A program made the position numbers and the translations under genes. The notes under the pieces are model-generated. The model did no database searches. It had not been told where the DNA came from and was given only the letters and a program-made list of their open reading frames with translations. Positions 1-64,000 of a stretch of DNA of 64,000 nt are shown here, piece after piece. Each line of letters starts with the position of its first letter. The first letter of the stretch is position 1. The stretch is from Agrypnia vestita. Lineage: Eukaryota > Arthropoda > Insecta > Trichoptera > Phryganeidae. Where the stretch lies: the NCBI GenBank assembly GCA_016648135.1, contig JADDOH010010140.1, positions 1-64,000 on the forward strand, read 5' to 3'.

Positions 1-1040
1 CACTCCATCCTACATCCCGAACAAATTTTTTATACCTCGTTACCCTTAGGTACATAATGTAATTAAAACTAAATCTGATACAATGAAATGAAATATATTT
101 TTCCAAGGTCCTTTTCTATATAATAAATTAAGATTAAAGTAAGATTTATAATCATCTTCTACCATCATACGCAGCCACCGAATCTTACAGAATAATATAG
201 TTTATTTAAAACTTATAGGTAGGTACGCATTAATTCTGTAGTTGCCAATTGGGTATAAATCAGTAGTTAATTGATTGATTAACTCCAGATTAATGAATCC
301 ATTCACGCTCTTCTGAAATGATTCGACTGTATGTAATTAAAACACTAATTGATTTCAAGTGATTTCTCTTTTGCTGTCTTAAACCACAATTAACTGCGAG
401 CGCCCAATTAATGTCAGAATTGGCTTGGCCAATCAGCCGTTTCGATTGGGTGATCGAATTTGGTATCATCGTATAGATTTCTAAATGTTTCTGAGAAATC
501 GATAGACCCAACACATAATTCGATTAGTAAAATGTTAGATATGATACGTAGGTATACAAATACCTATCGATTAAGCGTGCACAGTGCAAGTAGCGAACAA
601 GCGAATAAAATAAAATTGATAACAAATATTGACACAGAACATCGTAAAATTAAGGACGAGTTTTGCGGTTGTTATGTCCAAGGAAATTATCATAAATAAT
701 TACTTGATTTTACATGTGTCAGGGGTTCTGATTATTGTCAAGAAAATTGGTGTTGTATAGGAGTGACGTTTTAAATGATTACGAGGTATCTGCAAGGATG
801 TCAGCATTAATGTTAGGGTTAGCTTCTCACTCAGTCTATTATTGTCACTCCTGGCACTCCCTTAATAACGTAACTCATTCTGCAGTCTGCTCTGGATTCT
901 TGATTTAATACTCTGCATAAGAATCCATACATTAAGATGACCCTGTTTGGTCTGGACACTTAATTCGGATATATTTTTCACAGTACCATAAATGTAACGT
1001 GAAACACCACAAGCATCCAAAAAGAGAAATGATCAGCGAA
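1..1040. other. AT-rich noncoding DNA, no gene seen
   Basis: No open frame here resembles a known protein and I see no RNA gene. Positions 380-470 are slightly GC-richer, with several ATTA/TAAT cores. Nothing repeats elsewhere in the window as far as I can tell by eye. Confidence 0.5.
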
Positions 1041-1054
1041 GATGGTTTTACTTT

Positions 1055-1665
1055 ATTTTAACAGATAAAATATCTACATAAAATATAAATACTTCATTAC
1101 ACATATAGCTTTGAAACATAGACATAATTTTTTTTAGTTTTCAAAACCAAATCATATAAGTATCTACATCTACATCTTCGCCATAACACATCCTCACGGT
1201 TGTCATACTGCTTTCTGCGCATGCTTGCTTAGAGTGTGTATGACTACGATCACATGTGCAAAAATCGATCCCAACCGCGTCTTTTGCCTTCCGGCTATTA
1301 GAGCATGAACATGTCCGCTCCACCAACAGTTTAGTAAACTCAACGAGGGTATGACAGGGGATGAAATTTATCGAAGATGTTTTTTTTGTGGATCGAGATG
1401 CGTAAAAGTGGCCGGACGAGTTGATGCACGCAAGGGGCAGAAGTTCCGCCAACTCCCATCGCGGATGACAGGATTCAGCAAGCTCGAGAGATGGTTGTAG
1501 CGAAGAGGCGAGTTACCCATGGCGAAGCACCTATGTGGTGTCTTTCTTGAACATCAGTCATGGTTCTGCCCATAAAATCATGCACGACGTACCAACCGAA
1601 AAGCATTTCCTCGGTAGGAACACGCGAGCTTGTGGATCCGTGCACCAAGTGAATTGACAAGGGAA
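1055..1665 (-). other. GC-richer block with two adjacent open frames and a downstream AATAAA; possible gene end or retrocopy
   Basis: On the minus strand a 61-codon frame (1660-1475) is followed at once by a 103-codon frame (1452-1141) in another phase. About 75 bases after the second stop there is an AATAAA sequence (near 1060). The block is clearly GC-richer than its surroundings. I recognise no domain in either peptide; the second has several Cys and His residues without a clear zinc-finger spacing. It could be a decayed last exon, a retrocopy, or simply a GC-rich noncoding block. No splice sites joining the two frames were obvious to me. Confidence 0.2.
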
Positions 1666-2480
1666 GTGACTAAGTAGAAAAATGATTTATGTATATTCGT
1701 GTAACCCTACTTTCTGTAAATAATTTTTAGAACAAAAATGTATAGATATTTTTTGACTTGCCCTCATATATTTTTATGCCCACTTTTAGACTTTTACTCC
1801 TGTCTAAATATCATATATTCTGGTATAAGAGTCTTCTAGTATTCTAGTATATGGAGTATTCTGGATACTCAGGTTCGCTCTAAAACTGCATATTTGCATT
1901 AAAAGAATATTAACATTTTTTAAATGATTTCTATTTTTATTTATTTTTTTCAAATCTTACAAATTTTACAACGTTGAATAAAAGCGATATTGGTCCAAAT
2001 TTGATGAATCATATGATTTTTCTGATTGAAATATTACGATGTCAATTATTTTTTAATTAAACAAGAAACTTACCTTTTAAGGCTAGTTAGCGCTTATAAT
2101 GCCAGTAATTGATTTTCTCCATTCTTTATTTATTAACTTAACTTAAATATTACAATGACATTGTAATGTCTAGGACTTGCTAAGTGTTTATAAAGTGTTG
2201 TTTAATAAAGACTTGTTTATAAAGTGAAACATATTATCACTGGACGTGGTTATCGGAGGCCAATGAAACAAGCTTAATTTATTAATTTATCAAAAAGTCA
2301 CTGAACACGAATTAATTTGGAGCATGTTCTTAAATTTACAATCACTAAATGTTGCTAGAATATTTCACACATTTTTTGGGTATACACTATTAAAGAGTTA
2401 AGGTTGTTATTACGGTCGTTAGACATATTTAACTGTAAATAGTTGCGGATATTTTATACGAACCGTATGTTTTTCCGAGA

Positions 2481-2536
2481 AACGATTCTCGACGTTTCGT
2501 TGAATGCTTATTAAACGTCATCAGGAGGACGACGAG
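2481..2536 (-). ncRNA. Hammerhead-like ribozyme motif in the Penelope terminal repeat
   Basis: Read on the minus strand, CTGATGA (2524-2518) is followed by a short stem-loop (GTT paired with AAC), then GAAA, then C-GTC and GAG. This is the hammerhead order CUGANGA, stem II, GAAA, stem III, cleavage triplet GUC, stem I. CTC directly before the core can pair with GAG after the cleavage site. Stem III is almost absent, as in the minimal hammerheads known from Penelope-like elements, which act as dimers. One C between CUGAUGA and stem II is unpaired. The sister repeat at 2991-3030 (plus strand) has CTGACTT instead of CTGATGA and should be dead. Confidence 0.5.
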
Positions 2537-2870
2537 TCTCCAGGTGTATACAGAGTTCCATGCGATTGTGGAGCGTTCTACATAGGACAAACCAAATGCA
2601 ATCTCGCTACACGATTGAAGGTACATATTGGAGCAATTAAAAACAACAACTCCAATATATCGGCAATCTGCGAACATGATTAGATTTGACAAGGCAAAAA
2701 TCTTATCAACAGAACCGCACCTTATACCCAGGTTAGTGAGGGAATCCATTGAAATATACAAACATCCCAATTTCAATAGAGATGACAGTATCAAGTATTT
2801 GGCGCCCTGTTCTAACGACATTGATTCAACCCTTGAGAGACGTCGCAGTAAAGTCTGCAGACGTAACTAG
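2534..2870 (+). pseudogene. GIY-YIG endonuclease C-terminus of a Penelope-like element, frameshifted
   Basis: In one frame from 2534 the translation reads GVYRVPCDCGAFYIGQTK, matching the GIY (here GVY) and YIG motifs of the GIY-YIG nuclease fold; it continues with ATRLKVH, where the Arg is the family's catalytic arginine, and an EH pair. A stop at 2681-2683 ends this frame. The adjacent frame, open from 2628 to 2870, carries on with the family's end: FDKAKIL, then LVRESIEIYKHPN with the conserved Glu, then a basic tail and a stop. A single frameshift near 2675-2683 explains both pieces. In intact elements this domain nicks target DNA for reverse transcription. This copy lacks the reverse transcriptase and cannot be active. 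Confidence 0.75.
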
Positions 2871-3099
2871 TACATATTGCACACTGGCGACCTCTATTGT
2901 AGAAGAACTGAACACTCCACAACAAAGTGCATACAATTTACGCCCTAGAAAGCAGTAATCAGACCAACCTCCACCACCGCGGGTAAAGGTCGTCCTCCTG
3001 ACTTTGAATAAGCATTCAACGAAACGTCGAGAATTGTTTCTCGGAAAAACATTCAGTTCGTATAAAATATCCGCAACTGTTTACAGTTAAATGGAAATT

Positions 3100-4095
3100 A
3101 CACTATTTCTTAATTCGCACTAATAACGCTGGTATTATCGCTTAGATCACCTTCGAGATTATTCCGTACAATTTTCACCCGTAGGTACTTCGCCCGATAT
3201 ATATCACTCGGTTTAAAATACGCTGACCAAAATGTTTTCGCTACGGTTTATCGCTAGTAAGGGCGCGTTTCTATGTCGCACTTGTCAAACGTCAACAATG
3301 ACTGTGTCGCTGTAACCGGTCGACCCCATTCTATGGGTAATATCGCCTTTTCGAGGTTTACAGAGTTTGCGATAGTGGCCCATTCTTTTCAGTAGTGTTG
3401 TGGAGATTAGGATTCTAAAGATTACGACAGATTTGATAATGAGTAATTCCTTCTAATTCTACCATTTCGTTACAATATTTATAATTGATAAAATAAGAAT
3501 TGTTGGTTAGATTAAGAATGATTAATTAAGTAATTAATAATAATAAACATCGATATGTTTCTCTTATACGTGTTCATTTTGAGAAAATGGGGTTTAAAGT
3601 TTTTTATTCTCGTAATTTAAATAGAACTGTAAGCATTAAAAGTGATATTTTTGTATATCAACCGACAAAATATTATCGTTATCATATTTCTTATAACAAA
3701 ATAATCACACGTTAAAAAGTTTTTTCTTGCACTCAATTTAAAGAAAATTTAACAAACGAAAATGTATTACTTTTCATTGTAGAACAGTAATTGGAAGTCA
3801 CACAAGATTATACTTTAGTAGGTACATAGTAGAACTAACGATGTGCAAAAACATGACATCCTTAACTCAAAAACTGTTTTAAACTTTTTTTACTTTTATT
3901 ACTTTTTTTTACTTAAAAAAATTTTAAGTAAAAAAAAAGGTACACAAAATGAAGGACCCATATATCCGTATCCAAAGAAATATTTTTGCTTCATTGATTA
4001 GTTAGCAATTCCTTAACATCATGTATATACATTGCTCGCTTATCGTGTTCTAATTGTGACCTTAGTTCTAATGCAGCAACTAATCTAGTGCACCT
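3100..4095. other. AT-rich DNA downstream of the Penelope copy, no gene seen
   Basis: A moderately GC-rich stretch at 3130-3390 directly follows the Penelope terminal repeat and may be older Penelope-related or unique DNA. The rest is AT-rich with homopolymer runs and has no recognisable coding or RNA feature. Confidence 0.4.
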
Positions 4096-4101
4096 ATGTA
4101 C

Positions 4102-4161
4102 ATCATAGGACTACATGTAATCTAACAACGTAGTATATCATAGGACTACATGTAATCTAAC
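4102..4161. repeat. Two-copy tandem repeat, 35-bp period
   Basis: A 25-bp unit starting ATCATAGGACTACATG occurs at 4102-4126 and again, identical, at 4137-4161. Perfect identity suggests a recent local duplication. Confidence 0.8.
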
Positions 4162-4169
4162 GTATCATA

Positions 4170-5280
4170 AATATAAAGTCGTATAACAATAACAATCACT
4201 ACGATGCAATAATAACTTTGTGAATACTTCAGAAAGAAATTCAAAAGTATTAACAAAGTTGTTCAAAGTTGTTCATGTTGCAGTATAAAGTTTTTAGGTG
4301 CTCCCTAACCTATTACTTAACCCATAGGTTTAAATTGATTATACAATCGAGAAATACTTGGATGATATTGATTACAAATCATACACGTTGAGGTCATAAA
4401 AAAAATTAGAAAATAATCATAACGTCCTCATTAACATATTTCATGAAAGCTTCCTTGAATTCAAGAAAACTATTACCAAACTTGCGAAATTAGCTGTTTA
4501 GTCTCTTCGTTCAGTCTCACTATGTTTAAGCTCACTCTATAAAATCACTTTTTTTCTGTTCTTTCTTGTGTATGTTTTAGCCTATACTTTTTCTTTTTAT
4601 TTAAGTGATGAAAAGCATTTAAACTTATTGTATTATATTTGTATTACCTATATCATGTTATGAGTTTTTCATCGTTTGTGAACCATTCAAAAATAATTAA
4701 ATAAATCACCAATGGGACTACATTGAAGGAGATTAGAGAAAGTATAGTGTGCATGTGTTTCTGCCGAAAAAAGGTTCGATATTTTTTTTAGCACAAGAGT
4801 AGACTGTATGTGTGGTCTGAAATGACTGTATTCTCTTGCACTGTCTTCGTTTAACCATCTCATCTAAAGGTTAAATGAGATTTTGAAAATCTCTCATCAT
4901 CGGCACTATGTACACGCGTCGTGTTCAGCGCCAGGAAACTTGCGAAAGGAATTGGTAATGCCTCCACCGCCAGCGTGAGGGAGGGCCCCTCATGACATCT
5001 TGTGGTCTGCTGCGCCGCATCCAAGCCGGGGCCACCGCCCGCGCCTTAATGATCCCCGCCGCCTTTCAACCAGGCCTTCCCAATCGGACGATCGAGATTA
5101 CTTCGTGCCGTTGCATTTTTATTTATCAAATTGACACAAAATACACTGGCTAAATTACTTGTCGAGCGGGTGAGCACGCATTCTATTAAATAGGGTTATT
5201 CAAAATTATTAAAATGATGAACTGAATTTTATACCTCCATACTTTCTGAATTATAAGTGTTATTTAATTAATCTATATAT
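4170..5280. other. AT-rich DNA containing a GC-rich island (about 4895-5110)
   Basis: No gene is seen. At 4895-5110 the base composition changes abruptly to GC-rich, with CCTCCACCGCC- and GCCGCC-type runs, and then returns to AT-rich DNA. No long open frame crosses it. It may be a regulatory or conserved noncoding element, or the edge of an unrecognised exon. Confidence 0.35.
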
Positions 5281-5283
5281 ATC

Positions 5284-5535
5284 GGGTATAAAAGCAAAAG
5301 CAGCAATATAAAAAAAAATATTGCAATCATCGAGAATTACAAATTTATTATGTGCAGAATTGGAAATCTTATAGGAAACATAGCCTATAAATTTATAGGA
5401 AACATGATTTGAAGAGATAGCTACTACTAAAAAATCTAAAATTCAGTACTTTTTAAATAAATAATCCGCTAAAGTGAAAGCATTCAAAGCATTTTTTTAA
5501 TTTTTTGGTTATTGCTGCCTTTGCTTTTATACCCC
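5284..5535. mobile_element. Small inverted-repeat (MITE-like) element, copy 1
   Basis: The ends read GGGTATAAAAGCAAAAGCAG and the complement of GGGGTATAAAAGCAAAGGCA, an inverted repeat of about 25 bp enclosing about 200 bp of AT-rich DNA with no open frame. Copy 2 at 10619-10815 has the same ends, but its internal segment (around ATAAATTTATAGG) is inverted relative to this copy. Confidence 0.7.
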
Positions 5536-5539
5536 ACAC

Positions 5540-6245
5540 ATATAGCATTTGAAAGAAGAGTCCTAAAGTTTTGAACTCCACCGCGTGTAAGGCGTACAAA
5601 AGTGAAATCGCCACTATGCAACTGGAGAATATTGAAGTCGACGTCTTTGAAAATACTTATAACTGGTAACAGCTCTTAAGATATTATGTATGTTTAAGAA
5701 GAACATTTCATTAAACCGCTATGGCTATAAAATCAGTTACGTAAAAATGCGTCCATTTCAATTTCGTAATCGGATAGTGGCGATTTTGTTTCTATACCCT
5801 GTTGAATAGCCGATATTTATGGACAATCAGTGTCACTAGAAATAATTATTATAGTTTACCTTCGCGAAGGAACCAAGTTCACAAATATTGGGTGGCTCTG
5901 CTTAACTACCACGTCTCCGAGAGGAATGTGCTTCGATGCGAAAAAAGGAACAATGGTGGCATAGGCTGATGAAATATGCAGCGTCTTACCAAATATTTAT
6001 TTTCAACTCATCATTTGCAGAATAGAAAACATAGAATTACGAAATTCATTGAACGTTTTATATTACAAATATTGCCTCTGGCCCCCGGGAACTTCGACGC
6101 CGTCATCTGACAGATTTGCCGCCGTTTTTCCATACAAAATGAGTATCGGTCACATGAAGATTCAATAAAAATATTTTTTCTACAATATATTGTATTCATT
6201 CTTTTCTTTAAAGATTATTTGTCCTTTTACACCGATATATTAAGA
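5540..6245. other. AT-rich DNA, no gene seen
   Basis: Contains a slightly GC-richer patch at 5860-5960. The 62-codon minus frame at 6011-6199 resembles nothing I know. Confidence 0.35.
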
Positions 6246-6246
6246 G

Positions 6247-7073
6247 ATTGCCCGACAGCCGATTACCCGACGCCAATTCCCTGACAGTCAATTGCTAGAC
6301 ACAAAATTTATATACGATAAATTCAAATGTAAAACAGAAATTTGAAGAAATTTTTTTGCTAGTGGGCTACTTAGAAACATGTGAATATTTATTTCATTTC
6401 ATATCATAACTAGGAATAATTTTGCTATCGTGATGTATTTTATTGTAACTACTGTTTTGATTTTTTTTTTATTTTTTATATAATAAAATTTTATTTTTTT
6501 TATATAATAAAATTTTTATATAATAAAATTTTATATAAATAAAATTTATATAAGTTATATAGAATCTAAATTGTACGTATTAATGCCTAATGAATCTAAA
6601 ATGTACATTTAATCCAATTCCCTGACAGCTAATTGCCCGACACGCTAATTTCCATAAAAATATGTTAAAATTCATATATGATAAATTCAAATTTAAAACA
6701 GAATTGAGAAGAAATTTTTTTACTAGTGGGCTACTTAGAAACATTGGAATGATTCATTTCGTATCAGATCTAGGAATTTTTGAAATATTCTATTTTTTTT
6801 TTGTGACTGCTGTTTTGAAAAGTAGTATATATAGAATCTCAATTGTACATAGGAATTAAGAAAATATTTGAATATTTAAAACTATTTTTAGAAATGAAAT
6901 GAAGTATCCTTAGGTAACCCACTAAAAAAATATTCTTCTAATACAATATGAAATTGATCAATTTTTACAAAAATATGCAAACACAAATCTTAAAAACAGA
7001 ATAATATTTTGTGAAGAAATTAGACTGTCGGGCAGTTGGCTTCTGGGGAGTTGGTTTGCCGGGCAGTCGGCCT
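6247..7073. mobile_element. DNA element with repeated CCGACAGCC-type ends, partly duplicated inside
   Basis: The left end has ATTGCCCGACAGCCGATT followed by variants of the same motif; the right end (7025-7073) has inverted variants (CTGTCGGGCAGTTGGC). The left-end block recurs at 6611-6660 together with a long similar stretch (6305-6440 versus 6665-6800, sharing GTGGGCTACTTAGAAACAT), so either one copy sits in another or the left part was duplicated. Repeated subterminal motifs are usual for cut-and-paste DNA transposons as transposase-binding sites. No transposase frame is seen. Another end with four tandem motif copies lies at 56775-56865. Confidence 0.55.
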
Positions 7074-7128
7074 AGTCTCTATCTCCTAGTCAACATGTTC
7101 ACATCAACAACTCCAAATCAACAACTGG

Positions 7129-7306
7129 CGGCCCTCGTAGTCAAGCGGGCATGACACTGGCTCCTCATACAGAGGTTCCGGGTTCGATTCCCGACGAGGT
7201 CACAATACATCTGTTTGATTAACTCAAGCCTGGAGTATTTTTGTGACGTGTTTCGATACAGTAATTGGGCCGCATGGCCTCTTGTAGCTTAACGAAAAAA
7301 AAAACG
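7129..7306 (+). mobile_element. tRNA-derived SINE
   Basis: The head (7131-7202) folds roughly as a tRNA: acceptor GCCCTCG pairs with CGAGGTC with one mismatch, the D stem GTCA/TGAC is perfect, and the B box reads GGTTCGATTCC. The anticodon arm is degenerate, so it is not a working tRNA. A body of about 90 bp follows, and the copy ends in an A-run near 7306. This is the layout of a Pol III-transcribed SINE. It abuts the right end of the CCGACAGCC element. Confidence 0.65.
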
Positions 7307-7559
7307 TTTCTTTAAAAATAAAAAAATCCATCATTCCTGGGGAGAATGTAACAAATTTGGGACGGCTCTCATACTGAAACGCCCATTCTCCTTTACAACC
7401 CATTTTTATCAACCCTATTTAGATTTCAATTAATTATATTTCTATTCTTTACATTTTTTTCTTTACATAATACTCATATGTTATATATGTACATACATAT
7501 ATATGCTTGTAACTAATTATAAACTTTGGCTTTCTCATTGCAGAAAAAAATTAGGAATT

Positions 7560-8370
7560 AACAAAATTAGTGTTCATTTGTTATTAAAATTTTAAAATGC
7601 TCACCAAGATTAAAACAAATTTCTTTATGTTATACTTTTTTTGAAAGAAAATTTTCTTCACTAAAAAACGTTGTGTTTGCTTTTGTGTTTTTTTTTTTTT
7701 TTTTTTTTTATTTAAAAATCCTTGTTTACAAATAAGATACTTAATACTAATTTAACAATAAAACATAAGATAAAACATAAGATAATTTACACATTTTTTT
7801 GTTTTGTTTAATTTGTGGATTATGCCACTCTACTAGGCTACGCCTGTCCCAGAGTGGCGTTATAGCACACAATTATAATATTTTTTCGAGTTCGTCAGTA
7901 GTATTTATTTTCATAAGGTAGTTATTATATATCTATAGAGTATCAAGTGGAATGTTAGTGAAAGTTGAGTTAGTCATAAGTCCAAGTGTAAATATGTGTA
8001 GAATAATTGTTTAATGTAAAAAGGGTTAAAGTTTTGTTTAAGATTATTTTTTTTATTTTCCTTAATTAATTAATTAATTTATATAGGTATATATTTTTAT
8101 TTAAAGACATTTATTACTTTATTTAATTACAAGCCTTTAAAGTAGAATGTCCAGTGGATATAAGTGAGCACGTTCAGCACCTTGTTCTGTCCGCGTTCAA
8201 TCAATGAAATAAACCCCAAAGCTGATCACGATACTTGCGATATTTTCTGTAGAACGGTGGTAAGAAGTTACTAAAGGAAAAAATAATGTATAAAGTTAAG
8301 AAAAAAATAAATAAAAATAAGTAAATAATAAAGGAAAAAACATTATTGTCTAATTTGTTCTATTTTTTTG
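7560..8370. repeat. Dispersed repeat, interrupted; second copy at 9880-10165
   Basis: Segments such as AAAATGCTCACCAA...AAAACAAATTTC (7595-7625) and the stretch from 8110 to 8370, including TAGAATGTCCA and GTGAGCAC, align in order with 9890-10165. In this copy about 400 bp (7690-8100, including a T-run) separate the two parts, so something was inserted or lost. The insert holds a short hairpin, GCCACTCT/AGAGTGGC (near 7825-7858). Confidence 0.5.
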
Positions 8371-10610
8371 TTGTTCTCTCAATTTGACAGAACAACAAAA
8401 TAATACAATAAAATTTACATGTAAAAGTTATACAGTTATACATAAGACACATACTAGTGATGGTATATTAACCGATGACACTCTAACCATTATTAATTTG
8501 AGATTTGTATCTGATCGCGTCGATGATTGGCAACTGATTTTTTGCAACGGGCAACCATCGGTACTAGCCTACATTATGTCTCAGTTATCAATCATCAAAA
8601 TAATCAAATACAAATCCCAAATAACTGTACCAAAAATAACCGGTTAAAAAATTGATTAACCATCACTCACACATACAAAATCTGTCGTTGATATGACATA
8701 CCAACCACGTACATGTTCCCACAACAATTTTCAGATGTCATCATCATCATCATCAGCCGTTTCTATCTATGCTGCTTAATGAAGAACTTCTCAAGTGTCT
8801 CCCACTATTCCATTGTTATTCGCAGCCACACATTTCCGCAGAGTTTGATGATTTCACCATTTCAGCGGGTTTTGGGCAATTGTGATTAATTTCTATTGTG
8901 ATCTGAGCAAATTACTTAACATAAAGAAAAACCTTTTTTAAAGCAATATTCCTTGTAATGAATATGCTTCCGAATTATTTAACATATACGCTAGAATAAG
9001 CCTGAATTTTTTTTTTTATATATGTAGGTATCATCACCAGCTGCGAAATCTACATATACTATGTCATGGAAAGGACTATGATGTCTCTAGCATAGCCCAT
9101 TCGAATATATGAAAGAAACTGGTTTAGAACTTGTAAATAAGTTTCAAAATTTTGTTAGTGTTAAAATATTCTTACGGTGGATTTGGTATACGTTACATTG
9201 AGTAAAATGGTCACTTAAGCTAGCTCGTACAGGTTATAAGCGCTGGGCCACCCTATAAAATATAAAAAGATTCGTTTCTGTGAGAAATTTGAGATGTTTA
9301 AGTAACATAAATAACAATTATTAACTACGACTTAAACAATTACCAACTGATGTTTTAAACATATTTAGACAAAGTAAAACTACAAATGAGAATAATTTAA
9401 TTTATTGCAAATGAAATATCTTAAATAATATTATTTCCATATTGTTAATTTTTATAAGTAGAAGAGCCGACTCTGCTGAGAATCAATGATTCGTCAAATC
9501 AGTGCCTCTTTCTTTGTTCCACAAAAGCAAAGAAAATGACTTTACAACTACATTGTAAAACGGTACTTCACGCTCGCCGCTTCCCCGGCTGGTCTCTTCG
9601 GAGGCAGCTCCTCATCATCAATGAATCGATTCACATGGACTGATGTGATCCGTTTCAAATAGCAATCAGCGCTGCTTTTTATTCGGGTGACCTTTCTCGT
9701 AACCCTCGAGAGGCGCATTCAAACAGTGCACACGTTTTACAGCACAAATAGAAACGGACCATAAATCTTCACATTGCTGAGCGATAATTCAGCGGTAATG
9801 CCGACCCAAAAGACGTGGGAATAAATGTGACCAGAACGGAAAAATATTAAGTGATAACATAAGCAGCATCCGCTTTTAATTAAGTTTTAAAATGCGCGCC
9901 AAAAGTAAAACAAACTGGTGAAATTTATTTTTTACTCGAAAGAAAAAATTTTAGCCCTACAAGGTATTACGTCTGCTTCTACGTTACATTTATTGTTTTA
10001 TTTTATAACAGGCCTTCAAAATAGAATGTCAAATAGACAAATGTGAGCACTTTCGACACGTTCACGTTTAATCAAGGGAATAAAGCCGCGATATTTCTGA
10101 TATTTCCTGTATAACGTTATTTCAAAAAAGAATACATTATATGCTTATTTGTTGTATTTTTTTGTTATGTCCCCTTGTGCTCTTCGCTTGAAAAATGGGC
10201 ATAACTTATGTTATAGGTGTTTTCATTAAAGAAAGATAATTGAATTATTATTTGTAACCTGTGCGTACGACGCACATTGACTTGTTGTATTGATGTTTAC
10301 GGGTGGAAACGCCAACACAACGAAACAATGTGCCCCGTACTAATTCGATTGTCTTTCTTAAATGAAAAGAATTCTAACACCCAATATTATCCCTGCCCGG
10401 ATGACTTGACGCACTGATTATTTCGCCAAAATTATTTATAACAAAAAAATAGTTAAGAAAATTCGATTAGAAAGATGCAGAAAAAAAATTCTCTCCGAAA
10501 TAAAATGATTTAACACCAGGAAACAGGAAGGAACTCGAAACTTCATCTGACTAAAATAGTATGTTCGTTACCATACGCCACATTTATGTTTACAATGATT
10601 ATATTATATG
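8371..10610. other. Mostly AT-rich DNA with one GC-rich island (about 9565-9760) and repeat pieces
   Basis: No gene is seen. An 87-codon frame at 8384-8647 matches nothing I know. A (CAT)n run near 8740 followed by a denser segment to 8880 looks like a minus-strand retrotransposon 3' tail, but I cannot place it. 9565-9760 is a GC-rich island without long frames. 9880-10165 is the second copy of the 7.6-8.4 kb repeat. Confidence 0.35.
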
Positions 10611-10618
10611 TGGGGTGC

Positions 10619-10815
10619 AAAAGCAAAGGCAGAATATTAAAATATACTGAATTATAGATTTTATGTATCTGTCTCTTCCAAAATCATGTTTCCCATAAAT
10701 TTATAGGCTATTTAATATTTCCTATAAAATCTCGAATTCAGTACATTCTAAATTAATAATCTTCGATGACAGCAGTTTTTTTTTTTATATTGCTGCCTTT
10801 GTTTTTATACCCCAT
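10619..10815. mobile_element. Small inverted-repeat (MITE-like) element, copy 2
   Basis: Same ends as 5284-5535: GGGGTGCAAAAGCAAAGGCA at the left and the complement of GGGGTATAAAAACAAAGGCA at the right. About 150 bp of noncoding DNA lies inside. It is shorter than copy 1. Confidence 0.65.
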
Positions 10816-11102
10816 ATTCCTTTTTAAAAACTGTCAACTTTTTCAATGAATCATAAATATATTTGCAGTGAATCAGGAGGACCCTTGATTTACCTATCTT
10901 TATATTTAATTGATTCATTAACATTTAACTCAGTCTAATTTGTTTTAATTTCCTTTGAACTATGTTCTAAAATTGCAACTGAACAATGAAATAAATTTTC
11001 ATTAAAATAAATATAATTTATATTATGCACATGATTTCACACAGGATTTCTTCAAAATGCATTATTCTTCAAGATGAAAATTTTTACGAAAACATTTTTC
11101 AA

Positions 11103-11535
11103 ACAGGGTTATTTGAAAAACATTAATAACCTCGCAGGACTATATTGCTACTTTAATTATGAGTCGAAATTGTTCAAACAACCATGAACTAATATCAATA
11201 GTTATGGAGATATGCGACATTTAAGTTAGCATTTTTTTTCAATCACAAGCCAAATAAAATAGTAAAACGCTTCCTATTCTAATTGGAATTTCTACAAGGT
11301 TTTTATCATTTTATTTAACTTTTTTTTTAAACTTTTTCGTAATCGATATACTTAAGTTACTGTAACGATAGCTCGACGTTTTGTAAAAAATAAGTCAGAA
11401 ATATTTTTAAAAAATTCAAAATTCGATATTGCATAACTCCAACTATTTATATTAAGTCATGGCTGCTTGAACATCTTCGACTCATAATCAAGGCAGGAAT
11501 GTGCGAGGTTATTAATGTTTTCCAAATAATCCTGT
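11103..11535. mobile_element. 433-bp foldback element, family A, complete copy
   Basis: The ends are inverted repeats: ACAGGGTTATTTGAAAAACA on the left and the complement of ACAGGATTATTTGGAAAACA on the right. Similarity continues inwards for over 100 bp on each side through the TATGGAGATATGCGACAT region and its partner. The middle is also roughly symmetrical around AATTGGAAT. No open frame. Other copies: 49300-49692, 49739-49900, 60360-60712 and 62209-62605. This is a typical non-autonomous long-TIR element. Confidence 0.75.
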
Positions 11536-11539
11536 ATAA

Positions 11540-13175
11540 CGGCAAACTATACCCCAACATTTATACGACCTAACATTTACATATATAAATGGAAATTCGT
11601 ACGTCTAGCATTTTACACGCCATGCGTGTGTACGATGGTAGATGTTATATAACAATATGTATGGAGAAATAATCCACAAACCACTATTAGTGACACTTTT
11701 ATAGTGGGTTCGATCCCTTAAGTTTTGTATACAAAATGTATTACATAGATAAAGGGTCCAAAAAATAATATGTCCCTTTATTAACGAAGTGGGGTTTTGA
11801 TGCAATTGTGTAGTATTTAAGAAGTCCTATAAATTTGCCTATTGGATCACCCTTCCAGGGCTAGTTTGAAATATGTAATCGCGAAGAGGGAAAATGTAGC
11901 TTAGCTCACTTGAAACAAGGATAAAAGCTAATTTTAATTATGAATCTCTAAATAAATTTAAAAAATACGTCTTATTCCTGGTTCGCTTATCCTTTTTGTA
12001 ATGATTTTTGTAAAAAACACCTTTAAAACTTTTATTTATACCATTTTCAAAAACGGTAAAAACATGGTACTCAAACTTAGGGACATCATTATAGATATCT
12101 TTTATAGATTTTCAATAATAGTTCTCGTGTGTCGACTTATTATTCTTTTTAAAATTATATATTAGTAATTTTATATTTTATGCCAAACACAACGAAAATT
12201 TAACGATAATTAAAAAGATTTCTATGTTTTCAATATTTAAATTTTAGTTTCCTGACAATTATGACTTAACTTAAATTGAACCATTGAAATGTATATCATA
12301 GTTTGAATTTTGTTTATTTATTTTTATTTTTAACGATGATTTACATTTTATCTCTAAGCATTTTGCTTGTCGTATAAAGTACTCACCTTTTAAATTGACA
12401 TCTCGTATATACAGGCGCATAAGTTTCCTTCATAAAAATGTTTGTGTAAAAAAATCCTATAGTCCCATTTTGTAGATCTGGATGAACTATCCCCTACTAG
12501 AGCAGTATCTATGTGCTGCATAAATAACCTTAAAATTATTTTCAATTAGTTCCAAAAAAGAAAAAAATTAGTTAAAGTTTTCCATTTCGTATTTTTTACA
12601 TATTAATAATCATTAATTCTATTTTTTGTTTATGTTACATTGGAGAATTTTTGTTCGCTTAAGAATATTAAAGCCGGAGAGTTTTATCGAATTCGAGCTA
12701 CTAATGCCATCTGTTAACGTTTCGACGAAGCTGTAGTATCAGATATTAATTTATTTCGAGCGCCACTTTTTTAAAACGACACAAATGTACGTTTACAAAT
12801 ATTTTAAAAACATTCAGATTCGTGGAATAATTTATCAAGTGTGAACACGAAAACCGGAAGATATATTTAATCTGTGATTTGTATAATGGAAGATGCTCAC
12901 TGCGGCAGGGTTATTCAGATGTATCTTCTGAAGCGAGGAATCTGTTTCCTGGTACTGGCTCTCCGTGTCTAATGGTCCATTTGCCATGTCGAAAGGTGCA
13001 CTAGACTTACCCATTCTCTCAGTGAGGTTCCCACAAATGCACCTACATATTTCTTTTTATGATAACGGACTCACGTCGAACCAATGTTTTTTTTTAAATT
13101 GACGTGAGTATACGCTAACGAGTCAAAAAAAAAATTATTCCATTTCTGACATTACAGAGAAAACATTTGAATATT
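11540..13175. other. AT-rich DNA, no gene seen
   Basis: A B-box-like GGGTTCGATCCC occurs near 11705 with no convincing A box or tRNA fold. A small GC-richer patch lies at 12890-13030. No coding frame of note. Confidence 0.35.
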
Positions 13176-13179
13176 TCTA

Positions 13180-13415
13180 TTAACGTATATTATAGATATC
13201 TCAGAGAGACAAAACTGTATTTCTTATGGGAAAGTAGGTAGAGAAGTCATTTGGGTGTACATAGGATTTATGACCTATCTTTATGGTTGGCTTAAGTGAT
13301 CACTTTACACATAAAGATAGGTCATAAGTCCTATGTACACCCAAATGACTTCTATACCTAATTTCCCATAAGAAATACAGTTTCGTCTCTGTGAGATATC
13401 TATAATATACGTTAA
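13180..13415. mobile_element. Near-perfect long palindrome, family B (core AAGTGATCACTT)
   Basis: Arms 13180-13285 and 13310-13415 (106 bp each) are inverted copies with roughly a dozen differences and hardly any gap. The spacer holds the perfect 12-bp palindrome AAGTGATCACTT (13294-13305). Outer right sequence (to about 13490) carries a further family segment with AAATCCAGCACTGTTCTG. No coding content. Other members: 13505-13640, 14320-14519, 60740-61020. As RNA the whole unit would fold into a hairpin of about 100 bp. Confidence 0.8.
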
Positions 13416-13504
13416 TTGATTAATAATGTACCTGTGACATAAATCCAGCACTGTTCTGAAAGATTTGAACAAACTCAATATATTCTGAATATTTCTAAAT
13501 GAAA

Positions 13505-13640
13505 ATATATTATAAGATGTCTTACAGAGATAACATTATATTTTTTATGGGAAAATAACATTATATTTTTTATGGGAAAATAGGTATGGAAGTCTTTGGG
13601 AAGCCAGCCGTACAATAGGGCTTACAACCTATATGGCATA
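13505..13640. mobile_element. Family B fragment with an internal 25-bp tandem duplication
   Basis: Matches one arm of the 13180-13415 palindrome (TATTATAAGATGTCTTACAG; GGTATGGAAGTCTT). The segment ACATTATATTTTTTATGGG... is present twice in tandem (13533-13557 and 13558-13582), a recent slippage or duplication. Confidence 0.6.
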
Positions 13641-14319
13641 CGGCGTATGATAGAATACCACGTCTATCAAATTTTTGAAAGTTGTATATATTATCATTTT
13701 ACATAACCACAATTTTAAATAACCACAGAAGTCACTATTGAGATATGTATTTTTATAATTGGAATTTTTTAGCAATATCCTTTATTTTGTAATGAGATTT
13801 TTCCGAATTACTAGCATTACACTAGAGTACGCCTGAAACATCATTTCATTTTTTTTAAACTACTTTTTAGACCAGTATTTTCATTCAGAATATTTTGAAT
13901 TTGTCCAAATTTTTTTCAGAACACAGTACTGGATTTTGTCACGGGGACATCATTAATCAATATATATTCATAGGGACATCATTAATTTCTAAATGATTTT
14001 AAAATATATTAATCATTTATTCATTTTCAATTTCAATTGAAAAATAATAGGTCTAGCTTAGTCCGACGCTACTGCTATTGAAACGGATAAATCATTTGTT
14101 ACTCTAGAGAAAATAAGTTTTTTTGTCTTGAATTCACCTGCTGCCTCTGCACAGCTCCTGTGTAACTGTCCACACGTACAAGCGGTTTTCTTACGGGAAG
14201 ATGTAGAAGGAAAAACAACCGAAACGTAATTCCATTGTGGCTCGCATCCGTTGCGCTCAGTGTCGCACCCGAAATGGTAAACTTTTAATTTTATTTAAAT
14301 AATTACTTATTTTTCAAAA

Positions 14320-14519
14320 GATTTTGAGTTTGTCCAAATTTTTCAAGAACACGGCACCGGATTTTATCCCAGGGATCAATTAAGATATATTATACATGTC
14401 TCATAGAGACGAAATTATATTTTTTATGGTAAAGTAGATATGGAAGTCTTTTTTATTTTTGGATGTCTTTATGGCTTACGACTTGTCGTACGGCTGGCTT
14501 AAGTGATCACTTTACACGA
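14320..14519. mobile_element. Family B half-copy
   Basis: Contains the outer segment (GAGTTTGTCCAAATTTTTC, then ACGGCACCGGATTTTATCC), one arm, and the core AAGTGATCACTT (14501-14512), but the second arm is missing. A related outer segment also lies at 13862-14000. Confidence 0.6.
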
Positions 14520-14529
14520 TGTAACGTTC

Positions 14530-15690
14530 ACCATTTCCACCCATGATAAAATACCAACATACATGTGAAACACTTCGACTGAAGAGCTGAAAATTTCAGT
14601 ATTATGAATTGGGGTGGATGGTGAATAATCTCGTCGATTTTCGGTATTTTTCTACCTATGCCATGACCAAAATCAACAAAGGAGAGTTATATTATATTTT
14701 ATATTTTGTGTTTTTTTTTCAACCCTTTTTATATAAAGTTGACAATATACACAGCTGATTATATAATTATAAAGATGACAATATATACTGTTGATTTTAT
14801 ATACAGTTGATTATATAGATGACAAATTTTTCTTGAAGAAATTAAAGGAATAGGCATTATTAGTTTAAAATTAATGAAAAAAAATCAAAAAACTTTTCTA
14901 AATTTCAGATTTCAGGTATTTAATCAAGGCACTCTGTATTGTTTCGTTATACGTTGCGATTTGATTAAATATCCTTAATCAGGAATATCGAGAAAGATTT
15001 TGTTTTTATTTTAAAATTATAATTTTTATTCTTTTGACTATTGAATTAAAAAATGTCGTCTACGTAAAAAGAGTTAAAAAAACACAAAAAATATAATATT
15101 TTTAAAACACAAATTCTTCATAAACTGATAGATTTTGCAACAATTTAAATGTTTAGGGTAATCGTTTACTTTGTAATATTATTTTAAAAAAAAAGAAATC
15201 TCACGAGACAGCTATAATTGTAATAAATTTGAGATAATCGTTTACTTTGTAATATTATTGAATAAAAAAGATATTTCAACACGCAGTTCAGTCATAAAAG
15301 TCCCACAAATTGGAGCAATTTTCTTAATTTTAAAAGATAGTACGTTTTGTAATTAATTAATTAATTAAATTTTTTAAAATTTGTTATTTTAACAATATAT
15401 CAGTATTTTAAATATATGTAACCTGATAAATAAAAAACGCAAGAGAAGATATCTATAAACCTTTTAGGTTTCCATTATTTTTTAAATATAAAAAAATAAA
15501 AAAATAAAAATGAGAAAAAATTGCGAAATTTACTCACTTTGCCGGACGATCATCTTAAATAATTGATAAATAGAATTATCTAGTAATATAGTCCTTTTTT
15601 ACGTTATTGCAAACATTATACAGGTATAAATATAATTGTACATATCTCTAATTTTTGATATATGAGAGATCGGTACAATTTGTGAAAGTT
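14530..15690. other. AT-rich DNA with a short direct repeat
   Basis: No gene seen. AATCGTTTACTTTGTAATAT occurs at about 15159 and again at about 15236 (period about 77 bp). Confidence 0.4.
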
Positions 15691-15905
15691 TTCTTTATGA
15701 TGGCAACGATCGCAGAATAGGTGGAAGAAGCCAAGCTGCGATGGAATGGCCATATTATTAGGAAACTAGTCACTATCGTTAAAACTATATGTACACACTA
15801 AACGAAGACAATGAGGAAGACCTCAAACATCTTGATGGTCAAACATCGAAGAGGAAATAAAGGACACCCGCATAAGTCAAGAGATCGTCCAGAACACAGC
15901 ATTCT
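15690..15905 (+). pseudogene. LINE reverse-transcriptase C-terminal relic
   Basis: The plus strand encodes VEEAKLRWNGHIIRK, the RLxWxGHxxR motif found after the reverse-transcriptase domain of non-LTR elements, then after about 20 codons a PQTS...WSNIEEEIK stretch typical of the end of that frame. Stops and frame changes interrupt it. It is a short, old fragment. Confidence 0.55.
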
Positions 15906-16159
15906 AGAAAATATGAAAAAAAAAAGATTATTTTAAAAACAAATATTGTAATGTCACAGTGCGTTGTTCTGTAAAAACACGACGAGATTCAGGTATTTTC
16001 CCGACATAAACCTTGCTTGGCCACTGTACATCTGTTGTAATTTTGATGTGGATATCATTTTTTATTTAGTAATCAAGCAACTCTGCTTGACATTTGGTAG
16101 GATAGGTGTCCTAGCTCCACATCAACAGACCTTTACCAGATGTAACAAAAGGTTTTTAA

Positions 16160-17140
16160 CCGTAGAAGCCTAATCTATCTTGGAGGTACATAAAGCCTTA
16201 ACATACATCTCAGAGGCGTACATATATAAATGACAACCTGTAGGCTAAAATATATCTATTTATGTCATATTTTTCGAAGGAATTTTAAGGTTGGGATATT
16301 AACTAATAATTAAACACAGATTTATCAATGAAAACTATAATCACAGTTATTATTACAACAAAATAAAAAAATACGCTTATATTCAAACAAAAAAAGTCAA
16401 CTTCTCAGAAATCAACTGAAACATATATTTTTTTTAAAAAATTTAATATTTTCTTAGCATTAATTACTTATTCTTAGGACATACATTAAAAGTAATCAGA
16501 TTTTTAATGACTAGCTATAATTTAAGCGCAAATATTCACAGACATCAACTTTGTGTTCGCAACATACTAACTTTTTGCACTTAAAGCACACTAATTTTGA
16601 CATTTTCTTTTTTTTGTAAGAGCAAAAAGCGTTTTTTACGTTTTTTGGACTCAGGTTCTCCTGCCTGAAGTTGATTACACATGCAGCATTCTTGTAAAGG
16701 GAAAACCTCTTCAGTAACATAATTATTTTCATCTTCGCTTTCAACGTCGTCCACAAACTGGTTGTCCTCGTCTTCAGAAGCTGATTCTCCTAGAGAAAGA
16801 TTGCCGAAATATCGTCACTGTGTAATCTATTAAACCGCGATATATTTATATCTGAAACAATGCCGAGATAAACATAAAATGTACAAAAAACTAACGAAAG
16901 TAAAATCACACAATCTTAGCCCAAAGTTACACAAAGCCTAAACATACGTCTCGCAGGCGTGTTGTACGTCAATAAGTCAGAAATGGCGGGACTTACCTTA
17001 CCGACACAGGCACCACCGGCAAGCTCCCGTGGGCTAATGAGTTGATTAAACAGCATGAGGCGCTAACTTCACCCGTTAGAAAGAGATAGAGAATTTTCGA
17101 TTTCGTGTACGCCTCGCAGGCGTAGATTAGGCTTCTAGGG
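16160..17140 (-). mobile_element. piggyBac-like element, non-autonomous, TTAA target site at both ends
   Basis: The ends are CCGTAGAAGCCTAATCTA at the left and the complement of CCCTAGAAGCCTAATCTA at the right, each flanked directly by TTAA (16156-16159 and 17141-17144). piggyBac elements insert at TTAA and have CCCTAGAA-type ends, so the assignment is strong. A subterminal motif, TCGCAGGCGT or variants, recurs near 16205, 16941 and 17107. The element is 981 bp, far shorter than an autonomous one, and carries only a decayed transposase remnant. Confidence 0.85.
16511..16805 (-). pseudogene. piggyBac-like transposase remnant: acidic segment and C-terminal Cys-rich domain
   Basis: On the minus strand, from about 16805, one frame encodes an acidic stretch (GESASEDEDNQFVDDVESED) like the N-terminal region of piggyBac transposases. 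It runs into a Cys-containing stretch (ECCMCNQ) and Lys/Arg-rich sequence. After a frame change, the frame ending at 16511 reads MSKLVCFKCKKLVCCEHK followed by VDVC, the CxxC...C..H pattern of the C-terminal zinc-binding domain. The whole DDD catalytic core is missing between them. The copy is an internal-deletion derivative that could move only with a transposase supplied elsewhere. Confidence 0.65.
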
Positions 17141-17144
17141 TTAA

Positions 17145-19300
17145 TATTGCTAACCGTCACGAAAATACGTAGATCATACTTCAAAGGAGTACATATCGCA
17201 AAGTATGCAGGTAGTATCAATGGATATTGAAAGAACTTATTTGTTGCATCGGCTGCATCCGCTCCCTCTCCGTGCCCCGCGCGAGCGCTTTATGCAAGTG
17301 CCACGGATGGACGCGCTCTGTCAACTTCGGGACGCCGTCGTTTGTGTCTTAGTCTTACTTGAACCATATTTCGAGACGATTTAAAAGACGACATTTAACT
17401 CTTAAAAATTTTTCAATATCTCATGTTTTTTAATATTTTTACAGTGGAATATTATAATTTGAAATAAATTTAATTTTAATAATTAATAAACACCATATTT
17501 TGATCCGATTTTAGATGTATTTAACGCGTTAAAATTCTTCAATATCTCATTTTTATATTTTTTTATTATTTTTACAGTAGAAGATACAAATTTTATGAAC
17601 GTATTATTAATTAATTATAATAATACACTACAAAATCTACGTAACATGAAACAGAAAATAATGAATTGTGTAAAATGCATGTTCCGCAAAAAGAGCAAGA
17701 TAATAATCCCCTCTTTACCAGCTTGTACGAGTAAGTGATTGCGTTAATTTACAACGCGTACTTTTTATCAACCCAAATCACGAATGTTATTACGCCCATG
17801 GTCAGGAAATTTTCCGCTCCAACGGCCACACGGGATCGGAAGTGGCTTGTTAAGCGCGCCTTTGTGCCCTGGTATGGTCGAGCGTCGCCCTCGATAGCCG
17901 CCCAGCCCGCAGCAGGCTCTGCAGCAGTCCCGCACTCCGAGTCCTCGGCGAAAAGTGACCATCGCCAGCGTCCTCATTCAGAGCCGTTTTAAGAATTCCG
18001 GGGCCCTGGGGCAGACTTTATCCGGGCCCTTGATTTCTTTAAAAACATTTTTTCACATCGAACCAAGCTTTCTTTTCAGTATTTCTGACTTATAAAACTT
18101 TTGTATTGAAAAATGATACAAACATTTTGATATCGCCTTTTTTTCCGTAACTGTCGATATTTCACCCAAAGTGTGAAGGAAGAAGACTCTCCCGAAGATT
18201 TTGCTACTAGTTACGAGACACTTGATGCATTTAAAGCCGGCAATAACATAATATACGTGTTCAGTGTATACCCATTTTTATTATGTATCTACGCTTATCA
18301 ATCATATCGACTATCCCTACATAAACTCAGACATCTGCCAAAAATTCATTTTTTACTTTTTTTTCCAATACATACTACTCAATACTCTTTTCAATACAAC
18401 ATTTAAAAATAAACGATTTTTTCGGAGTAAAAAACTGGAAATACGCACATTAAGTTAAACTATACTTCAAACAGCTCTCCTGTAAATTTTTTTTTCTATA
18501 GATGTCTTAGTTTACGTAGGGGCCGATGATATACACTTCTTCAATTGCGTGATTTTATATAAAATAGATACAAATAGTTTTTTAAAGTTGGTAGTTTTTA
18601 CGATTAATAAATGTCTCGGCATTGGCTGTGTAGGTACTGACCTCTTAATCTAATCTTATTTTTTTACATACGTGGCGTGTTCTTAAGCATGTATACAAAA
18701 AATCTTAATGTACAATTTAGAAACGAATCACCCTTACCAAAGTATCCCATTAATTTCCTCCAATTCATTTTCTTTCCATCAATTCCTCTCGCAGCGCGAA
18801 TGAGTAATCTGTATGCGCAGTATGTGACAAAGAAAATCGCTTTCACAGACGTAACAAAGTACGGGCCCCGACAAAAGTATAACTGATACACACAGGCGTA
18901 ACAAAAGCGTCGCCCCCCTCCCCGGGACATATTAAGTTAGTAAACAAGTGGCAAAAAAGCAGCTCTTTGCGCAGCACACAGAGCCCTCCGTACGTGTGTG
19001 TAATACGGCGCCTCCAACACACCCCCAGGCCGAGGGAACCCCTCACACCTCCGCGGGGAAAGCCCGCGAGAAATCACACCAGCACACTCGCGCCCGTATG
19101 CTAAATACCCGCCGAAGAAAGCCCCACTGTTTCTACGTTTCTTATTCTCTGGCACAATTCATTTCCAATGGGCCGTGCCACGGGAGAAGCGAACCTTCGA
19201 GGATTCGCCCTTAATTCGATGGCCATAAATTTGAGTACACCGTGACGAATTTCACTTGACGGTTAATCTTTTAAAAAGTAAGGAAACACTTCTCGTTAAT
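17145..19300. other. AT-rich DNA with GC-rich islands at about 17240-17350, 17790-18040 and 18895-19240
   Basis: No confident gene. The three islands have frames on both strands that look like composition artefacts. At 17400-17640 there is a diverged direct repeat around TTCAATATCTCAT. At 17990-18035 a GGGGCCCTGGGGCA...CCGGGCCC block forms short inverted repeats. The 18.9-19.2 kb island is C-rich on the plus strand and is followed by a non-repetitive stretch to about 19260. Confidence 0.35.
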
Positions 19301-19309
19301 TAGTTCTTC

Positions 19310-19760
19310 AATAATAACAAATTACTTTGTGGTAACATTATTAAAGGGAAAATATTTTGTATAAAACCACTATTTATTTAATAATCAACATATTTCAGGG
19401 CCAATGATCCCTTCCTCAGGTTACAACGTATACTTAAAAATTAATTTGGAAGTAGAGATATTAATAAAAACAAAAAATAAATATATGGGAGTTGAATAAC
19501 AAATATGAAACTAATGTTAAAACAAACTTAAAAGGTTCGCAAATAAGATTTATATTATTTATAATATTTAATTGATTTAACTGTAATTCTATGATATTAT
19601 GTTAAATTTCTAAACCCTTGTTAATATAAAAAAAATATTTTGTTTCCAAAAAATGCTTACAAAATTCTATCATACAATAGTTAAATTCTATCACTTTTTA
19701 AAAATGACTGCAATCGATACAAAATAATTTATCGTAACCCATGTGGATTATTCAATAAAT
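19310..19760 (-). other. Possible Penelope-type terminal repeat relic with hammerhead-like core
   Basis: On the minus strand at 19419-19393 the order is CTGAGGA, stem AGGG/CCCT with an 8-nt loop, then GAAA, then TATGTT. CTGAGGA satisfies the hammerhead core CUGANGA. A related copy with CTAATGA lies at 48181-48207, and flanking sequence (TTTGTGGTAACATTATTA) recurs at about 22395. Stem I and stem III are not convincing here, so I call it hammerhead-like only. Confidence 0.3.
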
Positions 19761-20190
19761 AGTAGATATATACAAAGCATTTTCTTTTTATGATAATTAG
19801 TTTATTCCAGCGTAATCGGGTTATATGTGAAAGATCCACCATACCTACAAAATATTACATGTGAGGGGATTCGGAGTAAGAACTTCACTTAGAATATGAC
19901 AAGAATACAGGACGATATGATTGAATGTGCTTATCTGGTAAAGAGTGTCGATTTCGCAATTGACAGCTGACTTTGAAAACATTTTTGTGGGTTTTAGAAG
20001 CATTTTATCAAATACACATGTATTATTTACCGTTAACACGCATGCATCGCCTTGGAAACAAATTTTCGGAATTTGTAGACATTTTTTTTTTTGTAGGAGC
20101 ATACCAGAATTAAAGAATTACTTAGACTAACAATAGAATTAATTACAATGGACTAAATTTTTACTTCTGTTTTGTTCCCTATGAATTAAG

Positions 20191-20388
20191 CTACTGATAC
20201 ACATGCTTATTAGTGGCACGTGAGCATGCGCAGTATCGACCTTCTTTAGGCCTTGCTTATTAGTGGCATGTGTGTACGCACATGCCACTAATAAGCAAGT
20301 TCTTGAGCATGCCACTCAGTGGCATGCTCAAGAATCAACCGCCGGTTGATTTATGAGCATGCCACTGATGAGCATGTGTATCTGTACC
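20191..20388. mobile_element. Foldback element built of several perfect hairpins
   Basis: Four nested or adjacent inverted repeats share the word GAGCATGCCACT or its complement. The outer arms are at 20192-20218 and about 20354-20387 (GATACACATGCT ends). Hairpins follow at 20252-20299 (21-bp arms), 20300-20334 (perfect 17-bp arms, 1-nt centre) and 20334-20350 (perfect 8-bp arms). There is no open frame. The size and outer repeats fit a MITE; the chain of hairpins is unusual. Confidence 0.75.
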
Positions 20389-20399
20389 TTTATATATAT

Positions 20400-22320
20400 T
20401 TTTTTATTATAAAGTATCCTAATTATTGTTTATTTCCTTTTTAAATATATTTTGTTTTATCTTTTATATTTATTTTTTGGTTTATTTTATCTTCTTATCT
20501 TATTTATCAGGTATATTGGTTTAATTATCTATATTTTAAAGGTCTCTAATTATTTCTTTTTGCTTGTATACTAATCATCGGTTATATATATTGTTCATTT
20601 CTATTGCTCATTATTTTATATTGTTACATTTTATACTGTTCATTTACCTTAAATATATTCTATTTATGTTATTATCTTTAATTATTTACTGTAAAACGTA
20701 TTTTATGTTAGGTATATAAAAATCCTTTTAACTTTCTTGTACTGTAAAATCCCACTAGGGCGTTTATTATTAATAAATAAGTAAATAAATTTTCAAAATC
20801 TATGCTCAGGCTTTAATATCAGTTACAAAAACGTTTATCTATTATTTTTCACATTCATTGGTTAAATGTATTTTTGCTTGTAATCTCCTTATATATAAAC
20901 GAAAGATTCAATAGAAGAACTGAACATATTATGTATTATACAAACACGTTACATCCATATCTCAAAAAGATCCAAAAAATACTTAATAACCCGCTAACCC
21001 AAACAGTATTTTATATTACGAATTATTGTACTAAACACGAAGACAGTTGTGCTTGCTTTAGGTTCGACGAGGATTCTCAGGTATACATGCTGATGAAGAA
21101 CGATTTAAAAAGAATGCTCTTCACTCTTCACCTCTTAACTTTTGATAGAAATGGCGTGACAGCATATTTACGCGAACGCTTAGCTTGTTCATCTGATACT
21201 CAGGGTGTCAGCTGAACCATTTCATTAACATTTTTCTTCCAAGGAACGGTGAAGCCATTTTCGCCACCAGGAAAAAAATTTATACATAAAAAAAATATTC
21301 ATTACATTTTCGACATGCAAAAAAGTCTCCAGTAAACAGAACAGAAAGAGAAAATATTATATTAATCATGCTAACTAATATCATACCGAAAAAATCTGTC
21401 AACAACTTAAGAAAAACTCGTTTTCATTAAGATTTTTGTAATGTTTCTCGCTCCACACGGAATCCCATCTGCACACGACAGGCGGCGACTGTGTTGGGCA
21501 CGCACACACGCTCACACATATCCATTCCAGGGGGTTGGGTGGAGGGTGGGGGCGGCCTACACACGGTGCGTGGCGATATCTGACGTTTCCGAATCGTGGT
21601 AAGAAGTAGGGGTGGACTACCTTTAAATTTAAATTTGAAAAAAAACATTAAAAAATAGGTAAGCGGACCTACATGGAATAGGTGTCACATCAATATGTTT
21701 TTCGTGTAATTATTCCGTTATAAGTATTCTAACTGTTTTCTTTTCCCTGTGCTATGAAAAATATGACTAACTTGTTGGTTTGGAATTAGGCTTACGGCCA
21801 CTGAATCGAACAATACACGGTGTACACACATAGCCAATGGCATGCATCAAGTGTCCTGTCGCATTTCTTTCCAGCGTTAAGCGACTCGTATAACGTTGCC
21901 TCTTTCTCGCATAGATACCTATCGCCAACGCACACCAATGTATGGTATGTGTCGGAATTATGCATTTTTTTAATGTGTAACATCTTTACACTCGTTTCAT
22001 GGGAGTTATTTCGTGAATGCGACGGAAATATATAATAAGAAGTAGGAAAGAGCGCGCGCTGCTTACAGTAGTTTGGATGGATGAAAAAACATGGCTCCAC
22101 ACACATACTCGTAATAAACATGACGCCTGATATTACTAATTTTGACCAAACCGTCATCGTATAGTTGAAACTTCCAAACGCGGATGAATACTATTCTCCC
22201 TAATGCCGTGCGTACTGAAGAAAACATTAAAGAGGCCGCCAAAGAAGTGCAGGAAATTATCATTCCTTAAGGGTCAACGAAAGTTCTATATTGATATCTA
22301 AAAACAATTACTTGAACCTA
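20400..22320. other. Noncoding DNA; GC-rich patch at about 21440-21620; repeat piece at 21740-21790
   Basis: A 113-codon plus frame (20874-21215) shows no recognisable domain and begins in AT-rich DNA; I do not call it a gene. 21740-21790 (GTGCTATGAAAA...ACTTGTTGG) matches the body of the SINE-like repeat at 52190-52345. 21440-21620 has Py-rich/Pu-rich GC blocks. Confidence 0.35.
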
Positions 22321-22334
22321 CAATTTTATTTATT

Positions 22335-22795
22335 TCTTAATTTACAGAGATAAGTAAATCAAAAGCAAATAACTTCTTCTTCAAATATAGCAAATTTATT
22401 TTGTGGTAACATAATTATAATTGATATAAATTAACTTTGTTAATGTTGAATTTTTCAATAAATAAGTGGTTTTAACAAACTTATTTTATATCAATCAAAA
22501 GCAAATACATGTTCTGTTGATGCATAGTTCGTTACATGAATCAATTTCTTTAAGTTAGTTAGGTAATGTATGCAAGTATTAATAAATTGACATTGTAATA
22601 TCGTATTCTTTTAAAATTTGAGATTAAACCTTTTTATTACCGTATCAATCAATCCTTTTCAAATTGATACATAAAATATTAACAAATTAATTAAAAACAG
22701 ACAATTTCCTGAATTATAATAACGTATTGAATCTATGAAATTTTGTTCATTTCTTAATTTACAGAGATGATTAAATCAAGAGCAGATTACATGGG
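22335..22795. repeat. Diverged direct repeat pair
   Basis: TTCTTAATTTACAGAGAT followed by AAATCAA-AGCA occurs at about 22335-22370 and again at about 22748-22785, with similar neighbouring DNA. No coding content seen. Confidence 0.45.
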
Positions 22796-23188
22796 AGAAT
22801 ATAGGCAGCGTAAATGCGATGAAAATTAAAACCTGGAAGAGTAGAGCCGAAAAATCACTTGAATATTAATACCCGACTAATATTTTCACAATCGTTGCTG
22901 AAAAAAATGTTGCACATCATTCGCGACTACTCTAAGACTCTCTCAATTATTTGCTTTTCGTTTCATTATTAAAGCCATCTGGTAGACATCGTTACATAGA
23001 GAAAGAACGATGATGGACGGAACTGCCACCACCGAAAGTGAGTCGGAGTAAAGAAGAAAGATTTTCCTCCTGAATCTCCGCCGATAAAGCGCATGGTCTA
23101 GACACTCAAAATATCTCTACTACAACAACTAGCTACTTACACAGTTGAAATTGTACTTACGGAGTATGTCCTCGTTCTTGTGTTGCAG

Positions 23189-23369
23189 AGCTCCGCGTGT
23201 TGTAATCGAGTGTATTCGAATACAGAGCGCGATATGTCTATATCCGAAAAGCTTTTACTTAAACTGCGGATACGTCGAATTCGGAAAATTTATGGAAACC
23301 GCACAAAACACGTCAATCTTCCAATAGAAGAAAAACTCCGAAATCTAAATGTCAACTGGTTCGGATTTG
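23189..23369 (+). other. Candidate internal exon (181 bp)
   Basis: A pyrimidine-leaning tract ending TTCTTGTGTTGCAG (to 23188) is a plausible splice acceptor, and GGATTTG followed by GTAAGT at 23370 is a good donor. Between them the 60 codons in frame with 23189 are open; the frame extends beyond on both sides (23180-23530). The interval is GC-richer than its flanks. The peptide has basic segments (KLLLKLRIRRIRKIYG) but no domain I know. Length 181 leaves phase 1 at the donor. No partner exon was found. It may be chance. Confidence 0.25.
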
Positions 23370-23529
23370 GTAAGTTAAAATCCTGGCCAGCGATTGGAGC
23401 AGAGTACCTCGAACGCCAATTTCGACCAATGACACTTCATTATTTCGATCGGCGGTCAGCGATCGCGAATCAGAGAATAATGTATTTTTTTGCTTTTTTC
23501 GACTTCATCATTATTTGCGCCATTTGGTA

Positions 23530-25225
23530 GCGTTACATTGTTACATATCAAATTACATGCTTTGATGATAATTCATGCTTTTATATTTTTTTAATAAAAA
23601 AAAAATGACTGAAATTTTGTGCAAAGTTTTGTTATTTCTGCCTCTGAACTCTGCGTTAAACCACGTTCTTTCGGCATTTCCATGTGGTACAATAATACCC
23701 AGCGCTTCCTGCTGGGCCTGAAGGGCTCCTCCAGATTAATTAAAGAATCTCCCGAGACAGGAGGGGAGGGGGGGGACATCGCCACTCCATTTTAAAACAC
23801 ATTGGGATAGTGAGACTGCTCTAATGTTTACCTATTTGCACAGTCTCTCGCTCCTAGAAAGGGGGGCAGCGGTTGTTTGCTACTCGGTAAATAACCGAAA
23901 TAAAAATCTTAAATATTTCGCCGTTTTTCTCATATCAAAGCAGCCGTGAAGTATTATATTCTAGACAGATTGTCAATATACTTGAATTTCGGCGATTTTT
24001 TTGGATTTGAGTTAAAGGTCCAAAAAAATTGCGTGGCTTCTACTCGCCAACATCGATGAAGAAGAGGTCTTTCATTGATTCTTCGAAATTTGCTAAAATC
24101 TTGACCACTTCCCAATCTCTTTGAGTTATCTGATACATATAATATTGAAGTAAAGGAAAAGGGGTATTAATTACAAAATAATCACACATTTATAATATTT
24201 TACACAGCAACAACATAGCTTAGTTCATATAGTTTCTTCAGATTAGGTTTAAAATACAAGAATAATCCCGCAAGTCTCCATTAATACGGAATATTTTCCA
24301 ATAATTTCATAAATCACTAAAGCTTAGGATACACTGCACAAAATTATATTTACAATACGTACATAAGAAAACAGAAATATATAGGAACACAAAAATAATA
24401 AACAAACCATGATATATAAAAAATAGTAGTGTCCAAAAAGGTATTATAAAAGTGAAATAACAAAATTAAATTAAATATTAAAAATATTTTTTAAAAACCA
24501 CGTTTAGGTATATTTAGGAATACTGTTGTTGATGGAGGGAAAAGCCCGTGCTTTCATTTTCCGAATGAAACAAAAATTTTGTGGCCGAAAATTTATTTTT
24601 CTACTAAAAAAATTCATGTAATATAATTTTATATTTTTTGTCTTAATAGTACCAAGCATAGAAAATAACTTCTAGGTAATAAAAATAAGTAGGAAACTAG
24701 CGCCACCTTTTACTGAGCTCATTAACTCATAATTTCCCATTGATAAATCAATTGTGATGGAATAGTTGATTAATTAGTGAATCTAATTGATTCATATATT
24801 GTCATCAAGAATATGTCTGTGTGCAAAATTTCAGCTCGATTTGACATTGGGAAGTGGGTGACATATCGATTATAAAATTACGTCTAGACAAACAAATAAA
24901 CAGGTGAAGCTAATATAAGCGTGGTAATGAGTGCAGAAATATTAATCAAAGCATTATACATGAATACAGGATGGTTACAAAAAAATTTAGGTGTATCCAG
25001 GAAAATAAAAACAATTGTGACAAACAAATATATATCCCAAACGTATATAAACATAATTCTATGAAAAAATGTCTTTAACTTTTTTTGTGGCTTGTTAATG
25101 AATTGTTGAGGAATACATATATCCGATTCAATATTAAACTTTTTTTAAGTTTTCGCCTTTAATCATAATAAATATTTATATTATATTCTTGAAGAAGGAC
25201 TATTTTTTTCAACATTATATTTAAT
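23530..25225. other. AT-rich DNA, no gene seen; common insect repeat fragment at 24790-24910
   Basis: 24790-24910 (ATGTCTGTGTGCAAAATTTC...AACAAATAAACAGG) resembles a widespread insect interspersed repeat and is related in wording to 35335-35410. A G-run (23761-23774) lies in a GC-richer patch at 23640-23880. Confidence 0.35.
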
Positions 25226-25230
25226 AATTA

Positions 25231-26832
25231 GGGGAACCCGAGGCGGAATGGGGTAGCAGGGCGGGATGGGGCTCGCTACCCTCGACAGAGACGTGTGACC
25301 TTCACACAAAACGTTCAGTTCACTGCGCTGTACCTTACGGATTGGTCGCTTTTATTATCAGAGAGCGATTAGTTTGGATTTACTTACAAATCCTAATATT
25401 CGCTCTGCGACATCAAGGTAATTACACTATACACCATTCTGTATTCGGAAAATAACATTACAGGTTTATTTCGATATACTTTTGACTGACTAAAAGACTA
25501 GTTGAAGACTAAAGACTTGACTCGAGGTCAACAAATATAACGACCATAATACTTGTGTTTTAAATAACGTTACGTTGGGGCACAATGAGTGGAGCGCAAT
25601 GGGGTACGCCCCTTTCCGCTCCTGATAAATTTGTACTTCTCATAATAAAATGCAAGTTTATTTGACGTGCAGACGGTGCGTAAATATGTTAGAAAAACCA
25701 GCCGGTTTTCCGAAGCTACGAAGGAACATTCTGTCCTCTTACTTCTTACTCATACGTCTTACATAAAGAACTTGGCAGTAAAAGATATAGCTCGTGACAA
25801 TTATCTAATAGTGTTGTGCTTCTCTCCCTGATCCCACAAATTACAGCCATTAGAGGTTGCCGCCATGAAACCTTTAAGCTTGTATTATAAGAGGATTAAA
25901 TAATGAAGTGGATCAAGTCGCACCCAAGAAAAGTGGTCCAGCTTTTTGACACATTCGCGCTTTTTGGCTAAGTCTTCTTAAATGGAGCAGAACAGCCATT
26001 AAAACCTTTGAGAAAACTGGTATCTAGCCATCCAACTTTAATATATTCACGGATGATGACCTTCTTCCAACAACAACAAGCACAGGTACCTAGGAGAACC
26101 TTGAGAGAATAATACAGAAAGCGCTGACGGCACCAGTCGCCACACTGTCATCTATTCAAACACTGACTATTTAAATATTTGATTCCACTGGCCGTGCCAT
26201 TGCCGACACAAAACTTTCTATCACATCCCTAAAGGACATTACTAGACTGAATTAGAAGAATCTTTATAAAGACATAAAAAATAAAGGAAGTAAAAAATAA
26301 AAAATGAAACGAATACTTATGTTTAAAAGAAAAGAAAACAAACCCAAGAGAATGAAAACAAAGCCAAAGAAACAAAAATAATCGTAACTGAATCTGAAGA
26401 AAGCTCGGAAAAAGAATACGCGGCCTGCTTGTATTGCCATGATTTGTGCTAGAAGTCTAATGAAGGCTGGTATTTTTATGGCGTTTGTAAAAAAAAGGCA
26501 CACATGGCGTGTGCTGGACTACAGTGATGATGATGACAATATTTCCATCTGCGAACTTTGTCAATAAATGATACCCCATTGTGCCCCTGGTTCATTTCCC
26601 ATTCTGCCCCGGAGGGGTGGGGCCCACCTCCCCGGGGCAGAATGGAAATTTCACTTTTTTTTCAAACACATATTTTTGATAGTAATTATTTATTTAGAAA
26701 AGTTTAGCATTAGTTTCTTTGAAGAGAAATAAGTAAATAAAAATAAAAATTAATAAATACAGGTGTTATTACTTTCAAACTCTCACAAATTGTGATCAAA
26801 GCTTAGCTACCCCGTTCCGCCCCGAGTTCCCC
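25231..26832 (+). mobile_element. pogo/Tigger-type Tc1-mariner superfamily element, decayed
   Basis: The ends GGGGAACCCGAGGCGGAATG (left) and the complement of GGGGAACTCGGGGCGGAACG (right) form a 27-bp inverted repeat, flanked on both sides by TA (25229-25230, 26833-26834), the target duplication of the Tc1/mariner superfamily. Subterminal blocks rich in GGGGCA and GAATGGGG recur at both ends (near 25575-25620 and 26570-26650). The interior holds only the C-terminal part of a transposase. At 1602 bp it is a 5'-deleted, immobile copy. Confidence 0.85.
25830..26570 (+). pseudogene. pogo/Tigger-like transposase C-terminal relic with PHD-like finger
   Basis: Near 25845 the frame reads ITAIRGCRH-type sequence where the family has a HxLQPLDVAV block. 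Then come KWIKSHPRKVVQLFDTFALF and, in a shifted frame, LKWSRTAIKTFEKTGI and FNIFTDDDLLPTTTST, the usual order for the region after the DDE core in this group. The end (about 26395-26570) encodes ESEESSEKEYAACLYCHDLC, then WYFYGVCKKKAHMACAGL, then ICELCQ: a Cys4-His-Cys3 PHD-like finger common at the C-terminus of these transposases. Several stops and frameshifts are present and the N-terminal DNA-binding and catalytic parts are absent. Confidence 0.7.
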
Positions 26833-26849
26833 TACTTACATGTTAGTAA

Positions 26850-27980
26850 TACATTATTAGAATTCTTATCTATTTCTTCTTCTCGTAATTTATCTGTTCA
26901 GCAGAGGTTGGTTATCATTTCGGGTGTCATAAATTTATTTACCGCCACTCAGAAAAGTTGTTAAATAGAAGACGGACCAAACCATTGTCTTGAGTACTAT
27001 GGCGGAGTGCATTTTTCTCCAAGGACTGATTTCCAAAAATCTTTTTCTGCATTATGAGCTAAAGGTCAGATATATTAGATTGATGTATAATCATTCTCTG
27101 CTTTTTAATTCAATTGACATTTATCATAAAATAATCATTTAAAAGGATTATGACACTAAAATATGTATCGAAAATCATACCCTAATTAGTAGAATTGAAG
27201 AAATGAGAGGAGCACTCAATTGGATGGAAATAAAAAAATAGCCGGAAAACATAAAAATATAGTTTCTGTAAAAAGAATATAGAATTGTAGATTATAGGAT
27301 GTTAATTATAGATTATTGAGGGAAATTAATGATAGATTGTAATCGTATTATTATTTTATAGTTTATCGGGTAATATAAAATATGTAAATGTAAATATTTA
27401 AATAAATATAGAATGTGGCAAAAAAATTTAAACTGAACTGTAAAATACTATAATAAATATACGATTTGTAATATTAACTTTCATAAGAAATGAAAAATAA
27501 ATTTAAAAAATCATATGTTAAATAGCCTCCAAGAGTCATGAGTTTACTCCTTTGGATTACTTTTTGTGGGACTATTTGAAATCAATGGTTTATTCAAACA
27601 AATTACAAACACTTGATGATTTAAAATTGATCATAAAAAACTGCGTTCGCGACAATAGGCCTAATTTATTTGATAAAGTCATCAAAAATTGGGTTCAACG
27701 AATTCACTCATTAAAATCATAAATAAAGTAAATTAAGCCGACACAATTTTAACGTTTGCACTTAAAATAAATTAAAATTTTGGTTGTATCTTAAATTGCC
27801 TTCGTTTTGTTTCATTTTAAAATTACATCGTTCTTAATGATAAACCCTATATATTATATTTTTCCACTGTAATATTATTCAAATATACAGAAACATTTGT
27901 TGTATCAAATACATTCATCAAAATTTCCTGACTTACAAATAATGTAAAATTCATCTGTGCAGATATAATACAAATTACAT
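26850..27980. other. AT-rich DNA, no gene or repeat recognised
   Basis: Very AT-rich, with only short frames and homopolymer runs. The stretch 26880-27010 is slightly less AT-rich but has no identifiable content. Confidence 0.4.
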
Positions 27981-27985
27981 ACACT

Positions 27986-28336
27986 AGCAGGAAAGCAATC
28001 GGCTTAGCCGATTCTTAGCTTCCTGCTAGGCCCTGCGGGCGGCTATTGTGGCCACTTCGCGGCCAATGATGGCCGTTCCACGGCCAGCGATGGCCGCTGC
28101 GCGGCCAATTGTGTTTGCTGTGCAGCAAACACAATGGTTTACCTATGCCTACGTCAGCCGCTTCGCGGCCAATTGTATCTGGCAAATTTCCATTTTTGCT
28201 ATTGTGGCCGCTTCGCGGCCAATTGTATCTAGCAACTTTCCATTTTTCCTATTGTTGTGCAGCAAACACAATTGTTTACCTATGTCTACGTCAGCCGCTT
28301 CGCGGCCAATTGTTTCTGGCAAATTTCCATTTTTAA
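27986..28336. repeat. GC-rich hairpin cluster with a higher-order repeat
   Basis: The cluster begins with a 42-bp hairpin (27986-28027: AGCAGGAA...TTCCTGCT enclosing AATCGGCT/AGCCGATT). It continues with at least five copies of GGCCGCTTCGCGGCC or variants (each a small palindrome) and two copies of a TGTGCAGCAAACACAAT block at about 28120 and 28255. A longer unit of about 140 bp repeats: 28115-28200 versus 28254-28335. The 152-codon frame that crosses it (28048-28506) is a by-product of the repeats. The sharp GC contrast with the flanks suggests a distinct element. Confidence 0.7.
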
Positions 28337-28491
28337 TTACGGGTAGTTTAGACATAATTAAGACAAAGTATTTATTCGGTATTTCTAACCGATTAATAAG
28401 TCAGAGCGGAATAAACCACAGTTCGATAGGTAGGTACCTACTCTCTTCTCTTCTCGCAGTGTTGATTACTTTTATACAACATTATAAAAAA

Positions 28492-28610
28492 TTAATCTTT
28501 CTTTAATTTGGTTTGTTACATAAAAAAATTAATATTAAAAATGAATGTTCAAAACCAAAAAGTGTAATTAAAATTTCAACAAAAAAAATTTTCTCGACCG
28601 TAAAAAAAAA
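28492..28610. repeat. Direct repeat left of the tRNA (copy 1)
   Basis: About 115 bp (containing ATGAATGTTCAAAACCAAAA and TTCTCGACCGTAAAAAAA) recurs at 28769-28889. This copy directly abuts the tRNA 3' end, and its A-run supplies the Pol III terminator on the minus strand. Confidence 0.8.
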
Positions 28611-28613
28611 AAT

Positions 28614-28686
28614 CGATCCTGCCAGGATTCGAACCTGGCATCTTCTGATCCGCAGTCAGACGTGTTATTCGTTGCGCCACAGGACC
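28614..28686 (-). tRNA. tRNA-Arg-like gene, anticodon GCG
   Basis: The 73-nt minus-strand sequence folds as a full cloverleaf. The acceptor GGTCCTG pairs with CAGGATC with one G-U pair; the anticodon stem TCTGA/TCAGA and T stem CCAGG/CCTGG are perfect; the B box GGTTCGAATCC and discriminator G are present. The body matches insect tRNA-Arg(ACG), but the loop CTGCGGA gives anticodon GCG, and the D stem has a C-A mismatch. Eukaryotes normally read CGN codons with A34, changed to inosine, so GCG is unusual. A run of at least 10 T directly follows the 3' end on the transcribed strand, a good Pol III terminator. It may be a variant gene or an early pseudogene. Confidence 0.85.
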
Positions 28687-28768
28687 CGATAAGCAACGTG
28701 GCAAAATTATTGTATACAAATAGAAATCATCATACGGAGACAGAAACAAACGACATTGGTTAGGGTAA

Positions 28769-28889
28769 TTAATATTCTTTGTTTAATTTTGTTCGTTACA
28801 AAAATAAATTAATATAAAAAATGAATGTTCAAAACCAAAAATGTAATTAAAATTTCAACAAAAAAAATATTCTCGACCGTAAAAAAAAA
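28769..28889. repeat. Direct repeat right of the tRNA (copy 2), without a tRNA
   Basis: Matches 28492-28610 including the terminator-like A-run, but the next bases (TTCTCCTGCACTG) are not a tRNA. It looks like the 3' flank of a tRNA unit that lost its gene, pointing to a former tandem pair. Confidence 0.7.
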
Positions 28890-29329
28890 TTCTCCTGCAC
28901 TGAATACCTTAAGGATCTGTCAGATTCAGACATACTTCGACATATTTTGTCGATGTTATTTAAAAAATAATAATAAATATACCATACCTACTGTAAAGTA
29001 AAATATTGATTTGTTGAAAATTTAAAAAATAATAATCAAAATAATCTGAGTAAACTAATTCTTAGCAGGCGAACCCCGCTTTGAAAAAATAATTACCGTA
29101 TCAAAACAGATGTCTTATAGGTGTCTTTTAAAAGTTGATCGACGTCGATAAAACAATTGAACAAATTCAATGTATTCCTTACCCAGTGTCCGTAATGGTA
29201 ATTGATTGTAACAATGTGTCCGGAAATTTTTATAATGAAATAAGTATTTTGAATGTGTTGAATTAGAGACTGGGTGCTACATTACCAAAGGCAGAACTGT
29301 CTAATTGAGAATGAATAATTTAACACAGA

Positions 29330-29410
29330 ATTCAGTAGACCGAAGGGTGTGGCATTCTATCCTCTCTGCCTGTACTATCTGAGTGGAAACGGCGTAATGG
29401 TAAATACTTA
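29330..29410 (+). pseudogene. LINE 3' end relic
   Basis: TAGACCGAAGGGTGTGGCAT...CTCTCTGCCTGTA...GGCGTAATGGTAA parallels 55540-55615 (GTATGGCGCTCTATCCGCTC...GACGTGATGGTAA) and reads as the last codons of a retrotransposon frame (VWHSILSAC; GVMV). Only about 80 bp are recognisable. Confidence 0.4.
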
Positions 29411-29419
29411 GTTACTATT

Positions 29420-30960
29420 TAGGAAGTCTATGAGAATCCTTCTCTTTCATAAATGAATGCACAGAACTTCGCCCATCTCGCATGCAATTCGAATAGCAAC
29501 AATTTGACGGTTATTAAAAAACTAATTTTACGATTAATTATAAAGAATGTATATGAACCATATAAGTATTTATTTATTTAATATTCATGGAAGACCAACA
29601 GCACAACAAAGAAGCATAGAAAACATTAATATAATATAGATGGCCAATTACAGATCTCCACATTTAGTCTTCTCTTCCACATTCTACTCAGTCTTCTACA
29701 CTACACACACGTGTTACGACATTTCCTGTCACAACCCTCATCCCAACTACATATCCTCTATCCTCTCACTCCTATTCCCATTAGCTTTATTATATATTAT
29801 TATATATTTTACATCAATATGTCTCATTTTTGTTCTGGATCTCTATAAATGATTTTGTTACTGTTGGTTACTTGGTGGCATTATAAATTATTATTCTTTT
29901 GAGATTCCTAAAAAATAAATAATAAAGTTTATACATTTTGTGCCTCAATCATTCATTGAAATTATAGATGTTAGATTGTCAATATGGTAGCAATATTTAA
30001 TTAAACCAAAAAATATTCAACCCATTCTTTAAGTAAAATTACAAAAAATGCTGAATATGTTGTGAAAAAAAATATATAAAAAGAGTGACTTCACTAGGAA
30101 AAATTAGAAACCCTGTAATCAAAAATATTAATGAATTAGATATGGCATAGTGTCATAGCTCGACCTCAAAGACCATCAAAGACCGTGAGGGGTATCGGAG
30201 ATCATGCCGTTCCTCCACTTCATCATTCTCTCCTATACCTTGGCACCAACGCGCGCCATAACTAAGTCACATTGTAAACGAAACCTGCAAACCCAGTGAA
30301 TACATCTGATTATTTTAGTCCTGATTACATGCGTGCCTCCCTTACATTGCATACATCACTACACTTCTCTGAACACGGAAGAAGTCGTGTGGTAGAGCCG
30401 AGCTTCTCTAAATCGGTGATCGCTCACCCCCAATCCCTCTCCAAAACATTGAAATATGTTATCAAGAAGGCAGCCACCCCTGATGAGATCAGATCGGAAA
30501 ATGTTCTGAAGTTCACTCATGTGACAAGAGCGCCGACAGTATTACATGTTACACAAATATGAGAATCATCGCGGCATAGTAGCTCTCGAGGAGGTGGAGA
30601 CGTTCCCCGAGAAGAACACAATGATTCAATTACACGCCGACAATAGGATTCTCCGGGAAACAAAAACAGATTTAAACTGGCGTCATCTTTAGAGATTTCT
30701 TCGTCTTATTCACGCCTCGGTTTGCGTCACAACATGCGAGGGCCTCCCCGCCTCCTCGCACCCCGCACCCCACATCCCCGCCGCGATAGGGGTCGTCAAC
30801 AATATATAATTACGTTTTTAGTCACATAAGAGGTAAATGGATTTAATTAAGTCTAACAGAATCGAAAGAAAAAAATGATATCCTAAAATATGGGTTTGGC
30901 TTTGCCTCAAAAATTGTGGTAGAACTGTACATATACGTTAAGGGTATACATCTTGTACAT
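29420..30960. other. Noncoding DNA; 88-codon frame at 30296-30562 unassigned; C-rich island at about 30700-30790
   Basis: The 30296-30562 frame is less AT-rich than its flanks and includes KTLKYVIKKAATPDEIRSEN, which could be from a retrotransposon, but I cannot assign it. The C-rich block (CCTCCCCGCCTCCTCGCACC) at about 30745 is abrupt and has no coding sense. Confidence 0.3.
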
Positions 30961-30965
30961 TTATT

Positions 30966-31376
30966 GCATCTTGCCCGCGCAGCTTCGCACGCCTAGATTT
31001 TACTAACTTTTAGTCATGTTTTATCAATTTGTGTATAACCTAACCTAACCTTAACATATAAATATAAGTCGTCGCGAATTTTTTTTGAGAACTTTTTGAG
31101 TTCTACAACTTCTCTGTGCAAAGTATTTAAATATCTCTTAACGTTAAGGCAGCATTCATAAAAAACGCATCCCTCATCCATTTTTTGTCGACTTTAGTTG
31201 TAAAATAGGTCACTACGAAAATCCCTTTTATTTTAACGGGATAATATAAAGCCTTTGTCCACCCTGAGTCCACTCTAAATATTGGTGAAAGAATTTTTGA
31301 AATCGGATGAGTAGTTTCGGAGATTACCTCCTACATCCAAACTAACAAACTTTGCCTCTTTATATATTAGTATTGA
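30966..31376 (-). mobile_element. Helitron-like non-autonomous element, minus strand
   Basis: Read on the minus strand it begins TCAATACTAATATATAAAGA, close to the TCTATACTAATATTATAAAG start of the 53871 element, directly after an A. It ends in GCGTGCGAAGCTGCGCGGGC, almost the same GC-rich end as 47454, with the final CTAG decayed. It contains AACCTAACCTAACC (31029-31045), three partial insect telomere-type units. No open frame of note. Helitrons start with TC, end with CTRR after a hairpin and insert between A and T. Confidence 0.55.
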
Positions 31377-31379
31377 TTG

Positions 31380-32325
31380 AGCTCTAAATACAAGGTGTAT
31401 TATGTACATATGCTTTGATGATATTGACAAAAAAATAATGACGTTGAGGAATATCACAGAATATAACTCTAACTTAACTATAACAACCAGCCCTAAACAT
31501 ATTATAATTTAAAACATTTTTCAAAAATAGATTGAAATTATAGAATGAAATACATTAGTGAAAATATCAAGTAATTAATAAATTTTACTCTTTACACAAC
31601 TACATTCACCCTACTATTTATAAAAAGGCTGAGTGAGAATTTGTGAGAATAAAAGTGAGAACCGGGCAAGGTAGCGATCCACAAATCAATTTCGAAGTAA
31701 GCATTGTCTTATGTTATAAATATTATATTTGCAGTTCCGATTGTTGTCATTCTGCACGAGAATACGAGCCGAAAGTATTTCGTCTACATTAATAATTTCA
31801 CCGTCATCCTGGTTTCCTGATCTTAGTTCTTTAGTTTATTACTACACCTGGTTAGTAATATCGGCTTTCACGATTTTTTTCAGGCCTTGAATCAAAAGCC
31901 CGTCGCAAACCTCGCGTGGATTCCACCTGCAGTTTAGTGTAGAGTGGTAAAATGGGAATATCATTGTACGGGACATATCGCCGGCAGAATCTGTGGAAGG
32001 GTTGTATCCCGGGAGCGCGAGGGAGTGAGACACTTCCCCTTCTTACATAACCAATCAGATCGGTACTCGTGTCTATATTCAGCTGGCTGATAACGAAGCC
32101 GCAGCCGACTATTTACATAAACTTCAATAATATTTTTATCATGTAACATCGCGATATTTAATTATTATTCTTTTTTATTTTCCTTATTCATCATCATGAG
32201 AAGAAGATTAAATTATTGTACTATTTAGTCGCATTGAAGAAGAAAGCGGGAAATCTGATCTCAAGATAAATAAAGAAAAACAAAACTGATGCTTATTGAC
32301 AAATATAGTCAGCTTTCCCGGGTAT
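31380..32325. other. Noncoding DNA; GC-richer, non-repetitive stretch at about 31850-32140
   Basis: No gene recognised. The 31850-32140 segment has even composition and a TAACCAATCAGA block (CCAAT-like) near 32048. Short minus frames there are unassigned. Confidence 0.35.
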
Positions 32326-32329
32326 CCTG

Positions 32330-32840
32330 ATATCCCTCCAGTCTTGAAATTGTCAAGGGCTTTAATTACCTCAGATATATAATTACCGCGAGTCAGAAGT
32401 CAAACGACAGATCTGTAAAGCAAAAAATGGTACGTCCAGACTTGAAAAGATATGGAAAAACCGCGGTTTATCCATAACAACCAAATTCAGGCTTGTAAGA
32501 TGTTAAGTGCACTTAATATTTCTTTATAGTGAAATTGTGGACGCACAAATGTCTTCATACTACAAGAACTAAGAATGAAGGAGATACTCTCAACCACTTG
32601 TCTGAAGAGAAGATATCCTGGAGAAGCGTGATGTGATGGGCTGCGTGGAAGATCGAAGAGGAAGAGCAAGATCCTCTACTCATTGGATCGACCAAGTGCA
32701 AAACCTACAGGTGTTGTGTCTGGTGACAACTAAGATCTGCAGGATGTTGGGAAAGATGGAGGAGAGGAGTCAAGAGGGTGGGAGGTCATGAAGATAACTA
32801 TTCTCAGTCATGAGGGACCGACGTGGACGATGATTCACCA
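32330..32840 (+). pseudogene. LINE reverse-transcriptase C-terminal relic
   Basis: From about 32350 the plus strand encodes SFNYLRYIITASQKSNDRSV, close to the FxYLGSxIT block that follows the catalytic core in RTE/Jockey-like reverse transcriptases. Around 32670 comes GRARSSTHWIDQVQ, the GRxxxxWxDQ block near the end of the frame. The final codons (about 32785-32830) resemble SVMRDRR-type endings. The AFEMWC...GHxxR region between is mostly deleted and stops are frequent. Old, truncated at both ends. Confidence 0.65.
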
Positions 32841-34310
32841 TATATGGCACAAACTGTAACCTTTTAAATGTCATAAGCGAGTTAATATCCCAAACTTTTC
32901 GTGCCATTGAAAGCCATGGGCTCGATTACACGCTCTTTTCGACTTTACATGAACGGAATCAAACAATATCACCGGTGCCACATGACTATTTTAAATTGTT
33001 CTACTCGATCATATTACCAAGATGGGATCTCAGCTTTTAAAATATATCTAAAGTAAAGACCTTATAATTCATACCTAATATTGATTGTTTATTGTCTATT
33101 GTTTATTGGTAGTGGAATCAAGCCTCGTTCCAGGCCAGCAAGTTAGTCCTATTTTTCACAGCACAAGTGTTTAGCTTAGTTTAAAAATAATAAAAATATA
33201 ATGTGACAACTCTTTTTTTTTATTTTTTATTTCTGGCAAAGGTTTTTGTTATTATTTAATAACATATACTAGTATCTGTAAATACAGGTATCTCAACCAT
33301 TTTTTGAGAGTACAAACATTTACAGAATCTTCAGACAAACATTGAAAAAAACAACCATATAGAGATTTCGGAGAAAAATGTATTCCCATAAAATTTAACC
33401 CATCAAAAGTTATAAATTACTGTATTTATTATTATAATTATCAGCTTCTCTGCTGCTTAATATGAATCTCCCCCAAAATTGCCGATTCTCCGTCATCAAC
33501 CCTTCTCACACATATGCGGTTCGCCACTCTTCCGATGTCGTCGCTCCATCAATTTCTATTTTAAATTATTTAAATGCAATGATAATATGTATCTATATAT
33601 TTATATAATGACTCGTATAACTCCAACTTATTATTACTCGTATAACAGAAACCAGACCTCAAATAAGAATAAAAATTCCTACCTTCACATGACAGGATAC
33701 TGGTATGCAGGACTGCCTTTCTTGTATCCAATATTCTTCTCATATGATGATGACACAATACACTCGACATTACGATATTACATTACAAAATTGTCAATGC
33801 GGGATATACTTAATATATAATGCGTAAGCAGTGGTCCAAAATCGAACAAAGACTGATGACTCGCTCTACTGACGAGGAGTTGATCTACGACAATAGATGT
33901 CGTTATAGGCATTTAAGGTGGACAGAATTAGAATTTAAGGATCGGAAAAAAGTATTAAATAAAGAAAAATTATTGGTGGATTTTCATCTCATTGATGTCT
34001 AGTCCAGCGACAATCATTATCTCCATTATTTCTTCATCCAACATTGGCCAAACCAGCAGAACTTTCGTTCATATTCCTTTATGTTACCAAGAATATTTTA
34101 ATACCTTAGCTAAATTACGTTCTGCGTTGTTCCTAAATTGTGTTCAGTTCATTTTTCATTCATGTTCAATTCATTTCATTCAGTTCCTAAATAAATCACA
34201 TTCTGAGATCTTTACTGAATCTTGAGCCAAGTCTTTGACCTTTTCTAACTAGTAAATTGATCAAGTATCTCAAAGAGAATCCACCTAGGTACCCCGTAGA
34301 CGAAGCCGCA
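32840..34310. other. AT-rich DNA, no gene recognised
   Basis: Frames at 33479-33820 (113 codons), 33820-34002 and 33992-34225 have no recognisable domain. 33455-33570 is less AT-rich and might be a minus-strand retrotransposon tail. Confidence 0.3.
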
Positions 34311-34320
34311 GTAACAGTTA

Positions 34321-34560
34321 TCTGTATGCGACACGGTGTTTTGTTGCTGTTTCGACAAAGAATTACAACATTTTTTGTGGACTTAGTGAGAAAATTTGCG
34401 TTGTGTTTTTCACATACTTGCAAATTTTCGCCGAAAGCGATGAAATTAAACGTTTATTATTTTGTTCTGTATGCAGCACGGTGTATTGTTACTATTTCGA
34501 CAAAAAATAACATTTTTTGTGAAATTGGTGAGAAAAATTGCGTTATATGTTTTTTAAACT
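34321..34560. repeat. Two-copy direct repeat, period about 148 bp
   Basis: CTGTATGCGACACGGTGTTT...TTTCGACAAAGAATTACAAC (34321-34425) recurs as CTGTATGCAGCACGGTGTAT...TTTCGACAAAAAATAAC (34469-34555). About 85% alike by eye, with small gaps. Confidence 0.7.
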
Positions 34561-34799
34561 GATATATGTATGTGTTTAACTCTAGATTTAAAGTCTCAAC
34601 AAATTGTACGGGGTTTTGAGATTTACCTCAACTAAATCTTTGAAATATGACGTATCGTGTCTCATTTCTTATACACGAGTCAAAAAGTCAGGTAGTCCTC
34701 GCTTTAAAAACCAATTAAAATGAATAAAACAAACATTTAAATACCTAGTATGCAAAATTATTTCATTTTCCTGCGTGGAATTTCCCGAATGGAGTGTAC

Positions 34800-35050
34800 T
34801 TACATGAGATGTTTCTGTAAGTGGCATTTCTTTTTACAGAAACATAGAACTTACAGTAAACTTGGCACAATATGTCGCCAGATTTATGTCAACTGCCGCC
34901 CCACTGCGCAATTTCTTACCTTCAATTACGCCGGAAACCCGCCTGAGGGGTGAATCTAATGTATGCAACTCCGTTACTGTGTACCTTATCAATGGAGTTC
35001 TATGGAGAGATTTTACCGAAATAGTAAAAACGGTTTCAGATTAGGATTCA
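34800..35050. other. Short hairpin and weak open frame
   Basis: ATGTTTCTGTAA (34809-34820) and TTACAGAAACAT (34834-34845) form a perfect 12-bp hairpin whose arms also look like a splice donor (TGTAAG) and acceptor (TTTTTACAG), only 25 bp apart. A 60-codon plus frame follows (34862-35044) without a known domain. Confidence 0.3.
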
Positions 35051-35334
35051 ATTGGGTCAGTGTCACATACCATGCAATACGTACATTATGTCAGGGTACT
35101 GGTACATGGAAGCGTTTTTAGAGGCGGTGACATTTTAGTATCCGATGTGCAGTGCGGCAGAGCTATCGAATGTTTAATAAACTAAAAATGCGGAACCAAA
35201 AAATATATTTTGGCACATATCGTCAGAACTACTCATTTGCACTTTAAAAGCTCTTTATTCAAATTTTTACTCCCTTTCTTTTAACTCGTAGCGTCTGATT
35301 GCTTGCTTGTCTAACGAAAAAACTTTGGATCGAT

Positions 35335-35690
35335 TTTTAACCCTTTTCCCGTGATCCAATCGAGCTGAAACTTTGCAAGCAGACTTGTGGTGACGATCAA
35401 AAAGATCTATCAAATTTTCGTTAAATAAAATTAATAATTATAGTATATATAATTTTGGATTTTTCAAATTTTTAATGGTTTTTTCATACAACTCAGTAAG
35501 TTGTATGAAAATACTCCGACGCATCTGGTAGACACGTAACCCGAAAATGAGAAAGGGAGTATTGTAAAAACGTGTTTTTTATGGGTTAGTTTTTTAATCA
35601 TATTTTTAAAAGAAATGTATAATATTTGGATAAACCAATTTTTCTTTGAACACGTTAATAGAATACATAACTCTATGTCTATCTTGAGGA
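35335..35690. repeat. Dispersed repeat fragments, shared with 63660-64000
   Basis: 35445-35495 and 35545-35600 (GAGAAAGGGAGTATTGTA; TTTTTTATGGGTTAGTTTTT) match 63660-63720 and 63945-64000 in order. 35335-35410 (GATCCAATCGAGCTGAAACT) is a common insect repeat wording. No coding content. Confidence 0.55.
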
Positions 35691-35899
35691 GAGTATTCGC
35701 GAAAACGGCACTATATAAGTTATCCAATTATTATTATTATTATTATTATCTTAAATACACAGCAACATAAAACACAATAAATTTCCTAATTTATGATTTG
35801 TTAACAAATAAATAGTAATTGATTTGTAATTTTTATTGTAGTTAATTTTACCACCCTAGACATCGTCGTACATCATCACTATAGATAAAATGTTCGCAC

Positions 35900-36830
35900 C
35901 TAATCCCAATTTTAATAATTTTGTTGTCTGTCTGTCCGTCCGTCCGTCCGCGTAACTTCGTGTAACGTTCGTAACTTTTTAAAAGTAATTTTTTTTCGTA
36001 AAACTTTTTAAAAAGAAATTTTCTCACAAAAAAATTTTTTTTTTTTTTATAAAATCAATAAATACTTATTCGCTAGGTAAAAGTACCGTCATTTTTGACG
36101 GGTCACAGATGGTTAATAAATAAATTCTTTAAATATCAAGTACATTGTTGAGACGATTTTTTAAGACTTTTTTTACATTTTTTTCCTTTTTTTAGATTTT
36201 TTTAAAAAATAAATAAATACTTATTCCCTAGGTAAAAGTACCGTCATTTTTGACGGGTTACAGATAGTAAATAAATATATTCTTTAAATATCAAGTAAAT
36301 TGCTTATACGATTTAAGACTATTATCATGTTGCAGATTTTCATGAATTCGGAAGGGTTTCCGAATTCATGAAAATCTGAAACATGATATTTATAATGATA
36401 AATAGTTTATAATTATACATAGATAAAAGGCTTTAGAATCTTAGGTGAAAGCTAGTCTGATTATTCAATTTTTAGTATTTCTACACTAGCAAGAATTATA
36501 AGATAAGCTATGGCTATACGAAACTATGAAACATCAAATTTAATCATTTCGTTGTCTGTCCGTCCGTCTGTCTGTCTGTCCCCGTAACTTTGTGTAACGT
36601 CCGTAATTTTATTCGAATTCTAGGCTAAAAAACGCAATTAAACGGCCTGAGATGGGGGCTTGAATCCCGGGCCAGCAAACCCAAACCGGCTGCTCAACCC
36701 ATCTTGCTATGGCCGCCTCTCCGTGGACGGCCAAAAATATATTATAAATATAATATATTAGGGCTTAGCAAAGACGCGAACCAATGTTCCGTCATTTTGA
36801 TGGGTTGTAGCTAGTTCATTATTAATCTTT
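35900..36830. repeat. Repeat cluster: GTCT/GTCC tracts, CCGTCA hairpins, tandem copies
   Basis: Two segments, 36050-36130 and 36205-36300, are direct copies (AATACTTATTC-CTAGGTAAA, AGTACCGTCATTTTTGACGG). The small hairpin CCGTCA-TTTT-TGACGG recurs in weaker form at about 36800 and 43695. GTCT/GTCC-rich tracts lie at 35925-35950 and 36553-36585, and in reverse at about 46270. At 36640-36725 the minus strand has a tRNA-like B box (GGGATTCAAGCCCC), suggesting a SINE fragment. Part of this may be Helitron-derived. Confidence 0.55.
36324..36387. repeat. 64-bp hairpin with 30-bp arms
   Basis: Arms 36324-36353 and 36358-36387 are inverted copies with one difference around a 4-nt loop. It would form an almost perfect stem if transcribed. 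It lies directly after the second CCGTCA tandem copy. Confidence 0.85.
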
Positions 36831-36839
36831 GTAAAGGGG

Positions 36840-39800
36840 ATAAATATAATAACTTTAAACATTAATATTTGTTTCCAAAACATAAGATATTTATTTATTT
36901 AACCAATTTGGGGATTGTTTTCAGGATGTCTTCTAATATTTTTCTCTTCTGTTAAATAAATATTGACCTCACTTCTTTTATACAGGGTGTCGGGTAGCTA
37001 GTAGCCAAACTTTTGAGGAGTTTTCTTCATTCAATTTTCAATAGAAATTATTCTACGTACCCTAGCTGAATGAATGTGGTTAATAGTTCAATGATGTTGG
37101 TATTATAAAATATTTCTTGAACGAAATTTGGAATCCAACAACAGTTTTACAATGAAACAATTATCCAAAAAAAAAATATTTTCAAAATATTAATTTTAAT
37201 TTATCTAGATATTTGATCGCTTTCCATATGTAGAGAAACAGTTGCTAAGGTCTATTAGTAATATGTTTTTGTGGTTAATATGGTTCAGGTAAGAAATAAT
37301 AAATAAATTTAATTACAATTAAAATTTAATTACTTTTTTCAGAATTTATTTATTAAAATAGAAACTATCAACAGGTCCTTAATGACCCAGATAAATTGTC
37401 TTAAGATAACATTATGGCAATCCTCTGGCAATACATAATACAATTAAAAGTTTTGTCGTAAATCAAAAAATAAAAGTAGGAATTAGATTGGTAATAAACA
37501 ACAACACTATAAAAATATAATTACAACACAATTAATAGAAAATTATATAGATAGATGATGTTTTAATTTACAATAATTTCTTTAGTCTTGTATTTAGGTC
37601 CATTTCGATAGCCTTTGTATTTGCTGTCACAATCTCCATCAATTATTTCGGTATAAAACGCGGGTTTTATATGTGCAGAGTCATTGTAATATTATTGGAA
37701 ACGATGCCAATATTTCCCCTAATAACTATTTTCATTATGCCCTGAGTATAAATAAGTTTATGTAATCTTTTTATTGGATTTTAAATAAAAGCATTTTATC
37801 AAATATATCCATTCTTATTTGCAATTTGTTGAGTTATTTTTATTTCGTGGTTGTAATTAGTTATAATGAGTAGGGTAGTTATAATCAGTCGGTTTAGCAT
37901 GGAATGGAAGCTGGCCATTTTTTATGCGTGAGAGTGAGATGAACCAAGCTTGCAAGTGTAAATTACTAAAGATGTTGTAAGAAGCATGCCTAGTCATAAA
38001 ATAAATAATCCATCACAAGACGACAATTAGGCTGGCACATGTTGGTGGCAAACAAAATGATTCCTAAACCTGATTTATATGGAAGACCTATCTACCGTAA
38101 TTCTTTCAGAACGACTTTGTAAAAAGTTTCTTGATATCGCACCAGCAGGTGGGTATGTGACATTTGAACTTATTTAATTACACGGGAAACTTTTTTACTT
38201 AAAGTCAGGGGCGGAGGCCCGATTCGATATACGCGAGGACTGAGTGCCTACATATCCGCGGCGGGTGGAATTGAGGGGAAACGAAAGGGAAACTTTTCAG
38301 AGTCAACAAAGTATCTACAAATAATATAACAATTCAAAAACCACGCACGATTTTCAACTGTAAAATGAAAACAACAACCAATTTTTATCAAGACTTTAGA
38401 TTTATGGTACTAAACAAAATGTGTCGGTTTAAAAAAAATGGTTGAATAGCCGTTTTTGAACAAAATTGAAAAATTAGAAAACAGGATTTTGAAATAAAGA
38501 TTGAATAAAAAAAATTAATGAATGAAACTGATTTAGGAAAGAAATACAACTTTTTAAAAATTGATAATGTGTGGATGTTCTTACGGTGAAATTAGTGAAC
38601 GTGGCATTGTGTAACGTAAAAAAGAACGTTAAGTCAGCTCATACATGTCATGTTCATTATTATGTTTGTGCTTATGTTCGTCTTTGTGTTTCTTGTTCTT
38701 CTTCTTCATGAGACAATAGCTTAATCTCTGTGAGACATCGATAATTTATCTTAATTAAAAAAAAAGTTTAAAAAAATAAATAAAGATAAATAGGTGTGGG
38801 TACACGCAATGGGTTCACTTGAATAATCTTACTATTTTCAAACTAAGCAAAACGCGTGGCCCATGAAAAGAATAATTTGTTAATCCGAGATGAAGCTCGA
38901 ACTCGCGATCACCTGATTACTAGGAAAGTGCAAAATATAAAAATAAATGTTTAAAATACTCGAATTATTTTTTTTTAATTTACTTAAGTATATCGCCTCC
39001 GACACATGCATATTGTAGTAAAGTTGCACAGTAAAAAATTTAGTATTTGAGGCAAACAATAAAAGAACAAAGAATTCAGATGTATTATTCGACCACCTGA
39101 AAACGATTAAATCAAATTCAGTACCAAGTGAGAGAGTATTTTTTATATTAGGAAATTTAGTACCTAGAATAAGCACAATATAAGGCAATCGTTCAGAAGC
39201 AATCACATGTTACATTTCCTGACGGAAAATAATAATTAAATTAATATTTATAATTTCTATTTTGTACGGATTGTAGTTATCTGTATAGTTTTGTATGTAG
39301 TACAAATTGAAAAAATTTATGATTAGTCTACAGATCTTATATTTTTTATATAAAATCGATTTAACCGTTTTTTTACATATTGGGAAATAATTTTTACACT
39401 TTGGGGGTAATATAATTAAGAATATCATCACAATATAATTTTGCAATTTGTGAAGAAATATTAACAATTAAGGAGATAAATGACATCCAAGTTTTGCTTT
39501 TTTTCAATATTTCTGACCTGTCTTCTGTTGGAGTATAATGAAATTAAATTATTTCGAATATTAAAAATTCATTAGTTTTGATTCGAGTCAAATAAAATTA
39601 TTAATTGCAAAAAAATCTGCTCCCAATTTTTGTATTTTACCTAAAATGGTGGATGCAGAAATGTAATATGTTACTCCAGATCCATATTAGTAGCTGATCA
39701 CATGCATGGTTGACCTGTAAGAAAAGAGGGGACCAGAGATTGTCGTTTGTCAGTACCTAGTTATTTTTATGTTTGAAAACTTTTATAACACTCATTGTTC

Positions 39801-40630
39801 ACGTTGATGCCACTGTAAACTTGCAAGGTGCGTTTTTCAATTTCATCTTCGTGTATAAGCAGTTACAAGCTGATCAAATGATAGATGATCACTGAAAAAT
39901 TACTCCGCTATCAACTAGCGATACGTCTGGATCCTACAAATTTGGGCAAAAAAATTAACCGATTAAATTAACCGATTAATATTTAATTTAGAAATAGATA
40001 ACTCAAATTATGGTAGTTTTGAGATATTTACGCCAAAAAAATTTTCTAATAGCAAGCTATATTTAATGCTAAAACTAAATAATTTATACATACAAGAAAA
40101 ATTAAATATGATTAAATGCCATAAATAAATATCTAGTTATACTAAGATTCTATTAATTATATTAGAAAAAAATGTGCATTTAGGTTTGATTTGCGATGAG
40201 AATAAGATCTTTAACAAGCGTGAAAACTTTAACTGAAACACTTTACAGTAATCTAGTTCTAGTATTGAGCCCACGACTTCATCTCATATTTAACTCATGA
40301 TAGAATTTTTCAATCCATTTTAAGAACATCTGGATTGAATACATTCAAAATAAAACACACAATCAACCGTAAATAGGAACATATGTACAGGAAAAAATGC
40401 GATCCATTCAGCTATAAAATTTTATGAAAGATATACTACCTATATAATACATGCAAAGCAAAATATTCAACGAATATAAAGTGGAGCATTTACCTAAAAT
40501 TCACAAAGGTCATTAGTTCGAGAGAGAGACATTTTTTTTTAATTAATATGTATTGTAGATATATATAATATATGATATATATATGTATAATATTGGTGGA
40601 TTTCGCATTAACGTTGTAGAGATTATTCAT
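36840..40630. other. Long AT-rich stretch, no gene seen; SINE copy near 38870 and weak repeat relics
   Basis: 38205-38290 is a short GC-richer island. 39485-39610 carries weak similarity to family A foldback elements (AATATTTCTGACC; GAGTCAAATAAAATTA). An ACAGGGTGTCGGGTAGC start at about 36985 suggests the end of another element. The frames at 38880-39206 and 39210-39467 are minus-strand AT-rich chance frames. Confidence 0.35.
38805..38935 (-). mobile_element. tRNA-derived SINE fragment, minus strand
   Basis: On the minus strand the segment starts with a tRNA-like head including the B box GCGAGTTCGAGCTTC (about 38905-38890), followed by a body shared with 52190-52345 (CATGGGCCACGCGTTTTGC...TTTGAAAATAG). 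The A box is poorly preserved. Confidence 0.5.
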
Positions 40631-40642
40631 GATGGTTATTAA

Positions 40643-41265
40643 ATTGGGTGAAAAACATAACCTTTGTTCTTTTTTCCTGTGTTTAAATATATATTTTTAT
40701 TTTACTACTCAAATTTCGAGAGTATCATAATAACTCACCGACAGGTGATGTATTGAAGTATCGAGTATGTTATTAAGGAAGGCTAGCGGCCTTTGAGATG
40801 TGGTGCTACAGGCACATGGCGAGGATCCATTGGTCAGAACATATCCGAAACGACGAGGTGTTGAGCAGGGTGGGCGAAAAGAGGCGGCTCCTGAACAGAA
40901 TCGAGCAATTTGGATAGGCCATAATAAAAGGCATACGAGCCTGCTTTTTACCATCGTCGAGGGAAATGTTAAAGGCAACAATCGTAGAGGCCGCCCGAGA
41001 TCAAGCTACGTAAACCAGATTATCGGAGATGTGCACTGTAGCACCTGCCAAGAAATGAAGAGACTGGCAGGTGACAGAGAGGAGTGGAGAAATTGACTGC
41101 TTGTTGCAGACCAATCCTAAGATTGCGACGCAGAAAAAATGTTATTAAAAATCAATACCTTATCTGTCGATGAGAGATTTCGATACTCTCGAGACTTGAG
41201 TATTAAAATGTAAAAATATAATTGAATTCACATAAAGATAATATTCCTTAAGTTTCTCACCCAAT
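40643..41265. mobile_element. TTAA-flanked element with long inverted repeats enclosing a LINE fragment
   Basis: The left end ATTGGGTGAAAAAC and right end (complement of ATTGGGTGAGAAAC) are each bordered by TTAA (40639-40642, 41266-41269). The inverted similarity runs on, at roughly 70%, for about 110 bp on both sides, including TCGAGAGTATC and CTCA-CGACAG blocks. Between the arms sits the 3' end of a reverse-transcriptase frame. TTAA duplication suggests piggyBac-type mobility, although the ends lack CCCT. It could be a non-autonomous element that received a LINE fragment by insertion or capture. Confidence 0.6.
40777..41096 (+). pseudogene. LINE reverse-transcriptase C-terminus inside the TTAA element, frameshifted
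   Basis: In the frame through 40792 the translation reads LAAFEMWCYRHMARIHWSEH, the AFEMWCxRRMxxIxWxxH block of non-LTR reverse transcriptases, and runs as RNDEVLSRVGEKRRLLNRIE to a stop at 40915-40917. The next frame resumes with WIGH, then after about 20 residues GNNRRGRPRSSYVNQIIGDV, then CSTCQEMKRLAGDREEWRN and a stop at 41096. That is the normal order of blocks for the end of the protein. One frameshift near 40910 separates them. The first half of the 98-codon frame starting at 40800 is therefore not the true reading. Confidence 0.8.
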
Positions 41266-41279
41266 TTAAGGTTGTAGAT

Positions 41280-41515
41280 TTGTTTGTAATACAGTAGAGA
41301 AGAAAAGGTTGCTATAATTATTTGGACTCATGGGAGATAGTATAGAAAATATGGACACATGTGACTCAAGAGAGGATAGTATAGAAAATATGTAATGCGA
41401 ATATTAGAGGCAACAAAAATAAAGGACCCCCGAGAAAGATCTGAATTGTCGAAGTAAACTAGTTATTAGAAGACGGCCCTTATTAACAGTCGACGAACGT
41501 GCGTCAGAAGATATA
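41280..41515 (+). pseudogene. Possible second LINE relic
   Basis: AGAAGAAAAGGTTGCTATAA...TATTAGAGGCAACAAAAATA...GGACCCCCGAGAAAGATCTG loosely parallels the preceding reverse-transcriptase end (RRLL...NIRGNKN-GPPRK). Weak and heavily decayed; it starts 12 bp outside the TTAA element. Confidence 0.25.
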
Positions 41516-41519
41516 TATT

Positions 41520-44500
41520 CATAAGTATGTATAAGTTATGTACACAGAAAATATATAACGAGTAACAAAACGGAAAGTGTGTCATCATATTCTCTTTGCC
41601 CTTGTGGAAATAACTCATATTGTATATTTTACATTTATTTTACAGTAAGTAACTTATATTGGAAGTTTTAAAAAATTAATTCCAGGAATTTTACTATGCG
41701 AAGAACCAATACCAATTTCCAACGATAGCCAAATGATTACAAATAATTCCTTTTTTTCTATTATTTTAGTTTTTTTCTGCGGAGGAGTCTTGACACTATT
41801 GGGAGGTATGTCGTACGTGGTATGCAATTTTTTTAATCCGAAAAAAATTACTTAAGTTGTAATTCTTACCATTCAAAAATATACATGTTAAACAAAGTTT
41901 CCATCGTAAGGCGCGAATCGCGAAAAAAATCTTAAATTCCTGTGATCATTACGGCTACCAATGACGACAGTATTTTTGTTTTAAGAATGAATTAAAACAA
42001 CTCCCTGATTTACCTGAACTTACCATAATACCTTTTTCCTTGAAATTAATTAAAATAATAAATTTTCAAAACATAATTAGGAATACATTTATCTGGTTTC
42101 GTAAGGAATAATAAATCTTTTGTCTCGAGATAGCGTCGTAAAACTTGAGTCCTGATAAGTTATCGTAATAAGCTGCGTAGGTAGACGTCGAGAGACACAC
42201 GCGAGTGTATCCACACACACACACACACACATCCATACCGCATGTACACATCATGTGTACCGTTGTTGGCAAAAATGAGAGGTCCTCCGACGCACACACG
42301 CACAGGTCCGCGGACGCACGCACACGCACGCACACCACAAGCGGTGTCGGGCGGGAAAATTAAAATTCTATAACGAGGTTTCCCTCCCCCGGCCCCGCGC
42401 CGCCGCCCCGGCCCTAAACCAACACGGACGTGTACATACAGCCGTGTAAAATGCGCGCCGATCAATACGGACGTCTTAAAGTACGGCTCTTAGTTAAGAA
42501 GAATAATAAGAAGGAGGAAAAGTACCGCTCACGCTCACACATACACACAAACATTCACACGTACGCAAATTCACGTATCATAAATTCAGCGGGGGCGAAT
42601 CACGGGGGCAGCTCGGAACGGGCGGACGGAGTTTTCCAAGAAAGGTTCATTTAAAAAGTTAACAACATTTTTATAACATTTTTGGATGTTAATTGGTTGC
42701 ACGTCATTTTAATACCTTACAAGAACATTTTTTTACAGTACAGAAATAAATAGACACTACTTACCTGTTTTAAGATATTTTATATAGACAGTATTTATAA
42801 TAATTCTCGATTCAAACAAAATGTGAATCACTCGAACATTATCTGTAGGCAAAAAAAAATTGAATGAGACTTTTGAAGCAATCCAAAAAAAATATGTCAC
42901 AAAAATACATTCACTGTTTTTTTTTTTTTTCATCAACAGCCCAATGGTACATTAAAAATATAATAAACAATTCCAAAGTAATTTATATGACTTATTACGT
43001 ATTTACACATACAACTTTCATCACTTTGTTACACAGTATTCCAGTGTCCTGAAATGCATCGTTCTCAAACTTTTAAAACACATAGGACCAGTTCTATTTT
43101 TTTTTTGTTTTAATAGTCTAAAAAATTGACATTCAAAATAAAACAATCGATATTCTTTATTTTATGTATCCTGTTATCATATTGAACATAATAAACATTT
43201 TCCCATCCCCGATAATAATAAATTCGAATATCCATCCATAACATCCTCTCCAATAGTTCAACTTAATCCGTTTTCAAAATTATTACAATTTAGAAATTGT
43301 TATTATATAAAATGAAAACATTCACTTTATATGCTTTTTAATAAAATACTCTGAATTAGATATTTTTGAATATTTAGATTTTTTAAATATTTTAGTTTAA
43401 TAAACATTAAAATCATTGAGTTCATCTATTACTATATCGCATATGTATGTCGTTGGTATGAATCATTAATCAAAATATATAATTCTCTAAGTTAAAATGT
43501 CCGTCACTAGCGCTAACAGATGGCTCAAATAATAATGAAGCATAATATAATAACGAGGTTTAAGAAGCTAAAAAAGGATAATTCTCTATTTAATAATATC
43601 CGTCACTAACGTTATCAAGACGCTGCGTTACTATAGATATCACTGTTCTCAGAGCTTTAATCGGTGGCCGAAATATATATATAGTAAAAGTACGTCATTT
43701 TTGAGGGGTTATAGCTATAGTTTGATGATAATATGAACTCACTTTTACGTGTGATCGATAAGTGGAAATATTAATTACTTGCCAATACCATACGCAAATA
43801 CTTGCTAATTACCAGCGCCTCCACAGTATTTTTATAATGAATATTGATTATTTTTATCATTAACGTGTTTTATTTTTATTATATATATATGACAGCAGTG
43901 AAAATAGTAATAAATATCGCATACGCTAATAATTTAACGATAAACAGTTGCAAAAATAATCGAGATTTTAAATATTCATCTTTTCTTTAATTGATGTTTT
44001 TAATGTTATAACTTAAATTCTGAAAATACACTTATCTTAAAAATATGTAAAAATTCTAAAAACACATCAATAACTAAAAAAATAATCATTTTTTTAACCC
44101 TTTGACCTTATGGTGTAATTGCAGACGCACATATACATTAAAACATTGGACGTAAAGAAAGATAGAAAAAGGGGACAACATCAGAAGGGGACAGAGAGCT
44201 CTGCTAAGAAATGTCGAGGGGGTGGGGTGGAGGCTGCGGAACCAGCGAGGGGGGAGAGGGGGAGGGTAGACGTGTTTTAAATTCCAATATTCATTAAACG
44301 TGTATTTCTATTGGAAGGCCGCTAATGAGTTGTCAGTCGGACGACGTCTTGCCGTACTCCAATATATTGCCTTCGGGTAAAGAGTTTTCCTCCGAGGGGT
44401 GGCGGGCGGGTGGTGGTGGGTTACGAGGGTAGGGGGAGGGGGTGTATTTATGTTCGCGAAGAGTGGAATCAATTTGAGCCGCCCAGTGGCGAATCAAAGG

Positions 44501-45500
44501 GAAAATTAGGCGACGGGAGTCAAAAGAATTACGTGTACTTTCAATATCAAAAATGCTTGTTTATAATATTTTCAGTGGAAGTGCGCATCTGTGTACTTTC
44601 ATTTTTCAGGTGACAAATATATCTTAGTGCGTTGCTTAATTGCTGATTTCATTTAACGTCATTAACGACATTAAAGTATCGTCATGATTCATAATATTCA
44701 TCTGCCAAAAAATAATCTTCCTTTACGCAGTAAATGAACTAATGTAATTAGAAATAATTTATTTAATTATGTACCTACTTTCTATAAAAAATGCATTTTT
44801 TCGAAAAAATTTTAAAACGATGTCGAAATATTCAATTCAGCGACAATTTGCCAAACTGTTTTTGACATTTCCGTTTTGCTGTAAGCAGAGCACAACTCTA
44901 ACAAAACTAAATTAGCAAAAATAAACTCCCTAATAACCAAACTAAAAATAAATAGTTCAGGTGTATTTTTTAATATGTTCTCAAAACATCAATCAAATGT
45001 AGCTTTCATCTAATTATTTCAATTATATATACATGTGTAGGTACTTTATTTTTTTACTAATAAAAATAGTATTTATATATATGTATATTATTTATCCTTC
45101 CAGACGAACCACTTTCTGAAAAGGTTGTATCTAAATAATATATGTTGCTGTATTCAATGGTACGTAGGTATGGTGAGCGCAGGTTCTAACACCTCTTATC
45201 TGTGGTATTGGTAACTGTCAAAATAACATAAATTAATGCTTTAAATATGAGCATTGCAGAAATATGTGCAATTAGGTAAAAATTTAATAGTTCCATGGAT
45301 GGTGTCTTCATATTCAAGTATTGAGCGTGCTGATCTCTTACTAAGATCTATGACGTAAAATGTTCGATTTATTGATGCAATAAAAATACTTTGTAAAAAT
45401 CGAGTCTGCCCAAATCACTTTTGTTCATAAAAAATTTGGCTTTTCATATTCAAGAACACATTCTTATTGTGAAGTTGCAATTTTTTTTAGAACAAAGTTC
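41520..45500. other. Noncoding DNA with GC-rich islands at about 42180-42450 and 44180-44540
   Basis: The 42.2-42.45 kb island has a (CA)n tract (42212-42230) and CGCACG repeats; frames there are composition artefacts. The 44.2-44.5 kb island is strongly G-rich on the plus strand with two G-quadruplex-type runs. At 43478-43520 and 43580-43620 a short direct repeat (ATAATTCTCT...TCCGTCACTA-CG) occurs. No gene recognised. Confidence 0.4.
42212..42230. repeat. (CA)n microsatellite
   Basis: An uninterrupted run of CA units, continuing as mixed CGCACA repeats to about 42335. Confidence 0.9.
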
Positions 45501-45504
45501 TGTG

Positions 45505-45720
45505 AAATTTACAACCAAATTAATTAATCAATTAGAAAGACATACAGAAAAATCTAATCCACGAAAAAATATTTGGCTACTACCGGGTAATTGGATGACG
45601 CGCCCGCCCCGGAAAGGAGGAGATCCGTGGTTCGAATCCCGGTAGTAACCAAATATTTTTTCGTAGATTAGATTTTTCTGTATGTCTTTCTAATTGATTA
45701 ATTAATTTGGTTTTAAATTT
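45505..45720. mobile_element. 216-bp near-perfect hairpin with a tRNA-like centre
   Basis: Arms 45505-45587 and 45638-45720 (83 bp each) are inverted copies with only about three differences. The arms include CTACTACCGGG, so the 50-bp centre plus the arm tips (45579-45645) reads like a shortened tRNA: acceptor ACTACCG/CGGTAGT perfect, T arm with GTGGTTCGAATCCCG, anticodon-like stem CCGCC/GGAGG, but a truncated D arm. AAATTTGGCTTTTC occurs just outside on both sides (45432-45445 and 45715-45728) as a possible 14-bp target duplication. The open frame across it is incidental. Confidence 0.75.
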
Positions 45721-45729
45721 GGCTTTTCG

Positions 45730-46950
45730 TTCAAAAATTATAATAATACAACATAAAAATAGAATATTTATATTATTGTAATAGAAAAATATAATAATAA
45801 ACTAACCTCCCTGTTCTCAAGATAACAATATCGCTATATTATCTTAACATTATAACATTGTACACTTCATCCATTCTGACGTGATGCCATTTGACAGATG
45901 TTTTGACATTAAATAATATACGATAATGATAATGACATACCTAAATAAGCACGTCCCGAGAATTTCGTCTGTTATACGACGTTATTTTTCTGAAATTAGG
46001 AGGATAATTGTCTTTTCTCAATTTTGAGGGTTAACACGTAACACATTTTTTGCAAAACATTATATTCGTGCTAATTGTTCAAGTTTGGCTACATCATGTT
46101 AGATCACTTCCTTTTTAGATAATAAACTTGCCGTGCACCCGTGAAAAATCACGGGAAATAATAATAGCAACTTGCCTTGCGTGACCGCGCAGCATATGCC
46201 ACGCGGTAACTGCGTATCGCTCTTATTATCTGATGTTTTAATTCCATCAATTTACGGACTTCACGATACACAGACATACAGACAGACAGACAACGAAATT
46301 ATTATGTTTGAATTATATTTTCTACATTAAAAAATAAGTTTTTCTAAAAATTTCTTTCTGTTAGTTAAATAACATCTTCCTCATAATTTATATAGCCGTT
46401 TATTCGGTGCAGTGTTTCATTCCAGAAAAACAATGTCTATCAATTGATCAATGTTGTAAAATGCAAATAATGACGGGAATAAAGTTTTAATTAGTCGCAC
46501 GGAGCACGTAGTGGAAGCCGTCGCATTGTGAGTCGCGGCCGTCCGCGCCGACGGAGCGCCACCGCGGGGAAAAGAGACAATAAAACATTTCCCGACAATG
46601 TAATGTACATAAATAATACATCTATCTATTCCTCTTCTATCTCTACTTATTCTTACACCGCCTCCACACTGTGACACGCTCCGCGCGGCGCTGCCGCCTT
46701 ATTAACACCGCTCGCCTCGTTCACATCCGGACACCTTTTCTTACGGAATAGGAGCCAGCGACCCCCACATTTACGTTACACTATCAAACCCGAAATATTT
46801 TCTGTAAATGTACACTATAGTAGAAAAGAAGGTTTGGATATTACATTTGAGCTCGGGGGATTTTGGCAGATAACAGGTAATACAGGTACAAAAAATGTAA
46901 GTAAAACGTTAAAATATAAGGTATCGGCTAATATTGATAAATAATGGCCC
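45730..46950. other. Noncoding DNA; GC-rich island at about 46495-46760
   Basis: 46110-46290 (CCCGTGAAAAATCACGGG hairpin, CAGACAGACAGACAACGAAA) is repeat DNA related in reverse to the GTCT/GTCC tracts at 35.9 and 36.5 kb. 46495-46760 is a GC-rich, non-coding-looking island. Confidence 0.4.
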
Positions 46951-47212
46951 GAATCAATTTATATATATATATATAAAAAGAAACCCGTGTTTCCCTACCC
47001 GCCAAGTTTTCTCCACAACCAGCCAAAACCATCCACCGGTGGTTGTGGTGGTGGATAGCCCTTGGTGTCACATCAAAAATATGCGAGTTTGGTGGGGGTG
47101 ACTGTCCGTGGGTGATGAAAATGTGCTTTCTAGCACATTGTTTTGTTATGGGAAGGCCGAAAATGCTTCAGATTGTTTCAAAATAGGCGCGCCGACTGTG
47201 TCGGTGAGTCTA

Positions 47213-47291
47213 GAAGGTTCCGGAAAAACCTGCTGTAGAAAGTTCTGGAAGGAGAAGGTTCTAGAGAATTCCCGAAAATTCAATAAGGTTC
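47213..47291. promoter_or_regulatory. Heat-shock-element cluster 1 inside the Helitron
   Basis: Perfect three-unit sites are GAAGGTTCCGGAA (47213-47225) and GAAAGTTCTGGAA (47238-47250). From 47254 an in-phase run follows: GAA 47254, TTC 47259, GAG 47264, TTC 47269, GAA 47274, TTC 47279, TAA 47284, TTC 47289. HSF trimers bind three or more alternating nGAAn pentamers, so this is a very strong predicted site. Confidence 0.7.
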
Positions 47292-47344
47292 TAAACTGAG
47301 CGGCGAAATGTGTCGGTCGAAAGGTTCCTGTACATTCGATAAAT

Positions 47345-47393
47345 TTCTTGAAAGTTCTGGAAGGAGAATGTTCTAGAAGGTTCGGTAAAGTTC
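47345..47393. promoter_or_regulatory. Heat-shock-element cluster 2 inside the Helitron
   Basis: In phase: TTC 47345, GAA 47350, TTC 47355, GAA 47360. After a 1-bp shift: GAA 47366, TTC 47371, GAA 47376, TTC 47381, TAA 47386, TTC 47391. Nine of ten pentamers are perfect. It is the second copy of the unit at 47238-47291. Confidence 0.7.
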
Positions 47394-47459
47394 TATGTTT
47401 ATCCAAACAGTGTACTAAAAATCAACGCGTGCGAGGCCGCGCGGGCACAGCTAGTAAAA

Positions 47460-48055
47460 TATATAAAATTCATATTTGGTACTGTAACATAAATGACACG
47501 TTTCTTTATAGAGATGCAGAGCGTCTGGCAGAAGAAATGACCCGCTAAAAGCGTCTGGAATGTCATGATAGGTCTTAGGCATGTTTTATATATTCTGACT
47601 TTGCTTTTCATTAACATATGGTTATTAGTCCATACAGCGTCTGCTGCATTTGTCTGCTCTTTGACTTAGTTATACAGATCACTGTATAACGAAGTCAATA
47701 ATGCATTCTCTTTCATTATTTACAACTTTTTAAAGTTGCGTTTAAAGCCAACATTTTAAAGTTTTTCGATGCCTCTGTTCGTATGAAAAACCATCCGGAC
47801 TTGACTCGAAAAATTCATCATTCCAACAAACAGAGATGTCGAAATTGTTCACTATTATCTATTTGAAATTCCATTTTGCATGCCTATTAAGGAAATTAAA
47901 TAACAAATGTAACGTAAAATATATTGTAGAGAAGAAAATTTTCTTTTAAATGAAGTTTATAATCTTTAACAATTTATTCAATATCTGAACCATCCACTTA
48001 CATAATAAAAGCTATGAGCAATATATTGTTCGATAAACCATTTTTCTCTGTACTT
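47460..48055. other. AT-rich DNA, no gene seen
   Basis: Contains TTGACTTAGTTATACAGATC...TGTATAACGAAGTCAA (about 47661-47698), a short imperfect inverted repeat. Nothing coding. Confidence 0.35.
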
Positions 48056-48057
48056 AT

Positions 48058-48300
48058 ATGTATATGAAACACTTACCTTTACATTTTTTATCTATTATTA
48101 GCATAGTTCCGCGCTGCTGTTTTTGTTTTAATGTATGTATGTCTAAACTTCCAATTTTAATTTTTAGTAGACGTTTAATCCTAATGAAGGAACCTTTGGC
48201 TCCGAAACATGTTAATTATTCATTAAGTTATAGTTTTGTACAGTGTTTTCTTGTTATAAAAATATCACTTAATAAATATAATTCACAGTAGCCACAAATT
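48058..48300 (+). other. Possible Penelope-type terminal repeat relic with hammerhead-like core
   Basis: CTAATGA (48181-48187), a stem GGA/TCC with inner CC/GG pairs, then GAAA (48204-48207) and CATGTTAA follow the hammerhead order, but the core has CTAA for CTGA, which should abolish cleavage. The layout matches 19419-19393 on the minus strand. The 77-codon frame across it is not a protein I recognise. Confidence 0.3.
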
Positions 48301-49300
48301 TCTTTATTTTTAATCTATATTTAATAAAAGCGCTGCTAATATTATTGTCTATGGTTATAAAGGGAGATGCTATACAAGTGAACAATTCACCCGCCGCGTC
48401 CGCTCCGCACCGCACCGCAAGCAGTGTGAAGGCGTCCTAATCCTGCTCGCCTCCCCCCGCGAAAACAGCCCCCTTTTTCTGGTTCTTTCTCACTCTTTCT
48501 ACCCCGCCCGTCCAAAGAATGACATGGCAATGCGCATAATGTAATTAACGGCCCGCACGAGTGCGCCAAAATGTATTCCCTCGGATTACGGGGTGAAGTG
48601 GTGGAGGGGAGGAGGGGGCGGGGGTGGGAGAAGATGGTTAGAAGGACGGTGAGAGGTGTGAGAGCGGCAAACCCTCTGTACGCGTCATGTCGCACCGGAG
48701 GTCAAGTAACTCAAAAATACGTATCACTTTTCAGACTCATTTTACACGCTTTTATTACGTTTCACTTATCTGTCAGCGAGGAATCTTATAATCAACATTC
48801 GACCCACTTTATGACCAACAATCGTTCTGAAATTTCGCAGAGGGACGTATTCGTCATAACAATACAATAATGATTAATTAATTTTTGCAAATTACATTTT
48901 AATTTTTTTATAAATTAATATCAACACAATAAAAGAAACAAGCATTGTGTTTTTTCTGAACTTATTTATTTTATATTTTAAGTACATTAACAATTCGACG
49001 GCATGCAGAAAGATATGTTTATAGCTATAACCTGTAAGAAATGACATATGTACTTTTTCTGTATATGTCTGCGGCGAGTTAAAGCAACACCAATCTGGTA
49101 AAGGTTAAAGCCGTGTTGATAGCGCCATCTAGCATCTTGCAGCGTTCATGAGTCCGATTATTTTATTGTGACTTTTTGTTTTTATATTGTTAATATTATA
49201 TCATTTTTTGTCATGTTATTCCTATGTACTGAGATAGTTATGATGTAAAAGCCCAAATCAAGGCGTAATAGGTATATTATAAAATAAAAATATCAATACA
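48301..49300. other. Noncoding DNA; GC-rich island at about 48390-48700 with a G-quadruplex-type run
   Basis: 48606-48628 has four G-runs of 3-5 separated by 1-4 bases, a canonical G-quadruplex pattern. 48530-48580 (TAATTAACGGCCCGCACGAG) looks non-repetitive. Frames on both strands are GC artefacts. Confidence 0.4.
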
Positions 49301-49692
49301 CTCAATATTTCTGACTTATTTTCTGCCAAAAGTTGAACTATCATTACACTAGCTTATATCGATAGTGAAAACTTGAGTCACTCACTACTCAACTCAAATA
49401 ATCTAAAAGCCTTGTAAAAAAATTATTTAAAATTTTTGCATAGTTTTTACAATTTATTCGACTTGAATTAAAGTGAATGAATTTTCGTGATCGATAAAAG
49501 TTACTGAAATGAAAGTTTAATTTTTTGCAAAATTGCCACAAATGAAAAAAAAATGCAAACTTTGTTATTGCTATCTCCATAAATATTGATATTGATATTA
49601 TTGGTCATTTTGCTTGAACATTTGCGACTAATTCATTATCAAGGCAGGAATCCGCCTGTAAAATTTTTTCTACTAGCCAAGAGACACCTGTA
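49300..49692. mobile_element. Family A foldback element, copy missing its left end
   Basis: The right part (TATCTCCATAAATATTGATA... to ATCAAGGCAGGAATCC and ACACCTGT) matches the right half of 11103-11535; the interior is shared too. The left 100 bp are missing. Confidence 0.6.
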
Positions 49693-49738
49693 TGCGTCGT
49701 TTTTTTACGTTTTATATATTATATTTTTATAGTGTTTA

Positions 49739-49900
49739 ACAGGGCTATTGCATAATATTTTACAAGTAGATTCCTTCTTAAATTATGAAAGGAATGTATG
49801 TAAGCAACATTATATTAATATCAATACTTATGGAGATAAAATTCTTAAAATTTTGCATTTTTTCTCAATATTTCTGAATATATTCTGTTAAACGTCGGAC
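49739..49900. mobile_element. Family A foldback element, left-end fragment
   Basis: Begins ACAGGGCTATTGCATAATAT and includes TTATGGAGATAAAATTC and CTCAATATTTCTGAATA, the left-half order of family A. It lies 46 bp from the preceding copy. Confidence 0.5.
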
Positions 49901-50403
49901 TGTCGTGAAAGTAATTCATATCCACCACTTATTATGTCTAATTTTGTAATGAGAATTTGAAGACATTTTAAAGAATATAGCATCGAGGGGGTAGAAGAAA
50001 TAATATGCACGATGATGTGTGGGGGGAGAGGAGTGCCAGGGCCGAGATATGGATTCGAATGTTTATTGAATGGAAAGGAAATGAGTCCGATTATTGTACT
50101 AATACTGTACGTGTCGGGCGGGAGCTCTCGGCGCTACAGCTGAGAGCACATCGGCGGAAGCTGTGTGCTCGCGAGTGATAATTATTAATTAAAATCGTAC
50201 GATTTCTATAGACTGCTTACTGCTCATCTCGACTGAACAACGTCGCAAGATAAATCTTCGAAAGTTTATTTACTTTGACTGTACCTGCTTCTTACGCGAT
50301 ATTCTCCTACACAGTTGCGACATGCTTTCGACATGGTTCTGGAAGTTAAACCACAACACCCGTGGCAATACATGAGCCCTGTTGATGGACCCTGCATTGT
50401 GAA

Positions 50404-51163
50404 GCCATGTATTCACTAGGGGACAAATTGTCCCTCAACAGCACGCGCGGCATACAGTCTACGTGACGTTGCAACGTCGTGCACCGTTCAGCGACGTCGC
50501 GCACAACATAGCGCGGCATTTCTACGTGCCGTGGCAACGTTGCCATGCGCACGGTACCCGAGCGAGCTCACTGCAATCAGTACCACGTGGTATGTTTACA
50601 AGTGAATACGCATGCGCTGTATCTGTCAAGATGACAATGTGGGGAAACGAAATTGTTCTTGAACTCATCGAGCTGTATCGATCGAAGATCGCATAGAATA
50701 TCCGTCCTTCTTTCTCTTTGCAGTAAATAATTTTGCATCCACCACCTTTTTCTCCTCTTACCTTTCGATAAACTCGTTAACATAAATGGATACGCAGCTG
50801 TCATCATAACCTCATAGGGCGACATTTCCGCGACGTGTGGAAAACGATAATTATTTGCAAAAAGGACCTTGTTTTTAATAATATTCAATTTACTACAGTA
50901 AAACCTCTTTAAATTTGAAATTGCGACCCAAAAAAGCATTTCGAATTGCGCGGAGCCCCGTTTTCGCTAAATGACGAAGTGTAAATAGATACCGCAGCTG
51001 TCATTATAACCTCATCGGGTGACATTTCCGCGACAAGATATGTGAGTCCCGGTGTGTACACGTCAAATGACCGCGTCATTGTCCCCGAAACATGAACGTA
51101 GATGTTCATGCGACACGCCGCGCGGAATGCTGCGCTATTTGTCCCCTAGTGAATACATGGCTT
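50404..51163 (-). mobile_element. PIF/Harbinger-like element, decayed, with 26-bp inverted ends
   Basis: AAGCCATGTATTCACTAGGG at 50402-50421 extends to GACAAAT and is mirrored at about 51138-51163 by its exact complement. Inside, the minus-strand frame 50939-50577 includes KGKRRKRWWMQNYLLQRERR then DLRSIQLDEFKNNFVSP, resembling the N-terminal RRWWVxP...F.NFxRMS block of Harbinger transposases. A segment with CGCAGCTGTCAT-ATAACCTC and GACATTTCCGCGAC is repeated (50793-50834, 50992-51034). The catalytic region is missing and no clear target duplication was seen. A hAT or other origin is possible. Confidence 0.45.
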
Positions 51164-51282
51164 GATCCGAAATGTCAGCCAGAATGGTTGTACATGCACG
51201 CCAAAATATTCTGAAGGGTGGTCAAAACCTGAAAACGTATACGGTAAGATATTGGAAAACTCATAAAGATTACAACACACGA

Positions 51283-51718
51283 GGTTGCATCAACTTGGTT
51301 TACTTCGAAAGTCTCGTTTAGCCGGCGCGCGTACGTACTGCGCCTGACTTTGATATGTAGATATCATGAAAGTTGTTTTGACATTTAAGTATCGGTAACA
51401 ATTTAAAAAACGGTACTCCAGAAATGTAACCTTTTCATCTATCCTGTGGCATATATATGTAAAGTTATCAAAACCTCATCTAGAAAAAAAATTTACTATC
51501 AATAATGCTTTACGGCAAAATGAAACAAGTTAATGATATGTATTTATTTAATTTTGTGTTTTTTTCATTTAGAGTTGCAACAAAATCCATTTCCTGTTAA
51601 GATATACCTACTATTGAATCAGTCGATCATTAGAAAAATCTGCGGCTTCCTACATAATATCGCACTGCTTTCAATTATATTTTCAAATAAACCAACTATA
51701 ATCCAAGTTGATGCAACC
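51283..51718. mobile_element. Inverted-repeat element with GGTTGCATCAACTTGG ends
   Basis: GGTTGCATCAACTTGG (51283-51298) and its exact complement (51703-51718) enclose about 400 bp without a recognisable frame. Weaker similarity extends past the 16-bp core (TTTA). Probably a non-autonomous DNA transposon. Confidence 0.55.
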
Positions 51719-51858
51719 GGCCTTTAAAGAGCTCAATTTTTCACATGTAACGATTATTTTGGCAACATATATTTTTTTATGTTTTCTGACCTGTATGTGA
51801 TATAGAGCTAAGAATATCTACGCAAAGAGAAAAATCGGTTTGTCGAAACATAACACGA

Positions 51859-51915
51859 GAAGGTTCCAGAAAGAAACATTTTCTATAAAAACGAGCTCGA
51901 TATCGCTGTGCTTGA
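51859..51915 (+). promoter_or_regulatory. Candidate heat-shock-type promoter: perfect HSE plus TATA box
   Basis: GAAGGTTCCAGAA (51859-51871) is a perfect three-pentamer heat-shock element. Twelve bases later lies TATAAAAA (51884-51891). This spacing and order match compact insect heat-shock promoters and would predict initiation near 51915. No protein frame longer than about 60 codons follows, so a noncoding transcript, a short ORF or a chance match are all possible. It is 4.4 kb from the HSE-rich Helitron but not part of it. Confidence 0.4.
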
Positions 51916-52189
51916 TATTTGGCAAAGTCAAACCGACCAGCGAAATAAATGACGAGAGTACCTACAGGGCATTCGATAGTTTTCGATAACGAACTGTGTG
52001 ATAAATAAACGTCAAAAGTTTGTCGACATTCACAATTAGTGCTAATTACATAACACTGCTCATTAAGTTCGTTTTCAGTGATTATAATTTATAAAAACAT
52101 GAATTAATTACAAGTGTATCATCTGTCTCCCACCACCGCGACCCCGTGACAATTTAATTTAACTTAATTTTTAAAAAATAGAGATGTGA

Positions 52190-52345
52190 ACACGGAATTC
52201 GTGTCGCATCAATATTCTCACAATTTTCAAAATAAGCTAAACGCTTGTGCTATGAAAATAGGACTAATTTGCTGGTGTCCTGGAATAGGACTCGAACTAC
52301 CGACCACCAGATCGCTAAGCGAGCGTCATGACTACTACACCAACA
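52190..52345 (-). mobile_element. tRNA-derived SINE, minus strand
   Basis: On the minus strand the head (about 52345-52270) has an A-box-like TTGGTGTAGTAGTC, a loop CGCTCGCTTAGCGATC and the B box GGTAGTTCGAGTCC. The body runs towards 52190 and is shared with 38805-38935 and 21740-21790. It is the best-preserved copy of this family here. Confidence 0.65.
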
Positions 52346-52359
52346 AGCTACTCGTATAT

Positions 52360-53865
52360 ATACTACAATATATTGCTTTCAGTAATATTTTTTGTGTGAA
52401 TAACTACAATTACAAACGATTAACCCAATTTTATAATTACATTAGATTACATAAAGACCAACTATGAATAAACCTATAAAATGCAGATATATAAATCTAT
52501 TTAAGAAATCACTAACTTCAGATATTGCGTACACGTGGTTTGTGGACACCGGGTTTTCAATAAATTTCAAACGGCCGCCTCCGCCCACGATGACGGAGTG
52601 ACCAATTAAATCGGTGACAGGCATCCATTTATTGACACATTGTACGTATTACGCACGGTGACACTCACACTAACACAATTGGATCGTTGCCTGAAATCTA
52701 GTCTACATGGCTAAAAAATCAGTAGATGTATAATTTTATCAATCGTATTGTTCTTTTGTTGGACGTAATGTAGTTTTTTTTTGTTTTCAATCCATCATCA
52801 AAACGGCAACCAAAATTCGAATACTACTTGGTTGTTATTTTTTATCTAATTATTTGTTCATAAATAAAGCATCATAATTAAAATAATGTCACACGAGAAG
52901 TATCTACACACAAAAACAAGTCGCTTAAATATCATATAATTTTCCATAAATCAAGTGAATTTTTGTGTTTATTTTAATTAACAATCACAAAGTAATCGCT
53001 AATTAAGATACTATATAATAATTTACTTTCGATGTTTACAGCGTTAACTCTGTGATAATAATAATAATTAATCGAAGTTTGTCAATTTTTAAAATTCGAT
53101 TTTCACTTTAAAGGGGGCGCAGGGAAATAATGTTATTCTAATTTCTGTACCTCTCATTAATATATTTTTTACAAACGTGTACCAGATATTTGTTTTATTG
53201 TGTCTATGTATGTTACGCGACGCATTTTCTATAAATTAATTAAGAAAACTGAAGGGACGCGAAAATTTTTTGGGATTTGGGAATAATGCAGGTACTTCGC
53301 TGTAGGTTGTTCAGTCAGTACCCACGTCTCATCTGCTTCACCATAAATAAATTAAAAAAACAACATGTCAATGGATGATGAAGGCATTCATCATTAAAGG
53401 ACTTAAACAAAACATAACGGTAACAAACTCTACAATCCCAAACATACCCCCACTACGCCGAAAAACCTCAGCCGATGTGTCCTTGGAATCGGGGTAGGTA
53501 TCCATTTTTTTACAAGGGAATATAAAATATTTATTCTATTTTTTTGTAAAGACATTTAACGCTGAACTGGATTTTTATTTACATGCGTTGGAGATTTTCA
53601 TTGAAATTCTTTTTTTTTTAATTTTATTTAAAATAATTTAAATTGTTTTACGTATAGAACCAATAATAATTTTTGTATACGTGAAGAAAAAACACTCGGT
53701 GAAATAAATGAATAAACAGAATTTCAGTTTTTTTATTTTCTAATATTCACTTGCCAATTAGGTATGGACATTAATTTTACGTTTTCTTCGTTTATTCATG
53801 TTGTTAGACAATCCCAGTGACATTGTCGAACTGTCGGCATCCGTCATATTTGTTATACCAGATGA
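52360..53865. other. AT-rich DNA, no gene seen
   Basis: 52520-52640 is a slightly GC-richer patch. No RNA gene or transposon end was recognised in the rest. Confidence 0.4.
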
Positions 53866-53870
53866 ATATA

Positions 53871-54338
53871 TCTATACTAATATTATAAAGAGGAAAGATT
53901 TGATTGTGTGTTTGAATTGAATAGGCTCCGAAACTACTGGACCAATTTGAAAAAATTTTTCACATTCATAATCCTACATTATCCTTGATGAACATAGGTT
54001 ATAGAATATTTTTAAAAATGTTAGGGATCCGTATGAAAACTTCGATAATGTAACCCAACGTGTGAAAAAATTATAAAAAAAAAACCTTATATTGCGTACG
54101 CTGCGGATTTTATTGCCAATAGAGCAAAGTAATGTACTACAATTTTATAGAGGACATTAATATCTACAAAAGAGTCTGCGATACCATATATCTAAGTATT
54201 ACAGTTATGTTACAATAACTTATGTTAACATTAGATGGAAACATTGTTTTTTAGAGAACAGCGGACCCATTGTTTTCCCTCACAATCTTATTTTTTACTT
54301 AATACTTAACCCGTGCAACGCCGGGTAAGACCAGCTAT
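53871..54338 (+). mobile_element. Helitron-like non-autonomous element, plus strand
   Basis: It starts TCTATACTAATATTATAAAG after an A and ends with hairpin ACCCG...CGGGT, then CTAT (a decayed CTAG) before T. The internal phrase CTCCGAAACTACTGGACCA is also present in reverse at about 31310. About 470 bp, no open frame. Confidence 0.6.
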
Positions 54339-54654
54339 TATTTACATAAATATAAACCCTTTTTCCACGTTAGCCAACTTTCGGAGTCGATTTTCGGCAA
54401 GGTTGAGTTGAAATCATGAAAAATAAAATAACGCACATGGTGCATACTCTTGTTTAGACCATTTTAAAACAATAAAATCACTTTGCGACGTGATGTATTA
54501 TATATACCTACCCTTTTTGTGGGGATGCCTTCAAATATGTGTAATTAATACTTGTCTTCAACAAATGATATTTAATAACCAATCGGGATAAAGGCACAAT
54601 GATACTACACTGTATACTATTTGAAATGAGATATTCGTCTCAAGGTTTATTAAA

Positions 54655-54955
54655 ATAAAATAACTTTCATGGTTGGGCCGTGTGAAGAGAATGACTGAGC
54701 GGCAATCACCGAAGTTACAGTAGAACACAAAACCAATAAGTTTCAGAAGCCTAGGAAGGCCGAAACTATAATGAAGCCACAATACATTCAATAACAATGA
54801 CATAGGTAACTTTAACCAATTAGAAATCAGAGACAGAACAGAAATGACTCATAGTAGGGATATCATCAAGGAAATTTTTGAGCCTCTTTAAGGTCCAGGT
54901 CACCAGGGTTGGTTGAACCAAAATTGATGGTGATGATGATTATGATGACATTCCT
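54655..54955 (+). pseudogene. LINE reverse-transcriptase C-terminal relic with (GAT)n tail
   Basis: Plus-strand translation from about 54668 reads SWLGRVKRMTERQSPK, the LxWLGHVxRM block, then FRSLGRPKL, then DIGNFNQLEIRDRTEMTHSR, in the usual order of the end of the frame, and reaches a stop near 54890. The copy ends about 60 bp later in GGTGATGATGATTATGATGA, a typical microsatellite-like retrotransposon tail. Two internal stops are present. Confidence 0.65.
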
Positions 54956-55240
54956 ACGGACATTAATTATTGTTCTTTATACACACTCATTTGGCGATTT
55001 TGTGTACGAGTGTACACAAAAGTTTGGTAATAATATTATACAATGCACAAAAATGCATTTTTAAAATATATTTTCAATATTGATATATTCACAAATCGTG
55101 CTTACTCTCTGTAAGAGATATAATATCGTGTTTAGAGAATTAAGGTAAAAATGCAGTTTAAAAATCATGTTATATTAATAAAATTAAAATGCTTTTTATA
55201 ATCCACTGTACATTGCAAAATAAATAAACATTAATATTAT

Positions 55241-55383
55241 ATTTAACTGTAAATAGTAGCGGATATTTTATACGGACCGTATGTTAAAAACATAAAAACA
55301 TAAAAAAAGTTTAAAACATATAAAATATCCACAACTTCTTACAGTTAAATATGTCTAACGACCGTAATAACAACCTTAACTCA
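55241..55383. mobile_element. Penelope terminal-repeat relic
   Basis: AACTGTAAATAGTAGCGGAT...TATACGGACCGTATGTT followed by an inverted copy (ATATAAAATATCCACAAC, TTACAGTTAAATATGTCT) and the outer sequence AACGACCGTAATAACAACCT, matching the left end of 2396-3092. The hammerhead-like part and coding DNA are missing. Confidence 0.65.
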
Positions 55384-55406
55384 TTAATAATTAATATTAT
55401 GTATGT

Positions 55407-55620
55407 AATCTGGTCATGCCTCGAAAGACGTGGCATGACCAGATTAACCAGATACTGAAAAATAGTCCTGTTGAAGCCTGAACAACCGTCGAGCTTGCAT
55501 GCGAAGATGTATGAATGTAAATGAAGCGAAAGTTGTATATCAGGACAGAAGAGTATGGCGCTCTATCCGCTCTGCCTACGCCGAAAACGACGTGATGGTA
55601 AGTTAGTAAGTTAGTAGTAA
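55407..55620 (+). pseudogene. LINE 3' end relic starting at a perfect hairpin
   Basis: RKTWHDQINQILKNSPVEA (about 55423-55480) is the RKTWxDQI block of a LINE frame; VWRSIRSAYAENDVMV (about 55550-55598) is its C-terminal end, in a second frame. The start coincides with a perfect 14-bp inverted repeat: AATCTGGTCATGCC (55407-55420) and GGCATGACCAGATT (55432-55445), the right arm of which is part of the coding block. Confidence 0.55.
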
Positions 55621-55624
55621 TATT

Positions 55625-56770
55625 CAGAGTTTCTTTTACGATTATTGAAGAAGAAATAGTTATGTATCTATTTACATTACAAAATTATAAATGGTAATAC
55701 AGTACTTTATTATTTTCTTTTAAATAATCAGCATAATTTAACAGCTACATTTAATTGAGACATTTAGCAGATCGAATCCCAATGCCGACGATTGTGAAGT
55801 TAGTCTTCTACGGCGCGCTTTAAGGCCGTTTGTATTTACATAAATGTCGATGAAAAAAAATCATTTTACTCATACATAATCGTTTTTAATTTCTAAAAGC
55901 AATCATATTCCAGACATGTCATTGCAAAAACTCACCACGAACAAAACAAATTATTCCTCTCATCAATAAAGTGCGGAGGCGGTGGAGGCAGTGTCGAGGG
56001 GGTGTGGGGGGAGGAGGGGGGGTGAAAGAACACTCCGAGTCACGTCTCTATAAATATGGGGGTATAAAGTATAACGTAAGAATAATAAGAATTTCCTGAG
56101 CTAGGCTCTGATGAGACTTAGCAGATAGGGGGCTCCTCGGCCCACCCCGCCTCACCCTCGCCGACAGTACAGTACACCTTGCCACCCTATTGTTTTAAAG
56201 TCCATTTTAATACAAATAAAAAATTCGCATGTTTGTATTTCTATAAAAAAGTGAGTAAATATATAGAGTTAATTAATATTTTAGTAGTTTTTAATAATTT
56301 TCTTCCTATGAAAAAAAGCGCTCGGGCCAACTTCCCGACAAAATATATATTATTTCATTTTTAAGATCTGTATTTGCATATTTTTATGAAAAATGCCTAA
56401 TCTAAACAATTTTGCACAGTACTTGAAGAATATTTTTCCAATGAGTTATCTAGAGATATTTCAAATCATTGCTAGAAATTGTTGTGAATATTCTCTTAAT
56501 TTCATAAATTTAATTTTTAATACAATTCAGATTTTAAACTACTTTTTCGAGCAATATTTACATTAAAATACATTTGAATATTCAAAACAATTCCTAGGTA
56601 TGGAGTGAATTTTTCTCAAATTTTTAGTAGGTATTTAGGTAGGTATGTTTTAGAATTTTCTGTTATATTTTTTAATTTATCAATTTGATGATTTTTATAG
56701 TTGAAAAACTTATTCACGTTTTCGCAAACAAACACAGATGCGTAGCTTATAATTTAAATATATTTTTTAT
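55625..56770. other. AT-rich DNA with a G-rich island at about 55965-56170
   Basis: 55998-56022 has three G-runs of 5-7 bases on the plus strand. The island is abrupt and without coding sense. The rest is AT-rich and anonymous. Confidence 0.4.
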
Positions 56771-56774
56771 AAAG

Positions 56775-56865
56775 TTGACTTGACTTGTTGGGCAGTTTGG
56801 CTTGTCGGGTAATCGGCTGTCGGGCAATCGGCTATCAGGCAATCGGCTGTCGGGCTGTTAATTTA
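56775..56865. mobile_element. End fragment of the CCGACAGCC element family
   Basis: Four tandem variants of CGGGCAATCGGCTGT lie side by side, the inverted form of the left-end motif at 6247. It marks the right end of a relative of the 6247-7073 element. Confidence 0.6.
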
Positions 56866-56869
56866 TTAC

Positions 56870-57980
56870 AATTAATTTAACGTTGATAATTTAAAACATT
56901 TCTTCAACTAATTAATTAAAGGAGATTCTTTCTTAAACATGAACCAAAGAAACCTTCGGCGTAACGTGTTTTGAAGACGACATCATTATTTTACAAGTAT
57001 TGGTTTCCACGATTAAAAATAATAAATGGTGAAACCTTAAAAAGTGCGGAACGCCTTCAGCGAATGAATTAAGTATACCTACCCTACATTCGCGCTCGCG
57101 AGGGTAGCATCCACCTCCCCCACCCCCGCGATATAAAACATCTCGCGTTTTAAATCTTTCTTGGCAAGGGTTGTGTGGCCGACTTCTTAATCAATATAAA
57201 TTATGAACGCTACAGGAAATTGCTGCGAATGCTGAAACCGGCAGAAGCGGCGGCTCGGAACCTGCGAATTAAAATGTTAATTGATATGGAAGGAAATATT
57301 TGATGAAATATTATTTTTTTGCTTTACGAGCAAATACAAAAGCTTCGTTAAAGCCCTGGACTTATTCCCATAGAAATACAACTAATATTTGAATTTTAAC
57401 TTCGATATAATTTTTTTTAAGCACGCTCTTGAATTGAATAGTATTATAATTACGTAATATGAGGACGGTATTGTATTCAATAAAAATTCTGTTACTTCTT
57501 TATAAATATTATTTATTCATTTATCCAACGCTGTACATTATTTACATTTATTTTAGGTTTAATTTTACTATGCCTGTCTTACTAGAAAACTATCTATTGA
57601 GACAAGCAAAGATTACAGTCAGAACGTACTTAGATGCAAGTACACAGAAGACAAAATTGTTGTAAAATAGTCATTATTCATTATCTCTGCCACAAATAAG
57701 CATAGTTTACTTGGAATCTTGATTACCTTAATATTACGTTATGTTACCTGGCAAACAACATTTAAGTCATTTTGTTTGGATAAGTGTCCCAATAAATGGG
57801 TTCATCTCTCTAATCCACATTTCAATCATTGTTTTTAAATTCTTCGGATACACACATTCTATTTCGTTTTTTGTTACAAATTTTGTACAGTTTTAGGACT
57901 ATTTATTTGGCCTTTAACGGTTCGCGCTCTTGGGACTCCAAGATAATGTTTCTGCGTGTAAGAATTTATTATAAATATTA
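56870..57980. other. AT-rich DNA with a GC-richer, non-repetitive stretch at about 57050-57300
   Basis: 57180-57300 (ATTGCTGCGAATGCTGAAAC; TGTTAATTGATATGGAAGGA) has even composition and could be a conserved noncoding element. No gene is seen. Confidence 0.35.
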
Positions 57981-57985
57981 TAATA

Positions 57986-58085
57986 ACATTATAACAGATT
58001 GTAAGTTAACTTAGTAACCTTGTTAGTTAACTTAGTCCCTCTGGTAGTGGTTTTTACTAAGTTAACTAACAATCTGTTATAATGT
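57986..58085. repeat. Hairpin with 32-bp arms
   Basis: Arms 57986-58017 and 58054-58085 are inverted copies with about one difference. The spacer contains a third copy of GTTAGTTAACTTAGT. Possibly a very small MITE. Confidence 0.75.
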
Positions 58086-58159
58086 CTAACCACAAAGTTA
58101 ATGCTTTCAATATTAATAATATTTTAATAACATTGTTGAATAATGTTATGGTGATCTGT

Positions 58160-58400
58160 GGCCCATAGGGTGAACCCTAAAACGGCGTAGGGTGACCAAT
58201 GAGGTCTTACCAACATTCGAGGTAATTGCTTACTCATGGCACTAGGCGTATCGTATACCGATACATGTCAGTGTATGAGTAAACGATATTCGTGCGAGAA
58301 AAAGACGAAGCTATATGACCGCTTCACCCTAGACAGTGATGCACCAAAATATTTGACGTTAGTTACCGCTTGTGTGTACCGCGCACATTGTGTTATTTTA
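58160..58400. repeat. Dispersed repeat; relative at 60145-60330
   Basis: CCGCTTCACCCTAGACAGTG (58319-58338) and TGTGTACCGCGCACATTGTG (58371 on) match in order CTGCTTCACGCCAGATAGTA (about 60230) and TGTATACCGAGCGCAGTGTG (about 60283). No coding meaning on either strand. Confidence 0.55.
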
Positions 58401-58409
58401 TGTCGTACT

Positions 58410-60140
58410 TGGATTTGTTTTATTATTAACCTTTTAGTGATAGTGATAACAAGCAAGTGATAACAAGCATTTTTAAAAAATGAGGACGCGGTTTTTAAAG
58501 TATGCATCAGACTTCACGATTAATTTTAGCAATAAATAAACAAGAAACTGTCGGGTAGTATCTAATTAATTATTGGAATTTTAGAAATTGTCGCAAAAGT
58601 AGACACTCATTTGACTAAATATTTTTTCTAAGAATAATACTTGATTTGACTGAAGACGTCAAATTACTACTGTTTGTTTTGGTATTTCTTTCTTTTCTCT
58701 AAATAAAGATAAATGAAGCTCAATTAAAGCATGAATAGGTAACAGAAAAAATAATAATACATTGATATTTATTATTATTAAACCATTTTTTCAACTGGAG
58801 TGGATCCAATCCAATGTGGAGTGTAAAGAAGAAGTCAGATTCCTTCCTCATCTCCACATCGGCGACCACCAAAGAGGTTATAATACAGTGACCACCAACA
58901 CCTGAACCAACTCTACCAAAGACATAATTATTATACGAACGGTGCTGTTATTGCATTTTTATAAATGTGTGTTATTATACAGTTCGATAAAAATATACAA
59001 ATGATATTCATTCTCTTGTTAATGTAATATTACAGCTACTTAAATACTGTCACCAAAATGAATTAAAAATATATTGGGTAAATTTTGTTTATTATACATA
59101 ATTTTTTTGGTCTATCCAATATCATAGGATGCTACATTTTTTTTAAATATATGCGTACATGGATATTTTTGCAATTTTTGAAATAGTCGGGATAAGAATC
59201 GAACCCCCAACCCCCTGGTAATATCACAAACTAAGCAAATAAAATAGCACATTAATTAATTAACGAAGGAGATGGGCGAGTGGTAGCTCTTTACCTGTCT
59301 GCCGAAATTCCAGCTTTGCTATTGTTAGTGACTAGATACGAATAGTCGGGTTTCGATACCACTCCTGTGCCTGCACCTTTCCATTTATTTCTATCATTGA
59401 TTTCACCTTGTGGGGTATAATATAAATCCTGTAAATCAATATCAATAGTTTAAGTTATTTTGAAATATCAATATTCATGATATGTGTGACAAATGTAGTG
59501 ACAAAGGTAGTGACAAATGAAATATCAATAGGTCATATTTTTCATTTGGAGATATTTAATTCATTTTCGATTTTTTGCACAATAATAGGTATATACTTTA
59601 AATGGGTGTTTATTTCACATGAACGCCGCTCCGGTTCGTAGAATACTTACAGGTATAGTTCCGGCTCGCTGTATTCACACAAATACGGATCCAGCTTGTG
59701 AATCCTTATAATTTCGAATATAGCTCCTGTTCATTATTTTTGATGCAATAAAAACGTAGCGGCAAAAATTTACAGAGTCTTACGAAGTGTAGGTACGCAT
59801 TTTAATTAAAATTAAATATAAAATTTCGGATATTGCCGAACGCTTTAGTTCGTTACATTTTCCGTTTTGATCCTTAGTTGGACAGCATATTTTTATGGCA
59901 ACTTAGCTTGCTTTGAAAATTATTATTATCTATAAGTATAATGAGACCGATGTATATTTTTGTTTTCGTTTTAAAACGAAATAGAATTAAATCTTTAATA
60001 TTTTGCTGTCAGTAATAAAAATAAACATAATCAAATGTGATTATAAATATACATTATATAGAGTACATGTTAAGTTATTCTCTAAATTTTCGAATGACAA
60101 ATTGATTTTAACCTATAAATTGCAAATGTACAAATAACAG
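58410..60140. other. AT-rich DNA; tRNA-like fragments and a short tandem repeat
   Basis: At 59185-59215 the minus strand has a B-box-like GGGGTTCGATTCTTATC. At 59600-59745 about four imperfect units of roughly 32 bp recur (GCTCCGGTTCGTAGAATAC; AGTTCCGGCTCGCTGTATTC; GGATCCAGCTTGTGAATCC). No gene recognised. Confidence 0.4.
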
Positions 60141-60359
60141 ACAGAATCGGGTAAAAGAATGCAGGTCGATTTTTTTGTTCTTGGCACTTCAAGGATGTAT
60201 TCTGTGAGCGATATCTAAAGTTATATTACTGCTTCACGCCAGATAGTAATGCAATAACGTACTTGACGCATGCTATGGGTTATGTATACCGAGCGCAGTG
60301 TGTTGTTGTTTCAAATTTAATGTAAATTTAACACACTGCTGATAATTATTACTTAGCCA

Positions 60360-60712
60360 TTTTTAAAACTTTCCGAAAAACATTTCCTTGTAATACAAGT
60401 CAAATAATATGATAAAAACCTTCTAATTCCAATTGGAAAACATTCCAATTAGAATTTTTCAGGATTTTTATTATTTTATATAACTTTTATTTAAACGAAT
60501 GAATTTTTCGCTATGGATATAAGTTACTGTAATAATACTTCAAGGTTTTTTTTAAAATAAGTCAGAAATATTGAAAAAAAAATGCAACCTTGACGTCGCA
60601 TATCTCCTTAACTATTGATATTAAGTCATGGTTGCTTGGACATTTTCGACTCATAATCAAGGCAGGAATCCACCAATGTAAGTATTGTGGACTAGCTCTG
60701 TGACACCCTATA
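60360..60712. mobile_element. Family A foldback element, 5'-truncated
   Basis: Shares the AATTCCAATTGGAAA centre, the ATATCTCCTTAACTATTGAT block and ATCAAGGCAGGAATCC with 11103-11535. The left arm is lost. Confidence 0.6.
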
Positions 60713-60739
60713 TATTGTTCAATTTTAAATTAAATTTAT

Positions 60740-61020
60740 TTTCATTGAGAATATTTTGAGTACGTCCAAATTTTTCGGAACAGAACTGGATTGTTTGTCA
60801 CAGGGACATCAAAAATCAATTAATGTATATTATAGATGTCTCACAGAGACGAAACTGTATTTTTTTAAGGTTACATATGTGTAAAGTGATCACTTAAGCC
60901 AACAGTACGCTAGGTCGTAAGTCCTACGTACACCCGAAAAGACTTCTATAACTACTCTCCCTTAAAAAAATACAGTTTCGTCTCTGTGACACATCTAAAA
61001 TATACATTATTTGATTATAA
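60740..61020. mobile_element. Family B palindrome, second large copy
   Basis: Arms 60822-60870 and 60960-61008 are inverted copies. The core AAGTGATCACTT (60884-60895) is present, but the part of the left arm next to it is deleted, so the element is asymmetric. The outer segment 60745-60815 (GTCCAAATTTTTC, GGGACATCA) matches 13862-14000 and 14320-14380. Confidence 0.7.
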
Positions 61021-61024
61021 ATTT

Positions 61025-62205
61025 ATTTTCTTCAAGTACTAATTTCAACTGACGAAGGGCAGAGTCATTATTATTATTAAAATGTTATTGATATTATTTC
61101 ATTCCTATCCATAAAATAAATAAAACATTAAAGAAACTATGTTCTACTTTGTTGTTATAATAAAAAAATATATTCGTCAGTGGCCGTTGTACAGTACCAT
61201 GAGTAAAAAAATCGAACCGTACTGGGCATTACTGATTATGACAATATTATTATGCCAACGTGTAATAATTTAGATTAATGTGAAATAGACTTAACTTTAA
61301 AAATATAAATGTAAAAATACACGTCACTAATGCGTGCCGAAGACACTTGTAATTGGGATAATGGGCATAGTATTCATTTATAATGTTTTGTTATTAAGAG
61401 TATCATGTACCCATTACCCTGTTAGTGTCTCTAATAAATATAAAACATAGAAAAAAAGTTGCGTTGCAGAATATTATGCCGAGTTCACACATGCGAGAAT
61501 CCTCGAGGCGGTCCTGCCTCCACTTGCCCGCGTACACAAGGCAAGGACGACAGATCCCCGCTTGTCTTAATCGGATTGTACAACGAATGAGAAATGGCGG
61601 AAGGGATGGAGCGCCGGGGGGCGGCGCGAGGCGGCGGGAAGGGGTAGGTCGGGGTGGGTCAGGGAGAGAAGAACGCGTAAAAGAAAAGATTCATCTGCGT
61701 ACATAGGTACCTACTTGTATTATATTTTCTTATTCCCTCAGAACGGTGGGTCTCTGGTAATTATGCACACGCCGCTGTATTGGTCGGGCGCTTTGTGGCA
61801 TAACAGGATGTTCGAATTTCGAATACGTCCTCGACTGAAAATTGTGCGTAAAAAAATTGCAAAACAAATTTAAGTATATTCTCTATCGAAATTTTACGCA
61901 CATTATACTCGATTATGTTCGCGAAACTTCCAGAAGTTCAGCACCTTATATGAATGCGCAGGGCGGGCGCGCGCGGCGAGCGAGTTGTCGTTTTGACAGA
62001 AGCCAAACCACAGAAGCGAAGCCGCAGAAAGCGAAACAGACGGCGCGCGATCGGCGCGATCCACAGACAAACGTTGCCACTAGGGTACCTCCTACGTGCG
62101 AAATTTTCTAGTGCGAACCTACGAGATACAAACGACGTGCCTCAGTATATCAGACAAGTGGAATAATTTAAGAAAAAATCCGATGTATGTTCAATAGTAT
62201 TCAGA
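61025..62205. other. Noncoding DNA with GC-rich islands at about 61480-61690 and 61960-62060
   Basis: Frames at 61425-61706, 61842-62111 and 61954-62166 are basic, low-complexity peptides typical of GC-rich noncoding DNA, with no domain. The 61.6-kb block is G-rich on the plus strand. Confidence 0.4.
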
Positions 62206-62208
62206 TAT

Positions 62209-62602
62209 ACAGGGTTATTTGGAAAACATTAATAAACTCGCAGTACTATATTCCTGCCTTGATTATGAGTCTAAAATGTGCAAGCTATCATGACTTAATA
62301 TCAATAGTTACGGAGATATGCGACATCAAAGTTTGCATTTTTTTTTAATATTTCTGACATATTTTTTGTAAAACATTTGACTATCATTACAGCAACTTAA
62401 ATCGAATAAGAAAAACTCATTCCCTTTAATACAAGTCAAATAAAATTATGAAAACTTTCCAATTGCAATTGGAAATTTTACCGAGTTTTTATCATTTTAT
62501 TTAACTTGTATTGAAACGAATAAATTTTTCGTAATTGATATAAGTTACTGTAATGATAGTCCAACGTTTTACAAAAAGAAGTCAGAAATATCGAAAAAAG
62601 GC

Positions 62603-62605
<3 letters not shown>
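62209..62605. mobile_element. Family A foldback element, truncated at an AT microsatellite
   Basis: Begins ACAGGGTTATTTGGAAAACA, carries the perfect palindrome TCCAATTGCAATTGGA (62458-62473) and ends in the (AT)n run at 62603-62639, where the expected right arm should be. Confidence 0.7.
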
Positions 62606-62633
<28 letters not shown>

Positions 62634-62639
62634 TATAAA
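62603..62639. repeat. (AT)n microsatellite
   Basis: An almost pure AT run that interrupts or replaces the right arm of the foldback element. Confidence 0.9.
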
Positions 62640-62969
62640 GTTACAAGAATTTTTAGATAAATTAATTTAAAACACATTATAAATTAAATGAATCCCAATT
62701 ATTCTTCTTTATAGTATTTTTTTTTCCCTTTTTTCTTTTCTTTTTTTTATATAAATAAATGAATACTTATTCCTTATGATCCGACAGCTATTAAAACATA
62801 TTCCAGAGAAATGAACAATCATTAAAATACTTTAAATAAATATATACACATACATATGTAAACGATGATTAGTGTAAAAGTAAACAGTAATGATTAAAAC
62901 CTTTAACAAAAAAATAACACAGTAAAAATAAAGAATAGTAAGTAAAAGGCAAATTCAGAACGGCACTAA

Positions 62970-63395
62970 TACTTGTATTTGTTTACACATTTTTATCGAT
63001 TGTTGCGCGGTATGATCGATAATCCTGAAATTATGCAGAGCATTGGTTTGTATGTTCCTGATAATTACACTAGACATCGTCAGCATAGATTGTTTCACAT
63101 TCCAATATACAGGACCAACCTGCCGATGGTTATGCCTGTTGGAAGAGCCACAGCTATGCTGAACAAAATCGCTTTGGGTATTGATATATTCCATGTGTCT
63201 GAGGGGGTTTTCCGAAGCGGGATTCTCCTACACCTTTGACCAGATTTTATGTTATTTTTAATTTATTAAATATTTTCATTTTTGATATATACTTCCTAAT
63301 ATGTATGCCTTAAACATTTTGTTTGTCATGTACATATTATCATGAAATAAATTGAATTGAAATTGAATTGAATTGAATTGAATTGAAATTGAATA
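62970..63395 (+). mobile_element. Non-LTR retrotransposon 3' end with (TTGAA)n tail
   Basis: The copy is cut off at its 5' side and keeps about 90 codons and a short 3' UTR, ending in repeated TTGAA units (63352-63394). A second partial copy of the coding start lies at 63585-63655. Confidence 0.7.
62973..63239 (+). pseudogene. LINE reverse-transcriptase C-terminal end, open but truncated
   Basis: The 88-codon frame contains VPDNYTRHRQHRLFHIPIYR followed by TNLPMVMPVGRAT and LGIDIFHVSEGVFR, matching the end of a Lepidoptera-type LINE protein (HRQHxLFHxPxxRTN...GIDIFH...F). The frame is intact to its stop at 63239, so the copy is not very old, but the catalytic reverse-transcriptase core and endonuclease lie outside the retained part. 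The start codon shown is arbitrary. Unrelated in sequence to the LINE relics at 15.7, 32.3, 40.8 and 54.7 kb, which belong to a WxGH...GRP-type family. Confidence 0.65.
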
Positions 63396-63584
63396 CAGGA
63401 AAACAATAAATAAATAAAAATTTAGTCCGTTAAACTATATCTACTCAATTCTACTGGCGTAGGTATTCTAAGTCTAAGAAGGTAAGTAAGAGAGTACGGG
63501 CATTATCCTTGGCTTTACCCAACCGAGTTTCTCCAGGGTATACTTGGCTACAATAGTTTAGAGACTAAAAGGAATTGCGCTTTT

Positions 63585-63665
63585 TTATAGATTGTTACGC
63601 GATATGATCGATAATCTTGAAATTATGCGGAACATTGGTTAGTATGTTCCTGATATAATATAATA
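63585..63665 (+). pseudogene. Second fragment of the same LINE C-terminus
   Basis: ATTGTTACGCGATATGATCG...ATTATGCGGAACATTGGTTA repeats 63000-63055 at about 90% identity, then breaks off into AT-rich repeat DNA. Confidence 0.6.
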
Positions 63666-64000
63666 TAATTTTGGATTTTTCGAAATTTTAACGGTTTTTT
63701 CAAATTGGAAACCATACAAATGAGAAAGGAGCCCGACACGTGGAGAAGGCGCGAAACCTGTTTCAACTAGTCTGACTCGAGCCATGGCTCCGATCAGACG
63801 GTTTCGCCGACGCCGTGCTCCCCTATACCAACGTTTTCAATATTCTATAAATTTTAAGGATAATAATATACATGGAATAGATTTTCCACATGAACTTAAA
63901 ACAAGAGGAATATGTTGATAAAATAACAAATTGGAAACAATACAAATGAGAAAGGGAGTATAATAGAAACTTGTTTTTTATGGGTTAGTTTTTTAAGGTA
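63660..64000. repeat. Dispersed repeat with an insert between 30-bp direct repeats
   Basis: CAAATTGGAAACCATACAAA...GAGAAAGGA (63700-63730) recurs as AAATTGGAAACAATACAAAT...GAGAAAGGG (63929-63957). The outer parts match 35445-35600. The intervening 200 bp hold a GC-rich inverted repeat (63748-63808) including GAGCCATGGCTC and AAACC/GGTTT arms. Confidence 0.55.

Follow-up and report, generated by a model that had tools for sequence, protein, structure and literature searches.

How does a short mobile element come to be packed with phased heat-shock elements (HSEs), and what could such an array do for the element and for the genome that hosts it? The question is posed by a 501-bp segment of the window (the whole 64,000-nucleotide stretch of DNA analyzed here), for which a sequence-only reading had reported at least 19 GAA/TTC pentamers at 5-bp phase in two tandem units, lying between Helitron-type ends (a TC start, and CTAG followed by T). 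Both observations are borne out—the array by the triplet count, by shuffled controls and by a repeat pair inside the segment, and the ends by the flanks of the window copy and by the termini of other copies. HSF trimers bind alternating nGAAn pentamers, with longer runs bound cooperatively.

A non-coding element with Helitron-type ends

The window copy starts at T46954-C46955, directly after A46953, and closes on CTAG (47451-47454) ahead of T47455; its parts and the related features of the window are collected in Table 1. The 5' end reads TCAATATATA in most copies, and the predicted folding of 46954-46999, in part a TA palindrome, was better than that of all 200 shuffled sequences (z = -5.0). 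The stem predicted close to the 3' end (-7.3 kcal/mol) is a weak hairpin, with 54 of 200 shuffles folding equally well (z = -0.67). No terminal inverted repeats were found, as none of the six inverted pairs in 46700-47700 links the two ends of the element. A long coding frame is likewise missing: the overlapping stop-to-stop frames, considered from 50 codons upwards, reach at most 91 codons.

Table 1. Coordinates of the element, its parts and its paralogous empty site, in window positions.
Feature	Position	Strand	Basis
Non-autonomous Helitron-type element (501 bp, between A46953 and T47455)	46954..47454	+	Ends, flanks and genome matches
5' end TCAATTTATATATA..., then AAAAAGAAACCCGTGTTTCCC	46954..46999	+	Ends of copies and folding
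Tandem unit 1 (112 bp)	47198..47309	+	Repeat at 112 spacing; units in consensus
HSE, 3 units GAA-TTC-GAA	47213..47225	.	Triplet-chain scan
HSE, 3 units	47238..47250	.	Triplet-chain scan
Six-unit HSE in consensus; 2+3 units in window, third unit GAG	47254..47281	.	Chain scan and consensus
Tandem unit 2	47310..47404	+	Same repeat pair; units in consensus
HSE, 4 units TTC-GAA-TTC-GAA	47345..47362	.	Chain scan and consensus
Six-unit HSE in consensus; 4 units in window, fifth = TAA	47366..47393	.	Chain scan and consensus
GC-rich 3' subterminal segment, short predicted hairpin	47426..47445	+	Folding
3' terminal CTAG	47451..47454	+	Window flanks and copy ends
Paralogous empty site (repeat)	43430..43582	+	Matches joined flanks of copy L025 through the insertion point

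The termini of other copies follow the same rules. A scripted placement located the 5' end (TCA before a TA tract) in 21 of 30 copies, 19 of them after A and two after T; among the nine copies left unplaced by the script, several (L020, L024, L026 and L028) show AATCAATA by eye. At the 3' end, 26 of the 30 copies could be placed, all of them before T, with CTAG as the terminal motif in 21, GTAG in two, CAAG in two and CTGG in one. Beyond these ends, the flanks are unrelated among the aligned copies, except for copies found twice. A paralogous empty site is present within the window itself: the joined flanks of copy L025 align to 43430-43582 at 82% over 156 columns, unbroken at the join and with no target duplication, which shows that insertion took place between A and T without duplication of the target. 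By its ends and its mode of insertion, the segment at 46954-47454 is a non-coding, non-autonomous element of the Helitron type. Copies do land in genes, since L020 (1380-2012) begins about 60 bp beyond what appears to be the splice donor of an exon of the Vps34/PI3K59F type, for which the best match among solved structures is Drosophila PI3K 59F (E = 8.9e-98). An insect host is likely, in keeping with the Drosophila relative of this exon; it may be a butterfly or moth, as the sequence-only reading supposed and as would fit the type of ends.

Several other features were noted along the window. A 30-bp match (87%) to the 3' subterminal segment of the element, at 30972-31001 on the minus strand and possibly extending to 31365, is followed by a damaged end and is likely a remnant of another Helitron. 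Two MITE-like inverted repeats with 95-96% complementary arms are found at 13176-13419 (110-nt arms, 24 nt between them) and 45505-45720 (83-nt arms, 50 nt between them), and two tRNA-like matches, at 7131-7202 and 28614-28686, exceed the Rfam gathering score, one on each strand. A 3'-end form of lepidopteran Helitrons had no match in the 64-kb window with up to three mismatches allowed.

Phased heat-shock elements in the window copy and across the family

Within 47204-47393 of the window copy there are 26 GAA/TTC triplets, 19 of which stand in alternating 5-bp chains of at least two units. The sequence-only reading was right about the phased units, but these do not form one continuous array: phase breaks split them into five chains of 3, 3, 3, 4 and 4 units, starting at 47213, 47238, 47269, 47345 and 47366, respectively. 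Dinucleotide shuffles of this 190-bp stretch reached neither the observed number of phased units nor the number of chains of three or more (0 of 5000 in both cases), and yielded a four-unit chain five times in 5000; when the entire element was shuffled, the number of phased units was reached in 0 of 5000 and a four-unit chain in 1 of 5000. Each form of the three-unit pattern gives 10 matches in the 64-kb window, vs. an expected 0.85-0.99, and seven of the 10 lie within the element. The tandem duplication is most evident between 47238-47284 and 47350-47396, which are 112 bp apart and share 81% identity over 47 bp. Two HSEs outside the element sit in promoter-like settings: a three-unit HSE at 51859-51871 (GAAGGTTCCAGAA) precedes CTATAAAA by about 12 bases, and a four-unit HSE at 61918-61935 stands ahead of TTATATG and a GC-rich segment. 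The expected number of four-unit chains per 64-kb window is approximately 0.02.

The assembly containing the window (1,321,690,220 bases in 19,947 contigs) was searched with the full element, which returned 4141 first-look candidates; 40 of these were scored and all 40 matched, most of them up to query position 501. Because this query included the array, the second search used the HSE-free 5' part of the element (46976-47190), with 2512 first-look candidates and, again, 40 matches among 40 scored. All 30 loci from the latter search carry phased chains in their 3' half, a region that had no role in their choice; six of these 30, counting the window copy, duplicate loci found earlier or elsewhere. 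Removal of the repeats—L014 (with the flanks of L009), L028 (with the flanks of L026), L038, L040, L042, L043, L046 and L054—left 52 distinct copies out of 60 loci. The longest chain comprises at least four units in 51 of these copies, at least five in 42 and at least six in 36; none of the 52 lacks a chain of three or more, and the median is eight overlapping three-unit HSEs per copy. The sole copy below four units, L044, has kept one chain of three; roughly 1.2 kb from it lies another copy, truncated where the fetched locus ends, with chains of 3, 6, 4 and 6 units. A single-copy element, which the sequence-only reading had named as the contrary case, is incompatible with the two candidate counts and the uniformly matching scored loci; the search of the source genome that it had proposed revealed a large family with at least one phased HSE in every distinct copy examined. 

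Two of the repeated pairs, L009/L014 and L026/L028, each represent one insertion present on two contigs with nearly identical flanks. These pairs point to uncollapsed haplotypes in the assembly, so the raw counts are somewhat inflated. In L051 (1481-2759), the copy is split by an insertion of about 770 bp.

A majority consensus built from 29 copies (L014 was left out) contains chains of 3, 3, 6, 4 and 6 units, i.e., 22 units in all—a stronger array than that of the window copy, in which each of the six-unit chains has a changed unit (GAG in one and TAA in the other, for GAA in the consensus) and which is decayed relative to the consensus. Pairs of units in opposite orientation are found in the consensus at spacings of 5 (18 pairs), 11 (six pairs) and 15 (11 pairs), and none occur at spacings 3, 4, 6-10 or 12-14. 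The consensus spacing is that of HSE grammar, not of generic TTC/GAA richness.

Perfect six-unit HSEs were counted across the entire genome, with 8508 sites (overlapping matches included) against none for the reversed-pattern control and an expectation, from the triplet frequencies of the window, of at most about 0.15 per genome. The four-unit pattern was found 28,809 times vs. 78 for its control, and the same triplet model predicts about 200 (half of 396, as the pattern starts with GAA only). Among 50 listed six-unit sites, which are the first places in contig order and not a random draw, 35 match one of the element's two six-unit arrays exactly and 10 are one base off (45 of 50 within one base); all eight loci examined from this listing (L068-L075) match the element. 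The flanks in the fetched loci, 159,040 bases in total, contain seven chains of three units, three of four, one of five and three of six, and five of these 14 chains belong to the second copy in L044 and to the split copy in L051. Taking 8508 six-unit sites at no more than one per typical copy, we infer a total on the order of ten thousand copies. Searches beyond this genome with the 3'-end pattern of the element gave no stretches in viral contigs and none in prokaryote genome contigs; the HSE-array pattern returned seven stretches in viral contigs, with best matches of 20-24 bp confined to the array, and these were dismissed as chance or unrelated.

Drift of inserted copies and probable upkeep of the phase

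The median divergence of copies from the consensus is 3.2% outside CpG sites, and the changes fall on HSE core and spacer positions alike. In the copies chosen as best matches, 52 of 1888 core bases vs. 33 of 870 spacer bases are changed; the corresponding figures for copies chosen by their 5' part are 70 of 1407 vs. 40 of 647. L014 and L028 were still included in the 30-copy set of this comparison. Core and spacer divergence in ordinary copies is also similar within each base. Selection on inserted copies was accordingly rejected: ordinary copies drift neutrally after insertion and selection on them is not detectable. Since core and spacer drift at similar rates once a copy is in place, its phase is kept mainly by recent descent. 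The conservation of GAA/TTC across copies that had been anticipated is thus seen insofar as these positions are not the ones preferentially lost, but it reflects shared recent ancestry for the most part.

The evidence of selection is restricted to the internal duplication and to two diverged long arrays. Between the tandem units of the consensus, 35 of 36 core bases are identical, compared with 13 of 18 spacer bases within chains and 29 of 40 bases outside them (Fisher test for core vs. spacer, 0.013, or 0.015 with the other unit as the reference); such core/spacer p-values are descriptive only, as tandem units are not independent and the loci are not a random draw. The long arrays belong to L074 and L075, longer and diverged relatives with many tandem units that were taken from the six-unit listing; both had been chosen for holding a six-unit chain, and those stretches were excluded from the comparison. 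In L074, 23 HSE chains are spread along about 2.8 kb, a length that includes an insertion of about 1.2 kb. This insertion, which interrupts the long array at approximately 3200-4420 of the locus, has inverted TTAACCCTAGAAAG-type ends and, judging by them, is presumably piggyBac-like.

Across the aligned units of L074 and L075, identity outside CpG is 445/513 (87%) for the core, 169/246 (69%) for the spacer and 724/916 for other positions. For A, C and T, the core is better kept than either the spacer or the remaining array positions, whereas for G it (64/82) is above the spacer (80/109) but below those remaining positions (198/232). Sliding the core mask by one or two bases lowers the identity from 0.867 to 0.72-0.83, and nine of the 10 units have the core above the spacer, with one showing the opposite. 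Because the core is kept better than the spacer in the duplication and in both long arrays, the phase was probably upheld during the active period of the family, i.e., in its progenitor lineage—for which these comparisons constitute good, though not final, evidence.

A proposed role for HSF and the place of the family among known Helitrons

Taken as a whole, the findings describe a non-autonomous Helitron family, probably of an insect and perhaps of a butterfly or moth, with a dense HSE array as its 3' half, which is likely to be bound by HSF under stress and would thereby aid the spread of the element. HSF trimers would bind the arrays during stress, and the benefit to the element would have led to the retention of HSEs in the active lineage, possibly by opening chromatin or by driving transcription when stress relaxes silencing. 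The likeliest role would be that HSF binding aids transcription or replication of the element under stress, with heat-responsive neighbors arising as a side effect. With each insertion, a new locus would acquire a preformed HSF site; where a copy lies in an intron or close to a promoter, the neighboring gene could in some cases become heat-responsive, while most copies would be unselected after insertion and would decay.

The neutral drift of inserted copies would also be expected if the array were a passenger—an HSE-rich tandem repeat, e.g., from an hsp promoter, that was captured or amplified and then spread with no effect on transposition or on neighboring genes—and satellite-like tandem repeats have been reported on Helentrons in oyster (PMC7492417). 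The core is, however, better kept than the spacer both between the duplicated units and in the two diverged long arrays, and we hold this explanation to be unlikely. That the array sits in the 3' half, is at least partly present in every examined copy and is conserved above its spacers in the long relatives would be compatible with phased inverted pentamers serving as sites, or structural iterons, for the Rep/Hel protein of the element rather than for HSF; yet the grammar is of HSE type, with GAA and TTC alternating at 5 bp, which makes a Rep/Hel ligand quite improbable. Another factor with an inverted TTC/GAA site might be the true ligand, for example a STAT-type factor, as TTC...GAA half-sites resemble STAT sites. 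The two-base spacing within chains and the runs of up to six units are nevertheless those expected for HSF trimers, and the lack of opposite pairs at spacings 6-9 leaves a STAT-type factor with hardly any probability.

A precedent for the favored reading, HSF-assisted spread of a Helitron, exists in nematodes. Caenorhabditis Helitrons carry dense tandem HSEs (Hac-HSEs) in many copies, with HSE clusters as their hallmark (Garrigues et al. 2019, PMC6927752). Each of the 27 Caenorhabditis genomes studied there shows enrichment; among the UCSC genomes surveyed in that work, enrichment was confined to the three Caenorhabditis, and its authors suggested that the association of HSEs with Helitrons may be restricted to this genus. 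The Discussion of the same article proposes that HSF binding aids the Helitron under stress. The family described here resembles the Hac-HSEs of PMC6927752 in its dense clusters of nGAAn/nTTCn HSEs inside a many-copy element, and differs in its host and in being short and non-coding, with two perfect six-unit HSEs in the consensus. For the Hac-HSEs, HSF binding and heat induction have been demonstrated (PMC6927752), whereas for the present family both are predicted from its sequence.

Insect Helitrons offer a second point of comparison, by published description. Lep1 and Hel-2 are short non-autonomous Helitrons of Lepidoptera with 5'-TC and 3'-CTRR or CTAG ends, inserted between A and T (PMC4038834, PMC4344730); the present element shares with them its TC and CTAG ends, A/T insertion and small size, and differs in its HSE array, as none is described for them in the text consulted and the word 'heat' is absent from that of PMC4344730. 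The silkworm families BmHel-1 to -21 are likewise multi-copy lepidopteran Helitrons (PMC3789558), although the main text of that article contains none of the terms 'heat', 'promoter', 'tandem' or 'transcription factor'. The main text of PMC6927752, in turn, does not mention 'Lepidoptera', 'Bombyx', 'Heliconius' or 'insect', and no report of HSE-bearing Helitrons in insects was found among the listed titles and abstract openings of open-licence papers.

A more far-reaching possibility is that the family reshapes the whole heat-shock response, with some 8500 six-unit HSEs acting both as an HSF sink and as a supply of heat-inducible enhancers, in an independent counterpart, from another animal group, to the Caenorhabditis case that is upheld because HSF binding drives spread under heat. 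We regard this extension as doubtful; if true, the dispersed sink would set the threshold and the duration of the response. Thousands of perfect six-unit HSEs in a Helitron family of a probable insect suggest that the HSE-Helitron association has arisen again outside Caenorhabditis. The family thereby turns two matters into testable questions: whether recruitment of HSF as an aid to spread under stress is a recurrent feature of mobile elements, and whether heat responses are rewired in this way in ectotherms facing warming—and any assembled genome can be put to a simple test, in which six-unit HSEs are counted alongside matches to the reversed pattern.
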